In this document: positions 1 to 64,000 of the stretch, piece after piece
How positions within the stretch are numbered: position 1 is the first letter of the stretch
Layout: each line of letters begins with the position of its first letter
Assembly: GCF_017832975.1 (NCBI RefSeq)
Contig: NZ_JAFIBI010000001.1
Span: 1,612,001-1,676,000, forward strand
Reading direction: 5' to 3'
DNA length: 64,000 nt
From: Arthrobacter sp. PvP023
GTDB lineage: Bacteria; Actinomycetota; Actinomycetes; Actinomycetales; Micrococcaceae
Translations under genes and position numbers: made by a program
Notes under the pieces: generated by a model
What the model was told of the DNA's origin: nothing
What the model saw: only the letters and a program-made list of their open reading frames with translations
Database searches by the model: none

Positions 1-63
1 GTGCCTGACAGCAGGTGCTGTTAACGGAAAACGGGGGAGAACTGCCCATGCCAAGATGGAGCC

Positions 64-1671
64 ATGGCAGCAGTTGAATCCGCCCGCGGCGGCGCCGCCC
101 GATCCGGCCCCGGACGGTCGGGGACGGCAGGTTCGGGGACGGCAGCCCCGGAGCTCCAGGGCATCGGGCGGAGCCGCTTTGTCGTCGGCATGGTGCTTGC
201 CGTGGTCCTGCCGCCCGGAGTGGAAGTACTGGTGACCCTGGCGGGATACCGGAACTTCGCCATCATCATGCTGCTACATCTCGCGGTCGCGGTGGCGGTG
301 GCTGCCATCGGGGGATTCTGGCCCGCCGTCGTGGCAGCGGTCCTGGGCACCACGCTCCTCAACTACTTCTCAGCCGATCCCGTGGGCACGCTGTCCATCG
401 CCGATCCCTCCACCCTGTTCACCCTCCTGGTGTTCCTGGCCGTCGCCTGCAGCGTGGCCCTTGCCGTTGGCCTGGCGACCCGCCGGGCGCAGGAAGCCGC
501 CAGGTCCGGGGCTGAAGCCACGGCTTTGAGCGAGCTGTCCCTGCGGATCCTCAGTTCCGACGGCAGCCTGGAGACGTTCCTTGAGAAGGTCCGCAGCAGG
601 CTGGGGGTGGACGCCGTGACCTTGCTGGCCGACAGCTCACCCGGCAGTTCACCCGGCAGCCCGCATGGGGCGGGACCCGCCGCCGGAAGCGTTCCGGGGC
701 GGCCCCGTAGCAACAACACCTCATGGGCAGTGCTCGCCAGTGCCGGGACCAGCGCGCCGGTGACGCACGCGGCTGCCGACCACGCCGTCGTCGTCGATTC
801 CCGCTACACGCTGCTGATCAACGGCGGACCGCCGGCCGGTCATACGTTTTCCGGACAGCACCAGCGCATGCTGGCCGCTTTCGGGGCGTTCCTGGTGGCG
901 ATCCTGGAACGGCGCCAACTGGCGGCGAGCATGCAGGACAACCAGCGGCTCTCCGAGGGCAACAAGATGCGCACGTCCATCCTGAGGGCGGTCAGCCATG
1001 ACCTGCGCACCCCGCTGGCCGGGATCAAGCTGGCCGTCAGCAGCCTGCGCCAGGAGGATGTGCAGTTTTCCCCGGAGGACGAACGCGAACTGCTCGCCAC
1101 CATCGAGGATTCGGCCGACAGGCTGGACCACCTGATCGGCAACCTGCTGGACATGTCCCGGATCACGGCTGACTCGGTCAACCCGCTCCTGCGCGGGCTG
1201 GGCTGGGCGGACGTGCTGCCCGATGCGCTCAAGGGGCTGCCTGCGGCGCGGATCCGCGTGGAACTGCCGCCCAACCTGCCCCGCGTGGAGGCCGACGCCG
1301 GGATGCTGGAGCGCGTGGTGGCGAACCTGGTGGAGAACGCGCTCAAGTACGCGCCGGACGCCGATGTGGTGCTGACAGCGCGGGCGGGGGAGGGAATCGC
1401 ACTGGCAGGCAGGCCTGCCAGCGAATTCCGCGTGGTGGACCATGGCGCCGGAGTTGCCCCGGCGGCGGTGCTGGACATGTTTCAGCCGTTCCAGCGGCTC
1501 AACGATTCCCAGCGCACCGGAGGCGGCCGCACCGTGGGGATCGGGCTTGGCCTGGCCGTTGCCAACGGCTTCACCGAAGCCATGGGAGGAATCCTAGCGG
1601 CGGAGCCGACGCCGGGCGGCGGGCTGACCATGGTGGTCACCCTTCCGCTGTGGGAGGGTCCGCTGCCGTGA
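64..1671 (+). CDS. kdpD: KdpD-like sensor histidine kinase, short form
   Basis: This is the membrane sensor kinase expected to phosphorylate KdpE and so control the high-affinity Kdp potassium pump. The 535-residue product has four DUF4118-type membrane segments (about 38-140), a GAF-like region (about 160-280), the H-box SHDLRTPL with His312 as the predicted phosphorylation site, an N box (NLVENALKYAP), and G boxes (DHGAGVAP, GIGLGLAVANG). Full-length KdpD is about 850 residues and carries KdpD and USP domains first; both are missing here. An in-frame TAA lies at 22-24, so the N-terminal half is either a separate upstream gene or lost by a frameshift outside the window. The start is uncertain because no good Shine-Dalgarno sequence precedes the ATG. 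The stop overlaps the kdpE start. Confidence 0.85.
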   Translation: MAAVESARGGAARSGPGRSGTAGSGTAAPELQGIGRSRFVVGMVLAVVLPPGVEVLVTLAGYRNFAIIMLLHLAVAVAVAAIGGFWPAVVAAVLGTTLLNYFSADPVGTLSIADPSTLFTLLVFLAVACSVALAVGLATRRAQEAARSGAEATALSELSLRILSSDGSLETFLEKVRSRLGVDAVTLLADSSPGSSPGSPHGAGPAAGSVPGRPRSNNTSWAVLASAGTSAPVTHAAADHAVVVDSRYTLLINGGPPAGHTFSGQHQRMLAAFGAFLVAILERRQLAASMQDNQRLSEGNKMRTSILRAVSHDLRTPLAGIKLAVSSLRQEDVQFSPEDERELLATIEDSADRLDHLIGNLLDMSRITADSVNPLLRGLGWADVLPDALKGLPAARIRVELPPNLPRVEADAGMLERVVANLVENALKYAPDADVVLTARAGEGIALAGRPASEFRVVDHGAGVAPAAVLDMFQPFQRLNDSQRTGGGRTVGIGLGLAVANGFTEAMGGILAAEPTPGGGLTMVVTLPLWEGPLP

Positions 1672-2342
1672 CCCTGGTCCTGATTATCGAAGACGAGGCA
1701 CAGCTGGCCCGGGCCATGCAGATCAACCTCCGCGCCCACGGTTACCAGGCAATCACCGCGGGCCTGGGAGCGGACGGGCTGAAACTGGCCGCCCAGCACC
1801 CCGTGGACATCGTGGTGCTGGACCTCGGGCTCCCGGACATGGACGGAGTGGACGTGATCCGGGGGATCCGCGGCTGGAGCTCCGTTCCCGTCATCGTGCT
1901 TTCCGCCCGCCACGCTTCGGAGGACAAAGTGGAAGCGCTCGACGCCGGGGCGGACGACTACGTGACCAAGCCGTTCGGCCTCGACGAGCTGCTGGCGCGG
2001 CTGCGCGCAGCCTCCCGGCGCTCGCCGGCCCAACGTGAGGCTCCCACCGTTGAAACTGCGGACTTCGTGGTGGATTTGGCGGCGCGCAAGGTTGTCCGGG
2101 ACGGACACGAAATCCGCCTTACGCCCACCGAGTGGAACATCCTCGAACTGCTGGTGCGCAATCCGGGAAAGCTGGTTAGCCAGCAACAGCTGCTCACCCA
2201 GGTCTGGGGCCAGGCGTACGCCAAAGAGACCCAGTACCTGCGCGTCTACCTGGCCCAGCTGCGGCGCAAGCTCGAGCAGGACCCGGCCCGGCCGCGCCAC
2301 CTGCACACGGAAGCGGGCATGGGGTACCGCTTCGATCCCTGA
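1668..2342 (+). CDS. kdpE: KdpE response regulator
   Basis: OmpR/PhoB-type response regulator, the expected partner of the preceding KdpD. The receiver domain (about 1-115) has acidic residues IIEDE near the N terminus, the phospho-acceptor Asp52 in VVLDLGLPD, and the conserved Lys in YVTKPFG. The winged-helix DNA-binding domain (about 130-224) shows TPTEWNILELL and ends in GMGYRF. The GTG start at 1668 overlaps the kdpD stop in a GTGA, which implies translational coupling. An upstream in-frame start at 1650 is possible but would place 18 bases inside kdpD. By family knowledge the target is the kdpFABC promoter, which is not in the window. Confidence 0.9.
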   Translation: MTLVLIIEDEAQLARAMQINLRAHGYQAITAGLGADGLKLAAQHPVDIVVLDLGLPDMDGVDVIRGIRGWSSVPVIVLSARHASEDKVEALDAGADDYVTKPFGLDELLARLRAASRRSPAQREAPTVETADFVVDLAARKVVRDGHEIRLTPTEWNILELLVRNPGKLVSQQQLLTQVWGQAYAKETQYLRVYLAQLRRKLEQDPARPRHLHTEAGMGYRFDP

Positions 2343-2435
2343 CGCCCGCCGCGGAAGTTCTCCGGGAAGTGGCCCGCGGAAGTTGGCCGCGTAAGTTCCC
2401 CCGGCAATCCGGTCCGAAGAATCTAGACTGTAGCC

Positions 2436-3089
2436 ATGGAAACCGCATCTGTGCTTGCCGTGTGCCGGGTACACCAGCTTCTGAGCGATGAAGGGAGCGT
2501 GGGCGTCACGGCCATCGACAAGCGTGCCGTCGATGGTCCGGTCAAGGTTCACAAACTCGGGCTCCACGGCGACGTCCAGGCGAACCGCATCCACCACGGC
2601 GGTGCGGACCAGGCGCTGTACGCCTACTCCCAGGACGACGCCGACTACTGGGCGGGGGAGCTGCAGCGGGAACTGCCGCCGGGAGTATTCGGCGAGAACC
2701 TGCGGGTCGCCGGAATAGGAACCACCACTGCGGTGATCGGCGAACGGTGGAAGATCGGCCTGGACGTCGAAGTCGAAGTGACGTCGCCCCGCGTTCCCTG
2801 TGCCACGTTCCAGCGCCGCATGGACGAGGCGCGGTGGGTCAAGCGGTTCACCGAGGCAGGCCGGGTGGGTACCTATCTTCGCGTCATCAAGACGGGGACC
2901 ATCCAGGCCGGCGACCATGTCCACCGGCTGTTCGTTCCCAACCACGGTGTGACCATCGGCAGCTGGTTCAGCGCTCCCACCATCGAGTACATGGACGCGC
3001 TGCGGGACGCGGACGCGGACGGCGAGATCCGCCTGCAGCCGGAGTACCACGAGGAATTCGAGAAGATCCAGCGGCGTCTGGGCGTCTAG
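2436..3089 (+). CDS. MOSC domain protein (YiiM-like)
   Basis: The 217-residue protein begins with the strand pattern of YiiM-type MOSC proteins and carries NRIHHGGADQALYAY, GVFGENLRV, and the cysteine motif VPCATFQRRM (about residues 124-135). That Cys is the predicted molybdenum-cofactor or metal-sulfur ligand in this fold. MOSC proteins use sulfur carried by the molybdenum cofactor or act in N-hydroxylated base-analogue reduction (YiiM/YcbX group). The exact substrate cannot be read from the sequence. It stands alone between kdpE and the helicase leader. A GC-rich stem (3171-3178 with 3187-3194) follows the stop after about 80 bases but lacks a T-run. Confidence 0.8.
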   Translation: METASVLAVCRVHQLLSDEGSVGVTAIDKRAVDGPVKVHKLGLHGDVQANRIHHGGADQALYAYSQDDADYWAGELQRELPPGVFGENLRVAGIGTTTAVIGERWKIGLDVEVEVTSPRVPCATFQRRMDEARWVKRFTEAGRVGTYLRVIKTGTIQAGDHVHRLFVPNHGVTIGSWFSAPTIEYMDALRDADADGEIRLQPEYHEEFEKIQRRLGV

Positions 3090-3195
3090 CGCCACCGGGC
3101 CCCGGACGGCCGCAGTGACCCGTGCAGAGGCCGGCAGGTGCTGCCCCGACGGGCCGTTGTGCCCAACGTCACCCGCCGCTGGCCGCCGGCGGGTT

Positions 3196-3534
3196 AGTGC
3201 AAGGAGGAACCATGCCTTACACTTGAAATATCCCCCACTCCGGAAATCCCTTATTCCTGCCCAATTTTTGAGGCAGGACTGGCAAGTGTTGGGGCCCGCA
3301 CAAGCGATGCGGGCATTTTCATAGGGAGAGCCGGCTAAAGAAAACGCTGTGCAGACTGCTGGGATAGCAGCCAAGAGATGCAGCGGGAAGTCCTGCCACG
3401 GGATTGCGAAAGCGCCGGACTTCTACGTGACCGGCCGGTCAATGTCTGCCCGGCGTCCAAACGGCACATGTACTGCGGCTCCGCTCACCTCGGGTTGTGC
3501 CGCCTGGCCCCCTATGGATGAGGAAAACTTCCCT
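3196..3534 (+). promoter_or_regulatory. Long structured leader of the DEAD-box helicase gene
   Basis: The 445-base gap 3090-3534 holds no convincing protein gene. A possible promoter is TAGTGC (3196-3201), 17 bases, TACACT (3219-3224); the -35 is weak. The transcript would contain hairpin CCTGCC/GGCAGG (3256-3261 with 3272-3277) and a perfect 7-bp hairpin GCCCGCA/TGCGGGC (3294-3300 with 3308-3314) followed by ATTTTC, which resembles a weak intrinsic terminator or attenuator. More than 200 untranslated bases follow before the helicase start. Long structured leaders are common for cold-induced helicases; regulation here is inference. Confidence 0.4.
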
Positions 3535-5763
3535 ATGCCCGAAAATCACAACGACGCCATCAACGAAACGGCTACTGCCGAGACCACCGAGACGGCCGTA
3601 GAAACCCCCGAGACCGCCGCTCCCGTAGCCGGTTCCGCCCCCGTTTTCACCGAGGCCCCGGCACCCGCCGAGGCGCCCGCCGCTGAAGAACGTCCGGCCG
3701 CCGAGGCGCCCGCCGCTGAAGCCCCGAAGACCGAAGCCCCCAAGGCCGACCCCACCAGCGGCGAGGCTGACACCGAAGCTGAAGGCATTCGTTTCGCCGA
3801 CCTCGGCATCGACGGCCGCGTCCTCGCCGCACTGCAGGACGTCGGCTACGAGAAGCCGTCCCCCATTCAGGCAGCAACCATTCCGCTGCTGCTCGAAGGC
3901 CGCGACGTCGTGGGCCTGGCCCAGACCGGTACCGGTAAGACTGCAGCATTCGCAGTACCGGCACTGTCCCGCCTGGCCGAGCTCCACGACCTCAACGGCC
4001 CGTCCCGCAAGACGCAGGCCCTGGTCCTCGCCCCGACCCGCGAGCTGGCGCTCCAGGTTGCCGAGGCCTTCACCTCCTACGCCAAGCACATTGACGACTT
4101 CACGGTCCTGCCGGTTTACGGCGGCTCCGCCTACGGCCCCCAGCTCGCCGGCCTGCGCCGCGGTGCCCAGGTTGTCGTCGGTACCCCCGGCCGCGTGATC
4201 GACCACATCTCCAAGGGTTCCCTGGACCTGTCCGAGCTCCAGTACCTGGTGCTGGATGAGGCCGACGAAATGCTGCGCATGGGCTTCGCCGAAGACGTGG
4301 AGCAGATCTTCCAGCAGACTCCTTCGGACCGCCAGGTTGCGCTGTTCTCGGCCACCATGCCGAGCCAGATCCGCCGGATGTCCAAGCAGTACCTGAACAA
4401 CCCGGCCGAGATCTCGGTGAAATCCAAGACCACCACCGGTGCGAACACCCGCCAGCGCTACCTGCAGGTCATGGGCCCGCACAAGCTCGACGCGCTGACC
4501 CGCATCCTCGAGGTCGAAGAGTTCGACGGCGTCATCGCCTTCGTGCGCACCAAGATGGCCACCGAGGACCTCGCCGACAAGCTGAAGTCCCGCGGCTTCC
4601 AGGCTGCCGCCATCAACGGTGACATCCCGCAGCAGCAGCGCGAACGCACTGTGGACGCGCTGAAGGAAGGCCGCATCGACATCCTGGTGGCCACCGACGT
4701 CGCGGCCCGCGGCCTTGACGTGGAGCGCATCAGCCATGTGGTCAACTACGACATCCCCCACGACACCGAGTCCTACGTCCACCGCATCGGCCGCACCGGC
4801 CGTGCAGGCCGTTCCGGCGACGCGATCCTGTTCATGACGCCGCGGGAGAAGTACCTGCTCCGTTCCATCGAGAAGGCCACCCGCCAGCCGGTGGAGCAGA
4901 TGCACCTGCCCACGGCCGAGACCGTGAACACGCTGCGCCTGGGCAAGTTTGCCGAGCGCATCACCGAGACCCTCGCGTCCGAAGATGTTGCACCGTTCCG
5001 CGACCTCATCTCCTCCTACGAGGAAGAGCACAACGTCCCGGCCTCGGAGATCGCGGCAGCACTGGCCGTCATGGCGCAGGGCGGCCAGCCGCTCCTGGTG
5101 AAGGAACTGCCTGCAGCTCCCGAGTTCCAGAAGCGCGAGCGCTCCAAGGACGGCTTTGGCTCACGCGGCCCGACCCGCACCCTGACCGAGGGTAACGCCA
5201 CCTACCGGATCGCCGTCGGACGCCGCCAGCGCGTCATGCCGGGTTCCATCGTCGGCGCCATTGCCAACGAAGGCGGCATTTCCTCGGCCCAGATCGGCGG
5301 CATTGACATCCGATCGGACCACTCCCTCGTGGAGCTTCCGGCGGACCTCAGCCCCGAGCAGCTGCGTGCACTGTCCCGCACCCGGATTGGCGGCGAGCTG
5401 ATCCACCTCGAGCTGGACAACGGCCGCAAGCCCTCCGGTGGCGCCGGTGAGCGTGGCGGTTACCAGGGCAACCGTGGCGGCGACCGTGGCGGGTACTCCG
5501 GCGGCGGAGACCGTGGCGGCAACTTCAAGGGCAACGGCGGGTTCAAGAAGGAATTCCGCAAGAACGACGGCGAGCGGTCCTCCGCTGACCGTGGCGGCCG
5601 CTCCTTCAGCGACCGTTCGGAGCGCAGCGTGGGCGCTGACAGCGGCGCCAGCCGCGGCCAGGCCAGCGACTCCCGCTTCGGCGGCCACGGCGACGGTGCA
5701 CGCAAGCCGCGCCATGGCAACGAAGGCGGACACCGCGACTTCAACCGCAAGGGCAAGTGGTAA
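3535..5763 (+). CDS. deaD: DEAD-box ATP-dependent RNA helicase (DeaD/CsdA type)
   Basis: This helicase is expected to unwind RNA duplexes in ribosome assembly and mRNA turnover, notably in the cold. The 742-residue product has an acidic Ala/Glu/Pro-rich N terminus (1-80) and the two RecA domains: Q motif, Walker A AQTGTGKT (about 130), DEAD box VLDEADEM at 239-246, SAT, ARGLDV, and HRIGRTGRAGR. A DbpA-type RNA-binding domain follows (about 555-625), then a Gly/Arg-rich tail with repeated RGG-like units. The start is ATG 3535, downstream of GAGGAAA. The reading frame stays open upstream to 3349, but that part is proline/arginine-rich junk. An alternative start is ATG 3514. A strong terminator follows. 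Confidence 0.92.
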   Translation: MPENHNDAINETATAETTETAVETPETAAPVAGSAPVFTEAPAPAEAPAAEERPAAEAPAAEAPKTEAPKADPTSGEADTEAEGIRFADLGIDGRVLAALQDVGYEKPSPIQAATIPLLLEGRDVVGLAQTGTGKTAAFAVPALSRLAELHDLNGPSRKTQALVLAPTRELALQVAEAFTSYAKHIDDFTVLPVYGGSAYGPQLAGLRRGAQVVVGTPGRVIDHISKGSLDLSELQYLVLDEADEMLRMGFAEDVEQIFQQTPSDRQVALFSATMPSQIRRMSKQYLNNPAEISVKSKTTTGANTRQRYLQVMGPHKLDALTRILEVEEFDGVIAFVRTKMATEDLADKLKSRGFQAAAINGDIPQQQRERTVDALKEGRIDILVATDVAARGLDVERISHVVNYDIPHDTESYVHRIGRTGRAGRSGDAILFMTPREKYLLRSIEKATRQPVEQMHLPTAETVNTLRLGKFAERITETLASEDVAPFRDLISSYEEEHNVPASEIAAALAVMAQGGQPLLVKELPAAPEFQKRERSKDGFGSRGPTRTLTEGNATYRIAVGRRQRVMPGSIVGAIANEGGISSAQIGGIDIRSDHSLVELPADLSPEQLRALSRTRIGGELIHLELDNGRKPSGGAGERGGYQGNRGGDRGGYSGGGDRGGNFKGNGGFKKEFRKNDGERSSADRGGRSFSDRSERSVGADSGASRGQASDSRFGGHGDGARKPRHGNEGGHRDFNRKGKW

Positions 5764-5784
5764 GCCCTAGCAGCACCAGGCACT

Positions 5785-5818
5785 GAAAACGGGCCGGCTT
5801 TCGAGCCGGCCCGTTTTC
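5785..5818 (+). terminator. Intrinsic terminator after the helicase
   Basis: Fifteen-base perfect stem (GAAAACGGGCCGGCT with its complement) closed by a TTCG tetraloop and ending in TTTTC. It sits 21 bases after the helicase stop and is symmetric, so it could stop transcription from both directions. Confidence 0.9.
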
Positions 5819-6012
5819 GTTTAACCCGTCCACCCCGCACGCAGCCCCGTGTATGCTTCGTCACACGGAGCCTGCAACGTTGCTGCAGGAGCTTCCGTCA
5901 GGGCCCTCGGCGGCGTTTTTGGGCCCGGATTTCCGGGGTTTTCGGCCAGTTGGGGCCTGTCCTGCCGCCGATTTGTTGGGAGCGGAATCTTCCGGTAGAG
6001 TATTTACTCGTT

Positions 6013-6084
6013 GCCCCCCTAGCTCAGTGGTAGAGCGCGTTCTTGGTAAGAACGAGGTCACCGGATCGATTCCGGTGGGGGGCT
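6013..6084 (+). tRNA. tRNA-Thr (anticodon GGT)
   Basis: Cloverleaf with acceptor stem GCCCCCC/GGGGGGC, D arm GCTC...GAGC, anticodon stem CGTTC/GAACG with loop TTGGTAA (anticodon GGT), and T arm ACCGG/CCGGT with loop ATCGATT. The 3' CCA is not encoded. It lies 61 bases upstream of tRNA-Met and is probably co-transcribed with it. Confidence 0.95.
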
Positions 6085-6145
6085 CTGAATGAGAGCCTGT
6101 GTCAAGGCGGTTTTTGACCGGCTTGATGCAGGTTTTCTCATTCGT

Positions 6146-6222
6146 GGCGGTGTAGCTCAGTTGGTTAGAGCGCACGACTCATAATCGTGAGGTCGGGAGA
6201 TCGAGCCTCCCCACCGCTACCA
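6146..6222 (+). tRNA. tRNA-Met (anticodon CAT)
   Basis: Acceptor stem GGCGGTG/CACCGCT, anticodon stem CACGA/TCGTG with loop CTCATAA (anticodon CAT), T arm GGGAG/CTCCC. CCA is encoded at 6220-6222. It looks like elongator tRNA-Met; tRNA-Ile with a modified CAT anticodon cannot be strictly excluded. A strong terminator follows directly. Confidence 0.92.
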
Positions 6223-6227
6223 AAACC

Positions 6228-6262
6228 GCAGGTCAGAGGCGTATTGCCTCTGACCTGCTTTT
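6228..6262 (+). terminator. Terminator of the tRNA-Thr/tRNA-Met unit
   Basis: Perfect 13-base stem (GCAGGTCAGAGGC and complement, loop GTATT) followed by TTTTG, starting 6 bases after the tRNA-Met CCA. Confidence 0.9.
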
Positions 6263-6385
6263 GTTTTAAGCACCCGATCCAACGGAACCCCTGCTTAGGC
6301 GTACCGGTCGGCTGCCGGGACGGCATGGCAGTCAGCACAGGCATAGAGGGCCTGGTGCTCGCAGGTGTTGGCCAGACCGGCGTCC

Positions 6386-6493
6386 TTAGTGGCGGTGAGA
6401 CCTTGCGCGGACCGTGGCCGAGGCAAGACCTGCGGCGGCTATCAGGGATCCGACCATGATGGCAACGCCTGAGAGGTATTCAGTGAAAGTCAT
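6386..6493 (-). CDS. Small membrane protein, 35 residues
   Basis: I do not recognise a family. The ORF begins MTFTEYLSGV, continues into one hydrophobic helix (about residues 8-28), and ends in the basic tail RARSHRH. A GGAAGG Shine-Dalgarno sequence lies 9 bases before the ATG, which is the main reason to believe it is translated. It lies on the minus strand between the tRNA pair and the YidC-like gene, about 120 bases downstream of a second membrane micro-ORF. A positive-inside C terminus would place the N terminus outside. Function unknown. Confidence 0.45.
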   Translation of the reverse strand: MTFTEYLSGVAIMVGSLIAAAGLASATVRARSHRH

Positions 6494-6614
6494 TTCGGCA
6501 CACCTTCCATCTAGTAGTGCACCGAAGCTACCGGCCCCGGCGGGGTGTTAGCGGAGGATCGCCGTGTCGGTTGCTCACAATTGGGTATCGGCGTACCGGC
6601 CACACAACCCAGAG

Positions 6615-6737
6615 CTACCGCCAGTGGAGCGCCAGCGTGACGACAGCAAGTGTGGCCACGGTCAGGACGCTGAGCCCGACATGTGCCAGCCATCGGGGGC
6701 GTCGCGGACGGTGCGGGTTGATGTCGACGTATGGCAA
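6615..6737 (-). CDS. Small membrane protein, 40 residues, TTG start
   Basis: I do not recognise a family. The reading frame opens at TTG 6737 behind GAGGAG with 9-base spacing. It encodes an arginine-rich N terminus (HRPRRPRW), then one strongly hydrophobic helix (about residues 18-37) ending HWR. The charge pattern predicts the N terminus inside. It precedes the 35-residue micro-ORF on the same strand and may form a unit with it. Overlapping frames on both strands stay open but have arbitrary composition and no ribosome site. No function can be assigned. Confidence 0.4.
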   Translation of the reverse strand: MPYVDINPHRPRRPRWLAHVGLSVLTVATLAVVTLALHWR

Positions 6738-6938
6738 GGCCGGGGTCTCCTCGTTGAGTGTGCATGTGGCTGGAGTGAGGGACGGCCCGCTTCAGAGTGG
6801 GCACAACGGAAGCGGACCGCCTGCTCAATAGTAAGCGAACTTATGAAACGCGCCATACGGCCCGAAAGACCGGAATGGGCTTCCCTGTTGTCAATCGGTG
6901 GCCCCCTGACGTATGCAGGGACCGTGACAAGGGCCGCG

Positions 6939-6970
6939 ATCCGCCAGTAGCTTGGCAGCAACTGGCGGAT
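6939..6970. repeat. Perfect inverted repeat at the start of the YidC-like gene
   Basis: ATCCGCCAGT (6939-6948) and its exact complement ACTGGCGGAT (6961-6970) are separated by 12 bases. The right arm overlaps the first possible start codon of the insertase gene (ATG 6969). It could be an operator or an RNA hairpin covering the ribosome site. Confidence 0.6.
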
Positions 6971-7790
6971 GGGGATCTCAGTGGAGCTTTTTGAAGGAAT
7001 CATGTTTCCGTTCAAGTGGCTGGTTTCCACCATCATGGTGGGCTTCCACGACGGACTGGGAGCTATGGGGATGCCCCCTGCCGGCGGCTGGACCTGGACG
7101 TTGTCCATCATCGGGCTGGTGCTGGCCATCCGCGCCGCCCTGATCCCCGTGTTCCTGCAGCAGGTCAACGCCCAGCGCCGAATGCGCCTCCTGCAGCCGG
7201 ACCTGAAAAGACTGCAGGACAAGTACAAGGGCAAGGCCGACCAACTGTCCCGCCAGGCCATGGCGCAGGAGCAGATGGCCCTTTACAAGAAGCATGGAAC
7301 CAACCCGTTCTCAGCCTGCTTACCCCTGCTGATCCAGGCCCCGTTCTTCCTGGCCCTCTTCCAAGTGCTCTCCGGCATCTCCTCTGCGGCCGGGCGCGGC
7401 GAGGGGATCGGGACCATGAGCCACGAGCAGGTGGTGCAGTTCGATCAGTCCAGCATCTTCGGAGCCCCGCTGTCCGCGTCGCTGCTGCACGGCGGCGGCG
7501 ATGCCCTTGCGGTGACGCTGCTGGCCATCGTGATGATCCTGGCCATGACGGCTGCGCAGTTCCTGACGCAGAAGCTGATCATGGCCAGGTACACGTCCGA
7601 AGAGGCCGCGGCCGGTCCGGCGATGATCCAGCAGAAGATGATTCTCTACATCCTGCCGGTCATCTTCGGGGCCGGCGGCATCGTGTTTCCCATCGGCGTC
7701 CTGATCTACTGGACCGTTTCCAACCTGTGGACGCTGGCGCAGCAATTCGTGGTGAGGGGCCGGGCATCCGGCCCCGGCAGGGTGCCGTGA
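6969..7790 (+). CDS. YidC/Oxa1-family membrane protein insertase
   Basis: Expected to insert and fold membrane proteins in the cytoplasmic membrane. Up to 273 residues with about five membrane segments. Characteristic features are the basic cytoplasmic loop QQVNAQRRMRLLQPDLKRLQDKYKGK after the first segment, KKHGTNPFSACLPLLIQAPFFLALF, and the final pair near IVFPIGVLIYWTVSNLWTL. The start is uncertain: ATG 6969 and GTG 6981 (behind GGGGA) are both possible, as is ATG 7002. The usual actinobacterial yidC sits near rpmH/rnpA; this gene is away from that cluster, so it is probably a second paralogue. The next gene begins 114 bases downstream. Confidence 0.85.
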   Translation: MGISVELFEGIMFPFKWLVSTIMVGFHDGLGAMGMPPAGGWTWTLSIIGLVLAIRAALIPVFLQQVNAQRRMRLLQPDLKRLQDKYKGKADQLSRQAMAQEQMALYKKHGTNPFSACLPLLIQAPFFLALFQVLSGISSAAGRGEGIGTMSHEQVVQFDQSSIFGAPLSASLLHGGGDALAVTLLAIVMILAMTAAQFLTQKLIMARYTSEEAAAGPAMIQQKMILYILPVIFGAGGIVFPIGVLIYWTVSNLWTLAQQFVVRGRASGPGRVP

Positions 7791-7904
7791 GCATTGCCGG
7801 GGCGGGCAGCGCCGAAAATTCCCTGCGATGTGAGTAACGCCTGGCGTTGGGCCGGAAACAATACAGATAGAACGCGGCTCAGGACTACTCATCAGGGGGA
7901 TATT

Positions 7905-8414
7905 GTGCTTTCCGAGCGTGAACTGGCGTTTATAGCCCTACACAAGGACAACTATCCAGCGGTCTTCCGGTATGTGCGCCGGAGGGTGGAATCCCCGGAG
8001 GTGGCGGAGGAAATCGCCGCCGATGTCTTCCGGGTTGTGTGGCAGAAGTGGGGCGACCAGCCGAGGGCTGATATCGCCTGGCTGGTCACCGTAGCGCGGA
8101 ACATGATCGGCAATGCGTACCGGAGCCGTGACCGCCAACGCGCGCTGCAGGAGAAGCTGCGGGCCACGGCGATCCTCAGTTTCGGAGACGGATCCGAATA
8201 CCTGGCCGTGCATGATGCCATGGCCGGTCTGCGGGAGAAAGACCGGGACATCCTCCAGCTCGCCTACTGGGACGGGCTTGGCACGCCGGAAATCGCTGAT
8301 GTGCTCCAGTGCAGCGAGTCCGCCGCCAAGGTTCGGCTGCACCGGGCGCGGGCTGCGTTCCGGAAGCAGATGCCAGCTGGAGTAGAAACGATCACACAGA
8401 GGATGGGTGCCTGA
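7905..8414 (+). CDS. ECF-like sigma-70 family RNA polymerase sigma factor
   Basis: The 169-residue protein contains region 2 (PAVFRYVRRRVESPEVAEEIAADVFRVVWQKW, split here by its typical alternation, about residues 16-60), the helix WLVTVARNMIGNAYR, and region 4 (LREKDRDILQLAYWDGLGTPEIADVLQCSESAAKVRLHRAR as family landmarks, about 108-150). Such factors direct RNA polymerase to a small stress regulon. The GTG start at 7905 is preceded by AGGGGGA; the frame is open upstream but lacks ribosome signals. It overlaps or abuts the next gene, which encodes a membrane-anchored protein and may be its regulator. The target promoters are unknown. Confidence 0.85.
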   Translation: MLSERELAFIALHKDNYPAVFRYVRRRVESPEVAEEIAADVFRVVWQKWGDQPRADIAWLVTVARNMIGNAYRSRDRQRALQEKLRATAILSFGDGSEYLAVHDAMAGLREKDRDILQLAYWDGLGTPEIADVLQCSESAAKVRLHRARAAFRKQMPAGVETITQRMGA

Positions 8415-8415
8415 A

Positions 8416-9360
8416 ATGGATCCAATCAAGACCATGATTTCCGCGACGGATCCCGTGCGCCACGATCCGTCCACACCCGACGGCGAAGCGGCCCTTCGCC
8501 GGATGCTGGCCGAACCGGCCGCGTTCAGTGACCGGCTCCCGGCCGGTGCAACCTCGCTCGAGGACCGAAGGCTGCGGCGCGCCCGGCTCGCCGGCGTGAT
8601 CACCTTGGCGGCCGCAGCTGTCGCCGCGGGAGTCCTGGCGGCCACCAATCTTGGTCCGGTGACGCCCGCGCCAGGGCCGGCCGCCACGGTGACCGGATCG
8701 GTAACGCCGACGCCGGCTGCAACAGAGCCGGCTGCAACAGAGCCGGCTGCAACAGAGCCGGCCGCGACGGCGCCGCCGCAGGCCGCCTCGGGGCGGACCT
8801 TCGTATTCCCGGACGGACATCTCTCCTTCGCATACCCCGAAGGGTGGAGCGTCCGGACGGAACAGGGCCCGTACCTGTCTGAAGAGACAAAGGCCGGCTC
8901 CGTCGTCGCGGTGGTGGCTGACGACTCCGGCTCCGAGGTGGCGCGGGTCCTCAGCGGGATGTACGGCGACGGGGCGGCGGGCAGCGTCAAACGCACGGTC
9001 CTTGACCACACGCCCGTGCCGGGGATTTCCGACGTCTCAGGGAACCCTGCCGAGTTCGGCTTCGCCGCGGACCAGATCCTTCCCGTCTCCTATCCCGGAA
9101 TGCCGGCCCCCACCGAGCCAGCCGACGGCACCGCCCTCTACTACTTCATGGATGTCAGGCTGGCCCAGGAGTTCCTGCCGACGCAGGACACTTCGGGGAC
9201 CAACCAGATTCGCCTGCCGAACGGGGTGATGTCGGCCTACGCTGTGTTCGACTTCGAAAAGCAGCCGGCCTTCGCCACACCCGATGCGGCGAGGGACTGG
9301 ATGGCAGGCGAACGGTACGCGCAGTTGAAGGCTCTTCTCCTCAGCCTGCGCTACTCGTAG
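8416..9360 (+). CDS. Membrane-anchored protein coupled to the sigma factor
   Basis: The 314-residue protein has a cytoplasmic N terminus (about 1-55), one membrane helix (about 56-76, AGVITLAAAAVAAGVLAA), a Pro/Thr/Ala-rich linker with three exact PAATE repeats, and a secreted domain of about 190 residues. The N terminus resembles proteins often paired with SigE/ECF-like factors. An anti-sigma role is inferred from gene order and topology only, because no ZAS zinc motif is visible. An alternative GTG start at 8407 would overlap the sigma gene by 8 bases. The linker is encoded by a 15-base tandem repeat. A strong terminator follows. Confidence 0.6.
   Translation: MDPIKTMISATDPVRHDPSTPDGEAALRRMLAEPAAFSDRLPAGATSLEDRRLRRARLAGVITLAAAAVAAGVLAATNLGPVTPAPGPAATVTGSVTPTPAATEPAATEPAATEPAATAPPQAASGRTFVFPDGHLSFAYPEGWSVRTEQGPYLSEETKAGSVVAVVADDSGSEVARVLSGMYGDGAAGSVKRTVLDHTPVPGISDVSGNPAEFGFAADQILPVSYPGMPAPTEPADGTALYYFMDVRLAQEFLPTQDTSGTNQIRLPNGVMSAYAVFDFEKQPAFATPDAARDWMAGERYAQLKALLLSLRYS
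8716..8760. repeat. 15-bp tandem repeat, three copies
   Basis: Three identical 15-base units GCTGCAACAGAGCCG run head to tail inside the linker region of the preceding gene, encoding PAATE repeats. Such a tract can change copy number without breaking the frame. Confidence 0.9.
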
Positions 9361-9382
9361 CCTGGTCCGGCCTCCATGGACA

Positions 9383-9422
9383 AGGTCCTCCCGCCCGAGC
9401 AGGGTGGGAGGACCTAGTTTTC
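9383..9422 (+). terminator. Terminator after the sigma factor operon
   Basis: Fourteen-base stem (AGGTCCTCCCGCCC with GGGTGGGAGGACCT, one G-U pair) with loop GAGCA, then AGTTTTC. Confidence 0.85.
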
Positions 9423-9480
9423 GGTTAAGCCAAGCGCGAGCGCGGGTGCGGCCACGCCACCCGTGGGACAGAATGGGTCA

Positions 9481-10140
9481 ATGACGCGCATCGCAATCAT
9501 CGGCGGCCACGGCAAAGTGGCTTTGGAACTGGCCAGAATCCTCGCGGCGGACGGTGAGGACGTCACGTCCTTCTTCCGCAACCCGGACCACACGGACGAC
9601 GTCGCGGCGACCGGCGCTACGCCGTCGGTCCTGGACGTTGAAAATACGACGACGGCGGAACTCGCCGGCGCCCTCAGCGGCCACGACGCCGTGGTGTGGT
9701 CCGCAGGTGCCGGCGGCGGCAGCCCCGAACGCACCTACGCCGTGGACCGGGACGCAGCCATCCGTTCGATGGACGCGGCGGCTGAGGCCGGCGTCGGGCG
9801 CTACGTCATGGTCTCCTACTTCGGTGCAGGCCCGGACCACGGAGTCCCGGCGGACAACAGCTTCCACGCGTACGCCGAGGCGAAGGCCGCCGCGGACCAG
9901 TACCTCCGCGGCACGGACCTGGCCTGGACCATCCTGGGCCCGGGAACCCTGACGGACGGCCCCGGCAACGGCCTCATCGACGTCAATCCGGCGGACACCT
10001 CCGCGGGCACGGCCACCTCACGGGCCAACGTGGCACTCGTGACGGCCGCCGTCCTGGGCCTGCCGGAAACCGCCGGACGCACCATCGAGTTCCGGGACGG
10101 CACGCTCCCGGTCGCGGCAGCGCTGCAGCCCGCCCGCTAG
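9481..10140 (+). CDS. NAD(P)-binding SDR-type protein (NmrA-like)
   Basis: The 219-residue protein starts with a Rossmann dinucleotide motif IAIIGGHGKVA, followed by the short-chain dehydrogenase pattern of atypical SDR group 5: a conserved VWSAGAGG after strand 4 and YAEAKAAADQYL as the Lys-containing helix. The usual YxxxK active site is not clear, so it may bind a nucleotide as a sensor or reduce a flavin-like substrate. An in-frame GTG at 9463 exists, but ATG 9481 is preferred. It stands alone between the sigma operon and the antiporter. The substrate is unknown. Confidence 0.75.
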   Translation: MTRIAIIGGHGKVALELARILAADGEDVTSFFRNPDHTDDVAATGATPSVLDVENTTTAELAGALSGHDAVVWSAGAGGGSPERTYAVDRDAAIRSMDAAAEAGVGRYVMVSYFGAGPDHGVPADNSFHAYAEAKAAADQYLRGTDLAWTILGPGTLTDGPGNGLIDVNPADTSAGTATSRANVALVTAAVLGLPETAGRTIEFRDGTLPVAAALQPAR

Positions 10141-10227
10141 GCGGGCCGGCCCCCGGACCGCACCCGATACTGTGGGGGAGGCGCCCGCGCATGACCGCGG
10201 CGCCTCCGCTTCGGGGAAAGTGAGCCT

Positions 10228-11799
10228 ATGGACCAGCTGGCACTTATTATCGGACTCCTGCTTGCCACGGTGGTGGCGGTGGGTCTGGGGGATAGGCTCC
10301 GGCTTCCCTATCCCGTGCTCATGCTGATCCTGGCGGCATCGCTGACGTTTATTCCCGGCTTCCCGGAGATGGAGATCTCCCCAGAGCTGATCCTGCCCAT
10401 CTTCCTGCCGCCGCTGCTGTTCGCGACGGCCCAGCGCAGTTCCTGGGCCGTGTTCCGGGTCCGCTGGCGCACGCTGGTCATGCTCGCCGTGGCCCTGGTG
10501 GTGGTATCCACAGCAGCAGTCGCCGGGGCGGCCTGGCTCATGATTCCCGGCATCGGGATCCCCGCCGCGATCGCCCTGGGCGCCATGGTGGCTCCGCCGG
10601 ACCCCGTAGCCGTGGAGTCCGTGGCCGGCCGGGTGCATATGCCGCGGCGGCTCATCACCGTCCTGCAAAGCGAGGGCCTCTTCAATGATGCCGCCGCCAT
10701 TGTGATCTTCCAGGCTGCCGTGGCGGCGGCGGTATCCGGCAGCAGGATAGGGCCCGACGTCGTCCTCAAGTTCCTCGTGGGGGCTGCGGTTGCGGTGCTG
10801 GTGGGCGTCGCCATGGGCTGGGTCACGGCGCTGATCACCCGGTTGGTGACCTCCATGGTGGCGCGCAGCGCGGTCACCCTGGTTGTGCCGTTTGCCGCCT
10901 ACATCCTCGCCGAAGAGGTGCACGCCTCAGGCGTGATCGCCGTCGTCGTTACCGCCCTGGAGATGCAACGCCACTCGCGTCCGCAGGACGCCGCCGAACG
11001 GGTCACCCGGACGGCCTTCTGGGACGTGGTGGAACTTCTGGTGACCGGGCTGGCCTTCGGGCTGGTGGGCCTGGAAATCCGCCAGGTCGTCCACGATGAA
11101 GGCACTGAGATCTACGGGATGATCGGCAGCGCGGCGGTGGTGTGCGTCATCGTGTTCGCGGTCAGGTTCCTGTGGCTCGGCCTCCTGGCGGCCTCGGCAC
11201 GCAAGAACAGCAACCTGCTGCAGCCCACCTCGGCCAAGGAGGTCCTGATCCTGACCTGGTGCGGCATGCGCGGCCTGGCCACCCTGGCGCTCGCGCTGGC
11301 ACTGCCCCTGACGCTGGATGACGGCACGCCGTTCCCGGCGCGGGACCACCTGCTGGTCATCGCCTGCGCAGTGCTGCTGGCAACGCTGGTGCTGCCCGGG
11401 CTGACCCTGCCCTGGCTGATGAAGGTGCTGAAAGCCACCGGCGACGGTTCGGAGGAGCGGGACGCCGCCCGGGTGCTGGCCAAACGGGCGCAGCAGGCCG
11501 CCGTCGCTGCCCTGAAGGACAACGACCTCGTGAAGGAGCTCCCGCCGGAGAAGGTGGCGCTGGTCAAGGAGAAAATGACGCGGCTGCACGCGGAACTCCT
11601 GGACGGAAGCCTCCGGAACGAATCCCTGGGGGAGAAGCGGCAGCGCGGCCGCGAACTCGCCATTGCCGTGCAGACCATTGCGCTCGACGCCGCCCGCCAG
11701 GAAGTGGTGGCGGCACGCAATGAACCGGACATGGACCCGGAAGTGGCGGACCGCGTGCTGCGCCAGCTGGACCTCCGCACCATGATCATGCCGGAGTAG
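10228..11799 (+). CDS. Na+/H+ antiporter, CPA1 (NhaP) family
   Basis: Expected to exchange cytoplasmic Na+ (or K+) for external protons, supporting pH and salt homeostasis. The 523-residue protein has about 12 membrane helices over residues 1-400. It carries the CPA1 ion-binding signatures APPDPVAVESV and SEGLFNDAAAIV, whose aspartates are the transport carboxylates, plus GMRGLATLALALALP. A charged cytoplasmic tail of about 115 residues follows. ATG 10228 lies behind GGGGAAAG. It is monocistronic; the ROK repressor gene on the other strand ends 13 bases after it, so the two are convergent. Confidence 0.9.
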   Translation: MDQLALIIGLLLATVVAVGLGDRLRLPYPVLMLILAASLTFIPGFPEMEISPELILPIFLPPLLFATAQRSSWAVFRVRWRTLVMLAVALVVVSTAAVAGAAWLMIPGIGIPAAIALGAMVAPPDPVAVESVAGRVHMPRRLITVLQSEGLFNDAAAIVIFQAAVAAAVSGSRIGPDVVLKFLVGAAVAVLVGVAMGWVTALITRLVTSMVARSAVTLVVPFAAYILAEEVHASGVIAVVVTALEMQRHSRPQDAAERVTRTAFWDVVELLVTGLAFGLVGLEIRQVVHDEGTEIYGMIGSAAVVCVIVFAVRFLWLGLLAASARKNSNLLQPTSAKEVLILTWCGMRGLATLALALALPLTLDDGTPFPARDHLLVIACAVLLATLVLPGLTLPWLMKVLKATGDGSEERDAARVLAKRAQQAAVAALKDNDLVKELPPEKVALVKEKMTRLHAELLDGSLRNESLGEKRQRGRELAIAVQTIALDAARQEVVAARNEPDMDPEVADRVLRQLDLRTMIMPE

Positions 11800-11812
11800 G
11801 TCACGGGGCACC

Positions 11813-13015
11813 CTAGGCAGTGGCCGCGAGCTCCAGGTCAAGGGTGTTCTTCTCCACGTAGTCCAGGGCGCACCGCACCGCGCCCACGGTCACGATTGAG
11901 TCGCCCAGGGGGGAAGCCGCTACGGTCGGGGGAGTGGCGGTGAACCCGGGAAGCCGTGCCGCGATGGGCTCCAGCAGCACGCCCGCCGAGTTGGCCACGG
12001 CGCCTCCGATGACCACCAGCTCAGGGTTGATGATGGTGGCCACGGCCCCGATGACCCTGGCCATACGGTCGGCCAGCCGCTCCAGGATCTTCAAGGCAAC
12101 AGCGTCCCCGGCGGCGGCAGCGGCGAAAACGTGTTCCGCCTCGACGGTGCCGGCCGTGTGCTCCCGGAGCGAGGTTTTGGCCTTCCCGGCCAGCGCCTCC
12201 GCGGCCCAGGTACGGGCCAGGTAAGCGATACCGAAGGTGTCTCCCACACCCTCCACCATGTCAAGGAACGCCAGCTCGCCGGCGCCGCCGCCCCGGCCGT
12301 GCAGCAGCCGCCCGCCGTCGATCACTCCCGAGCCGAGGCGTTCACTGGCGAGAATGACCACGACGTCGTCCACACCGGCCGCCGCACCGCGCCAGCGCTC
12401 ACCCAGGGCGGCGAGGTTGGCATCGTTTTCCAGCAGCACCGTCCACCCGCGAAGGTCCCGCAGCGCCGCCTTCAGGCCGACGTCGAACAGTCCCCAGAAG
12501 TGCTGGGTCACCAGCACCTCGCCGTTGCGGTCCACCGGGGCCGCGATCCCGGCGCAGACGGCGAGCACCGCGTCAGGGGAGGCTCCCACGCTGTGCAGGG
12601 CCATCATGGCGGTCCGGTCAACCACGGCGACGCGTTCTTCCGCCGTGATCTCGGCGCCGGCGAACGGCTGGCTGGACCGGCCCAGGGCCTTGCCGCGGAG
12701 ATCGGCCACCACCACGGTGGCCTTGGAGATACCCACGTCCATGCCCAGGACGTATCCGGCGCGCTCGTCGAGCTCGAACCGCCGCGCCGGCCTGCCCTTC
12801 TGGTAGCCGCCAAAGGCCCGCTGGTTTTCCAGTTCCCGGATCCAGCCGCGCTCCATGAGGTCCTCGCAGACGGAAATTGCCGTTGCCCGGGTCAGCCCGG
12901 TGGCTTCCATGACTTCCGTGACCGTCACCGCCTGGGAAGCACGCATGAAGTCGAGCACTGCCCCGGCGCTCACCCGGCGCAGCAGCTGGGGCGTTGCAGC
13001 AGTCATTTCCGACAT
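11813..13015 (-). CDS. ROK-family transcriptional regulator of the sugar operon
   Basis: The 400-residue protein has an N-terminal winged helix (about 10-70, TVTEVMEATGLTRATAISV) and a ROK sugar-binding/kinase-like domain (about 85-390) with LGMDVGISKATVVVADLRG and GVIDGGRLLHGRGGGAGEL. The cysteine-rich zinc motif (CxCGxxGCxE) typical of ROK repressors is absent. It is divergent from the sugar transporter operon, so it most likely represses that operon until the sugar binds. ATG 13015 follows GAGAGG; the frame extends upstream into the promoter region but has no ribosome site. The palindrome at 13056-13074 is the likely operator. Confidence 0.85.
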   Translation of the reverse strand: MSEMTAATPQLLRRVSAGAVLDFMRASQAVTVTEVMEATGLTRATAISVCEDLMERGWIRELENQRAFGGYQKGRPARRFELDERAGYVLGMDVGISKATVVVADLRGKALGRSSQPFAGAEITAEERVAVVDRTAMMALHSVGASPDAVLAVCAGIAAPVDRNGEVLVTQHFWGLFDVGLKAALRDLRGWTVLLENDANLAALGERWRGAAAGVDDVVVILASERLGSGVIDGGRLLHGRGGGAGELAFLDMVEGVGDTFGIAYLARTWAAEALAGKAKTSLREHTAGTVEAEHVFAAAAAGDAVALKILERLADRMARVIGAVATIINPELVVIGGAVANSAGVLLEPIAARLPGFTATPPTVAASPLGDSIVTVGAVRCALDYVEKNTLDLELAATA

Positions 13016-13055
13016 GGTGTTGACCTCTCTGTGCTTTGCACCACATAATACTTGA

Positions 13056-13074
13056 GGAACTAAATTTAGATTCC
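13056..13074. promoter_or_regulatory. Candidate ROK operator between divergent genes
   Basis: Near-palindrome GGAACTAAATTTAGATTCC with the perfect core CTAAATTTAG (13060-13069), an AT-rich island in GC-rich DNA. On the minus strand, TATTAT (13050-13045) is a good -10 for the repressor gene. On the plus strand, TTTAGA (13065-13070), 17 bases, TTGTAT (13088-13093) could drive the sugar operon. Binding by the ROK protein would block both. Confidence 0.55.
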
Positions 13075-13179
13075 AAATAAACATTGATTGTATCTACACG
13101 CAGAGCATGGCGGGCAGGACGGCCGCCGAACGCCGGCTCTTCTCCCAGCCCTTCACCCGCCTTTTGCAAAGGAGCAACT

Positions 13180-13260
13180 GTGAACCGCATCCTGAAGCAC
13201 TGCCCGCCCGCACCGCAGGCACAGCCCCGTCATCTCCGCACGTCAGCCCCTGCCCAGTGA
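13180..13260 (+). CDS. Putative 26-residue leader peptide coupled to the binding protein
   Basis: An AAAGGAG ribosome site lies a few bases before GTG 13180. The frame (VNRILKHCPPAPQAQP..., ending SAPAQ) stops at TGA 13258-13260, which overlaps GTG 13257, the start of the sugar-binding protein, in a GTGA. The binding protein has no ribosome site of its own, so its translation probably depends on ribosomes ending on this peptide. The peptide is His/Pro/Arg-rich and resembles no known family. An alternative reading is that it is only a translational enhancer. Confidence 0.45.
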   Translation: MNRILKHCPPAPQAQPRHLRTSAPAQ

Positions 13261-14558
13261 GCGCGGTACTCCCCGCGTCGCCGCTCAGCCGGCGTGCGCT
13301 GCTCCGGGCTGCAGGCCTGGCCGGCGCCGCATTCATGGTTCCCCTCTCCGGCTGCGGCGCCACGCCCGCGGCGCAGAACGGGGTCACCACGCTCCGGTTC
13401 ATGCAGAACAAGCCCGAAGTGGTGGACTACTTCAACCAGGTGATCAAGGACTTTGAGGCGCTGAACCCGGACATCCGGGTGATTCAGGACTTCAACGAGG
13501 GCAACTTTGTTCCCGGCCTCGTCCGCAATGATCCGCCGGACGTGGTGACCCGCGGTTTCGCGCAGGCCACCGCCGACTTCGTCAAGAAGGGCATCTTCGC
13601 CGACCTCTCGGACATGCCCGTAGCAACCACCATCGACCCTAAGATGCAGGAGCTGATCAATTCCTGGGGTCAGTACAAGGGCACCGAGATCAGTGCCCTG
13701 CCGTTCTCGCTTGCGGCAGCCGGCGTCATCTACAACCGCGACATCTTCGAGGCCCAGGGGGTCGCCGTCCCCACCACCTGGGACGGTTTCGTTGCGGCCT
13801 GCGAGAAGTTCAAGGCGGCCGGCATCGCTCCGATCTACGGAACGTACAAGGACCCCTGGACCCTCGCCCAGGGCATGTTCGATTACGCGTCCGGCGGCAC
13901 GCTGGACATTGCGGAATTCTTCACGAAGCTCAAGGCCAAGGGTGCCGGCATCACCAGCGACGCCGCCGAATCGTTTGCCAACAACTTCGGCCCGGCCCTG
14001 CCCAAGATGCTCCAGCTCGCCTCGTTCTCGCAGAACGGAGCGGCCAGCAAGAACTACGCGGACGGCAATGCCGCATTCGCCAAGGGGCAGGCGGCCATGT
14101 ACCTGCAGGGCCCGTGGGCGCTATCGCAGCTCGTGGCAGCCAACAAGAACATCAGGCTGGGAACGTTCCCGCTGCCGGTGACGAACAACCCGGCGGAGAC
14201 CAAGGCCCGCGTGAACGTGGACATGGCGCTCTCCATCACCCGCAATACGCCCAACATGGCTGCGGCGCGGCGGTTCGTCAACTACCTGCTGGAACCGTCC
14301 GTGGTGAACACGTACAACGAGAAGAACGCTGCGTTCTCGCCGCTCAAGGACGCTCCCGCCGTCAGTAATCCGCAGATTACCGGGCTGAACGCAGCAGTCG
14401 AAGAGGCCCGCTACTTCCAGGGTGCCGTTACCTACTTCCCGCCGTCGGTCCCCGTGAACAACTACATCCAGTCCTTCGTGTACAGCAAGAACGGCGAACA
14501 GTTCCTTTCCGCGCTCGACGACGAATGGCGACGAGTCGCCGAGCGTACCGCGGTCTGA
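13257..14558 (+). CDS. Sugar ABC transporter substrate-binding lipoprotein
   Basis: Extracellular carbohydrate-binding component of the adjacent importer. The 433-residue protein begins with a twin-arginine lipoprotein signal (LSRRALLRAAGLAG, lipobox LSGC at about residues 28-31), so it should be exported folded and anchored by the lipidated Cys. The mature part is a cluster B (MalE-type, SBP_bac_1) binding protein with FMQNKPEVVDYFNQV and PFSLAAAGVIYNRD. GTG 13257 is chosen because it sits just before the signal peptide and overlaps the stop of the 26-codon leader ORF. Context with an alpha-glucosidase suggests an alpha-glucoside ligand. Confidence 0.88.
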   Translation: MSAVLPASPLSRRALLRAAGLAGAAFMVPLSGCGATPAAQNGVTTLRFMQNKPEVVDYFNQVIKDFEALNPDIRVIQDFNEGNFVPGLVRNDPPDVVTRGFAQATADFVKKGIFADLSDMPVATTIDPKMQELINSWGQYKGTEISALPFSLAAAGVIYNRDIFEAQGVAVPTTWDGFVAACEKFKAAGIAPIYGTYKDPWTLAQGMFDYASGGTLDIAEFFTKLKAKGAGITSDAAESFANNFGPALPKMLQLASFSQNGAASKNYADGNAAFAKGQAAMYLQGPWALSQLVAANKNIRLGTFPLPVTNNPAETKARVNVDMALSITRNTPNMAAARRFVNYLLEPSVVNTYNEKNAAFSPLKDAPAVSNPQITGLNAAVEEARYFQGAVTYFPPSVPVNNYIQSFVYSKNGEQFLSALDDEWRRVAERTAV

Positions 14559-14584
14559 CCCCCACCCCGAATGCAGGAGCCTCA

Positions 14585-15532
14585 ATGACTACAACATCCA
14601 GGGTGACCCGGACAGCCCGTCCCGCAGCACCCCAGAACCCGACGTCCGCCCCCGCCGGCACGATCCGGACCAGGAGCAGGATCGACCCCACGTATTACTG
14701 GATGGTGGTGCCCGTCCTGGCATTGTTCGCCTTTTTCATCACCCTGCCGGCACTCGTGGGCGTCTTCTTCAGCCTCACCAACTACGCCGGCTACGGTGAC
14801 TGGAAGTTCATCGGACTGATGAACTACGTCAACATCTTCAAAGACCCGGCAATTCTCCAGTCCTACATCTTCACGTTCGTGTTCGCCCTCACCACCACGG
14901 TGGTGGTCAACGTCGTGGCGCTCGCCATCGCCCTGGGCCTCAATGCGAAGATCAAATGGCGCACCGGCATCCGCACCGTGTTCTTCATTCCCATGGTGCT
15001 CTCCGCCCTGATCGTCTCGTTCGTGTTCAACTACCTGTTCTCCAACACGCTTCCGGTGCTGGCTGAACGGTTCGGCGTCACTCCGCTAGCCACGAGCATC
15101 CTTGCCAACGAAAACCTTGCCTGGCTCGCCATCGTGCTCGTCACGGTATGGCAGGCGGCGCCGGGCGCCACCATCATCTACCTGGCAGGCCTCCAGAGCG
15201 TGCCGTCCGAGGTCTACGAAGCCGCGGACCTCGATGGTGCGGGCAGTCTCCGGCAGTTCGTCAGCCTGACGCTGCCGTTGATCATGGGGTACCTCGTGAT
15301 CAACATCATCCTCGGATTCAAAGGCTTCCTGGGTACCTACGAGATCATTGTGGGCCTCACCGGCGGCGGGCCCGGCATGGCAACGCAGTCCGTGGCCATG
15401 CGCATCTTTTCCGGCTTCACGGGCGGCGACTACTCGTACCAGATGGCCAACGCCGTCATCTACTTCCTGATCACCTTGCTGATCTCCGTCATCCAGCTGC
15501 GCCTTATCCAGCGCCGGGGGGTTTCACTCTAA
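14585..15532 (+). CDS. Sugar ABC transporter permease, MalF type
   Basis: Inner-membrane permease subunit, 315 residues, with about six helices after a basic, Thr/Pro-rich 35-residue N terminus. The EAA loop that contacts the ATPase is visible as EAADLDGAGSLRQF near residues 216-230. ATG 14585 follows GCAGGAG. Its stop TAA shares one base with the ATG of the next gene (TAATG), indicating coupled expression. No ATP-binding subunit is encoded in this operon; as in many actinobacteria, a shared MsiK-type ATPase elsewhere is expected to energise it. Confidence 0.9.
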   Translation: MTTTSRVTRTARPAAPQNPTSAPAGTIRTRSRIDPTYYWMVVPVLALFAFFITLPALVGVFFSLTNYAGYGDWKFIGLMNYVNIFKDPAILQSYIFTFVFALTTTVVVNVVALAIALGLNAKIKWRTGIRTVFFIPMVLSALIVSFVFNYLFSNTLPVLAERFGVTPLATSILANENLAWLAIVLVTVWQAAPGATIIYLAGLQSVPSEVYEAADLDGAGSLRQFVSLTLPLIMGYLVINIILGFKGFLGTYEIIVGLTGGGPGMATQSVAMRIFSGFTGGDYSYQMANAVIYFLITLLISVIQLRLIQRRGVSL

Positions 15533-16431
15533 TGACCGCATCCACACTTGCCGCGCCGAAGGCGTCCGGACCCAAGCCACGGGCCGCCACGACCCGCCGG
15601 TCCAACAGCGAAGGCTTCAAGATCAACTGGTGGCTCACCGCACTGATGCTGGCCGCGTCGTTGACCGTCCTGCTGCCGCTCTACTTCACTGTGGCCATGG
15701 CACTGAAGTCCCCGGACCAGATCGGCACCGGCACGGGCCTCGCCTGGCCGAACCCGATGAACTGGGAGAACTTTGCCGCCGCCTATGTGGCCACCAACTT
15801 TCCCAGGGCCTTCATGTCCACGGCGTTTGTTACCGTGTTGAGCGTCCTCGGCTCGCTGGCCAGCAGCTCCCTGGTGGCCTATGCCATTGCACGGAACTGG
15901 AACCACCGGTTCTTCCGGGGCTCGTTCGTCTACCTGCTCTCGGCAATGTTCATCCCGTTCCCGGTGATCATTCTGCCCCTGATCAAGCAGACGGCACTGC
16001 TCGGCCTGGACAATCCCGCCGGCGTCGTGTTCCTGCACGTCCTCGGCGGCATCTCCTTCAACACCCTGCTTTACATCGCCTTCGTCCGCTCCATCCCGGT
16101 GGAGCTCGAGGAATCGGCCCGCATGGACGGCGCCACCACGTGGCAGGTGTTCCGGAAGATCATCTTCCCGCTGCTGGCCCCCATGAACGCCACCGTCGGG
16201 ATCTTCGCTTTCCTCGGTTCCTGGAACGATTTCCTCCTGCCGCAGATGATGATTGCGGATCCCGCCCTGCAGACCCTGCCCGTGGTGCAGATGCTGTTCC
16301 AGGGGGAATTCAACACCAACTACAGCCTCGCTTTCGCGTCCTACCTCATGGCCATGGCACCCACGCTGGTGGTTTACATCCTGGCGCAACGTTGGGTACT
16401 GTCCGGAGTCATGCGCGGCGCAGTGAAATAG
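15532..16431 (+). CDS. Sugar ABC transporter permease, MalG type
   Basis: Second permease subunit, 299 residues, six predicted helices. The EAA motif is EESARMDGATTWQVF, near residues 194-208. The N terminus (about 1-35) is basic and unstructured. It forms the channel with the MalF-type subunit, is coupled to it by a one-base overlap, and is followed after about 80 bases by the glucosidase gene. Confidence 0.9.
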   Translation: MTASTLAAPKASGPKPRAATTRRSNSEGFKINWWLTALMLAASLTVLLPLYFTVAMALKSPDQIGTGTGLAWPNPMNWENFAAAYVATNFPRAFMSTAFVTVLSVLGSLASSSLVAYAIARNWNHRFFRGSFVYLLSAMFIPFPVIILPLIKQTALLGLDNPAGVVFLHVLGGISFNTLLYIAFVRSIPVELEESARMDGATTWQVFRKIIFPLLAPMNATVGIFAFLGSWNDFLLPQMMIADPALQTLPVVQMLFQGEFNTNYSLAFASYLMAMAPTLVVYILAQRWVLSGVMRGAVK

Positions 16432-16513
16432 GACGCAGTGAAGCAGGGCGCAGTTCCCGGCCCATCCATTTTTCCCGACACAACAACAACTAACCCAAGA
16501 AAAGGAATCTCCT

Positions 16514-18220
16514 TTGTCCACCACCGCCACTCTGGCAACCCTGTCCGACTCAAACCTCGCAGCCGATCCCAACTGGTGGCGCCAGGCCTCCGTGTACCAG
16601 ATCTATCCGCGCAGCTTCTCGGATTCGAACGGTGACGGCCTGGGCGACATCAAGGGCATCACCGCCAAAGTGCCCTACCTGAAGGAACTGGGGATCGACG
16701 CCGTGTGGCTCAGCCCGTTCTACCCGTCCGCGCTCGCGGACGGCGGTTACGACGTCGACGACTACCGCAACGTTGACCCCAAGCTGGGCACCCTGGAGGA
16801 CTTCGCCGAAATGTCCGCCGCGCTGCACGAAGCCGGCATCAAGCTCATCGCGGACATCGTCCCCAACCACTCCTCGAACCGGCACGAGTGGTTCAAGGAA
16901 GCACTCGCCGCACCGCGGGGCTCCGCCGCCCGCGAACGCTACATCTTCCGTGACGGCCTGGGCGAGAACGGCGAGCTGCCGCCGTCGGACTGGGACTCCG
17001 TCTTCGGCGGTCCCGCCTGGGAGCGCATCACGGAACCGGACGGCACGCCGGGCCAGTGGTACATGCACATCTTCGCCAAGGAGCAGCCGGACCTGAACTG
17101 GTCCAACCGCGAAATCCGCGACGACTTCCTGAAGACCTTGCGCTTTTGGTCCGACCGCGGCGTGGACGGCTTCCGCGTGGACGTGGCGCACGCCCTCACC
17201 AAGGACCTCACCGAACCGCTGCTCTCGAAGGTCGAGCTCAGCGAGGCACACACCGGCACTGACGGTTTCGCCGACGGCTCGCACCCGTTCTGGGACCGCG
17301 ACGAAGTCCACGAGATCTACGCCGAATGGCGTGAGGTGTTCAACGAGTACAACCCGCCGCGCACCGCCGTCGCCGAAGCCTGGGTGCACGCCACCCGGCG
17401 CGCCCGCTACGCCAGCCCGCAGGGCCTGGGCCAGGCGTTCAACTTCGACCTCCTGCAGGCCGATTTTGATGCCGAGGAGTTCCAGGAAATCATCACCCGG
17501 AACCTCGCCGAGGCAACGGCTACCGGCGCATCCTCGACGTGGGTCTTCTCCAACCACGACGTCGTCCGGCACGCCACCCGCTATGGCCTCCCGATGGGCG
17601 GCGGAGTCCACGCCAAGGGCCAGGACGGCAAGGGCTGGCTGCTGGCCGGCGCGCCGGCTGAGGAACTGGATGTCGAGCTCGGCCTGCGCCGCGCCCGTGC
17701 GGCCAGCCTGCTGATGCTTGCCCTCCCGGGCTCGGCCTACCTGTACCAGGGCGAGGAACTCGGCCTGCAGGAAGTGGCCGAGATCCCGGACTCGGAGCGC
17801 CAAGACCCGTCCTTCTTCCGCAACAAGGGCGTGGAGATTGGCCGTGACGGCTGCCGCGTGCCGCTGCCGTGGTCCACGGATGGAACGTCCTTCGGCTTCG
17901 GCGCCGGCGATGCCCACCTGCCCCAGCCGGCATGGTTCGCCCGCTACGCAGTGGACGCCCAGGACGGTGTGGAGGGCTCCACCCTGGAGCTGTACCGCAA
18001 GGCGCTGAAACTGCGTCGCGAGCTGCAGACGGCCGAAGAGCTGGAATGGGTGGAGACCGGCAACCCCGAGGTCCTGCACTTCAGCCGCCACGGCGGCTGG
18101 CAGTCTGTGACCAACTTCGGTGCGGAGCCGGTGGAACTCCCGGCAGGCGAGGTCCTGCTCAGCAGCGCCCCGCTGGACGGAAAGCTGCTGCCCGGCAACA
18201 CCACTGTCTGGCTGCGGTGA
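16514..18220 (+). CDS. GH13 alpha-glucosidase (oligo-alpha-glucosidase type)
   Basis: Cytoplasmic hydrolase predicted to release glucose from imported alpha-glucosides. The 568-residue protein carries all GH13 regions: ADIVPNH, DGFRVDVAHAL (nucleophile Asp, near residue 220), AVAEAWV (acid/base Glu), and FSNHDVVR (transition-state Asp). QIYPRSFSDSNGDGLGD near residue 30 is typical of the alpha-glucosidase/oligo-1,6-glucosidase subfamily. No signal peptide is seen. The start is TTG 16514, eight bases after AAAAGGAA. The exact linkage specificity cannot be decided. Its TGA overlaps the next gene's GTG. Confidence 0.9.
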   Translation: MSTTATLATLSDSNLAADPNWWRQASVYQIYPRSFSDSNGDGLGDIKGITAKVPYLKELGIDAVWLSPFYPSALADGGYDVDDYRNVDPKLGTLEDFAEMSAALHEAGIKLIADIVPNHSSNRHEWFKEALAAPRGSAARERYIFRDGLGENGELPPSDWDSVFGGPAWERITEPDGTPGQWYMHIFAKEQPDLNWSNREIRDDFLKTLRFWSDRGVDGFRVDVAHALTKDLTEPLLSKVELSEAHTGTDGFADGSHPFWDRDEVHEIYAEWREVFNEYNPPRTAVAEAWVHATRRARYASPQGLGQAFNFDLLQADFDAEEFQEIITRNLAEATATGASSTWVFSNHDVVRHATRYGLPMGGGVHAKGQDGKGWLLAGAPAEELDVELGLRRARAASLLMLALPGSAYLYQGEELGLQEVAEIPDSERQDPSFFRNKGVEIGRDGCRVPLPWSTDGTSFGFGAGDAHLPQPAWFARYAVDAQDGVEGSTLELYRKALKLRRELQTAEELEWVETGNPEVLHFSRHGGWQSVTNFGAEPVELPAGEVLLSSAPLDGKLLPGNTTVWLR

Positions 18221-19233
18221 GCGCTCCTTTGAAAGGAAAGGCTGGCCGGGCGCAGGGGGAAACCCCGGCGCCCGGCCTGCCCGGTCAGTCCGGCCAGGAG
18301 CTCATCTATGGCTGCATGGGCCTTGGCGGCAGCTGGTCCGCCGAGCCGTACGCGACCGGGCACGTGGAGCAGGCAGCCGCTGCGATTGACGCCGCCCTGG
18401 ACTCAGGCATCACGCTGTTCGACCACGCGGACATCTACCGCAGCGGCAAGTCCGAGGCCGTCTTCGGTGAAGTCCTCGCGATCACGCCGGGGCTGCGGGA
18501 ACGGATCCGGCTCCAGACCAAGTGCGGGATCCGGCTCAACGAGCAGGGACTGGAAACCCACTACGACCTGAGCCGCGACGGCATCCTCGAGAGGGTTAAT
18601 GGCAGCCTGAAACGGCTGAAGACGGACTACGTGGATGTCCTCCTGCTGCACCGCCCCGACCCGCTGGCGGACCCCGCTGAGGTGGCGTCCGCCGTCGGGC
18701 AGCTGATGCAGGAAGGCAAAGTGCGGCAGGTGGGCGTGTCCAACATGTCCGCACCGCAGATCGAGATGCTGCAGGACCACCTGGAAACCCCGGTGGTGGC
18801 CAACCAGCTGGAGATGAGCCTGCTGAAACGGGCCTGGCTGGAAAGCACAGTGCTGGTGAACCACGCGGAGGGGCTGGATTACAGCTTCCCGCACGGCACC
18901 GTGGAGTACTGCAGCCGGCAGGGGATCACCCTGCAGGCATACGGGGCGCTGGCCCGGGGACACTACAGCGGAGCTCCGCCGGAAAGCCCGACGCCGGCCG
19001 AGGCCGCCACTGCGGCCCTTGTTGCCGACATGGCGAAGGCCAAGGGAACCACGCGTGAGGCCATCCTCCTCGGCTGGCTCATGCGGCACCCGGCCGGGAT
19101 CGCACCGGTGATCGGAACCGCCAACTCGGACCGCATTCGCGCGTGTGCCGGAGCGGCCCGGGTTGCCGCGGCCATGACCCGCGCCGAGTGGTACCGGCTC
19201 TGGGTGACGGCCCGGGGGAGCAACATCCCCTAA
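18217..19233 (+). CDS. Aldo/keto reductase
   Basis: NAD(P)H-dependent oxidoreductase with the AKR barrel. The 338-residue protein shows the catalytic tetrad in order: Asp and Tyr in FDHADIYRSG, Lys in LQTKCGIRL, and His in LLLHRPDPL. Cofactor residues lie near VIGTANSDRI. About 28 disordered residues precede the barrel, so the true start may be later than GTG 18217, although GTG 18217 overlaps the glucosidase stop (GTGA). Its place at the end of the sugar operon suggests a sugar or keto-sugar substrate, for example in 3-keto-glucoside handling, but that is inference. Confidence 0.85.
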   Translation: MSAPLKGKAGRAQGETPAPGLPGQSGQELIYGCMGLGGSWSAEPYATGHVEQAAAAIDAALDSGITLFDHADIYRSGKSEAVFGEVLAITPGLRERIRLQTKCGIRLNEQGLETHYDLSRDGILERVNGSLKRLKTDYVDVLLLHRPDPLADPAEVASAVGQLMQEGKVRQVGVSNMSAPQIEMLQDHLETPVVANQLEMSLLKRAWLESTVLVNHAEGLDYSFPHGTVEYCSRQGITLQAYGALARGHYSGAPPESPTPAEAATAALVADMAKAKGTTREAILLGWLMRHPAGIAPVIGTANSDRIRACAGAARVAAAMTRAEWYRLWVTARGSNIP

Positions 19234-19245
19234 GTGCCCGCTCAG

Positions 19246-19311
19246 CCCAACTAGGTCGCAGTAGATGTCGTTATGAGCCCTCTAAACGACGTTAACTGCT
19301 ACCTAGTTGGG
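19246..19311. repeat. 66-bp intergenic palindromic element
   Basis: Terminal arms CCCAACTAGGT (19246-19256) and ACCTAGTTGGG (19301-19311) are exact complements. Inside, GCAGT pairs with ACTGC and GTCGTT with AACGAC, so the whole 66 bases fold as one long imperfect hairpin. It sits between the convergent aldo/keto reductase and dioxygenase genes, lacks a T-run and has no ORF. It looks like a REP or MITE-like dispersed element that may also end transcription. Confidence 0.75.
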
Positions 19312-19319
19312 TGGGGGGA

Positions 19320-20240
19320 CTAGAGCGGCGCCACCACCGAGTAGGTGGAGGAGTCGCCCTGCAGGGAATGGCTCGGCTTGCCGTCGATGCCCGCGGGGAT
19401 GTCGCCGGCAATGGTCACGCGGTTGAGCTTGCGCGGCTGGCCGTCGTAGTTGTCCGGGGCGTAGTGCTGGGTGATGCGGTTGTCGAAGAGCACCAGCTGG
19501 TTCGGCTCCCAGTTCACCCGCACCACGTTCTCCGGACGCGTGACGTAGGCCTGCAGCAGCCGGATGATGTCCTTGGACTCGGTGTTGGACAGCCCCACGA
19601 TCCGCAGCCGCTGCGCGAAGCCTCCAATGAACAACCCGCGCTCGCCGGTCAGCGGGTGGACCCGGACCACCGGGTGGGCCGTCTCGAACTTCAGCCGGGT
19701 GAACTCCTTGCGGCGCTCCTCCGCGTTTTCGTGCTCCAGGTTTTTCGGCACCGAGTAGTCGTAGTCGTTCGTGTGAATGGCCCAGAGGGTGTCCGCGAAG
19801 TTCCGCAGCTCCTCGGGCAGGTCGCGGTAGGCGCCGGCCGAGGACGCGATCAGCGTTTCGCCGCCGTACGCGGGGAGGTCGATGCTGCGCAGGGTGGAGG
19901 CCTGCGGCGGGTTGACCACGAACGTGACATCCGTGTGCCAGTTGTTGGCGGAGCCGTTCTCGCTGTCCACCGGCAGGACGTTCTCCTCGCCGTCCACGGA
20001 GGCCACGGTGGGGTGCGCCTTCGTGAGCGGACCAAAGTGGCTGGCGAACTTCACCTGTGCCTCGTCCGTGAGGATGTTGGACTCGCGGAACACCAGCGCC
20101 TTGTGCTCGTTGAGTGCGGCCCGGATCTGCGCGACGGTCCCGGCGGAGAGGTCCCCGCTCAAGTCCAGGCCGCGGATTTCAGCCCCGATGCGGGAACCCA
20201 GTTTGGCGAATTCGAGCTTGGTTTCGGTGATGGTGGTCAT
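19320..20240 (-). CDS. TauD/TfdA-family alpha-ketoglutarate dioxygenase
   Basis: Fe(II)/2-oxoglutarate-dependent oxygenase, 306 residues, predicted to release sulfite from a sulfonate or sulfate ester. The iron triad is His and Asp in NNWHTDVTF (about residues 100-104) plus the distal His in FDNRITQHYAPD. The 2-oxoglutarate-binding Arg lies in RKLNRVTI. It is the last gene of a four-gene minus-strand unit with ssuA, ssuB and ssuC, so the substrate is probably an alkyl- or arylsulfonate/sulfate ester brought in by that importer. A flavin-dependent SsuD is absent from this locus. Confidence 0.88.
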   Translation of the reverse strand: MTTITETKLEFAKLGSRIGAEIRGLDLSGDLSAGTVAQIRAALNEHKALVFRESNILTDEAQVKFASHFGPLTKAHPTVASVDGEENVLPVDSENGSANNWHTDVTFVVNPPQASTLRSIDLPAYGGETLIASSAGAYRDLPEELRNFADTLWAIHTNDYDYSVPKNLEHENAEERRKEFTRLKFETAHPVVRVHPLTGERGLFIGGFAQRLRIVGLSNTESKDIIRLLQAYVTRPENVVRVNWEPNQLVLFDNRITQHYAPDNYDGQPRKLNRVTIAGDIPAGIDGKPSHSLQGDSSTYSVVAPL

Positions 20241-20292
20241 TGCTTTTTCCTTACTGGTTGATCGTGCGGATTGGTGAAACGGTTGGAAGCGG

Positions 20293-21192
20293 TTAGTTGC
20301 CGGACCCGACGGCGGTGCGCCAGCGGGAGAAGTGCCGTTCCAGGGCCACGAGCAGGATGTTGACCGCCAGCCCCAGGATGGAGACGGTGAGGATGCCGGC
20401 GTACATGTCCGGGATGAGGAAACTCATCTGCGAATTCACGATCAGGTAGCCCAGCCCGGCCTTGGCACCCACCATTTCGGCCGCGATCAGCACCAGGATG
20501 GAGGACGTGCCCGCCATCCGGATGCCGGTGAAGATGGTGGGGACTGCGGAGGGCAAGATGACCTTCTGGAAGAGCCGGAAACTGTTCAGGCCCAACGACC
20601 GCGCCGCCCGGATCAGCAGCGGATCCACAGTCCGGACACCGGCGATGGTGTTCAAGAGCACCGGGAAGAACGCCGCGTAGGCCACGATGGTGATCTTTGA
20701 TTCCTCGCCGATGCCCAGCAGCAGAGTGAATACCGGAAGCAGCGCCAGCGTGGCCGTGTTCCGGAACAATTCCAGCAGCGGGTTAAGGAAGGAACTCAGC
20801 CAGCCGTACCAGGCGATCAGCAGGCCCAGCGCCACGGCGGCAACCACTGCGATGCTGAACCCCGAGACCGACCGGGTGAGGCTTGCCTGCAGGTGGTTCT
20901 GCAGCTGCCCGGTTTCCAGCAGCTTCCCGCCGGCCGCGATGACGTCGTGCAGCGGCGGCAGGAACACCCGCGTGGACGGGCTGGCCAGGTACGTCGGGCC
21001 GAATTCCCACAGTGCAAGGAACAGCAGCACGGCGAGTGATTTCCAGCCGGCCCGTCCGGCGAGGCGAGCCGCGCCTCCAAGCCGGGCACCCGGCGTCGGA
21101 CGTTGTCCGCTAGTCGGACCGGACGGTCCGTCAGGCAAGGAACGTTCGACGGCGGCAGCCGCCTCGGGCGGTCGGGTCAACACTGCGCTCAT
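20293..21192 (-). CDS. ssuC: Sulfonate ABC transporter permease
   Basis: Permease subunit of a BPD-type nitrate/sulfonate/taurine importer, 299 residues. A Pro/Gly/Arg-rich N terminus of about 45 residues precedes six predicted helices. The EAA-like loop is AARSLGLNSFRLFQKVILPSA-type (near residue 190-210), typical of the SsuC/TauC family. Its ATG overlaps the stop of the ATPase gene by one base (TGATG). The dioxygenase follows after 52 bases. Confidence 0.88.
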   Translation of the reverse strand: MSAVLTRPPEAAAAVERSLPDGPSGPTSGQRPTPGARLGGAARLAGRAGWKSLAVLLFLALWEFGPTYLASPSTRVFLPPLHDVIAAGGKLLETGQLQNHLQASLTRSVSGFSIAVVAAVALGLLIAWYGWLSSFLNPLLELFRNTATLALLPVFTLLLGIGEESKITIVAYAAFFPVLLNTIAGVRTVDPLLIRAARSLGLNSFRLFQKVILPSAVPTIFTGIRMAGTSSILVLIAAEMVGAKAGLGYLIVNSQMSFLIPDMYAGILTVSILGLAVNILLVALERHFSRWRTAVGSGN

Positions 21193-22076
21193 CAGGCAGC
21201 GCTCCTTTCCTGGGGTTGTTCGTCAGGGGCCGTGCCGTCGGGGAGGATCTTGCGGTGTCCGGAGTCCTGGGCGAGTTTGACCTCGTCATGCAGGAGCGAC
21301 CAGACCTGGTGCCGGTGTTCCACGAACGCCGGGTGGGAGCGGACATCGCCTTCGCCGTCGCCGTCGCGGTCCGGGATGTTGATGTCCACGAACTCCTTGA
21401 GCCGGCCAGGGCGTGCGCTGAGCACGGCCACGCGCTGTCCCAGGTAGACGGCCTCGTCGATTCCGTGGGTGATGAAGACGATGGTTTTGCCCGTGGCCTT
21501 CCAGATCCGCAGCAGTTCGTCCTGGAGCTGCTCGCGGGTCTGCGCGTCGAGGGCTGCGAAGGGTTCGTCCATCAGCAGGATGTCCGGCTCATAGGCGAGG
21601 CTCCTGGCGATGGCCACGCGCTGCTTCATACCGCCGGACAGTTCATGCGGGTATCGGTCCTCGAATCCGGCCAGCCCCACGAGATCCAGGAACTCGCTGG
21701 CCTTCGCGGCCCGTTCCTTCCGGGACAGGCCGGAGCCCTCCAGCCCGATGGACACGTTGGCCGAAGCGGTCCGCCAGGGGAAGAGCGCGTACTGCTGGAA
21801 GACCACCGCGCGGTCCTGGCCCGGCCCGGTCACCTCCTTGCCGTCCACCAGCACGCTTCCGGAGGTGGGGCGGGAGAGGCCCGCCAGCAGGTCAAGCAGT
21901 GTGGTCTTGCCCGAGCCGCTGGGGCCTACCAGCGTGAGGAACTCGCCGGCGGCCACGTCCAGGGTGAGGTCATCCAAGGCAGTCAGGACTGACGGACCTG
22001 CCTGCTTCCGCGTGCCCTTGCCCTGGCGCACCGCGAATTCCTTGGTGACGTTCCGGAGGCTGATTTTCGGCGTCAT
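21192..22076 (-). CDS. ssuB: Sulfonate ABC transporter ATP-binding protein
   Basis: ATPase subunit, 294 residues. Walker A GPSGSGKTT (near 52-60), Q loop FQQYALFPW, signature LSGGMKQR, Walker B ILLMDEPFAALD, and the switch His in FITHGIDEA are all intact. About 35 extra residues follow the usual end (after DINIPDRDGD). It is coupled to the permease gene by overlap. It powers sulfonate uptake with SsuA and SsuC. Confidence 0.9.
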   Translation of the reverse strand: MTPKISLRNVTKEFAVRQGKGTRKQAGPSVLTALDDLTLDVAAGEFLTLVGPSGSGKTTLLDLLAGLSRPTSGSVLVDGKEVTGPGQDRAVVFQQYALFPWRTASANVSIGLEGSGLSRKERAAKASEFLDLVGLAGFEDRYPHELSGGMKQRVAIARSLAYEPDILLMDEPFAALDAQTREQLQDELLRIWKATGKTIVFITHGIDEAVYLGQRVAVLSARPGRLKEFVDINIPDRDGDGEGDVRSHPAFVEHRHQVWSLLHDEVKLAQDSGHRKILPDGTAPDEQPQERSAA

Positions 22077-22137
22077 GGCTGTCCTTTCGTATTGCGGCTG
22101 CTATTGCTGATTCCGGCGCGCTGACGGGTACCGGCAC

Positions 22138-23160
22138 TCATCCGGTCACCAGGGCGTTGAACTCGTTGGTGTAGAGCTTCTTCGGGTCCAGTTCGCCCTT
22201 GATGATTCCGGTGTCCTTGAGCCACTTGCCCCAGCGGGTGAAGTCCTCATCCTTGATTTCGCCCTTGGCGGGAACGCCTACGCTCTTCCAGTACTGCAGT
22301 GCTGCCGGGTTTTCGTTGCGGCCGCGTTCCTGCAGGATCCTGGTGAAGCGGGCGATCACTTCCTCGCGGGGGGTGGTCCGCTCCCATTCGATGGCCTTGG
22401 CCACCCCCGTGGTGAATGTCCGGGTGGTGTTGGGGTTCTTCGCGATGAAGTCGGTGCGGAGCACATAGGGGCCGCCGGCGAAGGTGCCGAAGAGTTCGGC
22501 GTCGCTGAACACCGAGCGCAGGCCGGCGCCGGCGATCGCCTTGTCCTGCAGCACTCCTCCCAGTGAGCCGGCGTCCACTTGGCCGCGGCGGATGGCCTCC
22601 TCGGTGTCGTTGGGCGGCACCACCACCAGCTGCACCTGCTTGATTTCCTCGGCGCTCAGGCCGTTCTTTTGCAGGTACGTGTTGATGACGGCGTCCGCGT
22701 GTGCGCCGAGGGTGTTCACCGCGATCTTCTTGCCGATGAAGTCCCGGGCGCTGCGGATGGGACTGTCTTCCTTGACGTAGAAGCCGTTGAAGGTCTTCTC
22801 GTCTTCGCCGTAGTAGTTGATGACGGCCTTGACCGGGGCGCCGGCTTCCACCAGCTTCACCACCGCTCCGGCGAACGCGCCGCCAAAGTCCGTTTGCCCG
22901 GTGGCCGCGGACTGGATGTCCTGCGGTCCGCTGGTGGTGTTGCCCACCCAGTTGAGCTTGATGTCGCCCAAATAGCCGAGGTCCTGTGCCAGCTCCGGAA
23001 GGGTGACGGCGTTGGCAGAGCCCTGGTAGCGGAGCTCCTTGACCTCGGTGGCGCCGTCGTCACGTCCTCCGCCGGCTTCGGCTTCGCCGCCGCAGCCCGA
23101 CACCGTCATCGCGATGACGACGGCGGCCGCGGCACTCATGATGGTCAGGTGTCGTTTCAT
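22138..23160 (-). CDS. ssuA: Sulfonate ABC transporter substrate-binding lipoprotein
   Basis: The 340-residue exported protein has a lipoprotein signal with lipobox VSGC (about residues 20-23), followed by an NMT1/SsuA-like domain (LRYQGSANAVTLPELAQDLG, IKLNWVGNTTSGPQ, IGKKIAVNTLGAHADAVI as landmarks). It captures aliphatic sulfonates or sulfate esters outside the cell and delivers them to SsuBC. It is the first gene of the unit. The 314-base gap to the divergent lyase gene holds a strong inverted repeat and is the probable control region. Confidence 0.88.
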   Translation of the reverse strand: MKRHLTIMSAAAAVVIAMTVSGCGGEAEAGGGRDDGATEVKELRYQGSANAVTLPELAQDLGYLGDIKLNWVGNTTSGPQDIQSAATGQTDFGGAFAGAVVKLVEAGAPVKAVINYYGEDEKTFNGFYVKEDSPIRSARDFIGKKIAVNTLGAHADAVINTYLQKNGLSAEEIKQVQLVVVPPNDTEEAIRRGQVDAGSLGGVLQDKAIAGAGLRSVFSDAELFGTFAGGPYVLRTDFIAKNPNTTRTFTTGVAKAIEWERTTPREEVIARFTRILQERGRNENPAALQYWKSVGVPAKGEIKDEDFTRWGKWLKDTGIIKGELDPKKLYTNEFNALVTG

Positions 23161-23307
23161 TCGGGGTTCCTTTGCGAGGGAGGGGGAAGTCTTGGACTGA
23201 AGGGGCGGTGGCCGTTTGCCTGCCGCTGGAACGATGTAAGCGCACCTTGCGGGGCGAGGGGAAGCGTTGCTGTCACGCCGGGAAACCCGCGTAAATGCGC
23301 GGAAACA

Positions 23308-23345
23308 GGGCGAAACGGCGGGTCACAAGACGCCCCGTTTCGCCC
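23308..23345. promoter_or_regulatory. Inverted repeat in the ssuA-lyase divergent region
   Basis: GGGCGAAACGG (23308-23318) and its exact complement CCGTTTCGCCC (23335-23345) are separated by 16 bases. The gap 23161-23474 has no gene. A nonamer direct repeat GTATTGTTC occurs at 23397-23405 and 23409-23417, a 12-base period that suits side-by-side binding. Either could be a regulator site for sulfur control; which protein binds is unknown. Confidence 0.5.
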
Positions 23346-23474
23346 GGTAACGGCCCGTGAAGGAGTTTGAAGCGCCGGTTGCGCCGGATTTTGGTCGTAT
23401 TGTTCGCGGTATTGTTCCGAGGGCGGGCGGCTGTTACTTAGCGTTGGAGGGCTCCGGGCGGATACGGTAGGAGT

Positions 23475-24344
23475 ATGACCACCTCTACCTCCGCCGCCGT
23501 CGACACCGTACGGCCCGAACGAAACATCCCCGCTGAAATTGCCCGTTCGTGGCTTTTGGTGAACGCAATGAAGCCTGAGCTTTTTGACGTCTCGGCCGTG
23601 TCGCGCGCGGACTCGATCATCCTGGATATCGAAGATGCAGTGGACCCCTCGCAGAAGGACACTGCCCGCGAACACGTCATCAACTGGCTGACCGCCGGCG
23701 GCCAGGCCTGGGTGCGCATCAACGACGCCACCAGCCCGTTCTGGGCCGATGACCTCGCCGGACTGCGCGGCACCCCGGGCCTGCTCGGCGTTATGCTCGC
23801 CAAGACCGAGTCCGCGGACCAGGTCACCGAGAGCTACCACCGCATGGACGGCAAGACCCCCGTGATTCCGCTGGTGGAATCCGCCGTCGGCATCGAGGAA
23901 GCCAACAACATCGCCAAGGCCCAGGGCGCCTTCCGCCTGGCGTTCGGTTCCGGCGACTTCCGCCGCGACACCGGCATGGCGGCCACTCCCGAGGCCATGG
24001 CGTACCCGCGGGCCAAGCTGGTTGTCGCCAGCCGCGTGGGCAACCTCCCGGGCCCCATCGACGGCCCCACGGTGGGGACCAACCACCCGATCCTGCGCGA
24101 GCAGACCGGCATCACCGTGATGATGGGCATGACCGGCAAGCTCTGCCTGGCCATCGACCAGACCAACGTCATCAATGAAGTCATCAGCCCCACGCCGTCG
24201 GACGTCGCCTGGGCCACGGACTTCATGGCCGACTTCGAAGCCAACGGCCGCGTCATCCGCGACGGCTCCGACCTGCCCCGCCTGGGCCGCGCCGAGAAGA
24301 TCATGAAGCTCGCGGTAGCCTTTGGGGTGCAGCCGGCACTCTAG
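23475..24344 (+). CDS. CitE-like HpcH/HpaI aldolase/citrate lyase family protein
   Basis: Mg2+-dependent TIM-barrel lyase or hydrolase, 289 residues, likely acting on a CoA thioester such as (S)-malyl- or citramalyl-CoA. It contains ADSIILDIEDAVDP (metal-binding Asp/Glu) and RINDATSPFWADDL, PLVESAVGIEEA (metal Glu), and FGSGDFRRD. Citrate lyase alpha and gamma subunits are not nearby, so it is not a full citrate lyase. A sensor or side-activity role like the mycobacterial CitE-like proteins is possible. It is divergent from ssuA. Confidence 0.8.
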   Translation: MTTSTSAAVDTVRPERNIPAEIARSWLLVNAMKPELFDVSAVSRADSIILDIEDAVDPSQKDTAREHVINWLTAGGQAWVRINDATSPFWADDLAGLRGTPGLLGVMLAKTESADQVTESYHRMDGKTPVIPLVESAVGIEEANNIAKAQGAFRLAFGSGDFRRDTGMAATPEAMAYPRAKLVVASRVGNLPGPIDGPTVGTNHPILREQTGITVMMGMTGKLCLAIDQTNVINEVISPTPSDVAWATDFMADFEANGRVIRDGSDLPRLGRAEKIMKLAVAFGVQPAL

Positions 24345-24381
24345 CTCTAGCTCCGCCGCAGCCCAGCCAAAAGGAGACCCC

Positions 24382-25344
24382 GTGACCGATACCCGCTATC
24401 TGGTCCACGGGGTCTTTTGGGATGGCGCGCCGCCCGGTTCCCCGGCCGGTCCCGGGTCAGTAAAGCGCGACGGCGGAACTCCGGTCATGCGCCTGCAGGA
24501 CCCCTCCGGCGGCTTCCGGGAGCTCGAGCTCGACGCCGGCAGCCGGCTGGGTTTCCGGGTCGCCGCCGAAGGCAAGTCCTGCCTGGGCCATCACAAGGTG
24601 CACGGTCCTGCCGACCGGGACCACGTCCTCTGCCCGGCCAAGGCGCCGGCCGTCAGGGGCAGCCAGTGCGAGCGCTGCTTCGTGGTGGACGACTCCCGGC
24701 TCATCCACGATTTCCACCGCGGCGGAGGCGTCCCGCCGGGGCTTCGTGCCTACCTGATGCAGCAGCACTGGCTGTACGTGGCAACGTTCGCCAACGGCGC
24801 CAGCAAAGTCGGCACCGCCTCGAACCTGCGCAAATGGAACCGGCTGGCCGAGCAGGGGGCCGTCGCGGCGAGGTACATTGCGCGCACGGACGACGGTAGG
24901 GTGGTCCGGATTCTTGAAGACATGCTGACCCGCGACGCCGGTCTCCCGCAGCAGGTAAGGTCGGCCGCCAAGGCCGCCGCCCTGGCGGCACCGGCGCCCG
25001 CCGTCGAACTTGATGCCCTGAACCGGCAGCTGGCCGGTGATGCACGCGCACTGCTGGTCCTCGCCGGCGGGGAGGGGTTCGAGGTGGTGGATGAACAGTG
25101 GGTGCGCCCGGGCCTTGCGGACCGGGCGTGCGCGGACGCGGTCCGGCACGCTTACCCGCAGGACCTCGGCAGCGGTGCGCACGGATTCCTGATTGCCGCG
25201 CTGAGCGGCAGCGTTGCCGTAGCGGCCCTGGCAGGCACCGAACTTGAGTTCGTGGTGAACCACGGGCAGTTGAAGGCCCGGAGCGTGGAACTCGGCGAGC
25301 ACTACTCGTCGGAGGTTCCGGCCGTGCAGGAATCGCTGTTCTGA
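24382..25344 (+). CDS. DUF2797 domain protein
   Basis: Protein of unknown function, 320 residues. A probable zinc site is formed by CLGHHK, a Cys in VLCPAK, and CERC (about residues 68-105). The central part resembles a degraded GIY-YIG fold (LYVATFANGASKVGTASNLRKWNRLAEQGA, near residues 135-165), as described for the DUF2797 family. GTG 24382 follows AAAGGAG. The combination of zinc site and GIY-YIG-like module hints at nucleic-acid binding, but that is inference. A small membrane protein gene follows after 22 bases. Confidence 0.75.
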   Translation: MTDTRYLVHGVFWDGAPPGSPAGPGSVKRDGGTPVMRLQDPSGGFRELELDAGSRLGFRVAAEGKSCLGHHKVHGPADRDHVLCPAKAPAVRGSQCERCFVVDDSRLIHDFHRGGGVPPGLRAYLMQQHWLYVATFANGASKVGTASNLRKWNRLAEQGAVAARYIARTDDGRVVRILEDMLTRDAGLPQQVRSAAKAAALAAPAPAVELDALNRQLAGDARALLVLAGGEGFEVVDEQWVRPGLADRACADAVRHAYPQDLGSGAHGFLIAALSGSVAVAALAGTELEFVVNHGQLKARSVELGEHYSSEVPAVQESLF

Positions 25345-25366
25345 GGCCGGCACATAGAATGGGACG

Positions 25367-25591
25367 GTGCTGAACGAATTCTGGGCCACCGCATCCACCT
25401 CTTACAAGGTGCTCGTTTTCAGCGCCATGGGCCTGATCGCCGTCGGCATTGTCCTCAACCTGGTGGGCAACACCTCCGGCAACCAGGGCCTCGCTGTGGC
25501 CTCGTTGCCGGTGATCGGCCTTGGCCTGGTCCTGCACGTTGTGGGGATCGTGGTGCGGGGACAACAGATCAGGAAGAACCTCAAGCGTTAG
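25367..25591 (+). CDS. Small membrane protein, 74 residues
   Basis: Unrecognised two-helix membrane protein: helices at about residues 15-35 and 44-64, with a basic tail RGQQIRKNLKR predicted inside. GTG 25367 is preceded by GGGAC. Its last 11 bases overlap the end of the SulP gene on the other strand, so transcripts of the two genes would collide tail to tail. Function unknown. Confidence 0.7.
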   Translation: MLNEFWATASTSYKVLVFSAMGLIAVGIVLNLVGNTSGNQGLAVASLPVIGLGLVLHVVGIVVRGQQIRKNLKR

Positions 25592-27239
25592 CGGCGGTGT
25601 TCCGCAAAACATGGCTCCGGGCGTGCTCCACTGCCGCCGGGAGTGTGCTGAACAGGTGTTTGTGGTGCCGGAGGGAACGGATCACACCCACGTTCGTCAC
25701 GAGTTCCAGGTGCTCCGGCTGGACCCCCTTCAGCAAAACGGTGATTCCGCGGAGTTCCAGCGCCGAGATGACTTCCACCAGGGCGTGTGCGCCCGTGGCG
25801 TCCAGCATGCGCACCTGGGACAAGCGGATGATGGCCACCTGGATGTCCTTTACCTCGCTGATTTCCTGCAGGATCCGTTCCGCCGCACCGAAGAACATGG
25901 CACCGTCGAGCCTGAAGATGGCGATGTGGGAATCTCCTTCGGCGGGCGCGCCCGTGAGGGCCTCCCGGCGGACACCGCTCAGTGAGGCAAACTTCCGCAG
26001 CGTCAGCAGGGCGGCAGCGGCCAGACCGATCTGGATGGCGATGATCAGGTCGAAAGCCACGGTGATCAGGGCAGTGAGGATGAAGACTGCCGCATCAGAC
26101 CGGGTGGAACGGAGAATGGCGCTGACCGTCTGGGTCGAGACCATCCGCATGGCCGTGACCATCAGGACTCCGCCCAGCACGGCCAGCGGAATCCGGCCGA
26201 CCAATCCGGCGGCGAGATAGATGATGGCCAATAGCACCAGTGCGTGGACCACAGCTGCCAGTCGTGTCTTCGCTCCGGACCGGACGTTGACGGCGGACCG
26301 GGCGATGGCGCCGGTTGCGGGCATTCCGCCGAACAGTCCGGCCGCGATGGACGCCAGCCCCTGTCCGGTCAGTTCGCGGTCCGGGCCGTAGCGGCCGCCG
26401 GGCCTGCCGTCCGGCCCCACCATTCCCGCCGCCACCCGGGCGGATAGCAGTGACTCAATGGCCGCCAGCGCGGCGATGGACAGTGCGGGCATCATGAGGT
26501 CGCCAAGCGCTGCGGGATCGATCGAGGGCACGGCCGGGGCGGGCAGGGAATGCGGCAACGCGCCGATCCGGGGAATGTCCAGGCGAAGCAGCTCCGCGGC
26601 CACGGTGACCAGCAGCACGGCGGTCAGGCTGGCAGGTAGCGACTTGTGAACCTTGGGCACCACAAACATGATGGCCGCGACCGCAGCCACCACGGCGAGG
26701 GTCTGGATGACGGTGGGAAACGCGGCTCCCGACGCGGCTTCGATCGCCGCCACGAGGGTGTTGTGGCCCGGGATGCCCGCTGTTCCGGTGGCCAGCGGCA
26801 CCTGCTGGAGGAAGATGATGGCGGCAATGCCGAGGGTGAATCCTTCCACCACAGGCCAGGGGATGAAAGCAACGGCGCGGCCCAGTCCGCTGATGCCGAG
26901 CGCGCAGACAATGAGCCCTGCCAGCAGCGAAACAATCGGAATGCTGCCGGCGCCGTGGCTGGCCACCACCGGGGCGAGGACCACCACCATGGCGCCGGTG
27001 GGGCCGGACACCTGGACGTTGGAGCCGCCCATGATGGCCGCCACGAGGCCGGCAACCACTGCGGTGATCAGTCCGGCTTCGGCGCCCACTCCGGAGCTGA
27101 CGCCGAACGCCAGCGCAAGGGGAAGTGCGACGATCCCCACCGTGATGCCCGCAGTGAGGTCCGTCTTCCACGAGGAGCGCAGCCCGTCGTAGTCGCGGCG
27201 GGACGGCAGGAATGCCCGCAGTGTCCGCAGCCGGCTCAC
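25581..27239 (-). CDS. SulP-family anion transporter with STAS domain
   Basis: Membrane transporter, 552 residues, 10-14 predicted helices over residues 25-400 and a cytoplasmic STAS domain (about 420-545). Landmarks are TAGITVGIVALPLALAFG near residue 30, SNVQVSGPTGAMVV, and the STAS nucleotide-loop region VRMLDATGAHALVE. SulP proteins carry sulfate, bicarbonate or dicarboxylates. Nearby sulfonate genes favour a sulfur role, but bicarbonate is equally possible. GTG 27239 overlaps the stop of the ArsR gene, so the pair is a coupled operon. Confidence 0.88.
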   Translation of the reverse strand: MSRLRTLRAFLPSRRDYDGLRSSWKTDLTAGITVGIVALPLALAFGVSSGVGAEAGLITAVVAGLVAAIMGGSNVQVSGPTGAMVVVLAPVVASHGAGSIPIVSLLAGLIVCALGISGLGRAVAFIPWPVVEGFTLGIAAIIFLQQVPLATGTAGIPGHNTLVAAIEAASGAAFPTVIQTLAVVAAVAAIMFVVPKVHKSLPASLTAVLLVTVAAELLRLDIPRIGALPHSLPAPAVPSIDPAALGDLMMPALSIAALAAIESLLSARVAAGMVGPDGRPGGRYGPDRELTGQGLASIAAGLFGGMPATGAIARSAVNVRSGAKTRLAAVVHALVLLAIIYLAAGLVGRIPLAVLGGVLMVTAMRMVSTQTVSAILRSTRSDAAVFILTALITVAFDLIIAIQIGLAAAALLTLRKFASLSGVRREALTGAPAEGDSHIAIFRLDGAMFFGAAERILQEISEVKDIQVAIIRLSQVRMLDATGAHALVEVISALELRGITVLLKGVQPEHLELVTNVGVIRSLRHHKHLFSTLPAAVEHARSHVLRNTAANA

Positions 27240-27613
27240 GAGGACGGGCCGGAGAGGTGGGCGACCGGCAATTCCTGCGCCAGCCGGAGCTGCTCGTTTG
27301 AGTCCGCCAGGGTATCCAGCAGGAACGTCCGGGCAATGGCCAGGAGCTCTGCGATTTTGGGGTGCGCCAGGCGGTAGGTCACGGCGTTCGCGGACCGGAC
27401 CGAGGTCACCACCTTGTGCCGGCGCAGCGTTGCCAGGTGTTGGGAGAGGTGGGAAGCCTCCAGCCCGGTTTCGGCCAGGAGGAAGCTGACCGGTGCTGTT
27501 GTGTCCGGCGCGGCAGCCAGCAGTTCGAGGATCCTGATGCGCGCCGGGTGGGCGAGGGCCTTGAAGAGGTTGGCCTTGATTTCGTACAAAGGGGCCTGCG
27601 CCGCGGAAAGCAT
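27236..27613 (-). CDS. ArsR-family transcriptional regulator
   Basis: Winged-helix repressor, 125 residues, starting MLSAAQAPLYEIKANLFKALAHPARI-type, with the recognition helix SHLSQHLATLRRHKVV (about 60-76) and the wing SVRSANAVTYRL. It contains no cysteine, so neither the ArsR ELCVCDL metal site nor the thiol-redox pair of sulfide sensors is present; a different ligand is implied. The start is ATG 27613; the longer frame to 27733 covers the promoter and operator. It is transcribed with and probably controls the SulP gene. Confidence 0.85.
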   Translation of the reverse strand: MLSAAQAPLYEIKANLFKALAHPARIRILELLAAAPDTTAPVSFLLAETGLEASHLSQHLATLRRHKVVTSVRSANAVTYRLAHPKIAELLAIARTFLLDTLADSNEQLRLAQELPVAHLSGPSS

Positions 27614-27670
27614 GGGGACCTGCTGTCGCCTGGTTCGCGCAGCAGCCGGACGAAGGGTCACCGCGCGAAT

Positions 27671-27692
27671 TGATGGAATGATAATTTCATCA
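27671..27692. promoter_or_regulatory. Candidate ArsR operator
   Basis: AT-rich near-palindrome: TGATGGAAT, centre GATA, ATTTCATCA, matching at eight of nine arm positions. It lies about 60 bases upstream of the ArsR start. A minus-strand promoter (CTGGCA, 18 bases, TATGAT) overlaps it, so binding would block initiation of the arsR-sulP operon. Confidence 0.6.
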
Positions 27693-27810
27693 TACCGCTG
27701 ACGGCCATATCCTGCCAGGCCTCTGGTGCCCAACAGGCCGTGAACCGGCCCGCCTCCCTCCTCGTAACCTGCCGCTGGCCTGACGGCGGGGGAGCGATAG
27801 GCTTGAGGCC

Positions 27811-28284
27811 ATGACTATCAATCCGGATCTGCAGGGCCGTAGCTACCCTGCCGCAGAGGTGTACGACGTTGGCCGCGAGAAGATCCGCGAGTTCGCCAGG
27901 GCGGTCAAGGCCACCCATCCCGCGCACTTCGACCTGGAAGCGGCCCGGGCCTTGGGCCACAGCGACCTCGTGGCCCCTCCTACCTTCGCCATCATCATTG
28001 CCCAGCGCGCCGATGCCCAGCTGATCGAGGATCCGGAGTCCGGCATTGACTTCTCCCGCGTGGTCCACGCGGACCAGCGCTTCGTCCACCACCGGCCCAT
28101 CTTCGCCGGTGACCGCCTGGTGGCGGAGCTGCACGTGGACGGCGTGCGCGCCATGGGCGGCGGCGCAATGATCACCACGCGCTCGGAAATCTTCGCCCTC
28201 AACGGCGCCGACGGCTCGGGTGTTTCCCGGGAAGCCGTCTCCACCACCACCTCGTCCATCCTGGTCCGCGGAGAGGGACAGTAA
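27811..28284 (+). CDS. FAS1-like/MaoC hot-dog dehydratase subunit (HadA-like)
   Basis: The 157-residue hot-dog-fold protein is of the kind that pairs with HadB to form a 3-hydroxyacyl dehydratase. It shows REKIREFARAVKATHPAHFD and APPTFAIIIAQR near the N terminus and VHADQRFVHHRPIFAGDRL in the middle. HadA-type subunits stabilise the acyl chain and usually lack the catalytic Asp/His pair. It is separated from the HadB-like gene by two bases. In Micrococcaceae without mycolic acids a role in fatty-acid or acyl-CoA dehydration is likely. Confidence 0.8.
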   Translation: MTINPDLQGRSYPAAEVYDVGREKIREFARAVKATHPAHFDLEAARALGHSDLVAPPTFAIIIAQRADAQLIEDPESGIDFSRVVHADQRFVHHRPIFAGDRLVAELHVDGVRAMGGGAMITTRSEIFALNGADGSGVSREAVSTTTSSILVRGEGQ

Positions 28285-28286
28285 CC

Positions 28287-28739
28287 ATGAGCACTGCATC
28301 CATTGCCCCCGTTTTTTCTGAGCTTGCCGTCGGCCAGGACCTCGGCAGCCGCAGCATCACCGTCACCCGCCAGGACCTGGTGAAATATGCCGGTGCGTCC
28401 GGCGACTTCAACCCGATCCACTGGAACGAGGCTTTCGCTACCGGAGTTGGCCTGCCCGGCGTCATTGCCCACGGCATGTTCACGATGGGCGCAGCAGTCC
28501 AGCTGGTGACCGACTGGGCCGGCGACCCGGCCGCCGTCGTGGATTTCCAGACCCGGTTCACCAAACCGGTCCTGGTCGCCGACACTACCGGCACCGACGA
28601 GCCCGGGGCCGTTATCGAGGTCAGCGGCGCCATTGGCGCTCTCGACGCCGAGGCCGGCACCGCCCGCGTGGACCTCACCGTGGTCTCCGCCGGCCAGAAG
28701 GTCCTGGTGAAGGCCCAGGCTGTCGTCAGGCTTGCCTGA
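28287..28739 (+). CDS. MaoC-family dehydratase subunit (HadB-like)
   Basis: The catalytic partner of the previous gene, 150 residues. The hydratase-2 motif is visible as YAGASGDFNPIHWNEAFA, with Asp and His as the predicted active pair (about residues 40-45), followed by GVIAHGMFTMG. It should hydrate or dehydrate 3-hydroxyacyl thioesters. The stop is just before the MFS gene, which continues the same transcription unit toward murB. Confidence 0.85.
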   Translation: MSTASIAPVFSELAVGQDLGSRSITVTRQDLVKYAGASGDFNPIHWNEAFATGVGLPGVIAHGMFTMGAAVQLVTDWAGDPAAVVDFQTRFTKPVLVADTTGTDEPGAVIEVSGAIGALDAEAGTARVDLTVVSAGQKVLVKAQAVVRLA

Positions 28740-28752
28740 CCACGATGCTCCC

Positions 28753-30033
28753 GTGACCAAGGACGTCTTCAGACCGTCTGCCGAGATCACGCACTGGCGC
28801 AACGCCGTGGTGGTGGCCTACGGGGCAAGCGGACTCGCGTTTTCCACCTGGGTGTCCCGGCTCCCGGCCATCAGGGACGGCCTTGACCTGACCCCAGGCA
28901 CGGTAGGACTTCTCCTTGTCTGCATGACGGCCGGCTCGTTTCTGTCCGTCTCCGCTTCGGGGCTGATCGTCCTCCGGCTGGGTTCCAAGCGGACCATCCG
29001 GATCGGCAGCATCATGGTGGGCGCCGGGCTGCTCCTGGCCGGATTCGGCACCTCGGTGCTGGCGAGCCCGGTGGCGGTTGCCGCCGGCCTGGCGGTCATC
29101 GGGCTCGGCACGGCCAGCTGGAACACCGCATCCAACGTCGAAGGTGCCGCAGTGGAACGCGCGGTCCGCCGGCACATCATGCCCCGGCTGCACGGCTCCT
29201 TCAGCCTGGGAACGGTTGCCGGAGCCGGGCTGGGCGCCTGGGCCGCGGGCGCCGGCATTCCCGTGTTCTGGCATCTTGCGGCGGGAGGGCTCGTGGTGGC
29301 CGGCTCGGTGGCAACCGCCGCCTCGTGGTTCCGTGCGGACATTACGCCGGTGCAGGGGGAACGACCCTTCAAGGCGTCCGGTACGGACACGTTCGAAGAC
29401 CCGTCCACGGGCCCCATTCCCATCGTCCGGCAGACGGACGCCGTCCCGGAACAGCCGCTGGACAACAAACGCCTGATCGCCCAGGCCTGGCGCGACAAGC
29501 GCACGCTGCTGCTGGGCGTGCTGGTCCTCGGCCTTGCCCTCGCTGAAGGGGCAGCGGGCGACTGGGTGGCGCTGGCCCTGGCCGACGGCCACGGCCAGAC
29601 GGATGCTGCCGGGGCGGCGGGCTACGGCCTGTTCGTCACTTTCATGACCATTGGCCGCTTTGCCGGAACCTTGGTCCTGGACCGCTTTGGCCGGGTGCCG
29701 GTGATGCGCTGGTGCGCCGCGCTGGCAGTGGCCGGCCTGGGGCTGTTCGTGTTCGCCCCGGTGCCATGGCTGGCGTTCGTGGCGCTGGCTGTCTGGGGCC
29801 TGGGCGCCTCGCTGGGATTCCCGGTTGGCATGTCCGCCGCGGCCGACGATCCGGTCAAGGCGGCCGCCCGCGTGTCCGTGGTGTCCACCATCGGGTACGG
29901 TGCGTTCCTGTGCGGTCCACCGCTGCTGGGGCTGCTGGCCGAACATGTCGGCATCCTCCACTCCCTCCTTGCCGTGATGGTGATGCTCGTGGTCAGCTTC
30001 CTGCTGTCCCCGGTGGCCCGGAAGCTTTCCTGA
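28753..30033 (+). CDS. MFS transporter
   Basis: Major facilitator protein of 426 residues with 12 predicted helices and a central cytoplasmic loop (about 195-250). Landmarks are VAYGASGLAFSTWVSRLPAIRDGL at the N terminus and the second-half motif near RFAGTLVLDRFGRVPVMRW. The N-terminal signature resembles the YbjJ/fucose-permease-like MFS branch. Substrate unknown. The start may be TTG 28732, which overlaps the HadB stop, rather than GTG 28753; neither has a clear ribosome site, so translational coupling is likely. Confidence 0.8.
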   Translation: MTKDVFRPSAEITHWRNAVVVAYGASGLAFSTWVSRLPAIRDGLDLTPGTVGLLLVCMTAGSFLSVSASGLIVLRLGSKRTIRIGSIMVGAGLLLAGFGTSVLASPVAVAAGLAVIGLGTASWNTASNVEGAAVERAVRRHIMPRLHGSFSLGTVAGAGLGAWAAGAGIPVFWHLAAGGLVVAGSVATAASWFRADITPVQGERPFKASGTDTFEDPSTGPIPIVRQTDAVPEQPLDNKRLIAQAWRDKRTLLLGVLVLGLALAEGAAGDWVALALADGHGQTDAAGAAGYGLFVTFMTIGRFAGTLVLDRFGRVPVMRWCAALAVAGLGLFVFAPVPWLAFVALAVWGLGASLGFPVGMSAAADDPVKAAARVSVVSTIGYGAFLCGPPLLGLLAEHVGILHSLLAVMVMLVVSFLLSPVARKLS

Positions 30034-30068
30034 TCCGGTCCGATGCCAATGACCGATAGGCTGGACAG

Positions 30069-31136
30069 GTGACCCAGACTTTGCTTTCCGACCTGACCAC
30101 TGCCGCCGTCGGCGGTCCTGCCGGCAACTACATCGAGGCCCGCACGGAGGCGGAAATCATTGACGCCGTCCGCTCAGCGGACGCCGCCGGTGAGAAGCTG
30201 CTGATCATCGCGGGCGGGTCCAACCTGCTGATTTCCGACGACGGATACCCCGGCACCGTGCTCCGGATCGCCTCTGAGGGGTTCACGGTCAACTCCGAGG
30301 ATTCCTGCGGCGGCGTCGCCGTGGTGGTCCAGGCAGGGCACAGCTGGGACGCCCTGGTGGAGCACGCCGTGCGCCACGCGTGGTCCGGGATCGAAGCGCT
30401 CTCCGGCATCCCGGGATCCACCGGAGCCACTCCTGTGCAGAACGTGGGCGCCTACGGCGCGGACGTCTCCCAGACCATTGCCGCGGTGCGGACCTGGGAC
30501 CGGGAAAAGAACGCCGTCCGCACCTTCACGAATTCCGAGCTGAAGTTCGGCTACCGGGATTCGATCCTCAAACAGACCACTGTCCAGGGGTCCCCGCGCT
30601 TCGTTGTGCTCACGGTCGAGTTCCAGCTGCCGCTGGGCCGGATGAGCGCGCCCATCCGATATGCCGAGCTGGCGAAGTCCCTGGGCGTCGAACCGGGCGA
30701 AAGGGCGTACTCCAACGATGTGCGCCGTGAGGTCCTGCGGCTCCGTGCCTCCAAGGGCATGGTCCTGGACCCGGAGGACCGGGACACCTATTCCACAGGA
30801 TCCTTCTTCACGAACCCGATTGTCCCCGCGGAGGCGGCAGGGCGGCTCCCCGAAAACGCTCCCCGCTACCCGGCCGGGGCGGACGGCCTCGTCAAGCTGT
30901 CCGCCGCCTGGCTGATCGACCATGCCGGCTTCGGTAAGGGATACGGGCTGGAGGACGGGAGTGTCTCCGGCGGACGGGCGTCGCTGTCCACCAAGCACAC
31001 GCTGGCCATCACCAACCGTGGTGCAGCTAGTGCGGCAGACATGGTGGCCGTGGCGCGCGAGGTGAGGCGCGGCGTCGTCGAGCGTTTTGGCATTGAACTA
31101 CACCCGGAGCCGCTGCTGATCGGCGTCGAGCTCTAG
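30069..31136 (+). CDS. murB: UDP-N-acetylmuramate dehydrogenase
   Basis: FAD-dependent cytoplasmic enzyme that reduces UDP-GlcNAc-enolpyruvate to UDP-MurNAc, the second committed step of peptidoglycan synthesis. The 355-residue protein has the FAD-binding PP-loop region IIAGGSNLLISDDG (near residue 45-60), the phosphate-binding GIPGSTGATPVQNVGAYG, and the catalytic serine region YSTGSFFTNP (near 240). GTG 30069 follows GACAGG. It is a long, type I-like form. It ends the plus-strand unit that begins with the HadA-like gene. Confidence 0.93.
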   Translation: MTQTLLSDLTTAAVGGPAGNYIEARTEAEIIDAVRSADAAGEKLLIIAGGSNLLISDDGYPGTVLRIASEGFTVNSEDSCGGVAVVVQAGHSWDALVEHAVRHAWSGIEALSGIPGSTGATPVQNVGAYGADVSQTIAAVRTWDREKNAVRTFTNSELKFGYRDSILKQTTVQGSPRFVVLTVEFQLPLGRMSAPIRYAELAKSLGVEPGERAYSNDVRREVLRLRASKGMVLDPEDRDTYSTGSFFTNPIVPAEAAGRLPENAPRYPAGADGLVKLSAAWLIDHAGFGKGYGLEDGSVSGGRASLSTKHTLAITNRGAASAADMVAVAREVRRGVVERFGIELHPEPLLIGVEL

Positions 31137-31166
31137 CCGCTCAGCTGACCCGGCACGCTCCGGACG

Positions 31167-31658
31167 TCAGTTCCGGCGGTGCCGCGGGGTGACTTTGCTG
31201 AACAGCATAAAAGTGAACCCGGAAGCCGCTGCACCCAGCAGGAAAACCTGGCAAAAGGCCACGGACTGTGCGCTGGGGCCGTTGCGCAGGACCAGCCCGG
31301 CACAGGCGAACACCACGGCTCCAGCCAGCAGCGCGAAGGCGGCCAGCAGGAAGCTCCTGATGGTGGGCGGCATGTCGCCGCCCGGATCCTGGGCAGCACC
31401 GTTGGCGTCATGGTTAACAGCCCGCCAGCCGCGGTGTCGGGGCTGCAGCAGGGAGGCGGCGACGAAACTGATGACCGCCACCCCCATGCTGACCGCCGAA
31501 AAGAACTGCAGGGCCTCCACGGTGGGCGAGAGGCTCGTTCCGCCGGCGACCGCGATGGAGAGCCCTGCGGCCATTCCGGCAGCACTTGTGGCCCAGCCCA
31601 GCAGGGCAAGGGCCCGGCACAGGGGCCGCAGGTGCGGCCAGAGCTCTCCAATAGTCAT
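31167..31658 (-). CDS. Hypothetical four-helix membrane protein
   Basis: Unrecognised 163-residue protein with four predicted membrane helices (about 14-38, 46-67, 104-124, 133-153) and a basic tail VTPRHRRN. The start is taken as ATG 31658; the longer upstream frame contains unrelated cysteine/proline sequence that overlaps the promoter of the divergent gene. It is convergent with murB. Function unknown. Confidence 0.65.
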   Translation of the reverse strand: MTIGELWPHLRPLCRALALLGWATSAAGMAAGLSIAVAGGTSLSPTVEALQFFSAVSMGVAVISFVAASLLQPRHRGWRAVNHDANGAAQDPGGDMPPTIRSFLLAAFALLAGAVVFACAGLVLRNGPSAQSVAFCQVFLLGAAASGFTFMLFSKVTPRHRRN

Positions 31659-31775
31659 CCAACAAGCGTAGGGACCCCGGCTGTAAATCGGCTGGGAGCA
31701 TGCCGTGCACTCCCCGTACAGGACTGGCCGGGACTGCGGACGTGCGTTGTCAGGGGTGCGACCTACGATGGGGGT

Positions 31776-32888
31776 ATGCGAACAGGCGCACGGACCCGGG
31801 TCACCCGGCACGTCATCGGACGGCTGCGCCTCGCCGCACAGGCGCTGCTGGCGCCGGCGTTCGATTCTGCACCGGACGCCGTGCGGTGGATGACCGCCAT
31901 GCAGGCCCAGGACATGCAGGCGGCACTCTGGGCCGTGGGGCTGAGGGTCCGCAACGCCGGGATTGACACCGTCCGGTCCGCGCTGGATAAAGGGCTCGTT
32001 GTCCGCTCATGGCCCATGCGCGGGACGCTGCACCTGCTGGCTCCGGAGGATCTGCGCTGGATCCTGGACATCACGGCGGACCGCTTGATCCAGGGAATGA
32101 GCGGCCGCCACCGGGAGCTGGAGATTGATGCCCGGGACGTGGACGCTGCCCGTGATGCGGCCCTGGAACTGGTCTCTGGCGGCGGATCGGCCACGCGCCA
32201 GCAGCTCTTTCAGGCCTTTGAAGCCGCTGGGCAGTCCACCGCCGGCCAGCGTGGCATCCACCTGCTGGGGGTTTTGTGTCAGCGGGCCTGGCTTGTGCAG
32301 GGGCCGCTAGCGGGGAACCAGCAGCTCGTCAAGGCGTTCGACGAGTGGATCCCGAAGTCCCGCGAGCTGGACCGCGCGGAGGGCATCGCCGAGCTGGTGC
32401 TGAGGTACATGATCAGCCACGGGCCTGCGACGGAACGTGACTTTGCGTGGTGGTCCGGCACACGTGTCACGGAGGTCCGCAGCGCCCTGGCCCGGGTGAA
32501 GGACCAGCTCGTTGAGCTGGAGTTCGAAGGAACCAGCTACTGGATGTCTCCGGCCACCGCGGCACTGCTCGACGACGGCGTGCCCGGCCAGCGCTCCGTG
32601 TTGGTCCTGCCGGGCTTCGATGAGTTCGTGCTGGGATACACCGACCGGTCCCTGGTGCTTCCGCCCGAGCACGCCCAGAAGGTGGTCCCCGGCGGCAACG
32701 GGATGTTCAAGAAGACCATCGTGGCTGGCGGCGAAGTGGTCGGCACCTGGGCACTCAAAGGCACCGGGCGGACGGCCGCCGTCGTGCCCGAACCGTTCGA
32801 CTCCGTTAACGGACTGCGGCCTGCAGCCCAAAAGTCATTTGAGCTGCAGGCCGCGAGGTACCTGAAATTCCTCGGCCAAGCGCCGTAG
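31776..32888 (+). CDS. AlkZ-like winged-helix protein (HTH_42 family)
   Basis: The 370-residue protein belongs to the winged-helix family that includes AlkZ/YcaQ, DNA glycosylases that unhook interstrand crosslinks and remove bulky alkylated bases. The catalytic Q-hydrophobic-Q pattern is visible in TAMQAQDMQAALW (near residue 40-50). RSWPMRGTLHLLAPEDLRW and FDEFVLGYTDRS are further family landmarks. ATG 31776 follows GGGGG. Many members of the family are uncharacterised, so DNA repair is probable but not proven. Confidence 0.75.
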   Translation: MRTGARTRVTRHVIGRLRLAAQALLAPAFDSAPDAVRWMTAMQAQDMQAALWAVGLRVRNAGIDTVRSALDKGLVVRSWPMRGTLHLLAPEDLRWILDITADRLIQGMSGRHRELEIDARDVDAARDAALELVSGGGSATRQQLFQAFEAAGQSTAGQRGIHLLGVLCQRAWLVQGPLAGNQQLVKAFDEWIPKSRELDRAEGIAELVLRYMISHGPATERDFAWWSGTRVTEVRSALARVKDQLVELEFEGTSYWMSPATAALLDDGVPGQRSVLVLPGFDEFVLGYTDRSLVLPPEHAQKVVPGGNGMFKKTIVAGGEVVGTWALKGTGRTAAVVPEPFDSVNGLRPAAQKSFELQAARYLKFLGQAP

Positions 32889-32916
32889 CGCACCGTGCAG
32901 GGAACGGGGGAGGTCC

Positions 32917-34047
32917 TTAGAGGGTCCCGGTGGCGATGTTGAGCATGCGGCGCAGCGGCTCGGCGGCGCCCCAGAGGAGCTGGTCGCCCACGGTGAAGGC
33001 GCTGATATATTCCGGGCCCATTTCGAGCTTGCGGATACGGCCCACCGGGATGTCCAGCGTGCCGGAGGCGGCCACCGGGGTCAGGCTCGCCATGGAGTCT
33101 TCCTTGGTGTTCGGCACCACCTTGGCCCACTCGTTGTCCTCGGCCAGGAGCTTCTCGATCTCGGCCACTGCGAGGTCTTCGCGGAGCTTGAGGGTGAGGG
33201 CCTGGGAGTGCGAACGCATGGCGCCGATCCGGATGCACAGGCCGTCCATGATGATGTGGTTTTCGCCGGCGGTGCCGAGGATCTTATTGGTCTCCACCCC
33301 AGCCTTCCACTCTTCCTTGGACTGACCGTTGCCCAGGTCCGCGTCGATCCAGGGGATCAGCGAGCCGGCCAGCGGGACGCCGAACTGCGTCGCGTCGATG
33401 TCGGTGCGCTGGTGTGCCAGGACCTTGCGGTCGATTTCCAGGATGGCCGACGCCGGGTCGTCCAGTTCCGAGCTGACCTCGGCGTTGAGGGTGCCGAACT
33501 GGCTGAGCAGCTCGCGCATGTGGCGGGCGCCGCCGCCGGAGGCAGCCTGGTAAGTCATGGAGGTGCCCCACTCGACGAGGCCGTTCTTGAAGAGGCCGCC
33601 GAGGCCCATCAGCATGCAGGACACGGTGCAGTTGCCGCCGATGAAGTCCTTGGTGCCGTTTGCGAGGCCCTTGTCGATGACGTCGCGGTTGATGGGGTCC
33701 AGCACGATGATCGAGTCATCGTTCATGCGCAGGGTGGAAGCAGCGTCGATCCAGAGACCGTCCCAGCCGCGGCTGCGCAGCTCGCCGTGGACCTGCTTCG
33801 TGTAGTCGCCGCCCTGGGCGGTGACAATAATTGGCAGCTTAGCCAGCGTGTCGACGTCGAACGCGTCCTCGAGCTTGCCTGCACCTTCTGCAAAGGAAGG
33901 CGCGGCACCTCCGGCGTTGGACGTGGAGAAGAACACCGGGTTGATGTTGGCGAAGTCGCCTTCATCCTGCATGCGCTGCATCAGGACGGAGCCGACCATG
34001 CCGCGCCATCCGACGAGGCCGACAGAGGGGGTAGCTGCTGTAGTCAT
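32917..34047 (-). CDS. asd: Aspartate-semialdehyde dehydrogenase
   Basis: NADPH-dependent enzyme that reduces aspartyl phosphate to aspartate semialdehyde for lysine, diaminopimelate, methionine and threonine synthesis. The 376-residue protein has the nucleotide motif [18 protein letters not shown], the active-site Cys in [10 protein letters not shown] (near 135), and the conserved [12 protein letters not shown]. The length and motifs match the long form first known from gamma-proteobacteria, rather than the shorter form of about 345 residues with SGAG near its catalytic region. No lysC is adjacent. Confidence 0.93.
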
Positions 34048-34183
34048 TCGACCAGTTTAGACTTCGGAACCGGCACGGCGCAGTCGGTTACGTCACGCCC
34101 GGGATGCAGTGCCTGCGGAGGCGCGCTGCCGTGCGCTTTTTGAAGTAGGAGGCCCGGGCTATGGGAACGAACCGCCTGAGCCG

Positions 34184-34402
34184 CTACTCGGCGTCGTGCT
34201 GTTCGAGCACCGCGGCCTTGCGGAGGCGCAGCGCGTAGACGGCACCGAACGCGAATGCCTGCGTCACCACCACGAGCACGATCGCACCGGCGATCTTGTT
34301 GCCGCCGAGGATCATGGTCAGGCCGACGATTGCGGAGAGAAGGGCCAGCAGCGGGAGCAGCATGTAGCCCAGGACAAAGAGTGTTTCCGGCTTCTTCAGC
34401 AT
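34184..34402 (-). CDS. Small membrane protein, 72 residues
   Basis: Two predicted helices (about 8-32 and 37-60) followed by the polar tail RLRKAAVLEQHDAE. No family recognised. Its ATG lies five bases after the folA stop, so it is the last gene of the thyA-folA unit. It may be NF038396-like, but that cannot be verified here. Function unknown. Confidence 0.65.
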   Translation of the reverse strand: MLKKPETLFVLGYMLLPLLALLSAIVGLTMILGGNKIAGAIVLVVVTQAFAFGAVYALRLRKAAVLEQHDAE

Positions 34403-34406
34403 GGTC

Positions 34407-34991
34407 CTAGGCCTCCGTCCGGCGCCACATGGTAAAGCGGTACCGGGTACCGGTGGCCGACGTCAGCCAGCCGCTGGCCGGCTCGCTGGCAGCCAGCTTC
34501 CATTCGTAGCCGAGCTCGGGTGCGTAGGTGTCGCCGTCGGTCTCGGAATCGATGAACGTCACCACCGCGACATCGGCGATGTCCAGGGTCTGCGCGAAGA
34601 TTTCGCCGCCGCCGAGCACCCATACGGTTTCATGGCCGGGCGCGAACTGTGATTCCAGCAGCGCGTCGTCAAGCGACTTCACCGCAATGGCGCCCTGACC
34701 CTCGGGAGTGTCGCCCCAGCCTTCCTGGCGCGTCACCACAATGTTGCTGCGACCGGGCAGCGGCCGGTACTTGTCCGGGAACGAGAGCCAGGTTTTGCGT
34801 CCCATGATCACCGGGTGCCCGGTGGTGAGCCGGGTGAAATGCTTCATGTCCTCGGGCAGGTGCCACGGCATGTCGCCGTCCTTGCCGATCACGCCCGCCG
34901 TGGTCTGGGCCCAGACGAGCCCCACTCCGGTGGTTCCGTCGGCAATTTTTTCAGTGAAGGCCAGGGGGTCCATGGCGTTGTCGGTGCTCAT
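34407..34991 (-). CDS. folA: Dihydrofolate reductase
   Basis: Reduces dihydrofolate to tetrahydrofolate with NADPH. The 194-residue protein has an N-terminal extension of about 20 residues (with DPLAFTEKI) before [26 protein letters not shown], where Trp and the acidic Asp/Glu of the active site are found. Later landmarks are [23 protein letters not shown] and [12 protein letters not shown]. Its ATG overlaps the thyA stop (ATGA), so the two folate-cycle genes are coupled. A start nearer the DHFR core is not available as a good codon. Confidence 0.92.
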
Positions 34992-35791
34992 ACTGCGATC
35001 GGCGCCTTAATCGTAGGGTGGTGCTGGTACCCGACCACTTCAAAGTCGTCCAGCGTGTAGTCAAAAATGGAGTCCGGCTTGCGGAGGATTCTCAGCTGCG
35101 GGTATGCGTACGGCTCCCGTTTGAGCTGCTTGAGCACCTGGTCCATGTGGTTGTCGTAAATGTGCACGTCGCCGCCGGTCCAGACGAACTCACCGGGCTC
35201 CAGGCCCACCTGCTGGGCCAGCATGCAGGTCAGCAGCGCATAGGAGGCGATGTTGAACGGGACGCCCAGGAAGGTGTCCGCCGAGCGCTGGTACAACTGG
35301 CAGGACAGCTTGCCGTCCGCAACGTAGAACTGGAAGAACGCGTGGCACGGCGGCAGGGCCATGTCCTGAAGCTCAGCCACGTTCCAGGCGGACACGATGT
35401 GCCGGCGCGAGTCCGGGTTGGACTTGAGGTTCTCCACCAGCTCGGCGATCTGGTCGATGTGGCCGCCGTCGGGCGTCGGCCAGCTGCGCCACTGCACACC
35501 GTAAACGGGACCCAGTTCGCCGTCGGCATCGGCCCATTCGTTCCAGATCGTGACGCCCTGGTCCTGCATCCATTTCACGTTGGTTTCACCGCGCAGGAAC
35601 CATAGAAGTTCAACCGCTACCGACTTGAAATGAACGCGCTTGGTGGTGATCAGCGGAAAGCTTTGGCTGAGGTCAAAGCGCATCTGCCGCCCGAACACGC
35701 TGAGCGTGCCGGTGCCGGTGCGGTCAGATTTGTGCGTGCCGTTGGCAAGGACGTCACGCAGGAGGTCTTCATAGGGCGTTGGAATGCTCAC
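34988..35791 (-). CDS. thyA: Thymidylate synthase
   Basis: Makes dTMP from dUMP using methylene-tetrahydrofolate; the dihydrofolate produced is recycled by the coupled folA. The 267-residue length is standard. It contains [20 protein letters not shown], the catalytic Cys in [12 protein letters not shown] (near residue 149), [10 protein letters not shown], and FNIASYALL. The start is GTG 35791. The GntR gene stops only 9 bases upstream, so thyA may also be read from that unit. Confidence 0.95.
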
Positions 35792-35800
35792 GGTCCCAGT

Positions 35801-36190
35801 CTACTGAGGATGGCCAAGCCGGAGGCGCAGTATGTCCTGGAGCGTGCCGTCGTCCAGGCCCGCGGCGCGGCCTTCAGCGATGTAACGGTCGACGGCGGCG
35901 GTCAGGTCCGCGGGTATGGAGCCGCCCGCCGGGCGTACGGAGCCGGGCATGCCGACGACGACGGTCCCGTTTCGCCGCCGTGTTTCAATCAGGCCCGCCT
36001 GCTCGAGTTCCTTGTAAGCGCGCGCCACCGTCCCCGCTGCGATGCCCAGGTCCGCCGCCAGGCTGCGGACAGTGGGCAGCCGGGTTCCGGAAGCCAGCGA
36101 GCCGACAGCGATCAACGAGGAAATCTGGGTGCGGATCTGCTCATAGGGCGGCACGGCCGACCGCAGGTCAACGGCAATCCCCGCCGTCAT
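35801..36190 (-). CDS. GntR-family regulator (YtrA type)
   Basis: The 129-residue protein is little more than the winged helix: PPYEQIRTQISSLIAVGSLASGTRLPTVRSLAADLG and AAGTVARAYKELEQAGLIETRRRNGTVV mark residues 15-82. A short C-terminal tail of about 45 residues is characteristic of YtrA-like members rather than those with a ligand-binding domain. Its ATG overlaps the stop of the upstream membrane protein gene (ATGA). It likely represses that operon through the palindrome at 37853-37884. Confidence 0.85.
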   Translation of the reverse strand: MTAGIAVDLRSAVPPYEQIRTQISSLIAVGSLASGTRLPTVRSLAADLGIAAGTVARAYKELEQAGLIETRRRNGTVVVGMPGSVRPAGGSIPADLTAAVDRYIAEGRAAGLDDGTLQDILRLRLGHPQ

Positions 36191-37839
36191 GTGACGTGGT
36201 CCTTGCGGGGCAGGGGAGCGGGCCGGGAAGGGGAGCCCGGGAAGGTCCGCACCGGCACCAGGGCGGTGACGATCGCGCCGCACGCCAAAAGCGTGCCCGC
36301 AAGGGAGGCGGGCCACCACGGGACGGACGGCAGGAACGCCACCCCGAAGACAGCGGCCCACGCCTGGCTGTTCATCAGCAGCACCATCGCCGCCTGCGCC
36401 ATGAGCATGGCCGAAAGCGTGCGCGCCACCCGGTGCACGGTGATGGCGCGGAGGGCAGCATCGAGGCCGCCGGGAGCGCCGGGAATGCCGTGCCGCAGGC
36501 GGGCTGCAAAAAAGGCCGGAAGCGCCAGGCCCGCGCCGACGCCGCTGAGGACGGCGGCAGGAATCCACCCCCCGTCCCTGCCAATCAGCGAGTTCCCGGT
36601 GGCTGAGACCACAAGAGTTGCGACGAAGACGAACAGCGCCAGGATCAGTGTGGTGAGGAGGGCCGGCCCCACCGGCTGCCGTGGCCACGTCCGCGGTTCA
36701 TCCTGACTCGTGTAGTTGCGCTGCAGCAACAGCTCGCCGGCGGCGAGGACCAGAAGCATCAGCCCCGCAACCACTGTTATGAAAACCGCCGGCCCGGACG
36801 GCCCCGCCGCGATGATGGCCGGGACCAGGAACGCTCCCGCAAGCACCGGCAGGGCTGCGGCGGCGCCGAGTCCGGCGCCGACCGAAACCACAAGCCTGGT
36901 TGCCGGGTGCGGTCCGGCGCCGAAGTGCCCGGGCTTCGCGTTCCGGAGGCTGGCAGCCGTTGCGGTTCCCGTCAGTTTTGGCGGCGACCAGACCAGCATG
37001 GCCAGCAGAACCGCCATGCCCGCAAAGGCCGCGAAATTGGTCCACGACGTGCTGCCCGCAGCCGGCTCCGGACGGGCCACATAGTTACCCGCGATGACGG
37101 CGAGGCCCGACGCCATCGTGGCGACCGTGCGCAGCAACCTGTTCATGGCGATGGTTCGCAGAAGCGAATTGTCGTGGTCCGTCAGCTGCTCGAGCTGCCG
37201 TCGGCGGCAGATCAGCAGCAGCACCAGCCAAGTGCCCGCAGCCAGGACAACCAGCGCGGATCCCAGCCAACCGGCCAGTTCGGTGCCGGGGATGCGCCCG
37301 TCGCCGCCGATGGTCCGATAGCCCTGCGGATCCTCCCGGACCGACCCGTACGCAATGGCTTCGAAGCCCGTGAGCGTCGCCGTCCAGCCAATGTAAGCGG
37401 CGGTGCCCGTGAAAATGGCCAGCGTTGTCCAGGCCAGCGGCCGCGGCAGGAAATCATGGATATTCCGGACATGGAGGCTGGCCTTGCGGCGGGGGCGTTG
37501 AGGCCGCGGATAGCTGAGCTGGCCCAGTGCGTGGATCCCGAGGGTTCCGAGGATGGGCCAGGCCAGTGCCGGGATGATGCTGTCCGGGGTGACCAGGAAA
37601 GGGCCGATGACGGGGCTGGTGGTTCTACCGGCCGGGATGATGCCGATATTCGTGGCCCCCTGGAGGGAGCTTGCCATCCAGCCGATGACGCCCACCCAGA
37701 GCGCGTGCTGCGAAACAGTTTCGGGCGAGGCGCCCATCCTCGGTTCCCACACCACCCACCTCAGGATGAGGTAGAGAACGACGGCGGCGACCAGCGGTCC
37801 CAGCAGCAGCATTGGCGGCAGTTCGAATTGGACCGGCAT
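36187..37839 (-). CDS. Large multi-helix membrane protein of unknown function
   Basis: The 550-residue protein has about 12-13 predicted helices and no recognisable transport or enzyme motif. Only short loops separate the helices, except a region near 105-125 (SYPRPQRPRRKASLHVRN). A related arrangement, GntR/YtrA regulator plus a polytopic protein often labelled DUF1648-like, exists in Gram-positives, but I cannot confirm membership. It is the first gene of the unit ending in gntR, which is coupled to it by overlap. Envelope stress or transport are both possible. Confidence 0.7.
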   Translation of the reverse strand: MPVQFELPPMLLLGPLVAAVVLYLILRWVVWEPRMGASPETVSQHALWVGVIGWMASSLQGATNIGIIPAGRTTSPVIGPFLVTPDSIIPALAWPILGTLGIHALGQLSYPRPQRPRRKASLHVRNIHDFLPRPLAWTTLAIFTGTAAYIGWTATLTGFEAIAYGSVREDPQGYRTIGGDGRIPGTELAGWLGSALVVLAAGTWLVLLLICRRRQLEQLTDHDNSLLRTIAMNRLLRTVATMASGLAVIAGNYVARPEPAAGSTSWTNFAAFAGMAVLLAMLVWSPPKLTGTATAASLRNAKPGHFGAGPHPATRLVVSVGAGLGAAAALPVLAGAFLVPAIIAAGPSGPAVFITVVAGLMLLVLAAGELLLQRNYTSQDEPRTWPRQPVGPALLTTLILALFVFVATLVVSATGNSLIGRDGGWIPAAVLSGVGAGLALPAFFAARLRHGIPGAPGGLDAALRAITVHRVARTLSAMLMAQAAMVLLMNSQAWAAVFGVAFLPSVPWWPASLAGTLLACGAIVTALVPVRTFPGSPSRPAPLPRKDHVT

Positions 37840-37852
37840 AATCCCCCCAGAT

Positions 37853-37884
37853 TTTGCATCAATGTACTGAGTATTTGATACAAA
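37853..37884. promoter_or_regulatory. Candidate GntR operator
   Basis: TTTGCATCAA (37853-37862) and TTGATACAAA (37875-37884) are complementary at nine of ten positions with a 12-base spacer. The site starts 13 bases upstream of the membrane protein start in an AT-rich patch, as expected for a YtrA-type repressor acting on its own operon. Confidence 0.65.
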
Positions 37885-37941
37885 GGCCTACGGGTCAAGC
37901 GGGCTCGTGGCCTGACGCACGGAGAGGCCGGGGAGGCCCTT

Positions 37942-39039
37942 CTAGTCGTCGAAAGGCCTGAACTGTTCCACGGCGACAATTTTGTGGTTATTGCCGCGGG
38001 CTACGTGGCACACAATGATCTCTCCCGGGGCCAGGTAGGGGTCGGAGGATGGCAGCAGGGCACGCAGCCGGCCGTTCATGTGCTCACCCAGCTGCGAGAT
38101 CACCGTGGGCAAGGCCGGCCGGTGGGTGCACAGGGCAATGGCGCGTTGCTTGTCGAAGAGTGCTTCCACAACGGCTGCGGTCTTCTTCGGGCTCCGGGCA
38201 TGGCGGTGTTCGGTCAGGGCGTCGTGCAGTTTTACTTTCGCGTCGGCGGACTTGGCGTACGGCGCAATGGTGGCGACACAGCGCTGCCACGGGCTTGAGT
38301 GCACGCGGAGGGGCTTCCACACGTGAAGCAGCCGTCGGACAGCCTGGGCCTGCCGCAAACCTGTAGCCGCGAGCGGACGGTCCCCTTCCGCCTTGGTCCA
38401 GGAGGAGCGGGGCTTGGCCTTGGCGTGGCGCACCACCAGCAGCGGCCACGTATCCAGTTCCTTGCGTGCGTGGGCTGCCACCAGGTGCTCAAGCGGCGCA
38501 ATATCACCGGGGTTGCTCAGCAGGGCCGCGGCCTTTTCCGGTGAACACCACATCACGCTGTCCACTTCCTTGCCGTCCGGGCGCAGCACGGCACCGTCCA
38601 CGTCCACGGCCCAGTAATGGACTACCTTCAGGCCGGCGGACACGTGGTAGTGGATCGGAGGAAGGGGAATGCCGAGGGTGGCCTTGAGCCCGATCTCCTC
38701 TTCGATCTCACGGACGGCGCACTCCGGAATGGTCTCGCCGGCGTCGATCTTTCCTTTCGGCCACGACCAGTCGTCATAGCTTGGACGGTGGATCAGCAGG
38801 ACCTCGAGCTTGTCCTTGCTGACGCGCCACGGCAGGGCGCCCGCAGCGGTGACCGCTACAGGTTCCCCGGGATGGTCGGTCTGGTCCGCAATAAGCGAAT
38901 CGTTCGCCGAGTCATTGACGGCATCGCTTTTCGCATCACTTTTCGAGGCCAGGGTCCTACCGCCTAATCGTCGGGCGCTGGCGGGAACGCGAAGCGAGCA
39001 GCCATGACTGGACGTCCTCCAGCGGCTTGCCGTCGTCAC
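37942..39039 (-). CDS. mutT1: MutT1-like Nudix hydrolase fused to a histidine phosphatase
   Basis: Two-domain housecleaning enzyme. The Nudix domain (about 70-190) has the box [22 protein letters not shown]. The histidine phosphatase domain (about 200-365) has the RHG-like motif [13 protein letters not shown] and a later THRPALP. In mycobacteria such fusions degrade 8-oxo-dGTP and diadenosine polyphosphates. The start is problematic: the only standard start codons in frame lie inside ppk1, GTG 39039 being the nearest, giving an 83-base overlap; ATG 39063 is the alternative. It is the downstream partner of ppk1. Confidence 0.82.
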
Positions 39040-41206
39040 CGATGTGGTGCCTGGTCCATTCACCCTGGCTGTCCAGGTGCCAGCTGGACGTTGCCGGGTC
39101 CATGTAGCGGCGGAGCATGTCCAGCACGTAGGACGTGTCGTCGCCGCTGGTCAGCTGGACCAGCGCTTCCACCCGCCGGTCAAGGTTACGGTGCATCATG
39201 TCGGCGGAGCCGATATAGACCACGGGGTCCCCGCCGTTGGCGAAGGCAAACACGCGCGAGTGCTCCAGGAAACGTCCCAGTACGGAACGCACCGTGATGT
39301 TTTCGCTGAGCCCGGGGATGCCGGGGCGCAGTGAACAGATGCCGCGGACTATTACGTCCACGTTCACGCCGGCCTGTGATGCACGGTAGAGCGAATCGAT
39401 GATTGCCTCGTCCACCATGGAGTTGACCTTGATCTGCACCCTGGCCGAAATGCCTGCCTTGGCGTTGCGGATTTCCTTCTCGATGCGGTCAATGAGCCCG
39501 GAACGCACCGAACGGGGCGCCACTAGAAGTCGCTTGAAAGTGGATTTCGGAGCGTAGCCGGAGAGCTGGTTGAAGAGCCTGGAAAGGTCCTCGCCCACCT
39601 GCTCGTTGGCCGTCAGCAGCCCGAGGTCCTCGTAGTAGCGGGCCGTGCGCGGGTGGTAGTTGCCGGTGCCGATGTGGCAGTAGCGCCGCAGCCCGTCCAC
39701 TTCCTGGCGGACCACGAGGGAGAGCTTGCAGTGGGTCTTCAGGCCCACGATGCCGTACACAACATGCACGCCGGCCTGTTCCAGTTTCCGTGCCCAGGAA
39801 ATGTTGGCCTGTTCATCGAACCGGGCCTTGATCTCCACCAGGGCCAGCACCTGCTTGCCTGCCTCTGCCGCATCAATGAGGGCATCGACGATGGGGGAGT
39901 CGCCCGAAGTGCGGTACAGCGTCTGCTTGATGGCCTGCACCTTGGGGTCCGCCGCTGCCTGCTCCAGGAAGGCCTGGACGGACGTGGAGAACGAATCGTA
40001 CGGGTGGTGCAGCAGGATGTCCCGCCGGCGCATGGCCGCGAACACGTTGGCTGCCTTCGACGTCTCCGATTCGTTCAGGTACCGCGAGGTGTGCGGAACG
40101 TGCTTCGGGTAATGCAGGTCCGCGCGGTCGATCCCGGCAATGACGGACAGGCCGCGGAGGTCCAACGGTGCAGGTACGGAGTAGACCTCGGACTCCTCCA
40201 CGCCCAGTTCGCGGATCAGCAGCGCCCGGATGTTCGGGTTGATGTCGTTGGTGACTTCGAGTCGCACCGGCGGGCCGAACCGGCGGCGCAGCAGTTCCTT
40301 TTCGAGCGCCTGCAGCAGGTTCTCGGCGTCGTCCTCTTCCACCTCAACGTCCTCGTTGCGGGTGACGCGGAACGTGTGGTGCTCCAGGACCTCCATGCCG
40401 GCGAACAGCTGGTCCAGGTGGACGGCGATGACTTCTTCCAGTGCGATGAACCGGGCCACCCGGCCGGGGACCGAGCCGGCACGCGGGCCGTCAATGGATA
40501 TGAGGCGGGGCAGCTGGTCCGGAACTTTGACGCGGGCGAACAGTTCCTTGTCGCTGACGGGGTTGCGGACCACCACGGCCAGGTTGAGCGACAGTCCCGA
40601 AATGTAGGGGAACGGGTGGGCGGGATCCACTGCCAGCGGGGTCAGGATGGGGAAGACCTTTTCCGCGAACATGGCGCTGAGCTGGTCCTTGGCCTGGTCG
40701 TCAAGCTCATCCCAGTGCATGAGGTGGATGTGCTCATACGCCAGGGCCGGCCGGATCTGTTCGGCATAGACCCGGGCGTGGCGCTGCGCAAGGCGGTGGG
40801 CGGCTTCGCCGATCTGGTCCAGAACCTGCATGGGGCTCAGTCCTGCCGGCGACGGGACGGCCAGCCCGGTGGCGATCCGGCGCTTCAGGCCGGCCACGCG
40901 GACCATGAAGAACTCGTCCAGGTTGGAGGCAAAGATGGACAGGAAGCTGACACGCTCCAGCAGGTGCAGGGTGGGGTCCTCGGCAAGTTCCAGCACCCGG
41001 GAGTTGAAAGCCAGCCAGCTCAATTCACGGTCCAGGAACCGGTCCGGGCTGATGTCTCCCTCGGGCTCAAGATTGGGTGCGAACTCGGGAATGTCGATCC
41101 GGTCCTGCGTGGCACGGGAAGCAGGGACCTCGGAGGACCCGAAGCGGGCGCGCACCGGAAGCACCTTGGCCTCAGACGTGGCGATTCCGGCTGATTCCGG
41201 TTGCAT
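38957..41206 (-). CDS. ppk1: Polyphosphate kinase 1
   Basis: Reversibly polymerises the terminal phosphate of ATP into polyphosphate. The 749-residue protein shows the N domain ([46 protein letters not shown] as family landmark), [14 protein letters not shown], and two HKD-type catalytic regions: [15 protein letters not shown] with the autophosphorylated His near residue 470, and the second around [18 protein letters not shown] 41206 lies behind AAGGAG; GTG 41212 is too close to the ribosome site. It is transcribed with mutT1. Confidence 0.93.
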
Positions 41207-41309
41207 GGTCACTCCTTTTGCTGGCGCGGTTTACCTTCAACCTTACAAGCATTCGATTCAGGGGATACGCAGATTTCCTGAACCGCGGCGCATGCGTCTG
41301 CCGATTGGA

Positions 41310-42281
41310 TTAACCGCCGTTTTTGGGTCCGTACATCACGTCCGCATCCCACCGCGTGAAGCCGAGCCGGCGGTACAGCGCAACGGCCGGCGTATTGTCC
41401 GCATCCGTGTAGAGCATGACCGCGTGAAGGCCCTTGTTCTGCAGGTATTTGATGCCGGCCACGGTGAGGGCCTTGCCCAGTCCCATGCCCTGGGCTTCGG
41501 GGGTCACACCCACCACATAGACCTCACCGATGGCGGGATGGCCGCCGTGGCCAGGGTGCACCTTGGTCCAGTGGAAGCCGAGGATCCGGCCGGACGGGTC
41601 GACGGCGAGGAGGAAGCCGGCGGCGTCGAACCAGTCCTCAGCCATCCGGGCGTCCAGATCCTGCCGCGTCATGTTGCCTTGCTCCGGATGGTGGCTGAAG
41701 GCGGCCTTGTTGGCTGCCAGCCAGGCCTCCTCGTCCTGCCCGGGGACGAAGGCCCGCAGGCTCACGTTGTCCGGGAGGGCGGCGTCGGGCAGTTCAGCGT
41801 CAGACGCTGTGAGCCGCATCTTCCACAACTCGCGGATGGGGGCGTAACCGTACTTGGCCGCAAGGTCCGCTGCTGCCTCGTGGTTTCCGTGGGACCACGC
41901 CTTGAGCCCGTCGAAACCCCGTGATGCCTTGAGCGTGGCAACCAGCCTGTCGGCTACGCCCTGGTTCCGGTAGCTCGGATGCACCGCCACCTCCAGCACA
42001 CCTGTACCGTCCGCTTCCTCCACCACCACTGCGAAGCCGGCGAGGTCCTGGGCGGTGGCGGGATCCGAATCTTCATCGGGCGCATAGAGCGCCAGGGTCA
42101 GGAGTGAGTGGCTTCCCGACTCGCCTGCGCGAAGGGTCACAAAAGTCTGCTCGGACAGGGGAGGGTTTCCGTCAGACTCTTCGGCGGCCGTGGCGAGGGC
42201 TGTGAAATCCCTGAGCAGTTCATCGTCCACTCCGCCTTTGATGACGAGTACGGGCCAGTTCTCGGGATGTGCAGGACTCAT
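41310..42281 (-). CDS. mshD: Mycothiol synthase
   Basis: Acetylates Cys-GlcN-Ins with acetyl-CoA in the last step of mycothiol synthesis, the main thiol of actinobacteria. The 323-residue protein is a tandem GNAT: the N-terminal copy has VAVHPSYRNQGVADRLV, and the active C-terminal copy has VYVVGVTPEAQGMGLGKAL as the acetyl-CoA loop, then YTDADNTPAVALYRRLGF. ATG 42281 begins SPAHPENWP. Proximity to glnR matches the mycobacterial order glnR-mshD. Confidence 0.93.
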   Translation of the reverse strand: MSPAHPENWPVLVIKGGVDDELLRDFTALATAAEESDGNPPLSEQTFVTLRAGESGSHSLLTLALYAPDEDSDPATAQDLAGFAVVVEEADGTGVLEVAVHPSYRNQGVADRLVATLKASRGFDGLKAWSHGNHEAAADLAAKYGYAPIRELWKMRLTASDAELPDAALPDNVSLRAFVPGQDEEAWLAANKAAFSHHPEQGNMTRQDLDARMAEDWFDAAGFLLAVDPSGRILGFHWTKVHPGHGGHPAIGEVYVVGVTPEAQGMGLGKALTVAGIKYLQNKGLHAVMLYTDADNTPAVALYRRLGFTRWDADVMYGPKNGG

Positions 42282-42331
42282 GGTGTACAGGCTATACGGC
42301 CCGTCCGGCTGACGGCGGGATTCGGGTCGAT

Positions 42332-42360
42332 TTGATGCGGCCGGATCCGGCACGTATAGT
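42332..42360 (+). promoter_or_regulatory. Promoter for a putative small RNA
   Basis: TTGATG (42332-42337), exactly 17 bases, then TATAGT (42355-42360), a close match to the sigma-A consensus. It faces right, away from mshD and into an intergenic stretch that ends in a strong terminator. Confidence 0.6.
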
Positions 42361-42366
42361 CATTAC

Positions 42367-42510
42367 CTGTTCCGGCTTCCTGAAGCGGGAACTGAGGGGG
42401 ATCCACCACTGGGGTGGCCTCGATACGTTCGACCCGTATGTCCTCCACTGCAGGCCTCTAAGCCAACGAAGAAGCCCCGGACCATTGGTCCGGGGCTTCT
42501 TCGTTGCGTT
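42367..42510 (+). ncRNA. Candidate structured small RNA between mshD and glnR
   Basis: A consensus-like promoter upstream and a 19-bp terminator stem at the end delimit a transcript of about 140 nt on the plus strand, while both flanking genes are on the minus strand. Three hairpins are predicted: 42369-42392 (GTTCC-GCTT with AAGC-GGAAC), 42403-42417 (CCACC/GGTGG), and 42423-42439 (ATACG/CGTAT), and GGCCT (42416-42420) can also pair with AGGCC (42452-42456). No ORF with a ribosome site is seen. It is not 6S, SRP, 6C or tmRNA by inspection. Existence rests on signals only. Confidence 0.45.
42465..42505. terminator. Perfect 19-bp palindromic terminator
   Basis: AACGAAGAAGCCCCGGACC, loop ATT, then its exact complement ending in TTCGTT. 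It follows glnR on the minus strand and would also end the candidate small RNA on the plus strand, so it can work in both directions. Confidence 0.88.
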
Positions 42511-42561
42511 GAGTTTGCGGGAGCGGCTCGCGCCGCCGGCAGCTGCAGCCGCTGCGGAAGG

Positions 42562-43260
42562 CTATGCCTCCGTCAGCTCCTCCTCGGGCTGCCGCACGAG
42601 GGTCAGGCGGTAGCCTACGTTGCGTACCGTGCTGATCAGGTTTTCGTGGTCGGCGCCGAGCTTGGCCCGCAGCCGCCGGACGTGGACGTCCACGGTGCGG
42701 GTGCCGCCGTAGTAGTCATAGCCCCACACCTCCGTGAGGAGCTGCTGCCGGGTGAACACCCGGCCGGGGTGCTGCGCCAGGTACTTCAGGAGTTCGAATT
42801 CCTTGAACGTCAGGTTCAGGGGAGCGCCGTTGACCCTGGCCGTATAGCTTGCTTCGTCGATGACGACGCCGGCGGCGCGGATTTCGGTGGGAAGATCCTC
42901 TTTCTCCGGGACGGCCCGCGCGACAGAGAGCCGGATCCGTGCTTCGACTTCAGCCGGACCCGCGGAGTCCAGCAGGATGTCGTCCACTGCCCAGGCCGAG
43001 GAGACGGCTGCCATGCCGCCTTCTGTGAGGATCAGCATCAATGGTGCACTGAGCCCGGTGGCCTTGAGCAATTGGGTGAGGGACCGCGCACCGACCAGGT
43101 CTTTGCGGGCATCCAGCAGGACGACGTCGCAGGGGTCGGTTTCCAGCAGGGCGGTGGGCTCGGCCGGGAGGATATGAACGCGGTGGTTGAGCAATTCCAA
43201 GGCAGGCAGAATGTCCACCGATGATCCGGTGCTGTTCGTCAGTAGCAGGATGTGCGACAT
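42562..43260 (-). CDS. glnR: GlnR-type global nitrogen regulator (atypical response regulator)
   Basis: Winged-helix transcription factor controlling nitrogen assimilation genes such as glnA and amtB in actinobacteria. The 232-residue protein has a receiver-like domain whose N terminus reads [10 protein letters not shown] instead of the acidic pair, so the phosphorylation pocket is incomplete, as in known GlnR proteins. [21 protein letters not shown] is a family signature. The DNA-binding domain has [22 protein letters not shown] and ends RNVGYRL. ATG 43260. A possible -10 TATACT lies at 43408-43403. It precedes mshD as in mycobacteria. Confidence 0.9.
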
Positions 43261-43536
43261 TGTTCCTCCAAGGGGCTGTCCGCGCATCTTTGGGCGTCTG
43301 AACCGGGCTTTCACCGGCCGGTACTGGCTGCCCGCGTCGGTCGTGGCCGGCCGGAAATCCGGCCGGGCCCGCATCCTCCGAAGGAAGCGTAGCTGAGCTT
43401 TGAGTATACCCAATTGCCCCTTAACAGACACTGATCAGGCCTGTTTCAATTCGCGTTTTGCGACATAAGCAGGTCACATAAGGCAGGATTGGACGCAGCG
43501 AAGAAGATGTCAGCAGAGAGTGAGCGCGGGTAAACA

Positions 43537-44271
43537 GTGAAGCCGTGGACCATCGGAACCATCGGGCTGGCCGGGCTTGCTGTCTTTATCGGCGGCGCTT
43601 ACACCTCCCCTGAAGTGCTGCTTGGTGTCGCCATACTCGTAGCCCTGGCCGTCGGAGTCGGTTGGCCCCACTTCCTGGACATCCCCGCCAAGAAGACCCT
43701 CGCAGCAATTATCGGACTGCCCGGAGCGGGCTCGGCTGTGGCAGCCACCTATGTCCCGGCGCCCGGTTTCCTCGACTGGACCCCGGCGTTTATTGCGGCA
43801 GGCGTGATGGCTGTTTTCCTGATGCAGCTGCTTCGCGGCACGGGCCAGGCGCAGCGGCTGGAATCCACGCTGGGTTCTAGCGCAGGTGTGCTGCTGTCCT
43901 GTCTTGGTGCAGGGTGGATTGCGGCTTCGAGGTTCAACGGCGTCAAGGAAATGCTGCTCGTGGCCGGCATCAGTGCCGCCTTTGCCCTGCTGGCCGGGCT
44001 CATCCGCTGGCCGGACCGGATTGTGGCGCCGCTGGGCATTGTGCTGGCCGGCCTCACTGCTCCGCTGGCAGGCCTGATCTTCTCAAACATCGCCGTAATA
44101 CCCGCCGCCGTGGTGGGCGTTACGGTAGGCGCAGTTCTCGTCAGCCTGCGCAGGCTGGTTATACTCCGCGGGGACCGGATTAACTTTCCGGCCGCCCTGG
44201 GCATGGGCCTTGCACCCGTGGCAGCGGTGGGTTCGCTCGCGTACTTCATAGACAAACTACTCATCTACTAA
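43537..44271 (+). CDS. Hypothetical membrane protein, 244 residues
   Basis: Unrecognised protein with about eight predicted helices, starting MKPWTIGTIGLAGLAVFIGG and ending near LAYFIDKLLIY. Between helices 3 and 4 lies LLRGTGQAQRLES. The start is GTG 43537, behind a weak AGCGCGGG. The 276-base gap to glnR is a divergent promoter region. A 37-residue membrane ORF follows after 17 bases, so they may be co-transcribed. Function unknown. Confidence 0.75.
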   Translation: MKPWTIGTIGLAGLAVFIGGAYTSPEVLLGVAILVALAVGVGWPHFLDIPAKKTLAAIIGLPGAGSAVAATYVPAPGFLDWTPAFIAAGVMAVFLMQLLRGTGQAQRLESTLGSSAGVLLSCLGAGWIAASRFNGVKEMLLVAGISAAFALLAGLIRWPDRIVAPLGIVLAGLTAPLAGLIFSNIAVIPAAVVGVTVGAVLVSLRRLVILRGDRINFPAALGMGLAPVAAVGSLAYFIDKLLIY

Positions 44272-44288
44272 CGCGTTAGGATGGCATC

Positions 44289-44402
44289 ATGTCCGTACTT
44301 GCATTTGAGATTTTCTTCCTTGTCCTGCTTGGCATTGCCAGCCTTTCCATGGCATGGTTCGCTGGGTTCGTGGTTTACCGCCTCTTCAAGGGCCAGAAGT
44401 AA
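44289..44402 (+). CDS. Small membrane protein, 37 residues
   Basis: Short ORF reading MSVLAFEIFFLVLLG, one long hydrophobic helix (about residues 5-30), and the basic tail YRLFKGQK. An AGGA sequence lies 8 bases before the ATG. It stands between a membrane protein gene and the nitrobindin-like gene in the same direction with short gaps, and its codon composition matches its neighbours. No family recognised; a subunit or stabiliser of the preceding membrane protein is possible. Confidence 0.6.
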   Translation: MSVLAFEIFFLVLLGIASLSMAWFAGFVVYRLFKGQK

Positions 44403-44440
44403 TACCAGTCCAGAGCTAGTTGTCTGCGGAGGTAGTTACT

Positions 44441-45055
44441 GTGCCGATTGAAATTCCTACAGACCTCACGCCCGAGCTCGTCCCGTTGTCCTGGCTCATT
44501 GGTGAGTGGGAGGGCAGCGGACGCCTGGGCGCCGGCGAGGAAGATTCCGAGCATTTCTCCCAGCATGTGTCCTTCACGCACAACGGCCTGCCGTACCTCC
44601 AGTACCGCGCCGAGAGCTGGCTGACCGACGATGAGGGCACCAGGCTGCGCCCGCTGACGGTGGAGACCGGCTTCTGGGCGTTGGAGCGGAAGCAGCGGGA
44701 GGAGGACGGCGGTCCGGGGCTGATCCCGGCCGACATCGTTCCGGTGCTGAAAAGCGCCGACGAAGTCGAAGCGTTGCGCAACAGCGACGGCGGCTTCGAC
44801 ATCTCCGTTTCCATCTCCCATCCCGGCGGCATCTCCGAGCTGTACTACGGCCAGATCAAGGGCCCCCAGATCCAGCTGAGCACCGACATGGTCATGCGTG
44901 GGAGCCACTCCAAGGAGTACACGGCGGCAACCCGGATCTTCGGTCTGGTGGACGGGAAGCTGCTCTGGCGGTGGGACGTGGCGAGCGGGGCGGGCGCCAC
45001 TCAGGGCGGCGGCCTGGAAGCCCACGCTTCGGCCATCCTCAGCAAGATTTCCTAG
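44441..45055 (+). CDS. Nitrobindin-like heme-binding beta-barrel protein
   Basis: FABP/nitrobindin (UPF0678) family, 204 residues. It begins VPIEIPTDLTPELVPLSWLIGEWEGSG, where IGEWEGSG is the family signature, and continues with FTHNGLPYLQYRAESW and a C-terminal strand LLWRWDVAS. Family members bind ferric heme and scavenge nitric oxide or peroxynitrite. The proximal His cannot be placed with certainty. GTG 44441 is chosen because GGAGG precedes it by 8 bases; TTG 44420 is less likely. Confidence 0.82.
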   Translation: MPIEIPTDLTPELVPLSWLIGEWEGSGRLGAGEEDSEHFSQHVSFTHNGLPYLQYRAESWLTDDEGTRLRPLTVETGFWALERKQREEDGGPGLIPADIVPVLKSADEVEALRNSDGGFDISVSISHPGGISELYYGQIKGPQIQLSTDMVMRGSHSKEYTAATRIFGLVDGKLLWRWDVASGAGATQGGGLEAHASAILSKIS

Positions 45056-45132
45056 GCCGGCCGGACTCTGACACCCCGGCCGGCAGGCCTCACCGATTAT
45101 TGTTTTCCGCAACGAGCGCAGGGAGCAAGACC

Positions 45133-45882
45133 GTGAACAGCCTTCATCCGGACCCGGGTACGCCAGATCAGCGGACCAAAGCTAAATACGGCGATCTCAA
45201 GGCCGTCTTCTTCAACGGAACCCTCAAAAAATCTCCGGAGACCAGCAACACGGACGGCCTGATCGAGGTCAGCCGCCGGATCATGGAGAAGCAGGGCGTC
45301 GCCACGCGGGTGATCCGGACCGTTGACCACGACATTGCCAGCGGCGTATATCCGGACATGCGCGAGCACGGCTGGGCAACCGACGAGTGGCCCGGGCTGT
45401 ACCCCGCGGTCCAGGAAGCGGACATCGTGGTGGTGGCCGGCCCTATCTGGCTGGGCGACAATTCCTCCCAGACCAAAAAACTGATCGAACGCCTCTACGC
45501 GCACTCGGGGCAACTGAACGACAAAGGCCAGTGGGCCTTCTACCCCAAAGTGGGCGGCTGCCTCATTACCGGCAACGAGGACGGCATTAAGCACTGCTCG
45601 ATGAACGTCCTTTACAGCCTCCAGCACATCGGCTTCACCATCCCTCCGCAGGCTGACGCCGGCTGGATCGGACCGGTGGGGCCGGGCCCGAGCTACCTCG
45701 ACGAAGGGTCCGGCGGACCGGAAAGCGACTTCACCAACCGCAACACCACGTTCATGACGTGGAACCTGCTGCACCTGGCCCGAATCCTGAAGGACGCCGG
45801 CGGGATCCCCGCCTACGGCAACCTGCCGGAGGAATGGAAAGCCGGCACCCGGTTCGACTTCGAGAATCCGGAATACCGCTAG
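45133..45882 (+). CDS. NADPH-dependent FMN reductase/flavodoxin-like oxidoreductase
   Basis: The 249-residue protein has a flavodoxin-like fold, with the FMN phosphate loop at FFNGTLKKSPETSNTDGL (near residue 26-45) and AGPIWLGDNSSQTKKLIERL as the isoalloxazine-contact region. It likely reduces quinones, azo dyes or flavin using NAD(P)H. The start is GTG 45133, behind GGGAGC; the longer frame upstream overlaps the nitrobindin gene. It precedes ygfZ, which may reflect a shared iron-sulfur/oxidative theme, but that is inference. Confidence 0.85.
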   Translation: MNSLHPDPGTPDQRTKAKYGDLKAVFFNGTLKKSPETSNTDGLIEVSRRIMEKQGVATRVIRTVDHDIASGVYPDMREHGWATDEWPGLYPAVQEADIVVVAGPIWLGDNSSQTKKLIERLYAHSGQLNDKGQWAFYPKVGGCLITGNEDGIKHCSMNVLYSLQHIGFTIPPQADAGWIGPVGPGPSYLDEGSGGPESDFTNRNTTFMTWNLLHLARILKDAGGIPAYGNLPEEWKAGTRFDFENPEYR

Positions 45883-45904
45883 CCCCTAAGGACTTCTACT
45901 ACAT

Positions 45905-46990
45905 ATGACTATCAAGAGCCCCCTGTTGTCGCGCCCGGGCGCCGTCGAGGCCGGCGGTGCGGACTCCGGCGTCGCGTCGCATTATGGTGAACCGCTGCGG
46001 GAGCAGCGGGCGCTGGCAGCCGGCACCGCCGTCGTCGACCTTTCCCACCGCGGCGTGGTCACCGTCTCCGGTCCGGACCGCCTGAGCTGGCTCAACACCC
46101 TCTCCTCCCAGCAGGTCACCAACCTTGCGCCGGGGGAGTCCAGCGAACTGCTGCTGCTCAGCGTCCAGGGCCGCATTGAGTACGACGCGCGGGTCATTGA
46201 CGACGGCGGGACCACCTGGCTGATCGTTGAGGCCGCCGAAGCGGCACCCTTGGCGGAGTGGCTGAACCGGATGAAGTTCATGCTCCGCGTTGAAATTGCG
46301 GATGTTTCCGGCGACTGGGCCGTCCTCGGATCCACGCGGCGGGTTGAGGAGTGGTCCGGCCTGAAAGTGTGGGAAGACCCCTGGCCGCATGTGGGAGCCG
46401 GTGGCTACGCCTACTCGGTTGTCGCGGAAGAGTCGCACCCGGGCATGGAGCGGCCATGGTTTGAATACCTGGTGCCGGCCGCGGAACTCGAAGCCACCGT
46501 GGGTGACCGGCCGCTGGCCGGCGTCTGGGCCGCCGAAGCGCTGCGCATCGCCGCCTGGCGTCCCCGTCTTGGCGCGGAAACCGATGACAAGACCATTCCG
46601 CATGAGCTTGACCTCCTGCGCACCGCAGTCCACCTGGCCAAAGGGTGCTACAAGGGCCAGGAGACGGTCGCCCGTGTTCATAACCTGGGCCATCCGCCGC
46701 GGCGGTTGGTCTTCCTCCAGCTGGACGGCTCGCAGCACACCCTCCCGGCTGTGGGCAGCGAAGTACGCCTGGGGGAGCGCAAAGTGGGAACGGTGACCTC
46801 CGTGGTGCAGCACTACGAAATGGGCCCCGTGGCACTCGCAGTCATAAAGCGTTCGGTCTCTCCGGATGAAATACTGACGGTCGTAGACGGCGACGAACCC
46901 TACACGGCCGCGCAGGAAGTCATTGTGGCTCCCGATGCAGGGCAAGTTGTGGGCCGCCAGACCGGATTCCTGAAGGGAACACACCGATGA
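45905..46990 (+). CDS. ygfZ: YgfZ/GcvT-like folate-binding iron-sulfur repair protein
   Basis: Tetrahydrofolate-binding protein that assists assembly or repair of iron-sulfur enzymes such as MiaB. The 361-residue protein has the diagnostic KGCYKGQE motif (near residue 246-253) with its essential Cys, preceded by the GcvT-like domain (SWLNTLSSQQVTNL, VLGSTRRVEEW). The ATG is at 45905. Its stop overlaps the start of the ankyrin protein by four bases (ATGA). Confidence 0.92.
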   Translation: MTIKSPLLSRPGAVEAGGADSGVASHYGEPLREQRALAAGTAVVDLSHRGVVTVSGPDRLSWLNTLSSQQVTNLAPGESSELLLLSVQGRIEYDARVIDDGGTTWLIVEAAEAAPLAEWLNRMKFMLRVEIADVSGDWAVLGSTRRVEEWSGLKVWEDPWPHVGAGGYAYSVVAEESHPGMERPWFEYLVPAAELEATVGDRPLAGVWAAEALRIAAWRPRLGAETDDKTIPHELDLLRTAVHLAKGCYKGQETVARVHNLGHPPRRLVFLQLDGSQHTLPAVGSEVRLGERKVGTVTSVVQHYEMGPVALAVIKRSVSPDEILTVVDGDEPYTAAQEVIVAPDAGQVVGRQTGFLKGTHR

Positions 46991-47403
46991 CTGACCACGC
47001 TGACATCCCGGGAGCCGGCCCCGCCGGCCCCGACGACGAAACACTGGCCTTGGCCCACGCCCTCTTTGACGCGGCACGCCAAGGCGACACCGCGCTCCTG
47101 GGCAGCTACCTCGATGCAGGCGCGCCGGCCAACATGACCAACGCCTCCGGCGACTCCCTGCTGATGCTGGCTGCATACCACGGCCACGCCCCGGCAGTGC
47201 AGCTGCTCCTGCAGCACGGTGCCGATGCCAACGCCGTCAACGACCGGGGCCAGACGCCGCTCGCCGGCGCCGCCTTCAAGGGCTACGCGGACGTCGCCGA
47301 GGCACTCCTGGGAGCAGGCGCTGACCCGGATGCCGGAGCGCCGTCGGCACGGGCTGCGGCAGAAATGTTTGCAAGGACCGACATCCAGGCCCTGCTCGGC
47401 TGA
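46987..47403 (+). CDS. Ankyrin-repeat protein
   Basis: The 138-residue protein contains about three ankyrin repeats (residues 35-130), visible as GDTALLGSYLDAGAPANMTNASGDSLLMLAAYHGH and the next unit APAVQLLLQHGADANAVNDRGQTPLAGAAFKGY. No signal peptide or membrane helix. It is coupled to ygfZ through a 4-base overlap, so it may act as a partner or scaffold for the same process; that is inference. A terminator follows. Confidence 0.85.
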   Translation: MTDHADIPGAGPAGPDDETLALAHALFDAARQGDTALLGSYLDAGAPANMTNASGDSLLMLAAYHGHAPAVQLLLQHGADANAVNDRGQTPLAGAAFKGYADVAEALLGAGADPDAGAPSARAAAEMFARTDIQALLG

Positions 47404-47430
47404 CCCCGGCCGGCAACGGGAAGGCCGGGA

Positions 47431-47463
47431 GCCCGCGGATCCTTGGATGCGCGGGCTTTCTTG
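47431..47463 (+). terminator. Terminator after the ygfZ-ankyrin unit
   Basis: GCCCGCG (47431-47437) pairs with CGCGGGC (47450-47456), extended by an A-T pair, loop of 12 bases, then TTTCTT. It starts 28 bases after the ankyrin gene stop. Confidence 0.75.
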
Positions 47464-47471
47464 CGCCCTAA

Positions 47472-47487
47472 TATTCCATGTGGAATA
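47472..47487. promoter_or_regulatory. Candidate PadR operator
   Basis: TATTCCA-TG-TGGAATA, a perfect 7-base palindrome in an AT-rich patch, 55 bases before the PadR start. A second GAATATT at 47497-47503 repeats one arm. This matches the expected position of a PadR autoregulatory site controlling both padR and the exporter. Confidence 0.65.
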
Positions 47488-47541
47488 GTTGGAGCCGAAT
47501 ATTGGCCAAGAAGCCGTCCAAGTAGGGAGTGAGGCAGGGGA

Positions 47542-48117
47542 GTGACCGGAACAATGCCCCGATCCGCCCCGCTGACGCCGCTCGGCATCTCTGCCTTGTC
47601 GCTCCTCGTCGAAGAACCGATGCACCCGTACGAGATGTACCAGCTGCTGATGGCCAGACACGAAGACCGGTTGGTCAAGGTCCGCCCCGGAACCCTCTAT
47701 CACGCCGTCGGCAGGCTCGAAGAGCGGGGCCTGGTGGAAGCGGCCGGAACGGACCGGGAGGGCAACCGGCCGGAACGGACCACCTACCGGATTACGCCCG
47801 CCGGCCGGGAAGCCTTGACGGCCCGCCTGCAGGACATGCTCGCCGAGCCGGTCAACGAATACCCGTCGTTCCCGCTGGCCGTGGCCGAGGCGTACAACCT
47901 GCCCGCCGGCGTCGTCCTGGACCTCCTGGACCGACGGCTGGTTCTGCTGCAGGAACAACTGGAGTTCCTGCAGACAGCCGAGGCGGCCGTCCGGACGAAG
48001 GACGTGGCACGCAAGTACTGGATTGACCTCCAGTACCAACAGACCATGCTGCGGTCCGAGACGGGCTGGATACGCAGCCTGCAGGACCAGCTCCGCTCCG
48101 GGGAACTCCCCTGGTAG
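47542..48117 (+). CDS. PadR-family transcriptional regulator
   Basis: The 191-residue protein has an N-terminal winged helix (about 8-90) with LGISALSLLVEEPMHPYEMYQLL and the wing region VRPGTLYHAVGRLEERGLVEAAG, followed by a C-terminal helical dimerisation domain (about 95-190). PadR proteins repress adjacent drug or phenolic efflux genes and release DNA upon ligand binding. The start is GTG 47542. It lies 34 bases before the exporter gene on the same strand, so it should repress its own operon. Confidence 0.88.
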   Translation: MTGTMPRSAPLTPLGISALSLLVEEPMHPYEMYQLLMARHEDRLVKVRPGTLYHAVGRLEERGLVEAAGTDREGNRPERTTYRITPAGREALTARLQDMLAEPVNEYPSFPLAVAEAYNLPAGVVLDLLDRRLVLLQEQLEFLQTAEAAVRTKDVARKYWIDLQYQQTMLRSETGWIRSLQDQLRSGELPW

Positions 48118-48151
48118 CGGACCACTCCACAACCACACCTGAAGGATTCAC

Positions 48152-49690
48152 ATGGAAAACGTAGCTAGGCCGTGGCCGGCCCTATGGTCCCTGGTGATCG
48201 GCTTCTTCATGATCCTGATCGACACCACCATCGTCTCGGTGGCCAACCCCCGGATCATGGAAGGCCTGAACGCGGATATCAATTCCGTCATCTGGGTGAC
48301 CAGCGCCTACCTGCTGGCGTACGCCGTGCCGCTGCTGATCACCGGCCGGCTGGGCGACCGGTTCGGGCCCAAGAGGCTCTACCTCACGGGCCTGGTGGTG
48401 TTCACCCTGGCGTCCCTGTGGTGCGGGTTGTCAGGTGACGTCCAGACGCTTATTCTGGCCCGCGTGGTCCAGGGCTTTGGCGCCGCAATCATGACGCCCC
48501 AGACCATGGCGGTGATCACCCGGATCTTCCCGCCGGACAGGCGCGGTGCCGCCATGGGGATCTGGGGTGCCACAGCGGGGGTCGCCACGCTGGTGGGGCC
48601 GATCCTGGGCGGCGTGCTGGTGGACGGCCTCGGCTGGGAATGGATCTTCTTCATCAACGTGCCTGTGGGCCTTATCGGCTTCATCCTGGCCCTGCGCTTT
48701 GTCCCCTCCCTGAGCACCCACCCGCACAAGTTCGACATCCCCGGCGTGCTGCTCAGCGCCGTCGGGCTCTTCCTGCTGGTGTTCGGCATCCAGGAAGGCG
48801 AGACGTACAACTGGGGCACCATCACAGGGCCCATCACCGTCTGGAGCCTGATCATCGCCGGCCTTGTGGTCCTGGTGGGCTTCGTGCTGTGGCAGCGGTT
48901 CAACAAGGGCGAGCCGCTTCTCCCGCTTTCACTGTTCAAGGACCGCAACTTCTCTCTGGCCAACATCGGTATCACCACGGTGGGCTTCACGGTGACGGCG
49001 TTCAGCCTCCCGCTGATTTTCTACTACCAGGTGGTCCGTGGCCTGACACCTACGCAGTCTGCGCTGATGATGGTCCCGATGGCGTTGATCTCGGGTGGGC
49101 TGGCGCCGGTTGTGGGGCGGATTATTGACCGGGTCAACCCGAGGTACATCACCGCGGCCGGTCTGGTCCTGATGTCGGTGGCGCTGTTCTGGAATTCCTC
49201 CCTCATGCACCCGGACACACCCATCTGGCTGTTCCTGCTGCCCAGTGCAGTGCTGGGGTTCGCAAACGCGGGCATCTGGGCGCCGCTGAGCTCCACAGCC
49301 ACCCGGAACCTGCCGCCGCGCCAGGCTGGCGCCGGCTCGGGCGTCTACAACACCACCCGACAGATCGGTGCGGTGCTGGGCAGCGCCGCCATAGCGGTAT
49401 TGATCCAGTCGCGCCTCGCGGCGGAGCTTCCGGCGGCACCTGACGGTTCCGGCGGGGCCAGCCCCATGGCGTTCGGCGGCACACTGCCGGAGGCACTGCA
49501 TGAAGGGTTCTCGACGGCGATGGGCCAGTCCATCCTGCTGCCGGCGGCGGTGATCCTGCTTGGCGCGGCCGTGGCGCTGTTCTTCGCCAAACCGAAGCCG
49601 GTTCACAACTGGGGTGGGTCCGGTGCCCCCGCGTCAGCGGAAGGCGCAACGGCAACCGAAGCCGAATCAGCGCAGACCAAGTCCGCCTAA
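48152..49690 (+). CDS. DHA2-family drug/proton antiporter (MFS, EmrB/QacA type)
   Basis: Efflux pump of the 14-helix MFS branch, 512 residues. Motif C-like PAGSG region and family landmarks are FMILIDTTIVSVANPRIMEGL (helix 1, with the conserved Asp), LGDRFGPKRLYLTGL (motif A), and GATAGVATLVGPILGGVLVDG (motif C). It should expel cationic or hydrophobic compounds using the proton gradient. The tail (about 480-512) is Ala/Glu-rich. The upstream PadR gene suggests drug-induced expression. Confidence 0.9.
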   Translation: MENVARPWPALWSLVIGFFMILIDTTIVSVANPRIMEGLNADINSVIWVTSAYLLAYAVPLLITGRLGDRFGPKRLYLTGLVVFTLASLWCGLSGDVQTLILARVVQGFGAAIMTPQTMAVITRIFPPDRRGAAMGIWGATAGVATLVGPILGGVLVDGLGWEWIFFINVPVGLIGFILALRFVPSLSTHPHKFDIPGVLLSAVGLFLLVFGIQEGETYNWGTITGPITVWSLIIAGLVVLVGFVLWQRFNKGEPLLPLSLFKDRNFSLANIGITTVGFTVTAFSLPLIFYYQVVRGLTPTQSALMMVPMALISGGLAPVVGRIIDRVNPRYITAAGLVLMSVALFWNSSLMHPDTPIWLFLLPSAVLGFANAGIWAPLSSTATRNLPPRQAGAGSGVYNTTRQIGAVLGSAAIAVLIQSRLAAELPAAPDGSGGASPMAFGGTLPEALHEGFSTAMGQSILLPAAVILLGAAVALFFAKPKPVHNWGGSGAPASAEGATATEAESAQTKSA

Positions 49691-49712
49691 ACGTGTGCCG
49701 GGCTGATTCCGG

Positions 49713-50471
49713 TCAGCCCAGCAGCACGCTGGTGTGGATGCCGCCGGTCGAGAACCCGAGGCTGCGCGCTATTGCCAGTGCGCCCTTGTTGCTGACGTCC
49801 GAGCGCCACTGCAGGGTGAGCCCCGCCGCCAGGGCTTCATGGGCGGCAATGGAGGCTGCCAGGGAGCCGAGCCCCCGGCGACGCCAGTCGGGATCCACAA
49901 GGACCCCCATCTGGGCCAGGATGCCCTCCCACTCGGAGTAGGCGCCACAGGCAACCGGGACCTTGCGGCCGTTGTCATCGCGCAGGATGGTGAAGCGATG
50001 TTCGAGATCGGACAATCCCACCTCGTTGACGTCGTCCGGCGGACACAGGCCTTCCAGTTCAATGGCTTCGGGGTTCCCGTGCGAGACGGTCAGCTCCTCG
50101 GCCGGCTGGCGCAGGGGGAGATCGTCGGCGAAGAAGAGGGCGGCTGCCCCCTGGCCGTGGCCGCCATGCTGCCGCGTGATGGTCAGGAGCGTCACGTGCT
50201 GGGCGAGGTCCTCGTCCGGGATATCCTCTGCGGCGTCGATGACCCACTGGGGTCCCACCAGGGCCGAAGCGCCGAACAACCGCACAAAGTCCACTGATTT
50301 CCGGGACTCGTCCGCCCGCGTGATACGTGCGCCTGCTGCCAGCGGGCCTGCCCCGGAAACCGCCGCATCGGCGTCGAGCTTCCGGGCCGCGGCAAAGGCT
50401 CCGTCATCGAGGCCCAAATGGCGGGCCCATGCCAGCTGGATGATGTCTGCGGAACCGGGGTCGAGAGTCAT
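49713..50471 (-). CDS. GNAT-family N-acetyltransferase
   Basis: The 252-residue protein has the GNAT fold in its C-terminal half. The acetyl-CoA loop is VDPDWRRRGLGSLAAS (near 195-210), followed by LQWRSDVSNKGALAIARSLGF, which gives the typical Asn and the final strand. The N-terminal half (about 1-120) is a divergent second GNAT-like module. Substrate unknown. It is convergent with the exporter gene, with 22 bases between their stops. Confidence 0.82.
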   Translation of the reverse strand: MTLDPGSADIIQLAWARHLGLDDGAFAAARKLDADAAVSGAGPLAAGARITRADESRKSVDFVRLFGASALVGPQWVIDAAEDIPDEDLAQHVTLLTITRQHGGHGQGAAALFFADDLPLRQPAEELTVSHGNPEAIELEGLCPPDDVNEVGLSDLEHRFTILRDDNGRKVPVACGAYSEWEGILAQMGVLVDPDWRRRGLGSLAASIAAHEALAAGLTLQWRSDVSNKGALAIARSLGFSTGGIHTSVLLG

Positions 50472-50496
50472 GACTCAACCCTACCCAGCGGTGCGA

Positions 50497-50552
50497 AGCG
50501 CGAACGGACATTTGCGGCCCTGTTCATGGCGCCATAAATGTCCGTTCGCGCT
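50497..50552. repeat. 56-bp intergenic inverted repeat
   Basis: AGCGCGAACGGACATTT (50497-50513) and its exact 17-base complement (50536-50552) flank a 22-base spacer that itself contains the palindrome ATGGCGCCAT (50526-50535). It lies between the pfkA stop and the GNAT start, both on the minus strand. It has no T-run and no ORF. Its structure resembles the REP-like element at 19246 but the sequence is different. Confidence 0.8.
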
Positions 50553-50575
50553 GTTGGCCTGCTGTGGCCGTTGGC

Positions 50576-51601
50576 CTAGCCGAAGAGGACTGCGGCCTCG
50601 TCGTAGCGGTGCTGCGGAACGCGCTTGAGATTGCCCAGGGCGGCATCGAAGCCAACGTGGACAATGTCCGTGCCGTGCAGCGACACCATGGTGCCCCAGC
50701 GCTGGTCCACCACCGAGTCGATGGCGGCCATGCCCAGGCGCGTGGCCAGGACACGGTCGAATGCGGAGGGGACGCCACCGCGCTGGATGTGACCCAGGAC
50801 GGTGGCGCGGGTCTCAATACCGGTGCGTGCCTCAAGCTCGGGAGCCAGCATTTCGGCGATGCCGCCCAGCCGCGGACGACCGAAGGTGTCCAGTCCGCGC
50901 TCGGAATGCGGCGTTTCCTGGCCTTCCGGAACGAAGCCCTCGGCCACAACCACCAGGGGCGCGCGGCCACGCGCGTGGGCTTCCTCCACCCACTCGGTGA
51001 TCTGGTCCATGGAGGCCTTCTGCTCCGGAATGAGAATGGCGTGGGCGCCCGATGCCATGCCCGCGTGCAGGGCAATCCAGCCCACGTGGCGGCCCATGAC
51101 TTCGGCGATCATGCAGCGGTGGTGCGATTCACCGGTGGTGCGGAGGCGGTCGATGGCCTCGGTTGCGATCTGGACGGCGGTATCGAAGCCGAAGGTGTAG
51201 TCCGTCGCGTCAAGGTCGTTGTCCACGGTCTTGGGAACGCCGACGATCTTCAGGCCGGCGTCGGTCAGCCGCTTGGCTGCGGCCAGCGTACCTTCGCCGC
51301 CAATGGCGATGATCGCATCGATGCCGAGCCGGTCCATGTGGGCCTTGATGACGTCGGGGCCGCCGCCGTTTTCGAACGGGTTGGTCCGGGACGTGCCGAG
51401 GATGGTACCGCCCTGCTTCGCGATGCCGCGGACCATGGTGCGGGGAATGTCGATGACGTCGCCTTCGACGACGCCGCGCCAGCCGTCGAGGAATCCTACG
51501 AATTCGTGGCCGTGGATGGCGATCCCTTTGAGGACGGCACCGCGGATCACGGCGTTCAGTCCGGGGCAGTCGCCACCGCTGGTGAGAATTCCAATTTTCA
51601 T
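50576..51601 (-). CDS. pfkA: 6-phosphofructokinase
   Basis: Phosphorylates fructose-6-phosphate to fructose-1,6-bisphosphate, a control point of glycolysis. The 341-residue protein has the phosphate loop LTSGGDCPGLNAVIRG, the substrate motif GVPKTVDNDLD with the catalytic Asp, and GHIQRGG near residue 270. The residue pair GGEGT (near 103) has Gly where pyrophosphate-dependent enzymes have Asp, so ATP use is predicted; the Lys in PKTVDND is typical of the group III actinobacterial enzymes. ATG 51601. Confidence 0.92.
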   Translation of the reverse strand: MKIGILTSGGDCPGLNAVIRGAVLKGIAIHGHEFVGFLDGWRGVVEGDVIDIPRTMVRGIAKQGGTILGTSRTNPFENGGGPDVIKAHMDRLGIDAIIAIGGEGTLAAAKRLTDAGLKIVGVPKTVDNDLDATDYTFGFDTAVQIATEAIDRLRTTGESHHRCMIAEVMGRHVGWIALHAGMASGAHAILIPEQKASMDQITEWVEEAHARGRAPLVVVAEGFVPEGQETPHSERGLDTFGRPRLGGIAEMLAPELEARTGIETRATVLGHIQRGGVPSAFDRVLATRLGMAAIDSVVDQRWGTMVSLHGTDIVHVGFDAALGNLKRVPQHRYDEAAVLFG

Positions 51602-51730
51602 GTCTCGGCTCAAATCCTGGTGAGGGGGTGTACAGGCAGAGCGCCACGCTGAGCTCACCTAGATTGTAGTGGTGAGTGTGGGTTACGACACAAACCGGTT
51701 ACAAAGGGCAGCTCATTCATGGCGAACGAA

Positions 51731-51762
51731 AGGGGCCCCGGCTCTGCAGAGCCGGGGCCCCT
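51731..51762. terminator. Perfect 32-bp palindromic terminator
   Basis: Sixteen-base self-complementary arms, AGGGGCCCCGGCTCTG and its complement with no spare loop bases, followed on the minus strand by TTTCG. It lies just after the PspC protein gene and ends the minus-strand PspC unit. Confidence 0.8.
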
Positions 51763-51773
51763 GGACCTCGTGG

Positions 51774-52031
51774 TCAGGATCCGTTAATTGATCGTTTATC
51801 CAGGAACGACTGCAGGATGATGGCGTTCCGCTGGTCCGGGAGAATGAGCCACGCTGCCACGTAGAACACGAAGGCCGGCCCGGGCAGGAGGCTGAGGAGC
51901 AGGAACGCGATCCGCACGAAGGCGACGTCCACGTTGAGCTTTGCGGCGATGCCTCCGCACACGCCGCCCAGCCACCGCTGCGGTCCGCGTTTCAGGCCGA
52001 GGCCCCTGACGATGCTGAAGAACTTATCCAT
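51774..52031 (-). CDS. PspC-domain membrane protein, 85 residues
   Basis: Minimal PspC protein. RGPQRWLGGVCGGIAAKLNVDVAFVRIAFLLL is the PspC motif (about 17-48), followed by one membrane helix FVFYVAAWLILPD. It ends in a short polar tail. PspC proteins sense or stabilise the stressed membrane. It is the third gene of the minus-strand unit whose first gene also has a PspC domain. Confidence 0.85.
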   Translation of the reverse strand: MDKFFSIVRGLGLKRGPQRWLGGVCGGIAAKLNVDVAFVRIAFLLLSLLPGPAFVFYVAAWLILPDQRNAIILQSFLDKRSINGS

Positions 52032-52034
52032 GCC

Positions 52035-52361
52035 TCAAGACTTCCCTGTTGTGGATTCTTTGTCACGTCCGCGGGCTGAGAGGAGCCCGCCAACCACCAG
52101 TGCGGCACCGGCGCCGATCATCAGGCCGATGAGCACGTACGTTCCGTTCAGGACCACGATGCCGAGCTGGCCGATGATGATCAACGCCGCCAGCGCCAGG
52201 ACGATAAGTCCCCAGACCACTGTGCCCACCCTGGCCGGTGACTGGCCGCCGTGGCGTGCTCCGGCGCTGGGCGTCGCTTCCGCGGGTGAGGGCGCTGCCT
52301 GTCCTTTTGCCTGCTGTTTTGCCTGCGGCGTGGAGTCCGGGGCAGGTTCGTAGCTGCTCAT
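52035..52361 (-). CDS. Two-helix membrane protein, 108 residues
   Basis: A Gln/Ala/Pro-rich cytoplasmic N terminus (about 1-45) precedes two predicted helices (about 46-66 and 72-95) and a short tail RGRDKESTTGKS. No family recognised. It lies between the two PspC genes with gaps of 1-3 bases, so it is part of the same operon and probably of the same complex. Confidence 0.75.
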   Translation of the reverse strand: MSSYEPAPDSTPQAKQQAKGQAAPSPAEATPSAGARHGGQSPARVGTVVWGLIVLALAALIIIGQLGIVVLNGTYVLIGLMIGAGAALVVGGLLSARGRDKESTTGKS

Positions 52362-52362
52362 G

Positions 52363-54030
52363 TCACTTTCCTTCCTGGATGGTGATGTTGCTCATGGTGC
52401 CGTCGATTTCGAGGATGAGCGCGGCGCCCGGCTTGTCAGTGTTGTAATTGCTCTGCTTGGTGGTCATGCCCCCGTGGTTCTGCGAGCCTTCATTAAGGTT
52501 GCCCAGGGTCATGTCCGCGCGGATTTCCACGGGAACGGTGTCCGGAATGATGACGGTCAGGTTGCTTGCAGTGACATCCATGGGAATGACGACGTCGGTG
52601 CCCAGCGGCGGGGTGATGTTCAGCCGGGTCAGGTCGGCTGTTCCGCTGCCCCCGGTGATGTCGAAGCCTTCCCGCGCCTGTTCGATACTGGCCGGGTTCC
52701 AGTTGGCGTCCTGGAAGCGGAAGCGGTCTCCGTTGGGCACCACGTTGAATATCCCGCCAATGATGAGGGCCACGACGGCGAAGAATCCAAGGATGCCGGA
52801 GGTCCTGCCCCTGAGTCCTGCGACCAGGATGCCGAGGCCCAGCACGGCGGCGCCGCTGGCCCACACCACGGCGTTGGTGGCGTCACCGAGGTTGGTGATG
52901 TTGAGGGCTTCGAGGGCTTTGATGCCTCCGCCCACCAGCAGGGCAAGACCTGCTGTTACCGCCACGGCAGGGGCACCCGGGCCAAGGTTCGGTGCCTTGG
53001 GCGCGGGAGCGGACGGGCCGCCGTACCCGCCGCCGTACGGCGGGATGGCGCCGTAGCCGCCCGAGCCGGGAGCGCCGCCGCCGTATGGCGGGATGGCGCC
53101 GTAGCCGCCCGAGCCGGGAGCGCCGCCGTCGTACGGACCGCTGGCAGAGGGCCCGCCGGTGTACGGGCCGCCGGCGTAGGCACCCGGTTCGTAGGGCGTG
53201 CCCGTTGCAGGGGAGGAGGTACCGGCGGGCGACGTGGCTGCAAAGGCGGTTCCGCCGGTGGCCGCGCCGGTGTCTGATGGGGTGGTCATGATGGGCGCTC
53301 CGGTGGTGGCCTTATCGCGTTGCGAGAGGTAGTAGATGAGATAGATGGCGCCGGCTATCCAGAAGACTGTCCAGAAGAAGCCGCCGAATCCGTTCCGTTC
53401 CCAGCCCCAGAACCCGCTGCCCAGGCTGGGGAAGCCGATCACCGTGGTGATGAGTGCCCCTGTCATGCCGGTGGACCAGCGTCCGGCGCCGGCTTCCTGC
53501 ACATGGATGCGGCCATCGGGCTCCGGCAGCAGGGCCCAGGCGATGCCGTAGAGCAATACTCCGATTCCGGCGAAAATCGACAGGACAATGAAGACGCCGC
53601 GCACGATCAGCGGATCGACGCCCAGCCGGTGTGCGATGCCGCTGGCCACACCGCCAATCCAGCGGTCCCGTCCGCGCTGAATGCCGTGGCTCCGGACCCA
53701 GTTGAAGAAGTTCTGGGGCTGGGACTGGGGGTAAGCGTAGGGGGCGTCCGCCGGCGGGGAAGGGGGGAGCTGGCCGCCCGGGTACTGGGTGCCGGGAAAC
53801 CCGGCCGTGGGATAGAGCGGTGGCGGGCCGTCGGGGAAGCTGCCCTGCGCGGAGTCCGAGTCCGGGCCGGAACCTGACCCGGAGACCGGCTCGGAACCGA
53901 AACCGGAGCCGGTCCCGTCCCGGACGGGGGCGCCGCCGTCGGAACCGCCTTCAGCTGACGTGGCGGAACCGGAATCGGGACGGCCGGACGGCAGCGGATC
54001 TTCATCTGGGTGTGCATTGTGCGAGTTCAT
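52363..54030 (-). CDS. PspC/LiaF-like membrane protein with repeat linker
   Basis: The 555-residue protein has an acidic/Gly-rich N terminus (about 1-110), a PspC domain (RGRDRWIGGVASGIAHRLG, about 125-185), further helices, and a linker with two 16-residue Gly/Tyr/Pro repeats. More helices follow, then a C-terminal LiaF-like (DUF2154) beta domain (about 450-555) with GSGTADLTRLN and IPDTVPVEIRADMTLGN. LiaF-type proteins restrain a cell-wall stress kinase, and a PspC-fused kinase is encoded divergently 124 bases away. The start is ATG 54030. Confidence 0.82.
   Translation of the reverse strand: MNSHNAHPDEDPLPSGRPDSGSATSAEGGSDGGAPVRDGTGSGFGSEPVSGSGSGPDSDSAQGSFPDGPPPLYPTAGFPGTQYPGGQLPPSPPADAPYAYPQSQPQNFFNWVRSHGIQRGRDRWIGGVASGIAHRLGVDPLIVRGVFIVLSIFAGIGVLLYGIAWALLPEPDGRIHVQEAGAGRWSTGMTGALITTVIGFPSLGSGFWGWERNGFGGFFWTVFWIAGAIYLIYYLSQRDKATTGAPIMTTPSDTGAATGGTAFAATSPAGTSSPATGTPYEPGAYAGGPYTGGPSASGPYDGGAPGSGGYGAIPPYGGGAPGSGGYGAIPPYGGGYGGPSAPAPKAPNLGPGAPAVAVTAGLALLVGGGIKALEALNITNLGDATNAVVWASGAAVLGLGILVAGLRGRTSGILGFFAVVALIIGGIFNVVPNGDRFRFQDANWNPASIEQAREGFDITGGSGTADLTRLNITPPLGTDVVIPMDVTASNLTVIIPDTVPVEIRADMTLGNLNEGSQNHGGMTTKQSNYNTDKPGAALILEIDGTMSNITIQEGK
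53033..53128. repeat. 48-bp tandem repeat, two copies
   Basis: Two nearly identical 48-base units (53033-53080 and 53081-53128, one difference seen: TACGG versus TATGG) lie inside the linker of the PspC/LiaF-like gene, encoding PPYGGGAPGSGGYGAI-type repeats of 16 residues. Confidence 0.85.
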
Positions 54031-54154
54031 ACTTCGATCCTGCCGTCTGCGCCGCCTGCGCTCTATTGGGGAACACCCTGAGCTACCCCTGACTGACCCC
54101 CGGTTCCGCCTGAAATCAGGCATGCGGGACCCTGATACGTGTTTGGATTGACAC

Positions 54155-55609
54155 ATGACAACGGCCTTTACCCGACCTCCCCTGGTCCGCAGCAGCGACC
54201 GCGTTATTGCAGGCGTCTGCGCGGGCCTGGCCGCCCACCTGGGCTGGCCGGTGCGGATGGTCCGGATCGGCATGGCGGTGGCGGCGCTCGCCGGCGGGGC
54301 GGGGCTGGCGTTCTATGCATGGCTCTGGATCATGGTTCCTACTGCGGACGAGAACGCGAAGCGGAACGCGCGGCGCCCGGCGTCGCCCATTGCGCCTGCC
54401 GTGAGCGCACCGGGGCAGCTGCCGGTACCGCCGGACTTTGCCTCCGGCCCGTTCCCTGCCGCAGCAGCCTTCCCGGCCACGGCCGCCCTGCCCGATACGC
54501 CGGATCAGGGCTTAGCCTCCGGAGCGGGCCAGGGGTCCAGGGCTGGGGCCGCAGCCGGTACCAGCCAGGGGGCCGCCGGTGCGGCCGCCGGTGGGCCCGC
54601 GGCCACCGCTCCGTGGTTCCGCATCCGGAGCATGCCGTACGGCAAGGAAGTGCTCCTGGGCGCTGGTCTGCTGCTGGCGGGCGGAATCCTGATCGCGCGC
54701 ATGCTGGGTGTGGACGTTCCGCTTGGGACGCTCATCCCGGCCGCGGCGATCCTTGGCGGGGCAGCCATCGCCTGGATCCAACTGGACGAAACCCGCCGTG
54801 CCGGACTGCTCGACAAGACCAAGGCAGACCAGGCCGGCGGTTGGGCCAGGCTTGCCGCCGGGCTGGCCCTGGTAGTGGCGGGCGTCCTGGTGATGGTGTC
54901 CGGCTCCGGCTCCTGGGAACAGACCTGGCTGGCGCTGCTGGCTTCCGTGGCGGTCCTTGGCGGGGTGGCACTGGTGCTGCTTCCGTGGGGCTTGAAGTTC
55001 TGGCGGGATCTTGAAACCGAGCGCGCAGGCCGCGTCCGGGCAACGGAGCGCGCGGAGATTGCCGCCCACCTGCACGATTCCGTGCTGCAGACGCTCGCGT
55101 TGATCCAGCGGCGGGCGGGCAACGAGAACGACGTCGTGCGGCTGGCCCGCGCGCAGGAACGCGAGTTGCGGGGGTGGCTGTACCGTGATCCAGGCAAGGA
55201 GGCGGGGCAGTTGTCGGAGCGCATCAGGGCCGCCGCCGCGGAGGTTGAGGATTCCCTGGGCCATGCCGTGGACGTGGTCAGCGTGGGAGATACCGTCATG
55301 ACCCCGAGGCATGAGGCCCTGGTCCAGGCCAGCCGCGAGGCCATGGTGAATGCGTCGCGCCACGGCGGCGGCGCGGTATCCGTGTATCTTGAGGTGGCCG
55401 ACGGCGGCGCGGAAGTTTACGTGAAGGACCGTGGTCCCGGTTTTGACCCGCAGTCGGTTCCGGAGGACCGCATGGGGGTCCGGGAATCGATTGTCGGGCG
55501 GATGAACCGGCACGGCGGGACCGCGGTCATCAGCAGCAGCTCGGACGGCACGGAGGTAAGGCTCAGGCTGCCTTCCGACGCCGCGGACAACGGAGAGGGA
55601 AAATCGTGA
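54155..55609 (+). CDS. Sensor histidine kinase with N-terminal PspC domain
   Basis: The 484-residue protein joins a PspC domain (residues 8-65, RVIAGVCAGLAAHLGWPVRMVRIGM), an Ala/Gly/Pro-rich spacer, four more membrane helices (about 170-285) and a NarL-type kinase core. The DHp helix has EIAAHLHDSVLQTLALIQRR, with His307 as the predicted phospho-acceptor. The ATPase part has EAMVNASRHGG and DRGPGFD, then the G box MGVRESIVGRMNRHGG. No large external domain exists, so the membrane itself or the divergent PspC proteins are the likely input. It is coupled to the regulator (GTGA). Confidence 0.88.
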   Translation: MTTAFTRPPLVRSSDRVIAGVCAGLAAHLGWPVRMVRIGMAVAALAGGAGLAFYAWLWIMVPTADENAKRNARRPASPIAPAVSAPGQLPVPPDFASGPFPAAAAFPATAALPDTPDQGLASGAGQGSRAGAAAGTSQGAAGAAAGGPAATAPWFRIRSMPYGKEVLLGAGLLLAGGILIARMLGVDVPLGTLIPAAAILGGAAIAWIQLDETRRAGLLDKTKADQAGGWARLAAGLALVVAGVLVMVSGSGSWEQTWLALLASVAVLGGVALVLLPWGLKFWRDLETERAGRVRATERAEIAAHLHDSVLQTLALIQRRAGNENDVVRLARAQERELRGWLYRDPGKEAGQLSERIRAAAAEVEDSLGHAVDVVSVGDTVMTPRHEALVQASREAMVNASRHGGGAVSVYLEVADGGAEVYVKDRGPGFDPQSVPEDRMGVRESIVGRMNRHGGTAVISSSSDGTEVRLRLPSDAADNGEGKS

Positions 55610-56292
55610 ACAACGTCGTACCTGGGAGTGCCGAAGCGGGTGCCACCCCGGCGATCCGGGTGGTCATCGTGGACGATCACGCCATTTTCCGGTCGGGGCT
55701 CAAAGCGGACCTGGACGCCCGGGTCACCGTGGTGGGCGAGGCCGGAACGGTTGAACAGGCCATCGCGGTGATCGCGCAGACCCGGCCTGAGGTGGTCCTG
55801 CTGGACGTGCACCTGCCGGGCGGGCTGGGCGGCGGGGGCCGCGAGGTGATCGCCGGTTCAACCGCGCTGCTGGGCACCACCCGGTTCCTGGCACTGAGCG
55901 TCTCGGACGCCGCTGAAGATGTCGTTTCAGTCATCCGCGCCGGTGCCCGCGGATACGTGACCAAGAGCATCTCCGGCACGGAAATCACCGACGCCGTACT
56001 CCGCGTGGCCGGCGGTGACGCCGTCTTTTCGCCCCGCCTGGCGGGTTTCGTGCTGGATGCGTTCGGCACGGCGCCCGCGGATATCGCCGACGACGAACTG
56101 GACCGCCTCTCCGCCCGTGAGCTGGAGGTCATGCGGCTGATCGCGAGGGGCTACAGCTACAAGGAAGTGGCCAAGGAGCTGTTCATTTCGATCAAGACCG
56201 TGGAAACCCACGTCTCCGCCGTGCTGCGGAAACTGCAGCTCTCCAGTCGCCACGAACTGACCAAATGGGCGGCCGAACGCCGCCTCCTCTAG
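55606..56292 (+). CDS. LuxR/NarL-type response regulator
   Basis: Partner of the PspC-fused kinase, 228 residues. The receiver has acidic residues VIVDDHAIFRSGL, phospho-acceptor Asp67 in VVLLDVHLPGG, and YVTKSISG with the conserved Lys. The C-terminal LuxR helix-turn-helix contains LSARELEVMRLIARGYSYKEVAKELF and KTVETHVSAVLRKLQL. The GTG start overlaps the kinase stop. It probably activates the divergent pspC operon and its own transcription. A repeat array follows the stop. Confidence 0.9.
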   Translation: MNNVVPGSAEAGATPAIRVVIVDDHAIFRSGLKADLDARVTVVGEAGTVEQAIAVIAQTRPEVVLLDVHLPGGLGGGGREVIAGSTALLGTTRFLALSVSDAAEDVVSVIRAGARGYVTKSISGTEITDAVLRVAGGDAVFSPRLAGFVLDAFGTAPADIADDELDRLSARELEVMRLIARGYSYKEVAKELFISIKTVETHVSAVLRKLQLSSRHELTKWAAERRLL

Positions 56293-56300
56293 CGCGCCCC

Positions 56301-56466
56301 GGACGCTCTCTCACTTCCTGCCGCCCCAACACGGACGCTCTCTCACTTCCTGCCGCCCAAACACAGACGCTCTCTCACTTTCTGCCGCCCAAACACGGAC
56401 GCTCTCTCACTTTCCTGAGAAAAGTGAGAGAGCGTCTGAGCTTTTCCTGCGAAAAGTGAGAGAGCG
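56301..56466. repeat. Direct and inverted repeat array between convergent genes
   Basis: A 32-base unit beginning GGACGCTCTCTCACTT is repeated from 56301, 56333, 56365 (first base changed to A) and 56397, with the last copy cut short. That copy and the following inverted copy form a hairpin: GACGCTCTCTCACTTT (56398-56413) with its complement 56421-56436, loop CCTGAGA. A second inverted copy of the core lies at 56453-56466, ending three bases before the aminotransferase stop. Four direct and two inverted copies of one core thus fill the whole convergent gap. Confidence 0.9.
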
Positions 56467-56469
56467 TGC

Positions 56470-57699
56470 CTACTTGGCCTTGCCGAGGAAGCCCTGGAGG
56501 CGCGCCACTCCGGTGGCGAGGTCGTCGTCGCCAAGGGCGTAGGAGAGCCGCAGGTAGCCTGAAGGGCCGAATGCCTCGCCCGGCACAACCGCAACCTCAA
56601 CCTCATCCAGGATGAGCGCAGCGAGCTCGGCTGAAGTCTGCGGGCGCACGGTGCCGTTCGCCGTCTCGAATTCCTTGCCCAGCAGGCCGCGGACGTCCGC
56701 GTAGACGTAGAAGGCGCCCTTCGGCGTCGGGCATTCCACCCCGTCGATGGCGTTCAGGCCGGCGACAATCGCCTTCCGGCGGCGGTCGAAGGCCACCTTC
56801 ATCTCGTCCACCGCGGTGAGCGGGCCGGAGACGGCGGCGAGGGCCGCGATCTGCATGATGTTGGAGACGTTGGACGTGGCGTGGGACTGCAGGTTGGTGG
56901 CCGCCTTGATGACGTCTGCCGGACCGATCATCCAGCCCACCCGCCAGCCGGTCATGGCATAGGTCTTGGCGACGCCGTTGAGGATGACCACCTTGTCGCC
57001 CAGTTCGGGAACCGCTGTGGCAATGGACGTGAAGGGAACGCCGTCATAGGTGAGGTGTTCGTAGATTTCGTCGGTGACCACCCAGAGTCCCTTGGAAGCT
57101 GCCCAGAGACCGATCTCGCGGACCTGCTCCGGCGAGTACACGGAACCGGTGGGGTTGGACGGCGAGACGAACAGCAGGATCTTGGTGCGCTCGGTCAGGG
57201 CCGCTTCCAGCTGCTCCACGGTGACCAGGTAGTCCTGTTCCGGGCCGGCGAAGACCTCCACCGGCACACCGCCGGCCAGCCGGATGGCTTCCGGGTAGGT
57301 GGTCCAGAACGGCGTGGGAACAATGATCTCATCGCCCGGATCAACCAGCGTGGCGAAGGTGTTGTAAACGGCCTGCTTGCCGCCGTTGGTGACCAGGACC
57401 TGTGACGCCTGGGCTTTGTAGCCGGAGTCCCGGAACGTCTTGTCCGCAATGGCCTGCTTGAGTTCCGGCAGCCCTCCGGCGGGGGAGTAGCGGTGGTACT
57501 TCGGCTGGCCGGCGGCCTCAATGGCGGCCTGCACAATGTAGCCGGGGGTCGGGAAATCGGGTTCCCCGGCGCCGAAGCCGATGACCGGCCGTCCGGCTGC
57601 CTTGAGTGCCTTGGCCTTGGCATCAACGGCCAGGGTGGCGGATTCGGCAATAGCGGAAATGCGTTGGGAAACGCGGGCGGCAGGCATGGCGGGGTCCAT
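56470..57699 (-). CDS. Pyridoxal-phosphate aminotransferase (aspartate aminotransferase family)
   Basis: Class I aminotransferase of 409 residues. Landmarks are [17 protein letters not shown], the substrate-binding [24 protein letters not shown] with the conserved Asn-Pro, and the PLP-lysine in [18 protein letters not shown] (near residue 245). Arg in [10 protein letters not shown] binds the substrate carboxylate. It likely interconverts aspartate and oxaloacetate. The start is ATG 57699 (alternative ATG 57687); the longer frame up to 57999 overlaps the tRNA region. It is divergent from trpT. Confidence 0.9.
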
Positions 57700-57849
57700 T
57701 CTTCGCTTGCAGCTCGATGGCTGGATGTGGGATTCGACGAGATCTACTCTATGCTGTTCAGCGGATCGTTCAGCGTGACGGCCAGGAATGTGACCGTGTC
57801 CCGGTCGGCAGGCCCTGGCAGTCGCGAAGAAGGTCCGAAATGAGGCTGG

Positions 57850-57879
57850 TTCGACGTAAGCGCAGTTGTTGCGTAGACT
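57850..57879 (+). promoter_or_regulatory. Possible promoter of trpT-secE-nusG
   Basis: TTCGAC (57850-57855), 18 bases, TAGACT (57874-57879). It lies about 80 bases before tRNA-Trp, in the only gap where this transcription unit can start. Confidence 0.4.
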
Positions 57880-57962
57880 AGTTCTCCGGTGTTGAAAACA
57901 CGATGATGGCCTGCGCCCCGTGAAGTCTGCGGGAAGTGTGGTGTGATTGGTTTTCGATCCAT

Positions 57963-58035
57963 AGGGTAGTGGCGCAATTGGTAGCGCAGCGGTCTCCAAA
58001 ACCGCAGGTTGCAGGTTCGAGTCCTGTCTGCCCTG
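57963..58035 (+). tRNA. trpT: tRNA-Trp (anticodon CCA)
   Basis: Acceptor AGGGTAG/CTGCCCT, D arm GCGC...GCGC, anticodon stem GCGGT/ACCGC with loop CTCCAAA (anticodon CCA), T arm GCAGG/CCTGT. CCA is not encoded. Its place directly upstream of secE-nusG is the classical order in bacteria. Confidence 0.96.
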
Positions 58036-58131
58036 CGCAAGCGGTTCCGGCGTTTAGTCGGAGCCAGCGCAGCAACCATGGTTCAGTTCAGAGCCGGGTA
58101 TCCGACATTTGCGAGGATGAGTGAGGACCAG

Positions 58132-58401
58132 GTGACCGAAACGGCTGCAAGCAGCTCCAAGGGCCGCCCCGCCAAGAACGCCGCCAAGTCCGGCTTCTTC
58201 GCTCGCATCGCACTCTTCATCCGCCAGGTCATCGGCGAACTGAAGAAGGTCGTAGCACCCACCCGCAAGGAACTGATCAACTACACGCTCGTGGTGCTGG
58301 TGTTCGTGATCATCATGATGCTCATTGTTACCGTCCTGGACTTGGCTTTCGGGACCGGAGTGAGCTGGGTCTTCGGCGGCACAGGCCCCACGGACCGCTA
58401 A
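58132..58401 (+). CDS. secE: Preprotein translocase subunit SecE
   Basis: Essential clamp subunit of the SecYEG channel, 89 residues, one C-terminal membrane helix (about 55-80) preceded by the conserved amphipathic region FIRQVIGELKKVVAPTRKEL. The Lys/Ala-rich N terminus is typical of actinobacteria. GTG 58132 is preferred because GAGG precedes it by 5 bases; ATG 58117 is an in-frame alternative adding five residues but has no properly spaced ribosome site. nusG follows after 116 bases. Confidence 0.9.
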   Translation: MTETAASSSKGRPAKNAAKSGFFARIALFIRQVIGELKKVVAPTRKELINYTLVVLVFVIIMMLIVTVLDLAFGTGVSWVFGGTGPTDR

Positions 58402-58517
58402 GGCGATCCGTCCGCAGACTGCGTGGAATGCTCCCGATAATCCGGAAGCGTTCACGGGGTGTGCGGAATTGAGCCATTTAAATAGGCATGTTAGGCAATG
58501 AGGAAGCAGGAGACCAA

Positions 58518-59381
58518 GTGTCTGAGCAGGAGCTCGAGGTAACTGAGACTGAGCTGGATGGGTCCACGGACAGCACAACAGACGCCGCGGTGGTAGCCGG
58601 GGAAGAGTCCGAGGTTGAGTCTGCTGCGCCCGATTCCATCGACGATTCCTCTGAAGCCGACGCTGACGCTGATGCTGACGACGCCGAACGCGACGAAGAT
58701 GCCGACGCCGAAACGGGCGACGACGCTGAATCCGACGAAGATGAGGCCGACGCCTTGGCCGCAGCTGCCGCCAAGGCCGAGGTTGATCCGGCCGAGGAGT
58801 TCAAGGCCAAGCTGCGCCGCCAGGAAGGCGACTGGTACGTCATCCACTCCTACGCAGGTTACGAAAACCGCGTGAAGGCCAACCTTGAAACCCGCATCCA
58901 GACCCTGGACATGGAAGATTACATCTTCGAAATCCAGGTTCCCATGGAAGAAGTCGTGGAGATCAAGAACGCCCAGCGCAAGGTCATCAACCGCGTGCGC
59001 ATCCCCGGCTACGTGCTGGTCCGCATGGACCTGACGGATGCCTCGTGGGGTGCCGTCCGGCACACCCCGGGTGTCACCGGATTCGTGGGCAACGCCCACA
59101 ACCCCGTGCCGCTCCGCCTCGACGAGGTCTTCTCCATGCTCGCCCCGGTCTTCGAAGAAGAGCAGGCCGAGAAGGGCAAACCGGTCAAGCACGCCGCGGC
59201 TCCCGTGGACGTCGACTTCGAAGTTGGCGAGTCCGTCATCGTCAAGGAAGGTCCGTTCGAGACCCTCCCCGCGACGATCTCCGAGATCAAGGTCGATTCT
59301 CAGACCCTCGTGGTGCTGGTCTCCATCTTCGAACGCGAGACCCCGGTCACCCTGGCATTCAACCAGGTCACCAAGATCTAG
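58518..59381 (+). CDS. nusG: Transcription termination/antitermination factor NusG
   Basis: Binds RNA polymerase and couples it to Rho or the ribosome. The 287-residue protein carries a very acidic Asp/Glu/Ala extension of about 95 residues, typical of actinobacteria, then the NGN domain ([19 protein letters not shown]) and the C-terminal KOW motif ([22 protein letters not shown]). GTG 58518 is chosen over ATG 58488 because AGGAG lies 5 bases before it. Confidence 0.93.
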
Positions 59382-59512
59382 TAACACCCACAGAATTCGC
59401 TCCGGGGCTGCCCGCTTAGCAGCCACGAAGCGGCCGGCCGCCTCGCCATGGCGGCCACCAACCTGAGGCACGCTCCTGTGTCCCAGGACGTAATTGAGAG
59501 AAGGACCCTACA

Positions 59513-59944
59513 TTGGCTCCCAAGAAGAAGGTCACCGGCCTCATCAAGCTGCAGATCCAGGCAGGTGCCGCCAACCCGGCCCCGCCGATCGGTCCTGCGC
59601 TTGGCCAGCACGGTGTCAACATCATGGAATTCTGCAAGGCGTACAACGCTGCGACGGAAGCCCAGCGCGGCAACGTTATTCCTGTTGAAATCACGGTCTA
59701 CGAAGACCGCTCGTTCACGTTCATCACCAAGACCCCGCCGGCTGCAGAGCTCATCAAAAAGGCTGCAGGCGTCGCCAAGGGTTCAGCTACCCCGCACACC
59801 GTCAAGGTTGCCAAGCTGACCCAGGCCCAGGTCAACGAGATCGCCTCCACCAAGATGGAAGACCTCAACGCCACCAGCCTCGAAGGCGCAGCGAAGATCA
59901 TCGCCGGCACCGCCCGCTCCATGGGTATCACCGTCGAGGGTTAA
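59513..59944 (+). CDS. rplK: 50S ribosomal protein L11
   Basis: Component of the GTPase-associated centre that binds 23S rRNA and the stringent factor. The 143-residue protein has standard landmarks [31 protein letters not shown] and [15 protein letters not shown] at the C terminus. The start codon is TTG 59513, with GAGAGAAGGA upstream; no ATG fits. A 131-base gap separates it from nusG. Confidence 0.95.
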
Positions 59945-60037
59945 TTCCCCACCGCTGATGCGGCTCGCGTATTCGGGCAACCGATCACGACGCCGGACGG
60001 CACCGCCGGGAGACCGGCACCACTGAATCATTGAAAT

Positions 60038-60064
60038 GTTGGAGATCCAGCCCGATCATCCAAC
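60038..60064 (+). promoter_or_regulatory. Hairpin in the rplK-rplA gap, possible L1 autoregulatory site
   Basis: The 176-base gap 59945-60120 has a stem GTTGGA/TCCAAC (60038-60043 with 60059-60064). L1 represses its own messenger in many bacteria by binding an RNA that mimics its rRNA site. Whether this hairpin is that mimic is inferred from position only. Confidence 0.3.
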
Positions 60065-60120
60065 TGTGGCAGGGCCCAGCGCGGTCCGCAGACCACAACT
60101 GCACAAGGAGAATAAGCAGC

Positions 60121-60828
60121 ATGGCAAAGCGCAGCAAAGCATATGAGGCAGCCGCCGCCAAGATCGACGCGGAGAAGTTCTACGCGCCGTTCGAGGCAGT
60201 GACGCTGGCCAAGGACACCAACCCGTCCAAGTTCGACGCCACCGTTGAGGTCGCTTTCCGCCTGGGTGTAGACCCGCGTAAGGCTGACCAGATGGTCCGC
60301 GGCACCGTTAACCTGCCCCACGGCACCGGTAAGGTTGCCCGCGTCCTCGTCTTCGCAACGGGCGACAAGGCAGAAGCAGCAATCGCTGCCGGCGCCGACT
60401 TCGTTGGTTCCGATGACCTGATCGAAAAGATCGCAGCAGGCTGGACCGACTTCGACGCAGCCGTCGCCACCCCTGACCTCATGGGCAAGGTTGGCCGCCT
60501 CGGTAAGGTCCTGGGTCCGCGTAACCTGATGCCGAACCCGAAGACCGGCACCGTGACCCCCGACGTCACCAAGGCTGTCAACGACATCAAGGGCGGCAAG
60601 ATCGACTTCCGCGTCGACAAGCACTCGAACCTGCACTTCATCATCGGCAAGGTTTCGTTCGACGCCATCAAGCTGGCAGAGAACTACGCAGCCGCACTGG
60701 AAGAGGTCCTTCGCCTGAAGCCCTCCGCTTCCAAGGGCCGCTACATCCAGAAGGCCACCGTGGCTACCACGTTCGGCCCGGGTATCTCGGTTGACCCCAA
60801 CGTCACCAAGGTCCTGACCGAGGTCTAA
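60121..60828 (+). CDS. rplA: 50S ribosomal protein L1
   Basis: Ribosomal stalk protein of 235 residues. It starts [16 protein letters not shown] and contains [20 protein letters not shown] and [25 protein letters not shown], the conserved rRNA-binding region. The upstream AAGGAG lies about 10 bases before the ATG; the frame open to 60031 has no ribosome site. It ends with a strong terminator. Confidence 0.95.
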
Positions 60829-60847
60829 TCCTCGCCTGTTCCGCCTG

Positions 60848-60879
60848 AAAGACCGTCCCGCAGCTGCGGGACGGTCTTT
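60848..60879 (+). terminator. Terminator after rplA
   Basis: AAAGACCGTCCCGCA and its exact complement with a 2-base centre form a 32-base palindrome ending in TCTTTC, 20 bases after the rplA stop. It separates the secE-rplA unit from the GNAT gene. Confidence 0.88.
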
Positions 60880-61041
60880 CTGCGTTTGCGCCCGTTGGTT
60901 TGCCGGAGCCCGTGGGGTATGACGGCGAATGGCAGCGGACGCTCTGACCGGAGCCGGTCATTACGTGGAATACCAGCGCAAACCGGCATATGCTGGCGAT
61001 AATTATTCGCTTGGATTCAAGCCCGCCGGCTTTGAAGGTGA

Positions 61042-62184
61042 GTGGCAGAAACGACTGGAATGACGCCCTCTATGGTTGAAGACGTACGGATCGAACAACT
61101 CTGGATTCCCGATTCCCTCGACGGGCCCGACAGCGCCGACTTCCTGGCCGCCGTCGAAGTTGGCCGGAAGGTGCGAATGCAAACGTGGGGGAGTGATGAT
61201 CTCGCCTACACGCCGCTTGAAAAGCTCCTGGAACTTGCCGATCCCTACGAGCGCCAGGTCATCCTGGTGGCCAAGGTGCAGGGCCAAATTGTGGGCACGG
61301 TGGACATCGCCCTGCCACTCGCCGACAACCTTGACCTCGCGGAATTCACACTGGACATTCTGCCGGAATTCCAGCGCCAGGGAGTGGGGCGTCAGTTGCT
61401 GGAAGCGGCGGAGCAGTTTGCCCGGGCCGAAGGCCGGAGCCTGATCCTGATCGACACCAACCATCCTGGCGTTTCATTGAGCAGCTCCGTGGATGACCAG
61501 CTTGTCCCCGGTTCCGGGCTCGGCTTTGTTCCGATGGGAAGCCGGGAAGTGGAGTTCGCCCGGAAGACCGGCTACACCTTGCAGCACATCGAGCAGTTCA
61601 GTTCGTGCCTGTTGCCGCTGGACACCAAGCTGGTCGCGGAGCTGTCCGACGAAGCCGAGCAGGCCAATTCGGGCCGCTACCGCTTGCATCACTGGACGGA
61701 CAGGTGCCCGGACGTCTGGCTCGAGGGCGTGGCCGCCCTGGAGAACCAGGCCGGTGAAGACACCGAACCGTCCGCTCGGACTGAAGAGCAGATGGTGTTC
61801 GACGGCGCCATGATCCGGAAGGCGGAAGACGCCACTATCGCGCAGGGACGGCGGACGGTGGTCACCGCCGTCGAACATATCGCCACCGGCATGCTGGTGG
61901 GGCTGACCACCATCAGCGTCCTGTCCCAAAGGCAGGACGTTGTGTTCCAGGACGACACCGTGGTGATGCAGGAACACCGGGGCAACAAGCTGGGCCTCCT
62001 GATCAAGGTGGCGAACATGGTGCGCCTCACCGAGCAGTTCCCCGACGCCAGGGTCATCTACACCTGGAATGCCCCGGAAAACAGATATCTGCTCAAAGTG
62101 AACCAGCAGCTGGGCTTCAATACCGCAGGCGTTACGGGGATATGGCAGAAGGACCTCCCGGACCTGGGGCCGAGCAGCAGCTGA
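61042..62184 (+). CDS. Tandem GNAT acetyltransferase
   Basis: The 380-residue protein has two GNAT modules. The first (about 20-190) has the acetyl-CoA loop ILPEFQRQGVGRQLLEAAEQFA. The second (about 210-370) has the pattern VMQEHRGNKLGLLIKVANM, a degenerate acetyl-CoA loop. The layout resembles mycothiol-synthase-like proteins, but mshD is elsewhere in the window. The start is taken as GTG 61042 behind GAAGG; ATG 61060 and 61072 are possible. It sits between rplA and the L10 leader; substrate unknown. Confidence 0.82.
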   Translation: MAETTGMTPSMVEDVRIEQLWIPDSLDGPDSADFLAAVEVGRKVRMQTWGSDDLAYTPLEKLLELADPYERQVILVAKVQGQIVGTVDIALPLADNLDLAEFTLDILPEFQRQGVGRQLLEAAEQFARAEGRSLILIDTNHPGVSLSSSVDDQLVPGSGLGFVPMGSREVEFARKTGYTLQHIEQFSSCLLPLDTKLVAELSDEAEQANSGRYRLHHWTDRCPDVWLEGVAALENQAGEDTEPSARTEEQMVFDGAMIRKAEDATIAQGRRTVVTAVEHIATGMLVGLTTISVLSQRQDVVFQDDTVVMQEHRGNKLGLLIKVANMVRLTEQFPDARVIYTWNAPENRYLLKVNQQLGFNTAGVTGIWQKDLPDLGPSSS

Positions 62185-62248
62185 ACGGCGCCGATTTGGA
62201 GTACGGGCCGCGTTGCCCGTAAGCTTGGAGGACCAAAGACCGTCGGTT

Positions 62249-62424
62249 GTTGGAAATCCACTCTCCTGGGCATCGCTCAATTCTGCAGTTGTGTGCGGGA
62301 GAGCCAGTGGATCTCCGGACGAAGGACCCTGAACATAGGGCGGCCAGCGCAGGTGAACGAAGTAAAGCTCCACAGTCATGGACCGTGTCGAGCCAAGCCC
62401 CGTGCATCTGCCCGGGGCGTTTTT
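62249..62424 (+). ncRNA. Ribosomal protein L10 leader with attenuator
   Basis: cis-acting RNA before rplJ. The helix ATCCACT (62256-62262) with AGTGGAT (62306-62312) is continued by CTCC/GGAG with unpaired bases on the 3' side, the arrangement of the kink-turn that L10(L12)4 binds. Downstream GCCCCG (62397-62402) pairs with CGGGGC (62413-62418), followed by GTTTTT, a terminator-like attenuator. Autogenous repression by excess L10-L12 complex is known for this leader class. Confidence 0.75.
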
Positions 62425-62483
62425 AGTTTTAGCTCACCTGAGCGGGGACCCGGAACACCGGCACTATCCCCGGAAGGAGGGTT

Positions 62484-63074
62484 ATGGCAACGCCTACCAA
62501 GGTTTCAGCAGTAGCTGAGATCACTAACGATTTCAAGGAATCGAACGCCGCTGTCCTGACCGAATACCGTGGGCTCACCGTTGCACAGCTCAAGCAGCTG
62601 CGCGTTTCTCTCGGCCAGGACACCAAGTTCGCGGTCGTCAAGAACACCCTGACCGCAATTGCAGCCAAGGAAGCTGGTGTCGAAGCATTCGACGGTCAGC
62701 TCGCCGGCCCCACTGCAATCGCGTTCATCAAGGGTGACGCAGTTGCAGCTGCCAAGAGCCTGACGGATTTTGCCAAGACCAACAAGCAGCTGGTTATCAA
62801 GACCGGTTACTTCGAGGGTAAGGCACTGAACGCCAGCGAAGTTGCTGCCCTGGCAGCACTCGAGTCCCGCGAGCTGCAGCTCGCCAAGGTTGCAGGCATC
62901 CTCAAGGCTCCTGCTGCCGCTGCTGCACGCATCATCGACGCCCTGCGCCTCAAGCTTGAAGAAGAGAACGGTGCACCGGCAGCTGCCGAAGCGCCCGCCG
63001 CTGAAGAAGCCCCGGCAGCAGAAGCAGCAGAGACCGAAGCTCCGGCCGAAGCCGCAGCCACCGAAGAGAACTAA
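62484..63074 (+). CDS. rplJ: 50S ribosomal protein L10
   Basis: Base of the L7/L12 stalk, 196 residues. Conserved parts are NAAVLTEYRGLTVAQLKQLR near the N terminus and FAVVKNTLTAIAAKEAG. An unusually long Ala/Glu/Pro tail (about 165-196) follows the usual end, as in other actinobacteria. ATG 62484 follows GGAAGGAGGG. Expression is set by the upstream L10 leader, and rplL follows after 78 bases. Confidence 0.95.
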   Translation: MATPTKVSAVAEITNDFKESNAAVLTEYRGLTVAQLKQLRVSLGQDTKFAVVKNTLTAIAAKEAGVEAFDGQLAGPTAIAFIKGDAVAAAKSLTDFAKTNKQLVIKTGYFEGKALNASEVAALAALESRELQLAKVAGILKAPAAAAARIIDALRLKLEEENGAPAAAEAPAAEEAPAAEAAETEAPAEAAATEEN

Positions 63075-63152
63075 CTCTCTTTCAAACCAGACTCCGGTGT
63101 GAAGGCAACGGCCCAGGCCGCCAAGCACCACCTATAGGAAGGACGCCACACC

Positions 63153-63524
63153 ATGGCGAAGCTCACCAACGAAGAGCTCATTGAAGCTTTCAAGGAACTG
63201 ACCATCATCGAGCTCTCCGAGTTCGTCAAGCTCTTCGAAGAGACCTTCGAAGTTACCGCTGCTGCCGTTGCCGTTGCCGGCCCGGCTGCCGCTGCTGAAG
63301 AAGCTGAAGAGAAGACCGACTTCGACGTCGTCCTCGAAGCTGCTGGCGACAAGAAGATCGCAGTGATCAAGGAAGTTCGCGCCATCACTTCCCTGGGCCT
63401 CAAGGAAGCCAAGGACCTGGTTGACAGCGCTCCGAAGGCCGTCCTCGAAGGCGCCACCAAGGAAGCTGCCGAGAAGGCAAAGGAGCAGCTCGAAGCTGCC
63501 GGCGCCACCGTTACCCTCAAGTAA
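63153..63524 (+). CDS. rplL: 50S ribosomal protein L7/L12
   Basis: Stalk protein that recruits translational GTPases, 123 residues. The N-terminal dimerisation domain ([30 protein letters not shown]) is joined by an Ala-rich hinge (about 37-50) to the globular domain ([45 protein letters not shown]). ATG 63153 follows AGGAAGGA. A terminator ends the unit. Confidence 0.97.
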
Positions 63525-63567
63525 CACTTCGAGCTCCGGGAAGCGTTCAGCTTTCCTTTCTGCTCCG

Positions 63568-63601
63568 GGAAACCCCGTCCACTCCGGTGGGCGGGGTTTC
63601 C
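63568..63601 (+). terminator. Terminator after rplL
   Basis: Fifteen-base stem, GGAAACCCCGTCCAC with GTGGGCGGGGTTTCC (one G-U pair), closed by TCCG, 44 bases after the rplL stop. It ends in TTTCC. Confidence 0.9.
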
Positions 63602-63733
63602 TGCGTCCGGGACCTGCACCAACAGTGGGTGAAGTTCCGAAAAAAGATTGTGGACTCTCCTTTTCATGGTCTTCAGGCAGCCCTAGACTTTGGATTTGTG
63701 CCTACCGGCCACCTACGTCAAGGAGTTCACACG

Positions 63734-64000
63734 ATGACCGATCCGACCTCTCCGCCCTCCCGCCGCGCCATGCTCACGGCCGCCCTCGTCGGCGGGACCG
63801 CCGCCGCAGCCACCCTGGCCGGAGCCCCCGGCGCACAGGCCCTGCCGGCGCTCCAGCCCGGAGGAAAGAAGCAGTTCACCCTGACAGTGCTCGGCACGAC
63901 CGACCTGCATAACAACGTCTTCAACTGGGACTACTTCAAGGACACGGCCTACGCGGACGCGGCGGGCAACAAGATCGGCGTCGCCCAGGCGGCCACGCTG
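63734..64000 (+). CDS. 5'-nucleotidase/2',3'-cyclic phosphodiesterase, 5' part only
   Basis: Exported metallophosphoesterase cut by the window end; 89 residues are seen. A twin-arginine signal (SRRAMLTAALVGGT) with cleavage near AQA precedes the mature N terminus. LTVLGTTDLHNNVFNWDYF holds the metal motif DLH-x-N typical of UshA/CpdB-type enzymes. It should release nucleosides from external nucleotides for phosphate supply. ATG 63734 lies behind AAGGAG. Confidence 0.85.
   Translation, partial: MTDPTSPPSRRAMLTAALVGGTAAAATLAGAPGAQALPALQPGGKKQFTLTVLGTTDLHNNVFNWDYFKDTAYADAAGNKIGVAQAATL

What the first reader, a model, noticed from the sequence alone, without database searches (positions are those of the whole stretch)
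42332..42510. Possible undescribed small RNA between mshD and glnR
Seen: a TTGATG-17 bp-TATAGT promoter, three hairpins and a perfect 19-bp bidirectional terminator frame a plus-strand transcript of about 140 nt in a gap where both neighbouring genes run the other way. No ribosome site or ORF is present. Inference: a structured small RNA next to the global nitrogen regulator, possibly linked to nitrogen or redox control.
Basis: partly seen in the sequence, partly recalled or inferred. Interest (0 to 1): 0.65.

Follow-up and report, generated by a model that had tools for sequence, protein, structure and literature searches.

The report
Mini-tRNA without anticodon, probably carrying alanine
Between two ordinary genes of a soil bacterium lies a tiny RNA that looks like a tRNA stripped of its codon-reading arm; relatives often keep it beside a shortened alanine-loading enzyme and an enzyme that attaches amino acids to membrane lipids, so it is probably a dedicated carrier of alanine for work outside protein synthesis.

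Summary
Window 42396-42447 (52 nt, plus strand) is a tRNA mimic: 7-bp acceptor stem, D-arm-like hairpin, no anticodon arm, T-arm with a UUCRANN loop, discriminator A73. CCA is encoded in 78 of 160 collected loci, not in the window. G3.U70 with A73 is the alanine identity set. Compensatory changes support the D-like and T-arms. No Rfam family matches. It is a cassette: eight RNA-less congeners keep mshD and the regulator gene 32-50 bp apart, against a role in nitrogen or redox control. All 5 accepted model hits outside the family lie beside a short alanyl-tRNA synthetase; 30 of 36 loci away from mshD lie near that enzyme, an MprF-like aminoacyl-tRNA:lipid transferase or an esterase. Best explanation: a dedicated alanyl donor RNA, most likely for lipid alanylation. 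Within Micrococcaceae the MprF correlation is loose, so that last step is inferred. Expression and charging are untested.

The parts
42332..42360 (+). sigma-70-type promoter: -35 TTGATG (42332-42337), -10 TATAGT (42355-42360)
   Evidence: 1 found, 0.2 expected; TATAGTC invariant in 15 of 15 loci that I chose to align
42369..42392 (+). 5' leader hairpin, variable in sequence and length among congeners
   Evidence: fold; variation
42396..42447 (+). mini-tRNA body (52 nt, G1 to A73): acceptor stem, D-like hairpin, T-arm, no anticodon arm
42396..42402 (+). acceptor stem 5' strand GGGGGAU (positions 1-7; G3 pairs with U70)
42403..42417 (+). D-arm-like hairpin CCACC-ACUGG-GGUGG
   Evidence: compensatory changes at 3 of 5 pairs
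42418..42422 (+). short linker CCUCG where an anticodon arm and variable loop would lie
   Evidence: weakly conserved
42423..42439 (+). T-arm AUACG-UUCGACC-CGUAU with canonical T-loop
   Evidence: compensatory changes at 4 of 5 pairs across families; T-loop list
42440..42446 (+). acceptor stem 3' strand GUCCUCC (positions 66-72)
42447..42448 (+). discriminator A73 and C74; CCA not fully encoded here (ACUG), encoded in 78 of 160 collected loci
42464..42506 (+). intrinsic terminator, perfect 20-bp stem, 3-nt loop
   Evidence: stems of 12 bp or more (G-T allowed) downstream of the RNA in 113 of 157 loci against 3 of 157 shuffled

Best explanation
The gap encodes a stand-alone mini-tRNA of 52 nt. 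A primary transcript from the promoter at 42332-42360 carries a leader hairpin, the tRNA-like core and a terminator. RNase P would free G1, and 3' trimming plus the CCA-adding enzyme would give the CCA end in this species (inferred). Alanyl-tRNA synthetase reads G3.U70 and A73 and loads alanine; in this genome that must be the ordinary enzyme, in many other actinobacteria that have the RNA a short one encoded beside it (loading inferred). Lacking an anticodon arm, Ala-RNA cannot decode on the ribosome; it serves as alanyl donor for aminoacyl transfer outside translation, most likely by the MprF-like transferase that would alanylate membrane lipid, with the partner esterase able to remove it. 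Shown: RNA family, structure, tRNA geometry, alanine identity elements, encoded CCA in many relatives, physical linkage. Inferred: expression, processing, charging, donor role.
For: Structure: RNAalifold on its own recovers acceptor, T-arm and three D-like pairs. For the imposed structure 97.8% of cells pair, with 72 doubly changed cells against 20.2 (sd 4.7) in shuffles and covariation score 0.292 against 0.111, both 0 of 500 shuffles. Alanine: G3.U70 and A73 in 43 of 43 distinct rows and in the five accepted model hits outside the family, which no pattern had selected, though the models were trained on rows invariant there; tRNA-Ala genes fetched from the window genome share GGGG...CUCCA, the UGC one GGGGG...CCUCCACCA; G3.U70 as determinant: PMC9976931 (passages). 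CCA follows A73 in 78 of 160 loci, about 10 expected. Elbow: RNAs with a UUC T-loop have GG in the D-like loop; the five with UGC lack it as drawn (read from the list). Linkage: short AlaRS beside 5 of 5 accepted outside hits; 30 of 36 non-mshD loci have AlaRS, esterase or MprF-like gene (Pfam identities of examples). The L066 AlaRS aligns over its length (3-459) with residues 5-438 of the 441-residue chain 3hxu (E. coli origin recalled); residues aligned with E. coli N303 and D400 (recalled as G3.U70 readers) are kept in 18 and 19 of 21 rows (two proteins occur twice). Inside the family, the one locus of 58 away from mshD (G223; the contig of equal length is Arthrobacter cryoconiti) has the RNA some 385 nt before the aligned part of an MprF-like gene followed by the esterase, same strand. 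The window genome has such an operon elsewhere.
Against: No expression or charging data. The acceptor stem hardly varies, so its pairing rests on geometry and invariance, not covariation (one U.G to C-G change, L127). Pattern-found loci had acceptor strands, T-loop core and AC imposed. The number of further pair types did not exceed shuffles (242 of 500), and the innermost D-like pair is missing in 12 of 43 rows. In Micrococcaceae the RNA does not track the lipid operon: 19 of 95 RNA-positive genomes lack PF09924; 8 of 8 RNA-negative congeners have esterase and MprF-like gene; on 80 genomes strong MprF-like hits are in 27 of 39 RNA-positive and 20 of 41 RNA-negative (my count). Six of 36 non-mshD loci have none of the three genes. 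The window genome shows no second AlaRS. The window RNA lacks an encoded CCA. Three short AlaRS have lost a recalled G3.U70-reading residue. The amino acid used by these MprF-like proteins was not tested.
Confidence: 0.6

Rival explanations
1. The same alanyl mini-tRNA, but feeding Fem/MurM-type transferases that build alanine-containing peptidoglycan bridges rather than lipid alanylation, at least in Micrococcaceae.
For: FemAB (PF02388) is found in 248 of 295 family genomes, including RNA-positive genomes that lack PF09924 (for example G005, G173, G200, G204). Alanine-tRNA use in cell-wall synthesis and dedicated non-proteinogenic tRNAs are known (PMC9976931 section 91). Arthrobacter cross-bridges with alanine are recalled, not tested.
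Against: The recurrent neighbours identified are AlaRS, esterase and MprF-like genes; none of the ten neighbour proteins scanned with Pfam was FemAB, but the other neighbours were not scanned. In the genus, strong FemAB hits are commoner in RNA-negative genomes (8 of 8) than in RNA-positive ones (5 of 16; my count).
Confidence: 0.15
2. A regulatory or decoy RNA: an uncharged tRNA mimic that binds AlaRS, RNase P or another tRNA-binding protein, or pairs with ribosome-binding sites through its CCUCC strand.
For: The acceptor strands are almost invariant, perhaps stricter than charging alone needs, and CCUCC resembles an anti-Shine-Dalgarno sequence (recalled).
Against: Encoded CCA in 78 of 160 loci and a short AlaRS next to many of the RNAs are not needed for a decoy; CCUCC is paired in the conserved structure. 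No target search was made.
Confidence: 0.15
3. Ordinary unknown sRNA tied to mshD or the neighbouring regulator.
For: 57 of 58 family loci lie beside mshD.
Against: Clean absence in eight congeners that keep both genes; other neighbours outside the family.
Confidence: 0.04
4. Degenerate tRNA gene, palindromic repeat or other relic without function.
For: Repeats and tRNA relics are common (recalled); the window core alone folds no better than shuffles (z -0.32).
Against: Near-invariance amid diverged flanks, compensatory changes, downstream stems and -10-like hexamers above shuffles (5 of 6 matches in 45 of 157 against 8 of 157), one model match in the window genome.
Confidence: 0.02

Closest known systems
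Non-proteinogenic tRNA-Gly of Staphylococcus aureus (peptidoglycan bridge donors)
   Same: dedicated aminoacyl donors outside translation; T-stem pair 51-63 is among the EF-Tu elements lost there (PMC9976931 section 91); here 51-63 is A-U or U-A in 158 of 158 loci
   Different: those are full tRNAs with anticodon arms (recalled); this RNA has none, carries alanine identity, and in many relatives has a synthetase beside it
tRNA-like domain of tmRNA
   Same: alanine identity, acceptor plus T-arm plus D-like loop, no anticodon arm (recalled)
   Different: no mRNA-like domain, 52 nt in all, not matched by Rfam
LysX (LysRS fused to MprF) and fungal ErdS (AspRS fused to a transferase)
   Same: synthetase and lipid transferase coupled in one system (PMC9437257 and PMC10580965, passages)
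   Different: no dedicated RNA is named in the passages seen; here a separate RNA is part of the cluster and the synthetase is a free-standing short AlaRS
Alanyl-diacylglycerol synthesis of Corynebacterium glutamicum
   Same: MprF homologue making alanyl-diacylglycerol (PMC10580965 introduction, passages; tRNA-dependence from the cited title)
   Different: no dedicated RNA is mentioned in the passages seen; the 2015 paper itself was not available
Pseudo-tRNA tRNA-Other of Bacillus cereus
   Same: tRNA-like RNA outside translation (PMC3399842, abstract)
   Different: [quoted passage not shown] no synthetase or transferase cluster in the abstract
AlaRS minihelix substrates
   Same: acceptor plus T-arm with G3.U70 and A73 (alanine identity section of PMC9976931, passages)
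   Different: those are laboratory constructs (recalled); this is a natural gene with an extra D-like arm

Membership tests
canonical tRNA | anticodon arm | tested here: not met
   in the window only 5 nt lie between the D-like hairpin and the T-arm, similar in all aligned rows
canonical tRNA | match to tRNA models | tested here: not met
   not called by ARAGORN or RF00005 (one search lists 50 tRNAs of G000 at E <= 10, not this RNA)
canonical tRNA | 7-bp acceptor directly followed by 5-bp T-arm with 7-nt UUCRANN loop | tested here: met
   (acceptor pairs without covariation)
canonical tRNA | CCA end | tested here: inconclusive
   encoded in 78 of 160 loci, not in the window; addition by enzyme not testable
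alanine-accepting RNA | G3.U70 and A73 | tested here: met
   GU in 43 of 43 distinct rows, including 5 outside-family model hits not chosen by pattern
alanine-accepting RNA | aminoacylation by AlaRS | not testable with these tools
   needs biochemistry
tmRNA | mRNA-like domain with tag peptide | tested here: not met
   52-nt body; no tmRNA called in the window
any Rfam 15 family | score at or above gathering threshold | tested here: not met
   sub-threshold hits fall mainly on the terminator
bacterial Y RNA (YrlA) | Ro-binding stem and tRNA-like module | not tested
   considered from memory; no Rfam family matched; Ro homologue not searched
MprF/aminoacyl-lipid system | aminoacyl-tRNA:lipid transferase in the genome | tested here: met
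   window genome: PF09924 protein directly after an esterase-like gene, elsewhere on the chromosome; not universal among RNA-positive genomes (76 of 95)

The most novel reading that the evidence does not exclude
A natural, anticodon-less alanyl mini-tRNA forms, with a dedicated short alanyl-tRNA synthetase, a tRNA-dependent lipid transferase and an esterase, an alanine-delivery system insulated from the ribosome and spread over several actinobacterial families; in Micrococcaceae the RNA has become a free cassette charged by the ordinary AlaRS.
Probability: 0.55. Interest if true: 0.95.

Novelty: categorically new. Interest (0 to 1): 0.88.

Why it matters
[quoted passage not shown] A dedicated donor RNA with no anticodon arm, sometimes with its own synthetase, would be a direct answer and makes the question testable in soil bacteria. 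It would also be a natural counterpart of the minihelix substrates of AlaRS: a gene product reduced to the acceptor/T half plus an elbow. The RNA has no match in Rfam 15, and none of the listings of ten searches of the held open-access library names such an RNA.

Tried and rejected
Rfam at loose threshold gave sub-threshold hits mainly on the terminator. Weak model hits outside the family that I read (L067, L068, L069, L129) were rejected: they lack the T-loop, arms or acceptor; the other weak hits (E about 0.005 to 0.1, among them L070-L082, and two at 7.7e-4 and 0.0016) were taken as chance without reading them. FemAB as partner: no clean partition. Strict co-occurrence with MprF or esterase inside Micrococcaceae: not met. 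No match on plasmids. Records labelled Vibrio cholerae 35D (L138), Sporosarcina (L178) and an Acidobacteria MAG (L164) carry mshD and the regulator at 53-82% identity to the window's and are read as contamination or misbinning; 'Kitasatospora arboriphila' (L147) shares its neighbour clusters with Williamsia, so its label is doubted. The neighbour clusters come from a crude ORF caller of mine; only those confirmed by Pfam or tblastn are used. The canonical AlaRS row in the alignment was a wrong reading frame and is ignored. Of the 40 loci without an mshD hit, four (L025, L148, L171, L223) were set aside as truncated mshD-type loci before the 30 of 36 count; one of the 36 (L193) is itself a Micrococcaceae locus. 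L127 is not in the 158 and 160 regex counts, because its acceptor and T-loop differ from the regex. Family and class searches used stricter filters that lose weak matches.

Full report
Observation. The terminator stem has 20 pairs, not 19; one terminator-like site in the 1.2 kb scanned is not above the 0.8 expected as a count, though a perfect 20-bp stem is long. Both neighbours are on the minus strand: mshD (TIGR03448, 346.8 bits against a cut-off of 163.1) and an OmpR-type regulator for which none of the 25 NCBIfam matches shown reaches its cut-off. The transcript part upstream of the terminator folds no better than shuffled sequence (z -0.41), so energy alone would not have justified the claim; conservation does.

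Conservation in the genus. A search of 150 congeneric genomes with the 280-bp gap gave matches in 117; by my count 104, the window's own included, have a best E of 1e-17 or less and 13 only weak matches. The 30 best distinct loci carry an identical 55-mer except at one loop position (C, A or G), while promoter spacer, leader hairpin, linker and terminator vary. TATAGTC is invariant in the 15 loci I chose to align.

Structure. The core (42394-42448) can fold as a three-way junction within 0.2 kcal/mol of its minimum, and the junction has tRNA geometry: GGGGGAU/GUCCUCC acceptor of 7 bp; a 5-bp hairpin CCACC-ACUGG-GGUGG; five linker bases; a 5-bp T-arm AUACG/CGUAU with the 7-nt loop UUCGACC, followed at once by the acceptor's 3' strand and A73. 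There is no anticodon arm. A covariance model built with this structure found the RNA at E < 1e-10 in 95 of 295 genomes of the family (tallied), in 11 of 32 genera by my reading; 21 further genomes had only weaker matches, taken as chance. In alignment A4 (49 distinct rows) 99.8% of cells pair, with 31 doubly changed cells against 7.6 in shuffles. Alignment A5, with other families (43 distinct rows), gives 97.8% paired, 72 doubly changed cells against 20.2 (0 of 500 shuffles) and a covariation score of 0.292 against 0.111 (0 of 500); pairs with a change on both sides were 7 against 5.4 (18 of 500 shuffles as high), and further pair types did not exceed shuffles (242 of 500). Both alignments were fitted to the structure; RNAalifold, which predicts its own, recovers the acceptor, the T-arm and three D-like pairs. 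T-arm pairs change jointly between families, D-like pairs within and between families. The acceptor does not covary: it is nearly invariant, with one pair-preserving change at 7-66 (L127). In 12 of 43 distinct rows the innermost D-like pair is not formed.

tRNA signatures. After A73, CCA is encoded in 78 of 160 collected loci, where chance for the last two bases would give about 10; the window and most of its congeners that I fetched do not encode it. T-loops are UUCRAYY in 155 of 160 loci and UGCRAUU in 5 (the regex allowed only these forms); reading the list, the 5 UGC loops belong to RNAs whose D-like loop, as drawn, lacks GG, the others have GG there, as expected if the two loops touch in a tRNA elbow. 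G3.U70 is present in all 43 distinct rows. Even there a model trained on invariant columns favours such hits. G3.U70 is the main alanine determinant (PMC9976931, passages). The tRNA-Ala genes among those fetched from the window genome show similar ends.

Neighbourhoods. In the family 57 of 58 loci lie beside mshD. In 30 RNA-negative family genomes that I chose, mshD was found in all and the regulator in the same stretch in 29; in the eight congeners the gap between the two genes is 32-50 bp, computed from the coordinates, against 280 bp in the window, with no promoter, RNA or terminator. The RNA is therefore a removable cassette. Outside the family the picture changes: all five accepted model hits lie next to a short AlaRS; a sixth hit (L129, E 0.0085) was not accepted. 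The L066 enzyme, 464 aa from the start I chose, matches PF01411 (profile 1-431 of 552) and no other Pfam family and aligns over its length with chain 3hxu, residues 5-438 of 441. A pattern scan of GTDB species genomes gave 96 stretches, among them Pseudonocardia, Gordonia, Williamsia, Microbacterium, Agromyces, Pseudoclavibacter, Nakamurella and a Rhodococcus MAG (titles). Of 158 distinct loci, 118 have mshD in the stretch; of the 36 others that are not truncated mshD-type loci, 30 have at least one of short AlaRS, PF00756-type esterase and PF09924 MprF-like transferase within the fetched stretch, 8 have all three (Pfam names of examples). The six without are a short contig (L154), Nakamurella (L217) and four Williamsia copies whose strains have another, linked copy (L134, L144, L198, L225). 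None of the 118 mshD loci has these genes within its fetched stretch (about 2.3 to 8 kb).

Inside Micrococcaceae the lipid link is weaker. The window genome has an esterase-like gene directly followed by an MprF-like gene of 882 aa elsewhere, 36% and 38% identical over the aligned parts to the Williamsia proteins; a search with the L066 enzyme found only one AlaRS gene, of long frame. PF09924 is found in 76 of 95 RNA-positive and 90 of 200 RNA-negative genomes (Fisher p 1e-8, not corrected for relatedness). Against a strict link: 19 RNA-positive genomes lack PF09924, and all 8 RNA-negative congeners tested have both genes. For it: the one family locus of 58 that is not beside mshD (L050, G223; the contig of the same length is Arthrobacter cryoconiti) has the RNA about 385 nt before the aligned part of an MprF-like gene, followed by the esterase, all on one strand. 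FemAB gave no partition.

Mechanism. I propose transcription, RNase P processing, CCA completion, alanylation by AlaRS, and donation of alanine outside the ribosome, most likely to lipid. The T-stem pair 51-63, one of those lost in S. aureus tRNAs that escape EF-Tu (PMC9976931 section 91), is A-U or U-A in 158 of 158 loci, in line with evasion of EF-Tu; tRNA-Ala genes were only compared by eye. Every step after the sequence level is inference.

Literature. Ten searches of the open-access library listed no paper that names such an RNA; subscription papers and preprints are not held, and the C. glutamicum alanyl-lipid paper was not available. Papers seen: PMC9976931 (passages and section 91), PMC10580965, PMC10485164, PMC9437257, PMC9130861, PMC12306157 (passages), PMC3399842 (abstract and outline). 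The table passage of PMC9437257 lists AlaRS paralogues as carrier-protein ligases.

Noticed in passing
L168:4514-4566 and 5260-5312 (minus): Arthrobacter sp. Br18 carries two copies of the RNA about 700 bp apart with two partial matches to the regulator gene, as if RNA and regulator had been tandemly duplicated.
   Followed up: no
L159:2700-2753 and 6363-6416: Gordonia desulfuricans has two RNA copies within 4 kb flanking an MprF-like gene, the second just upstream of the short AlaRS.
   Followed up: no
(genomes of genus g1): Strong FemAB (PF02388) hits are present in 8 of 8 RNA-negative congeners and 5 of 16 RNA-positive ones (my count), an inverse relation not corrected for phylogeny.
   Followed up: no
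L125, L153, L159 (short AlaRS): Three short AlaRS (Gordonia and a Rhodococcus MAG) lack the asparagine, and two of them the aspartate, aligned with the recalled G3.U70-reading residues, although their RNAs keep G3.U70.
   Followed up: no
L085:1177-1231 (minus): One family member has U1 opposite C72, opening the first acceptor pair.
   Followed up: no
L138, L178, L164, L147: Records labelled Vibrio cholerae, Sporosarcina, Acidobacteria and Kitasatospora carry neighbourhoods of Micrococcaceae or Williamsia type, so these labels look wrong or the assemblies contaminated.
   Followed up: partly
   Followed up: no
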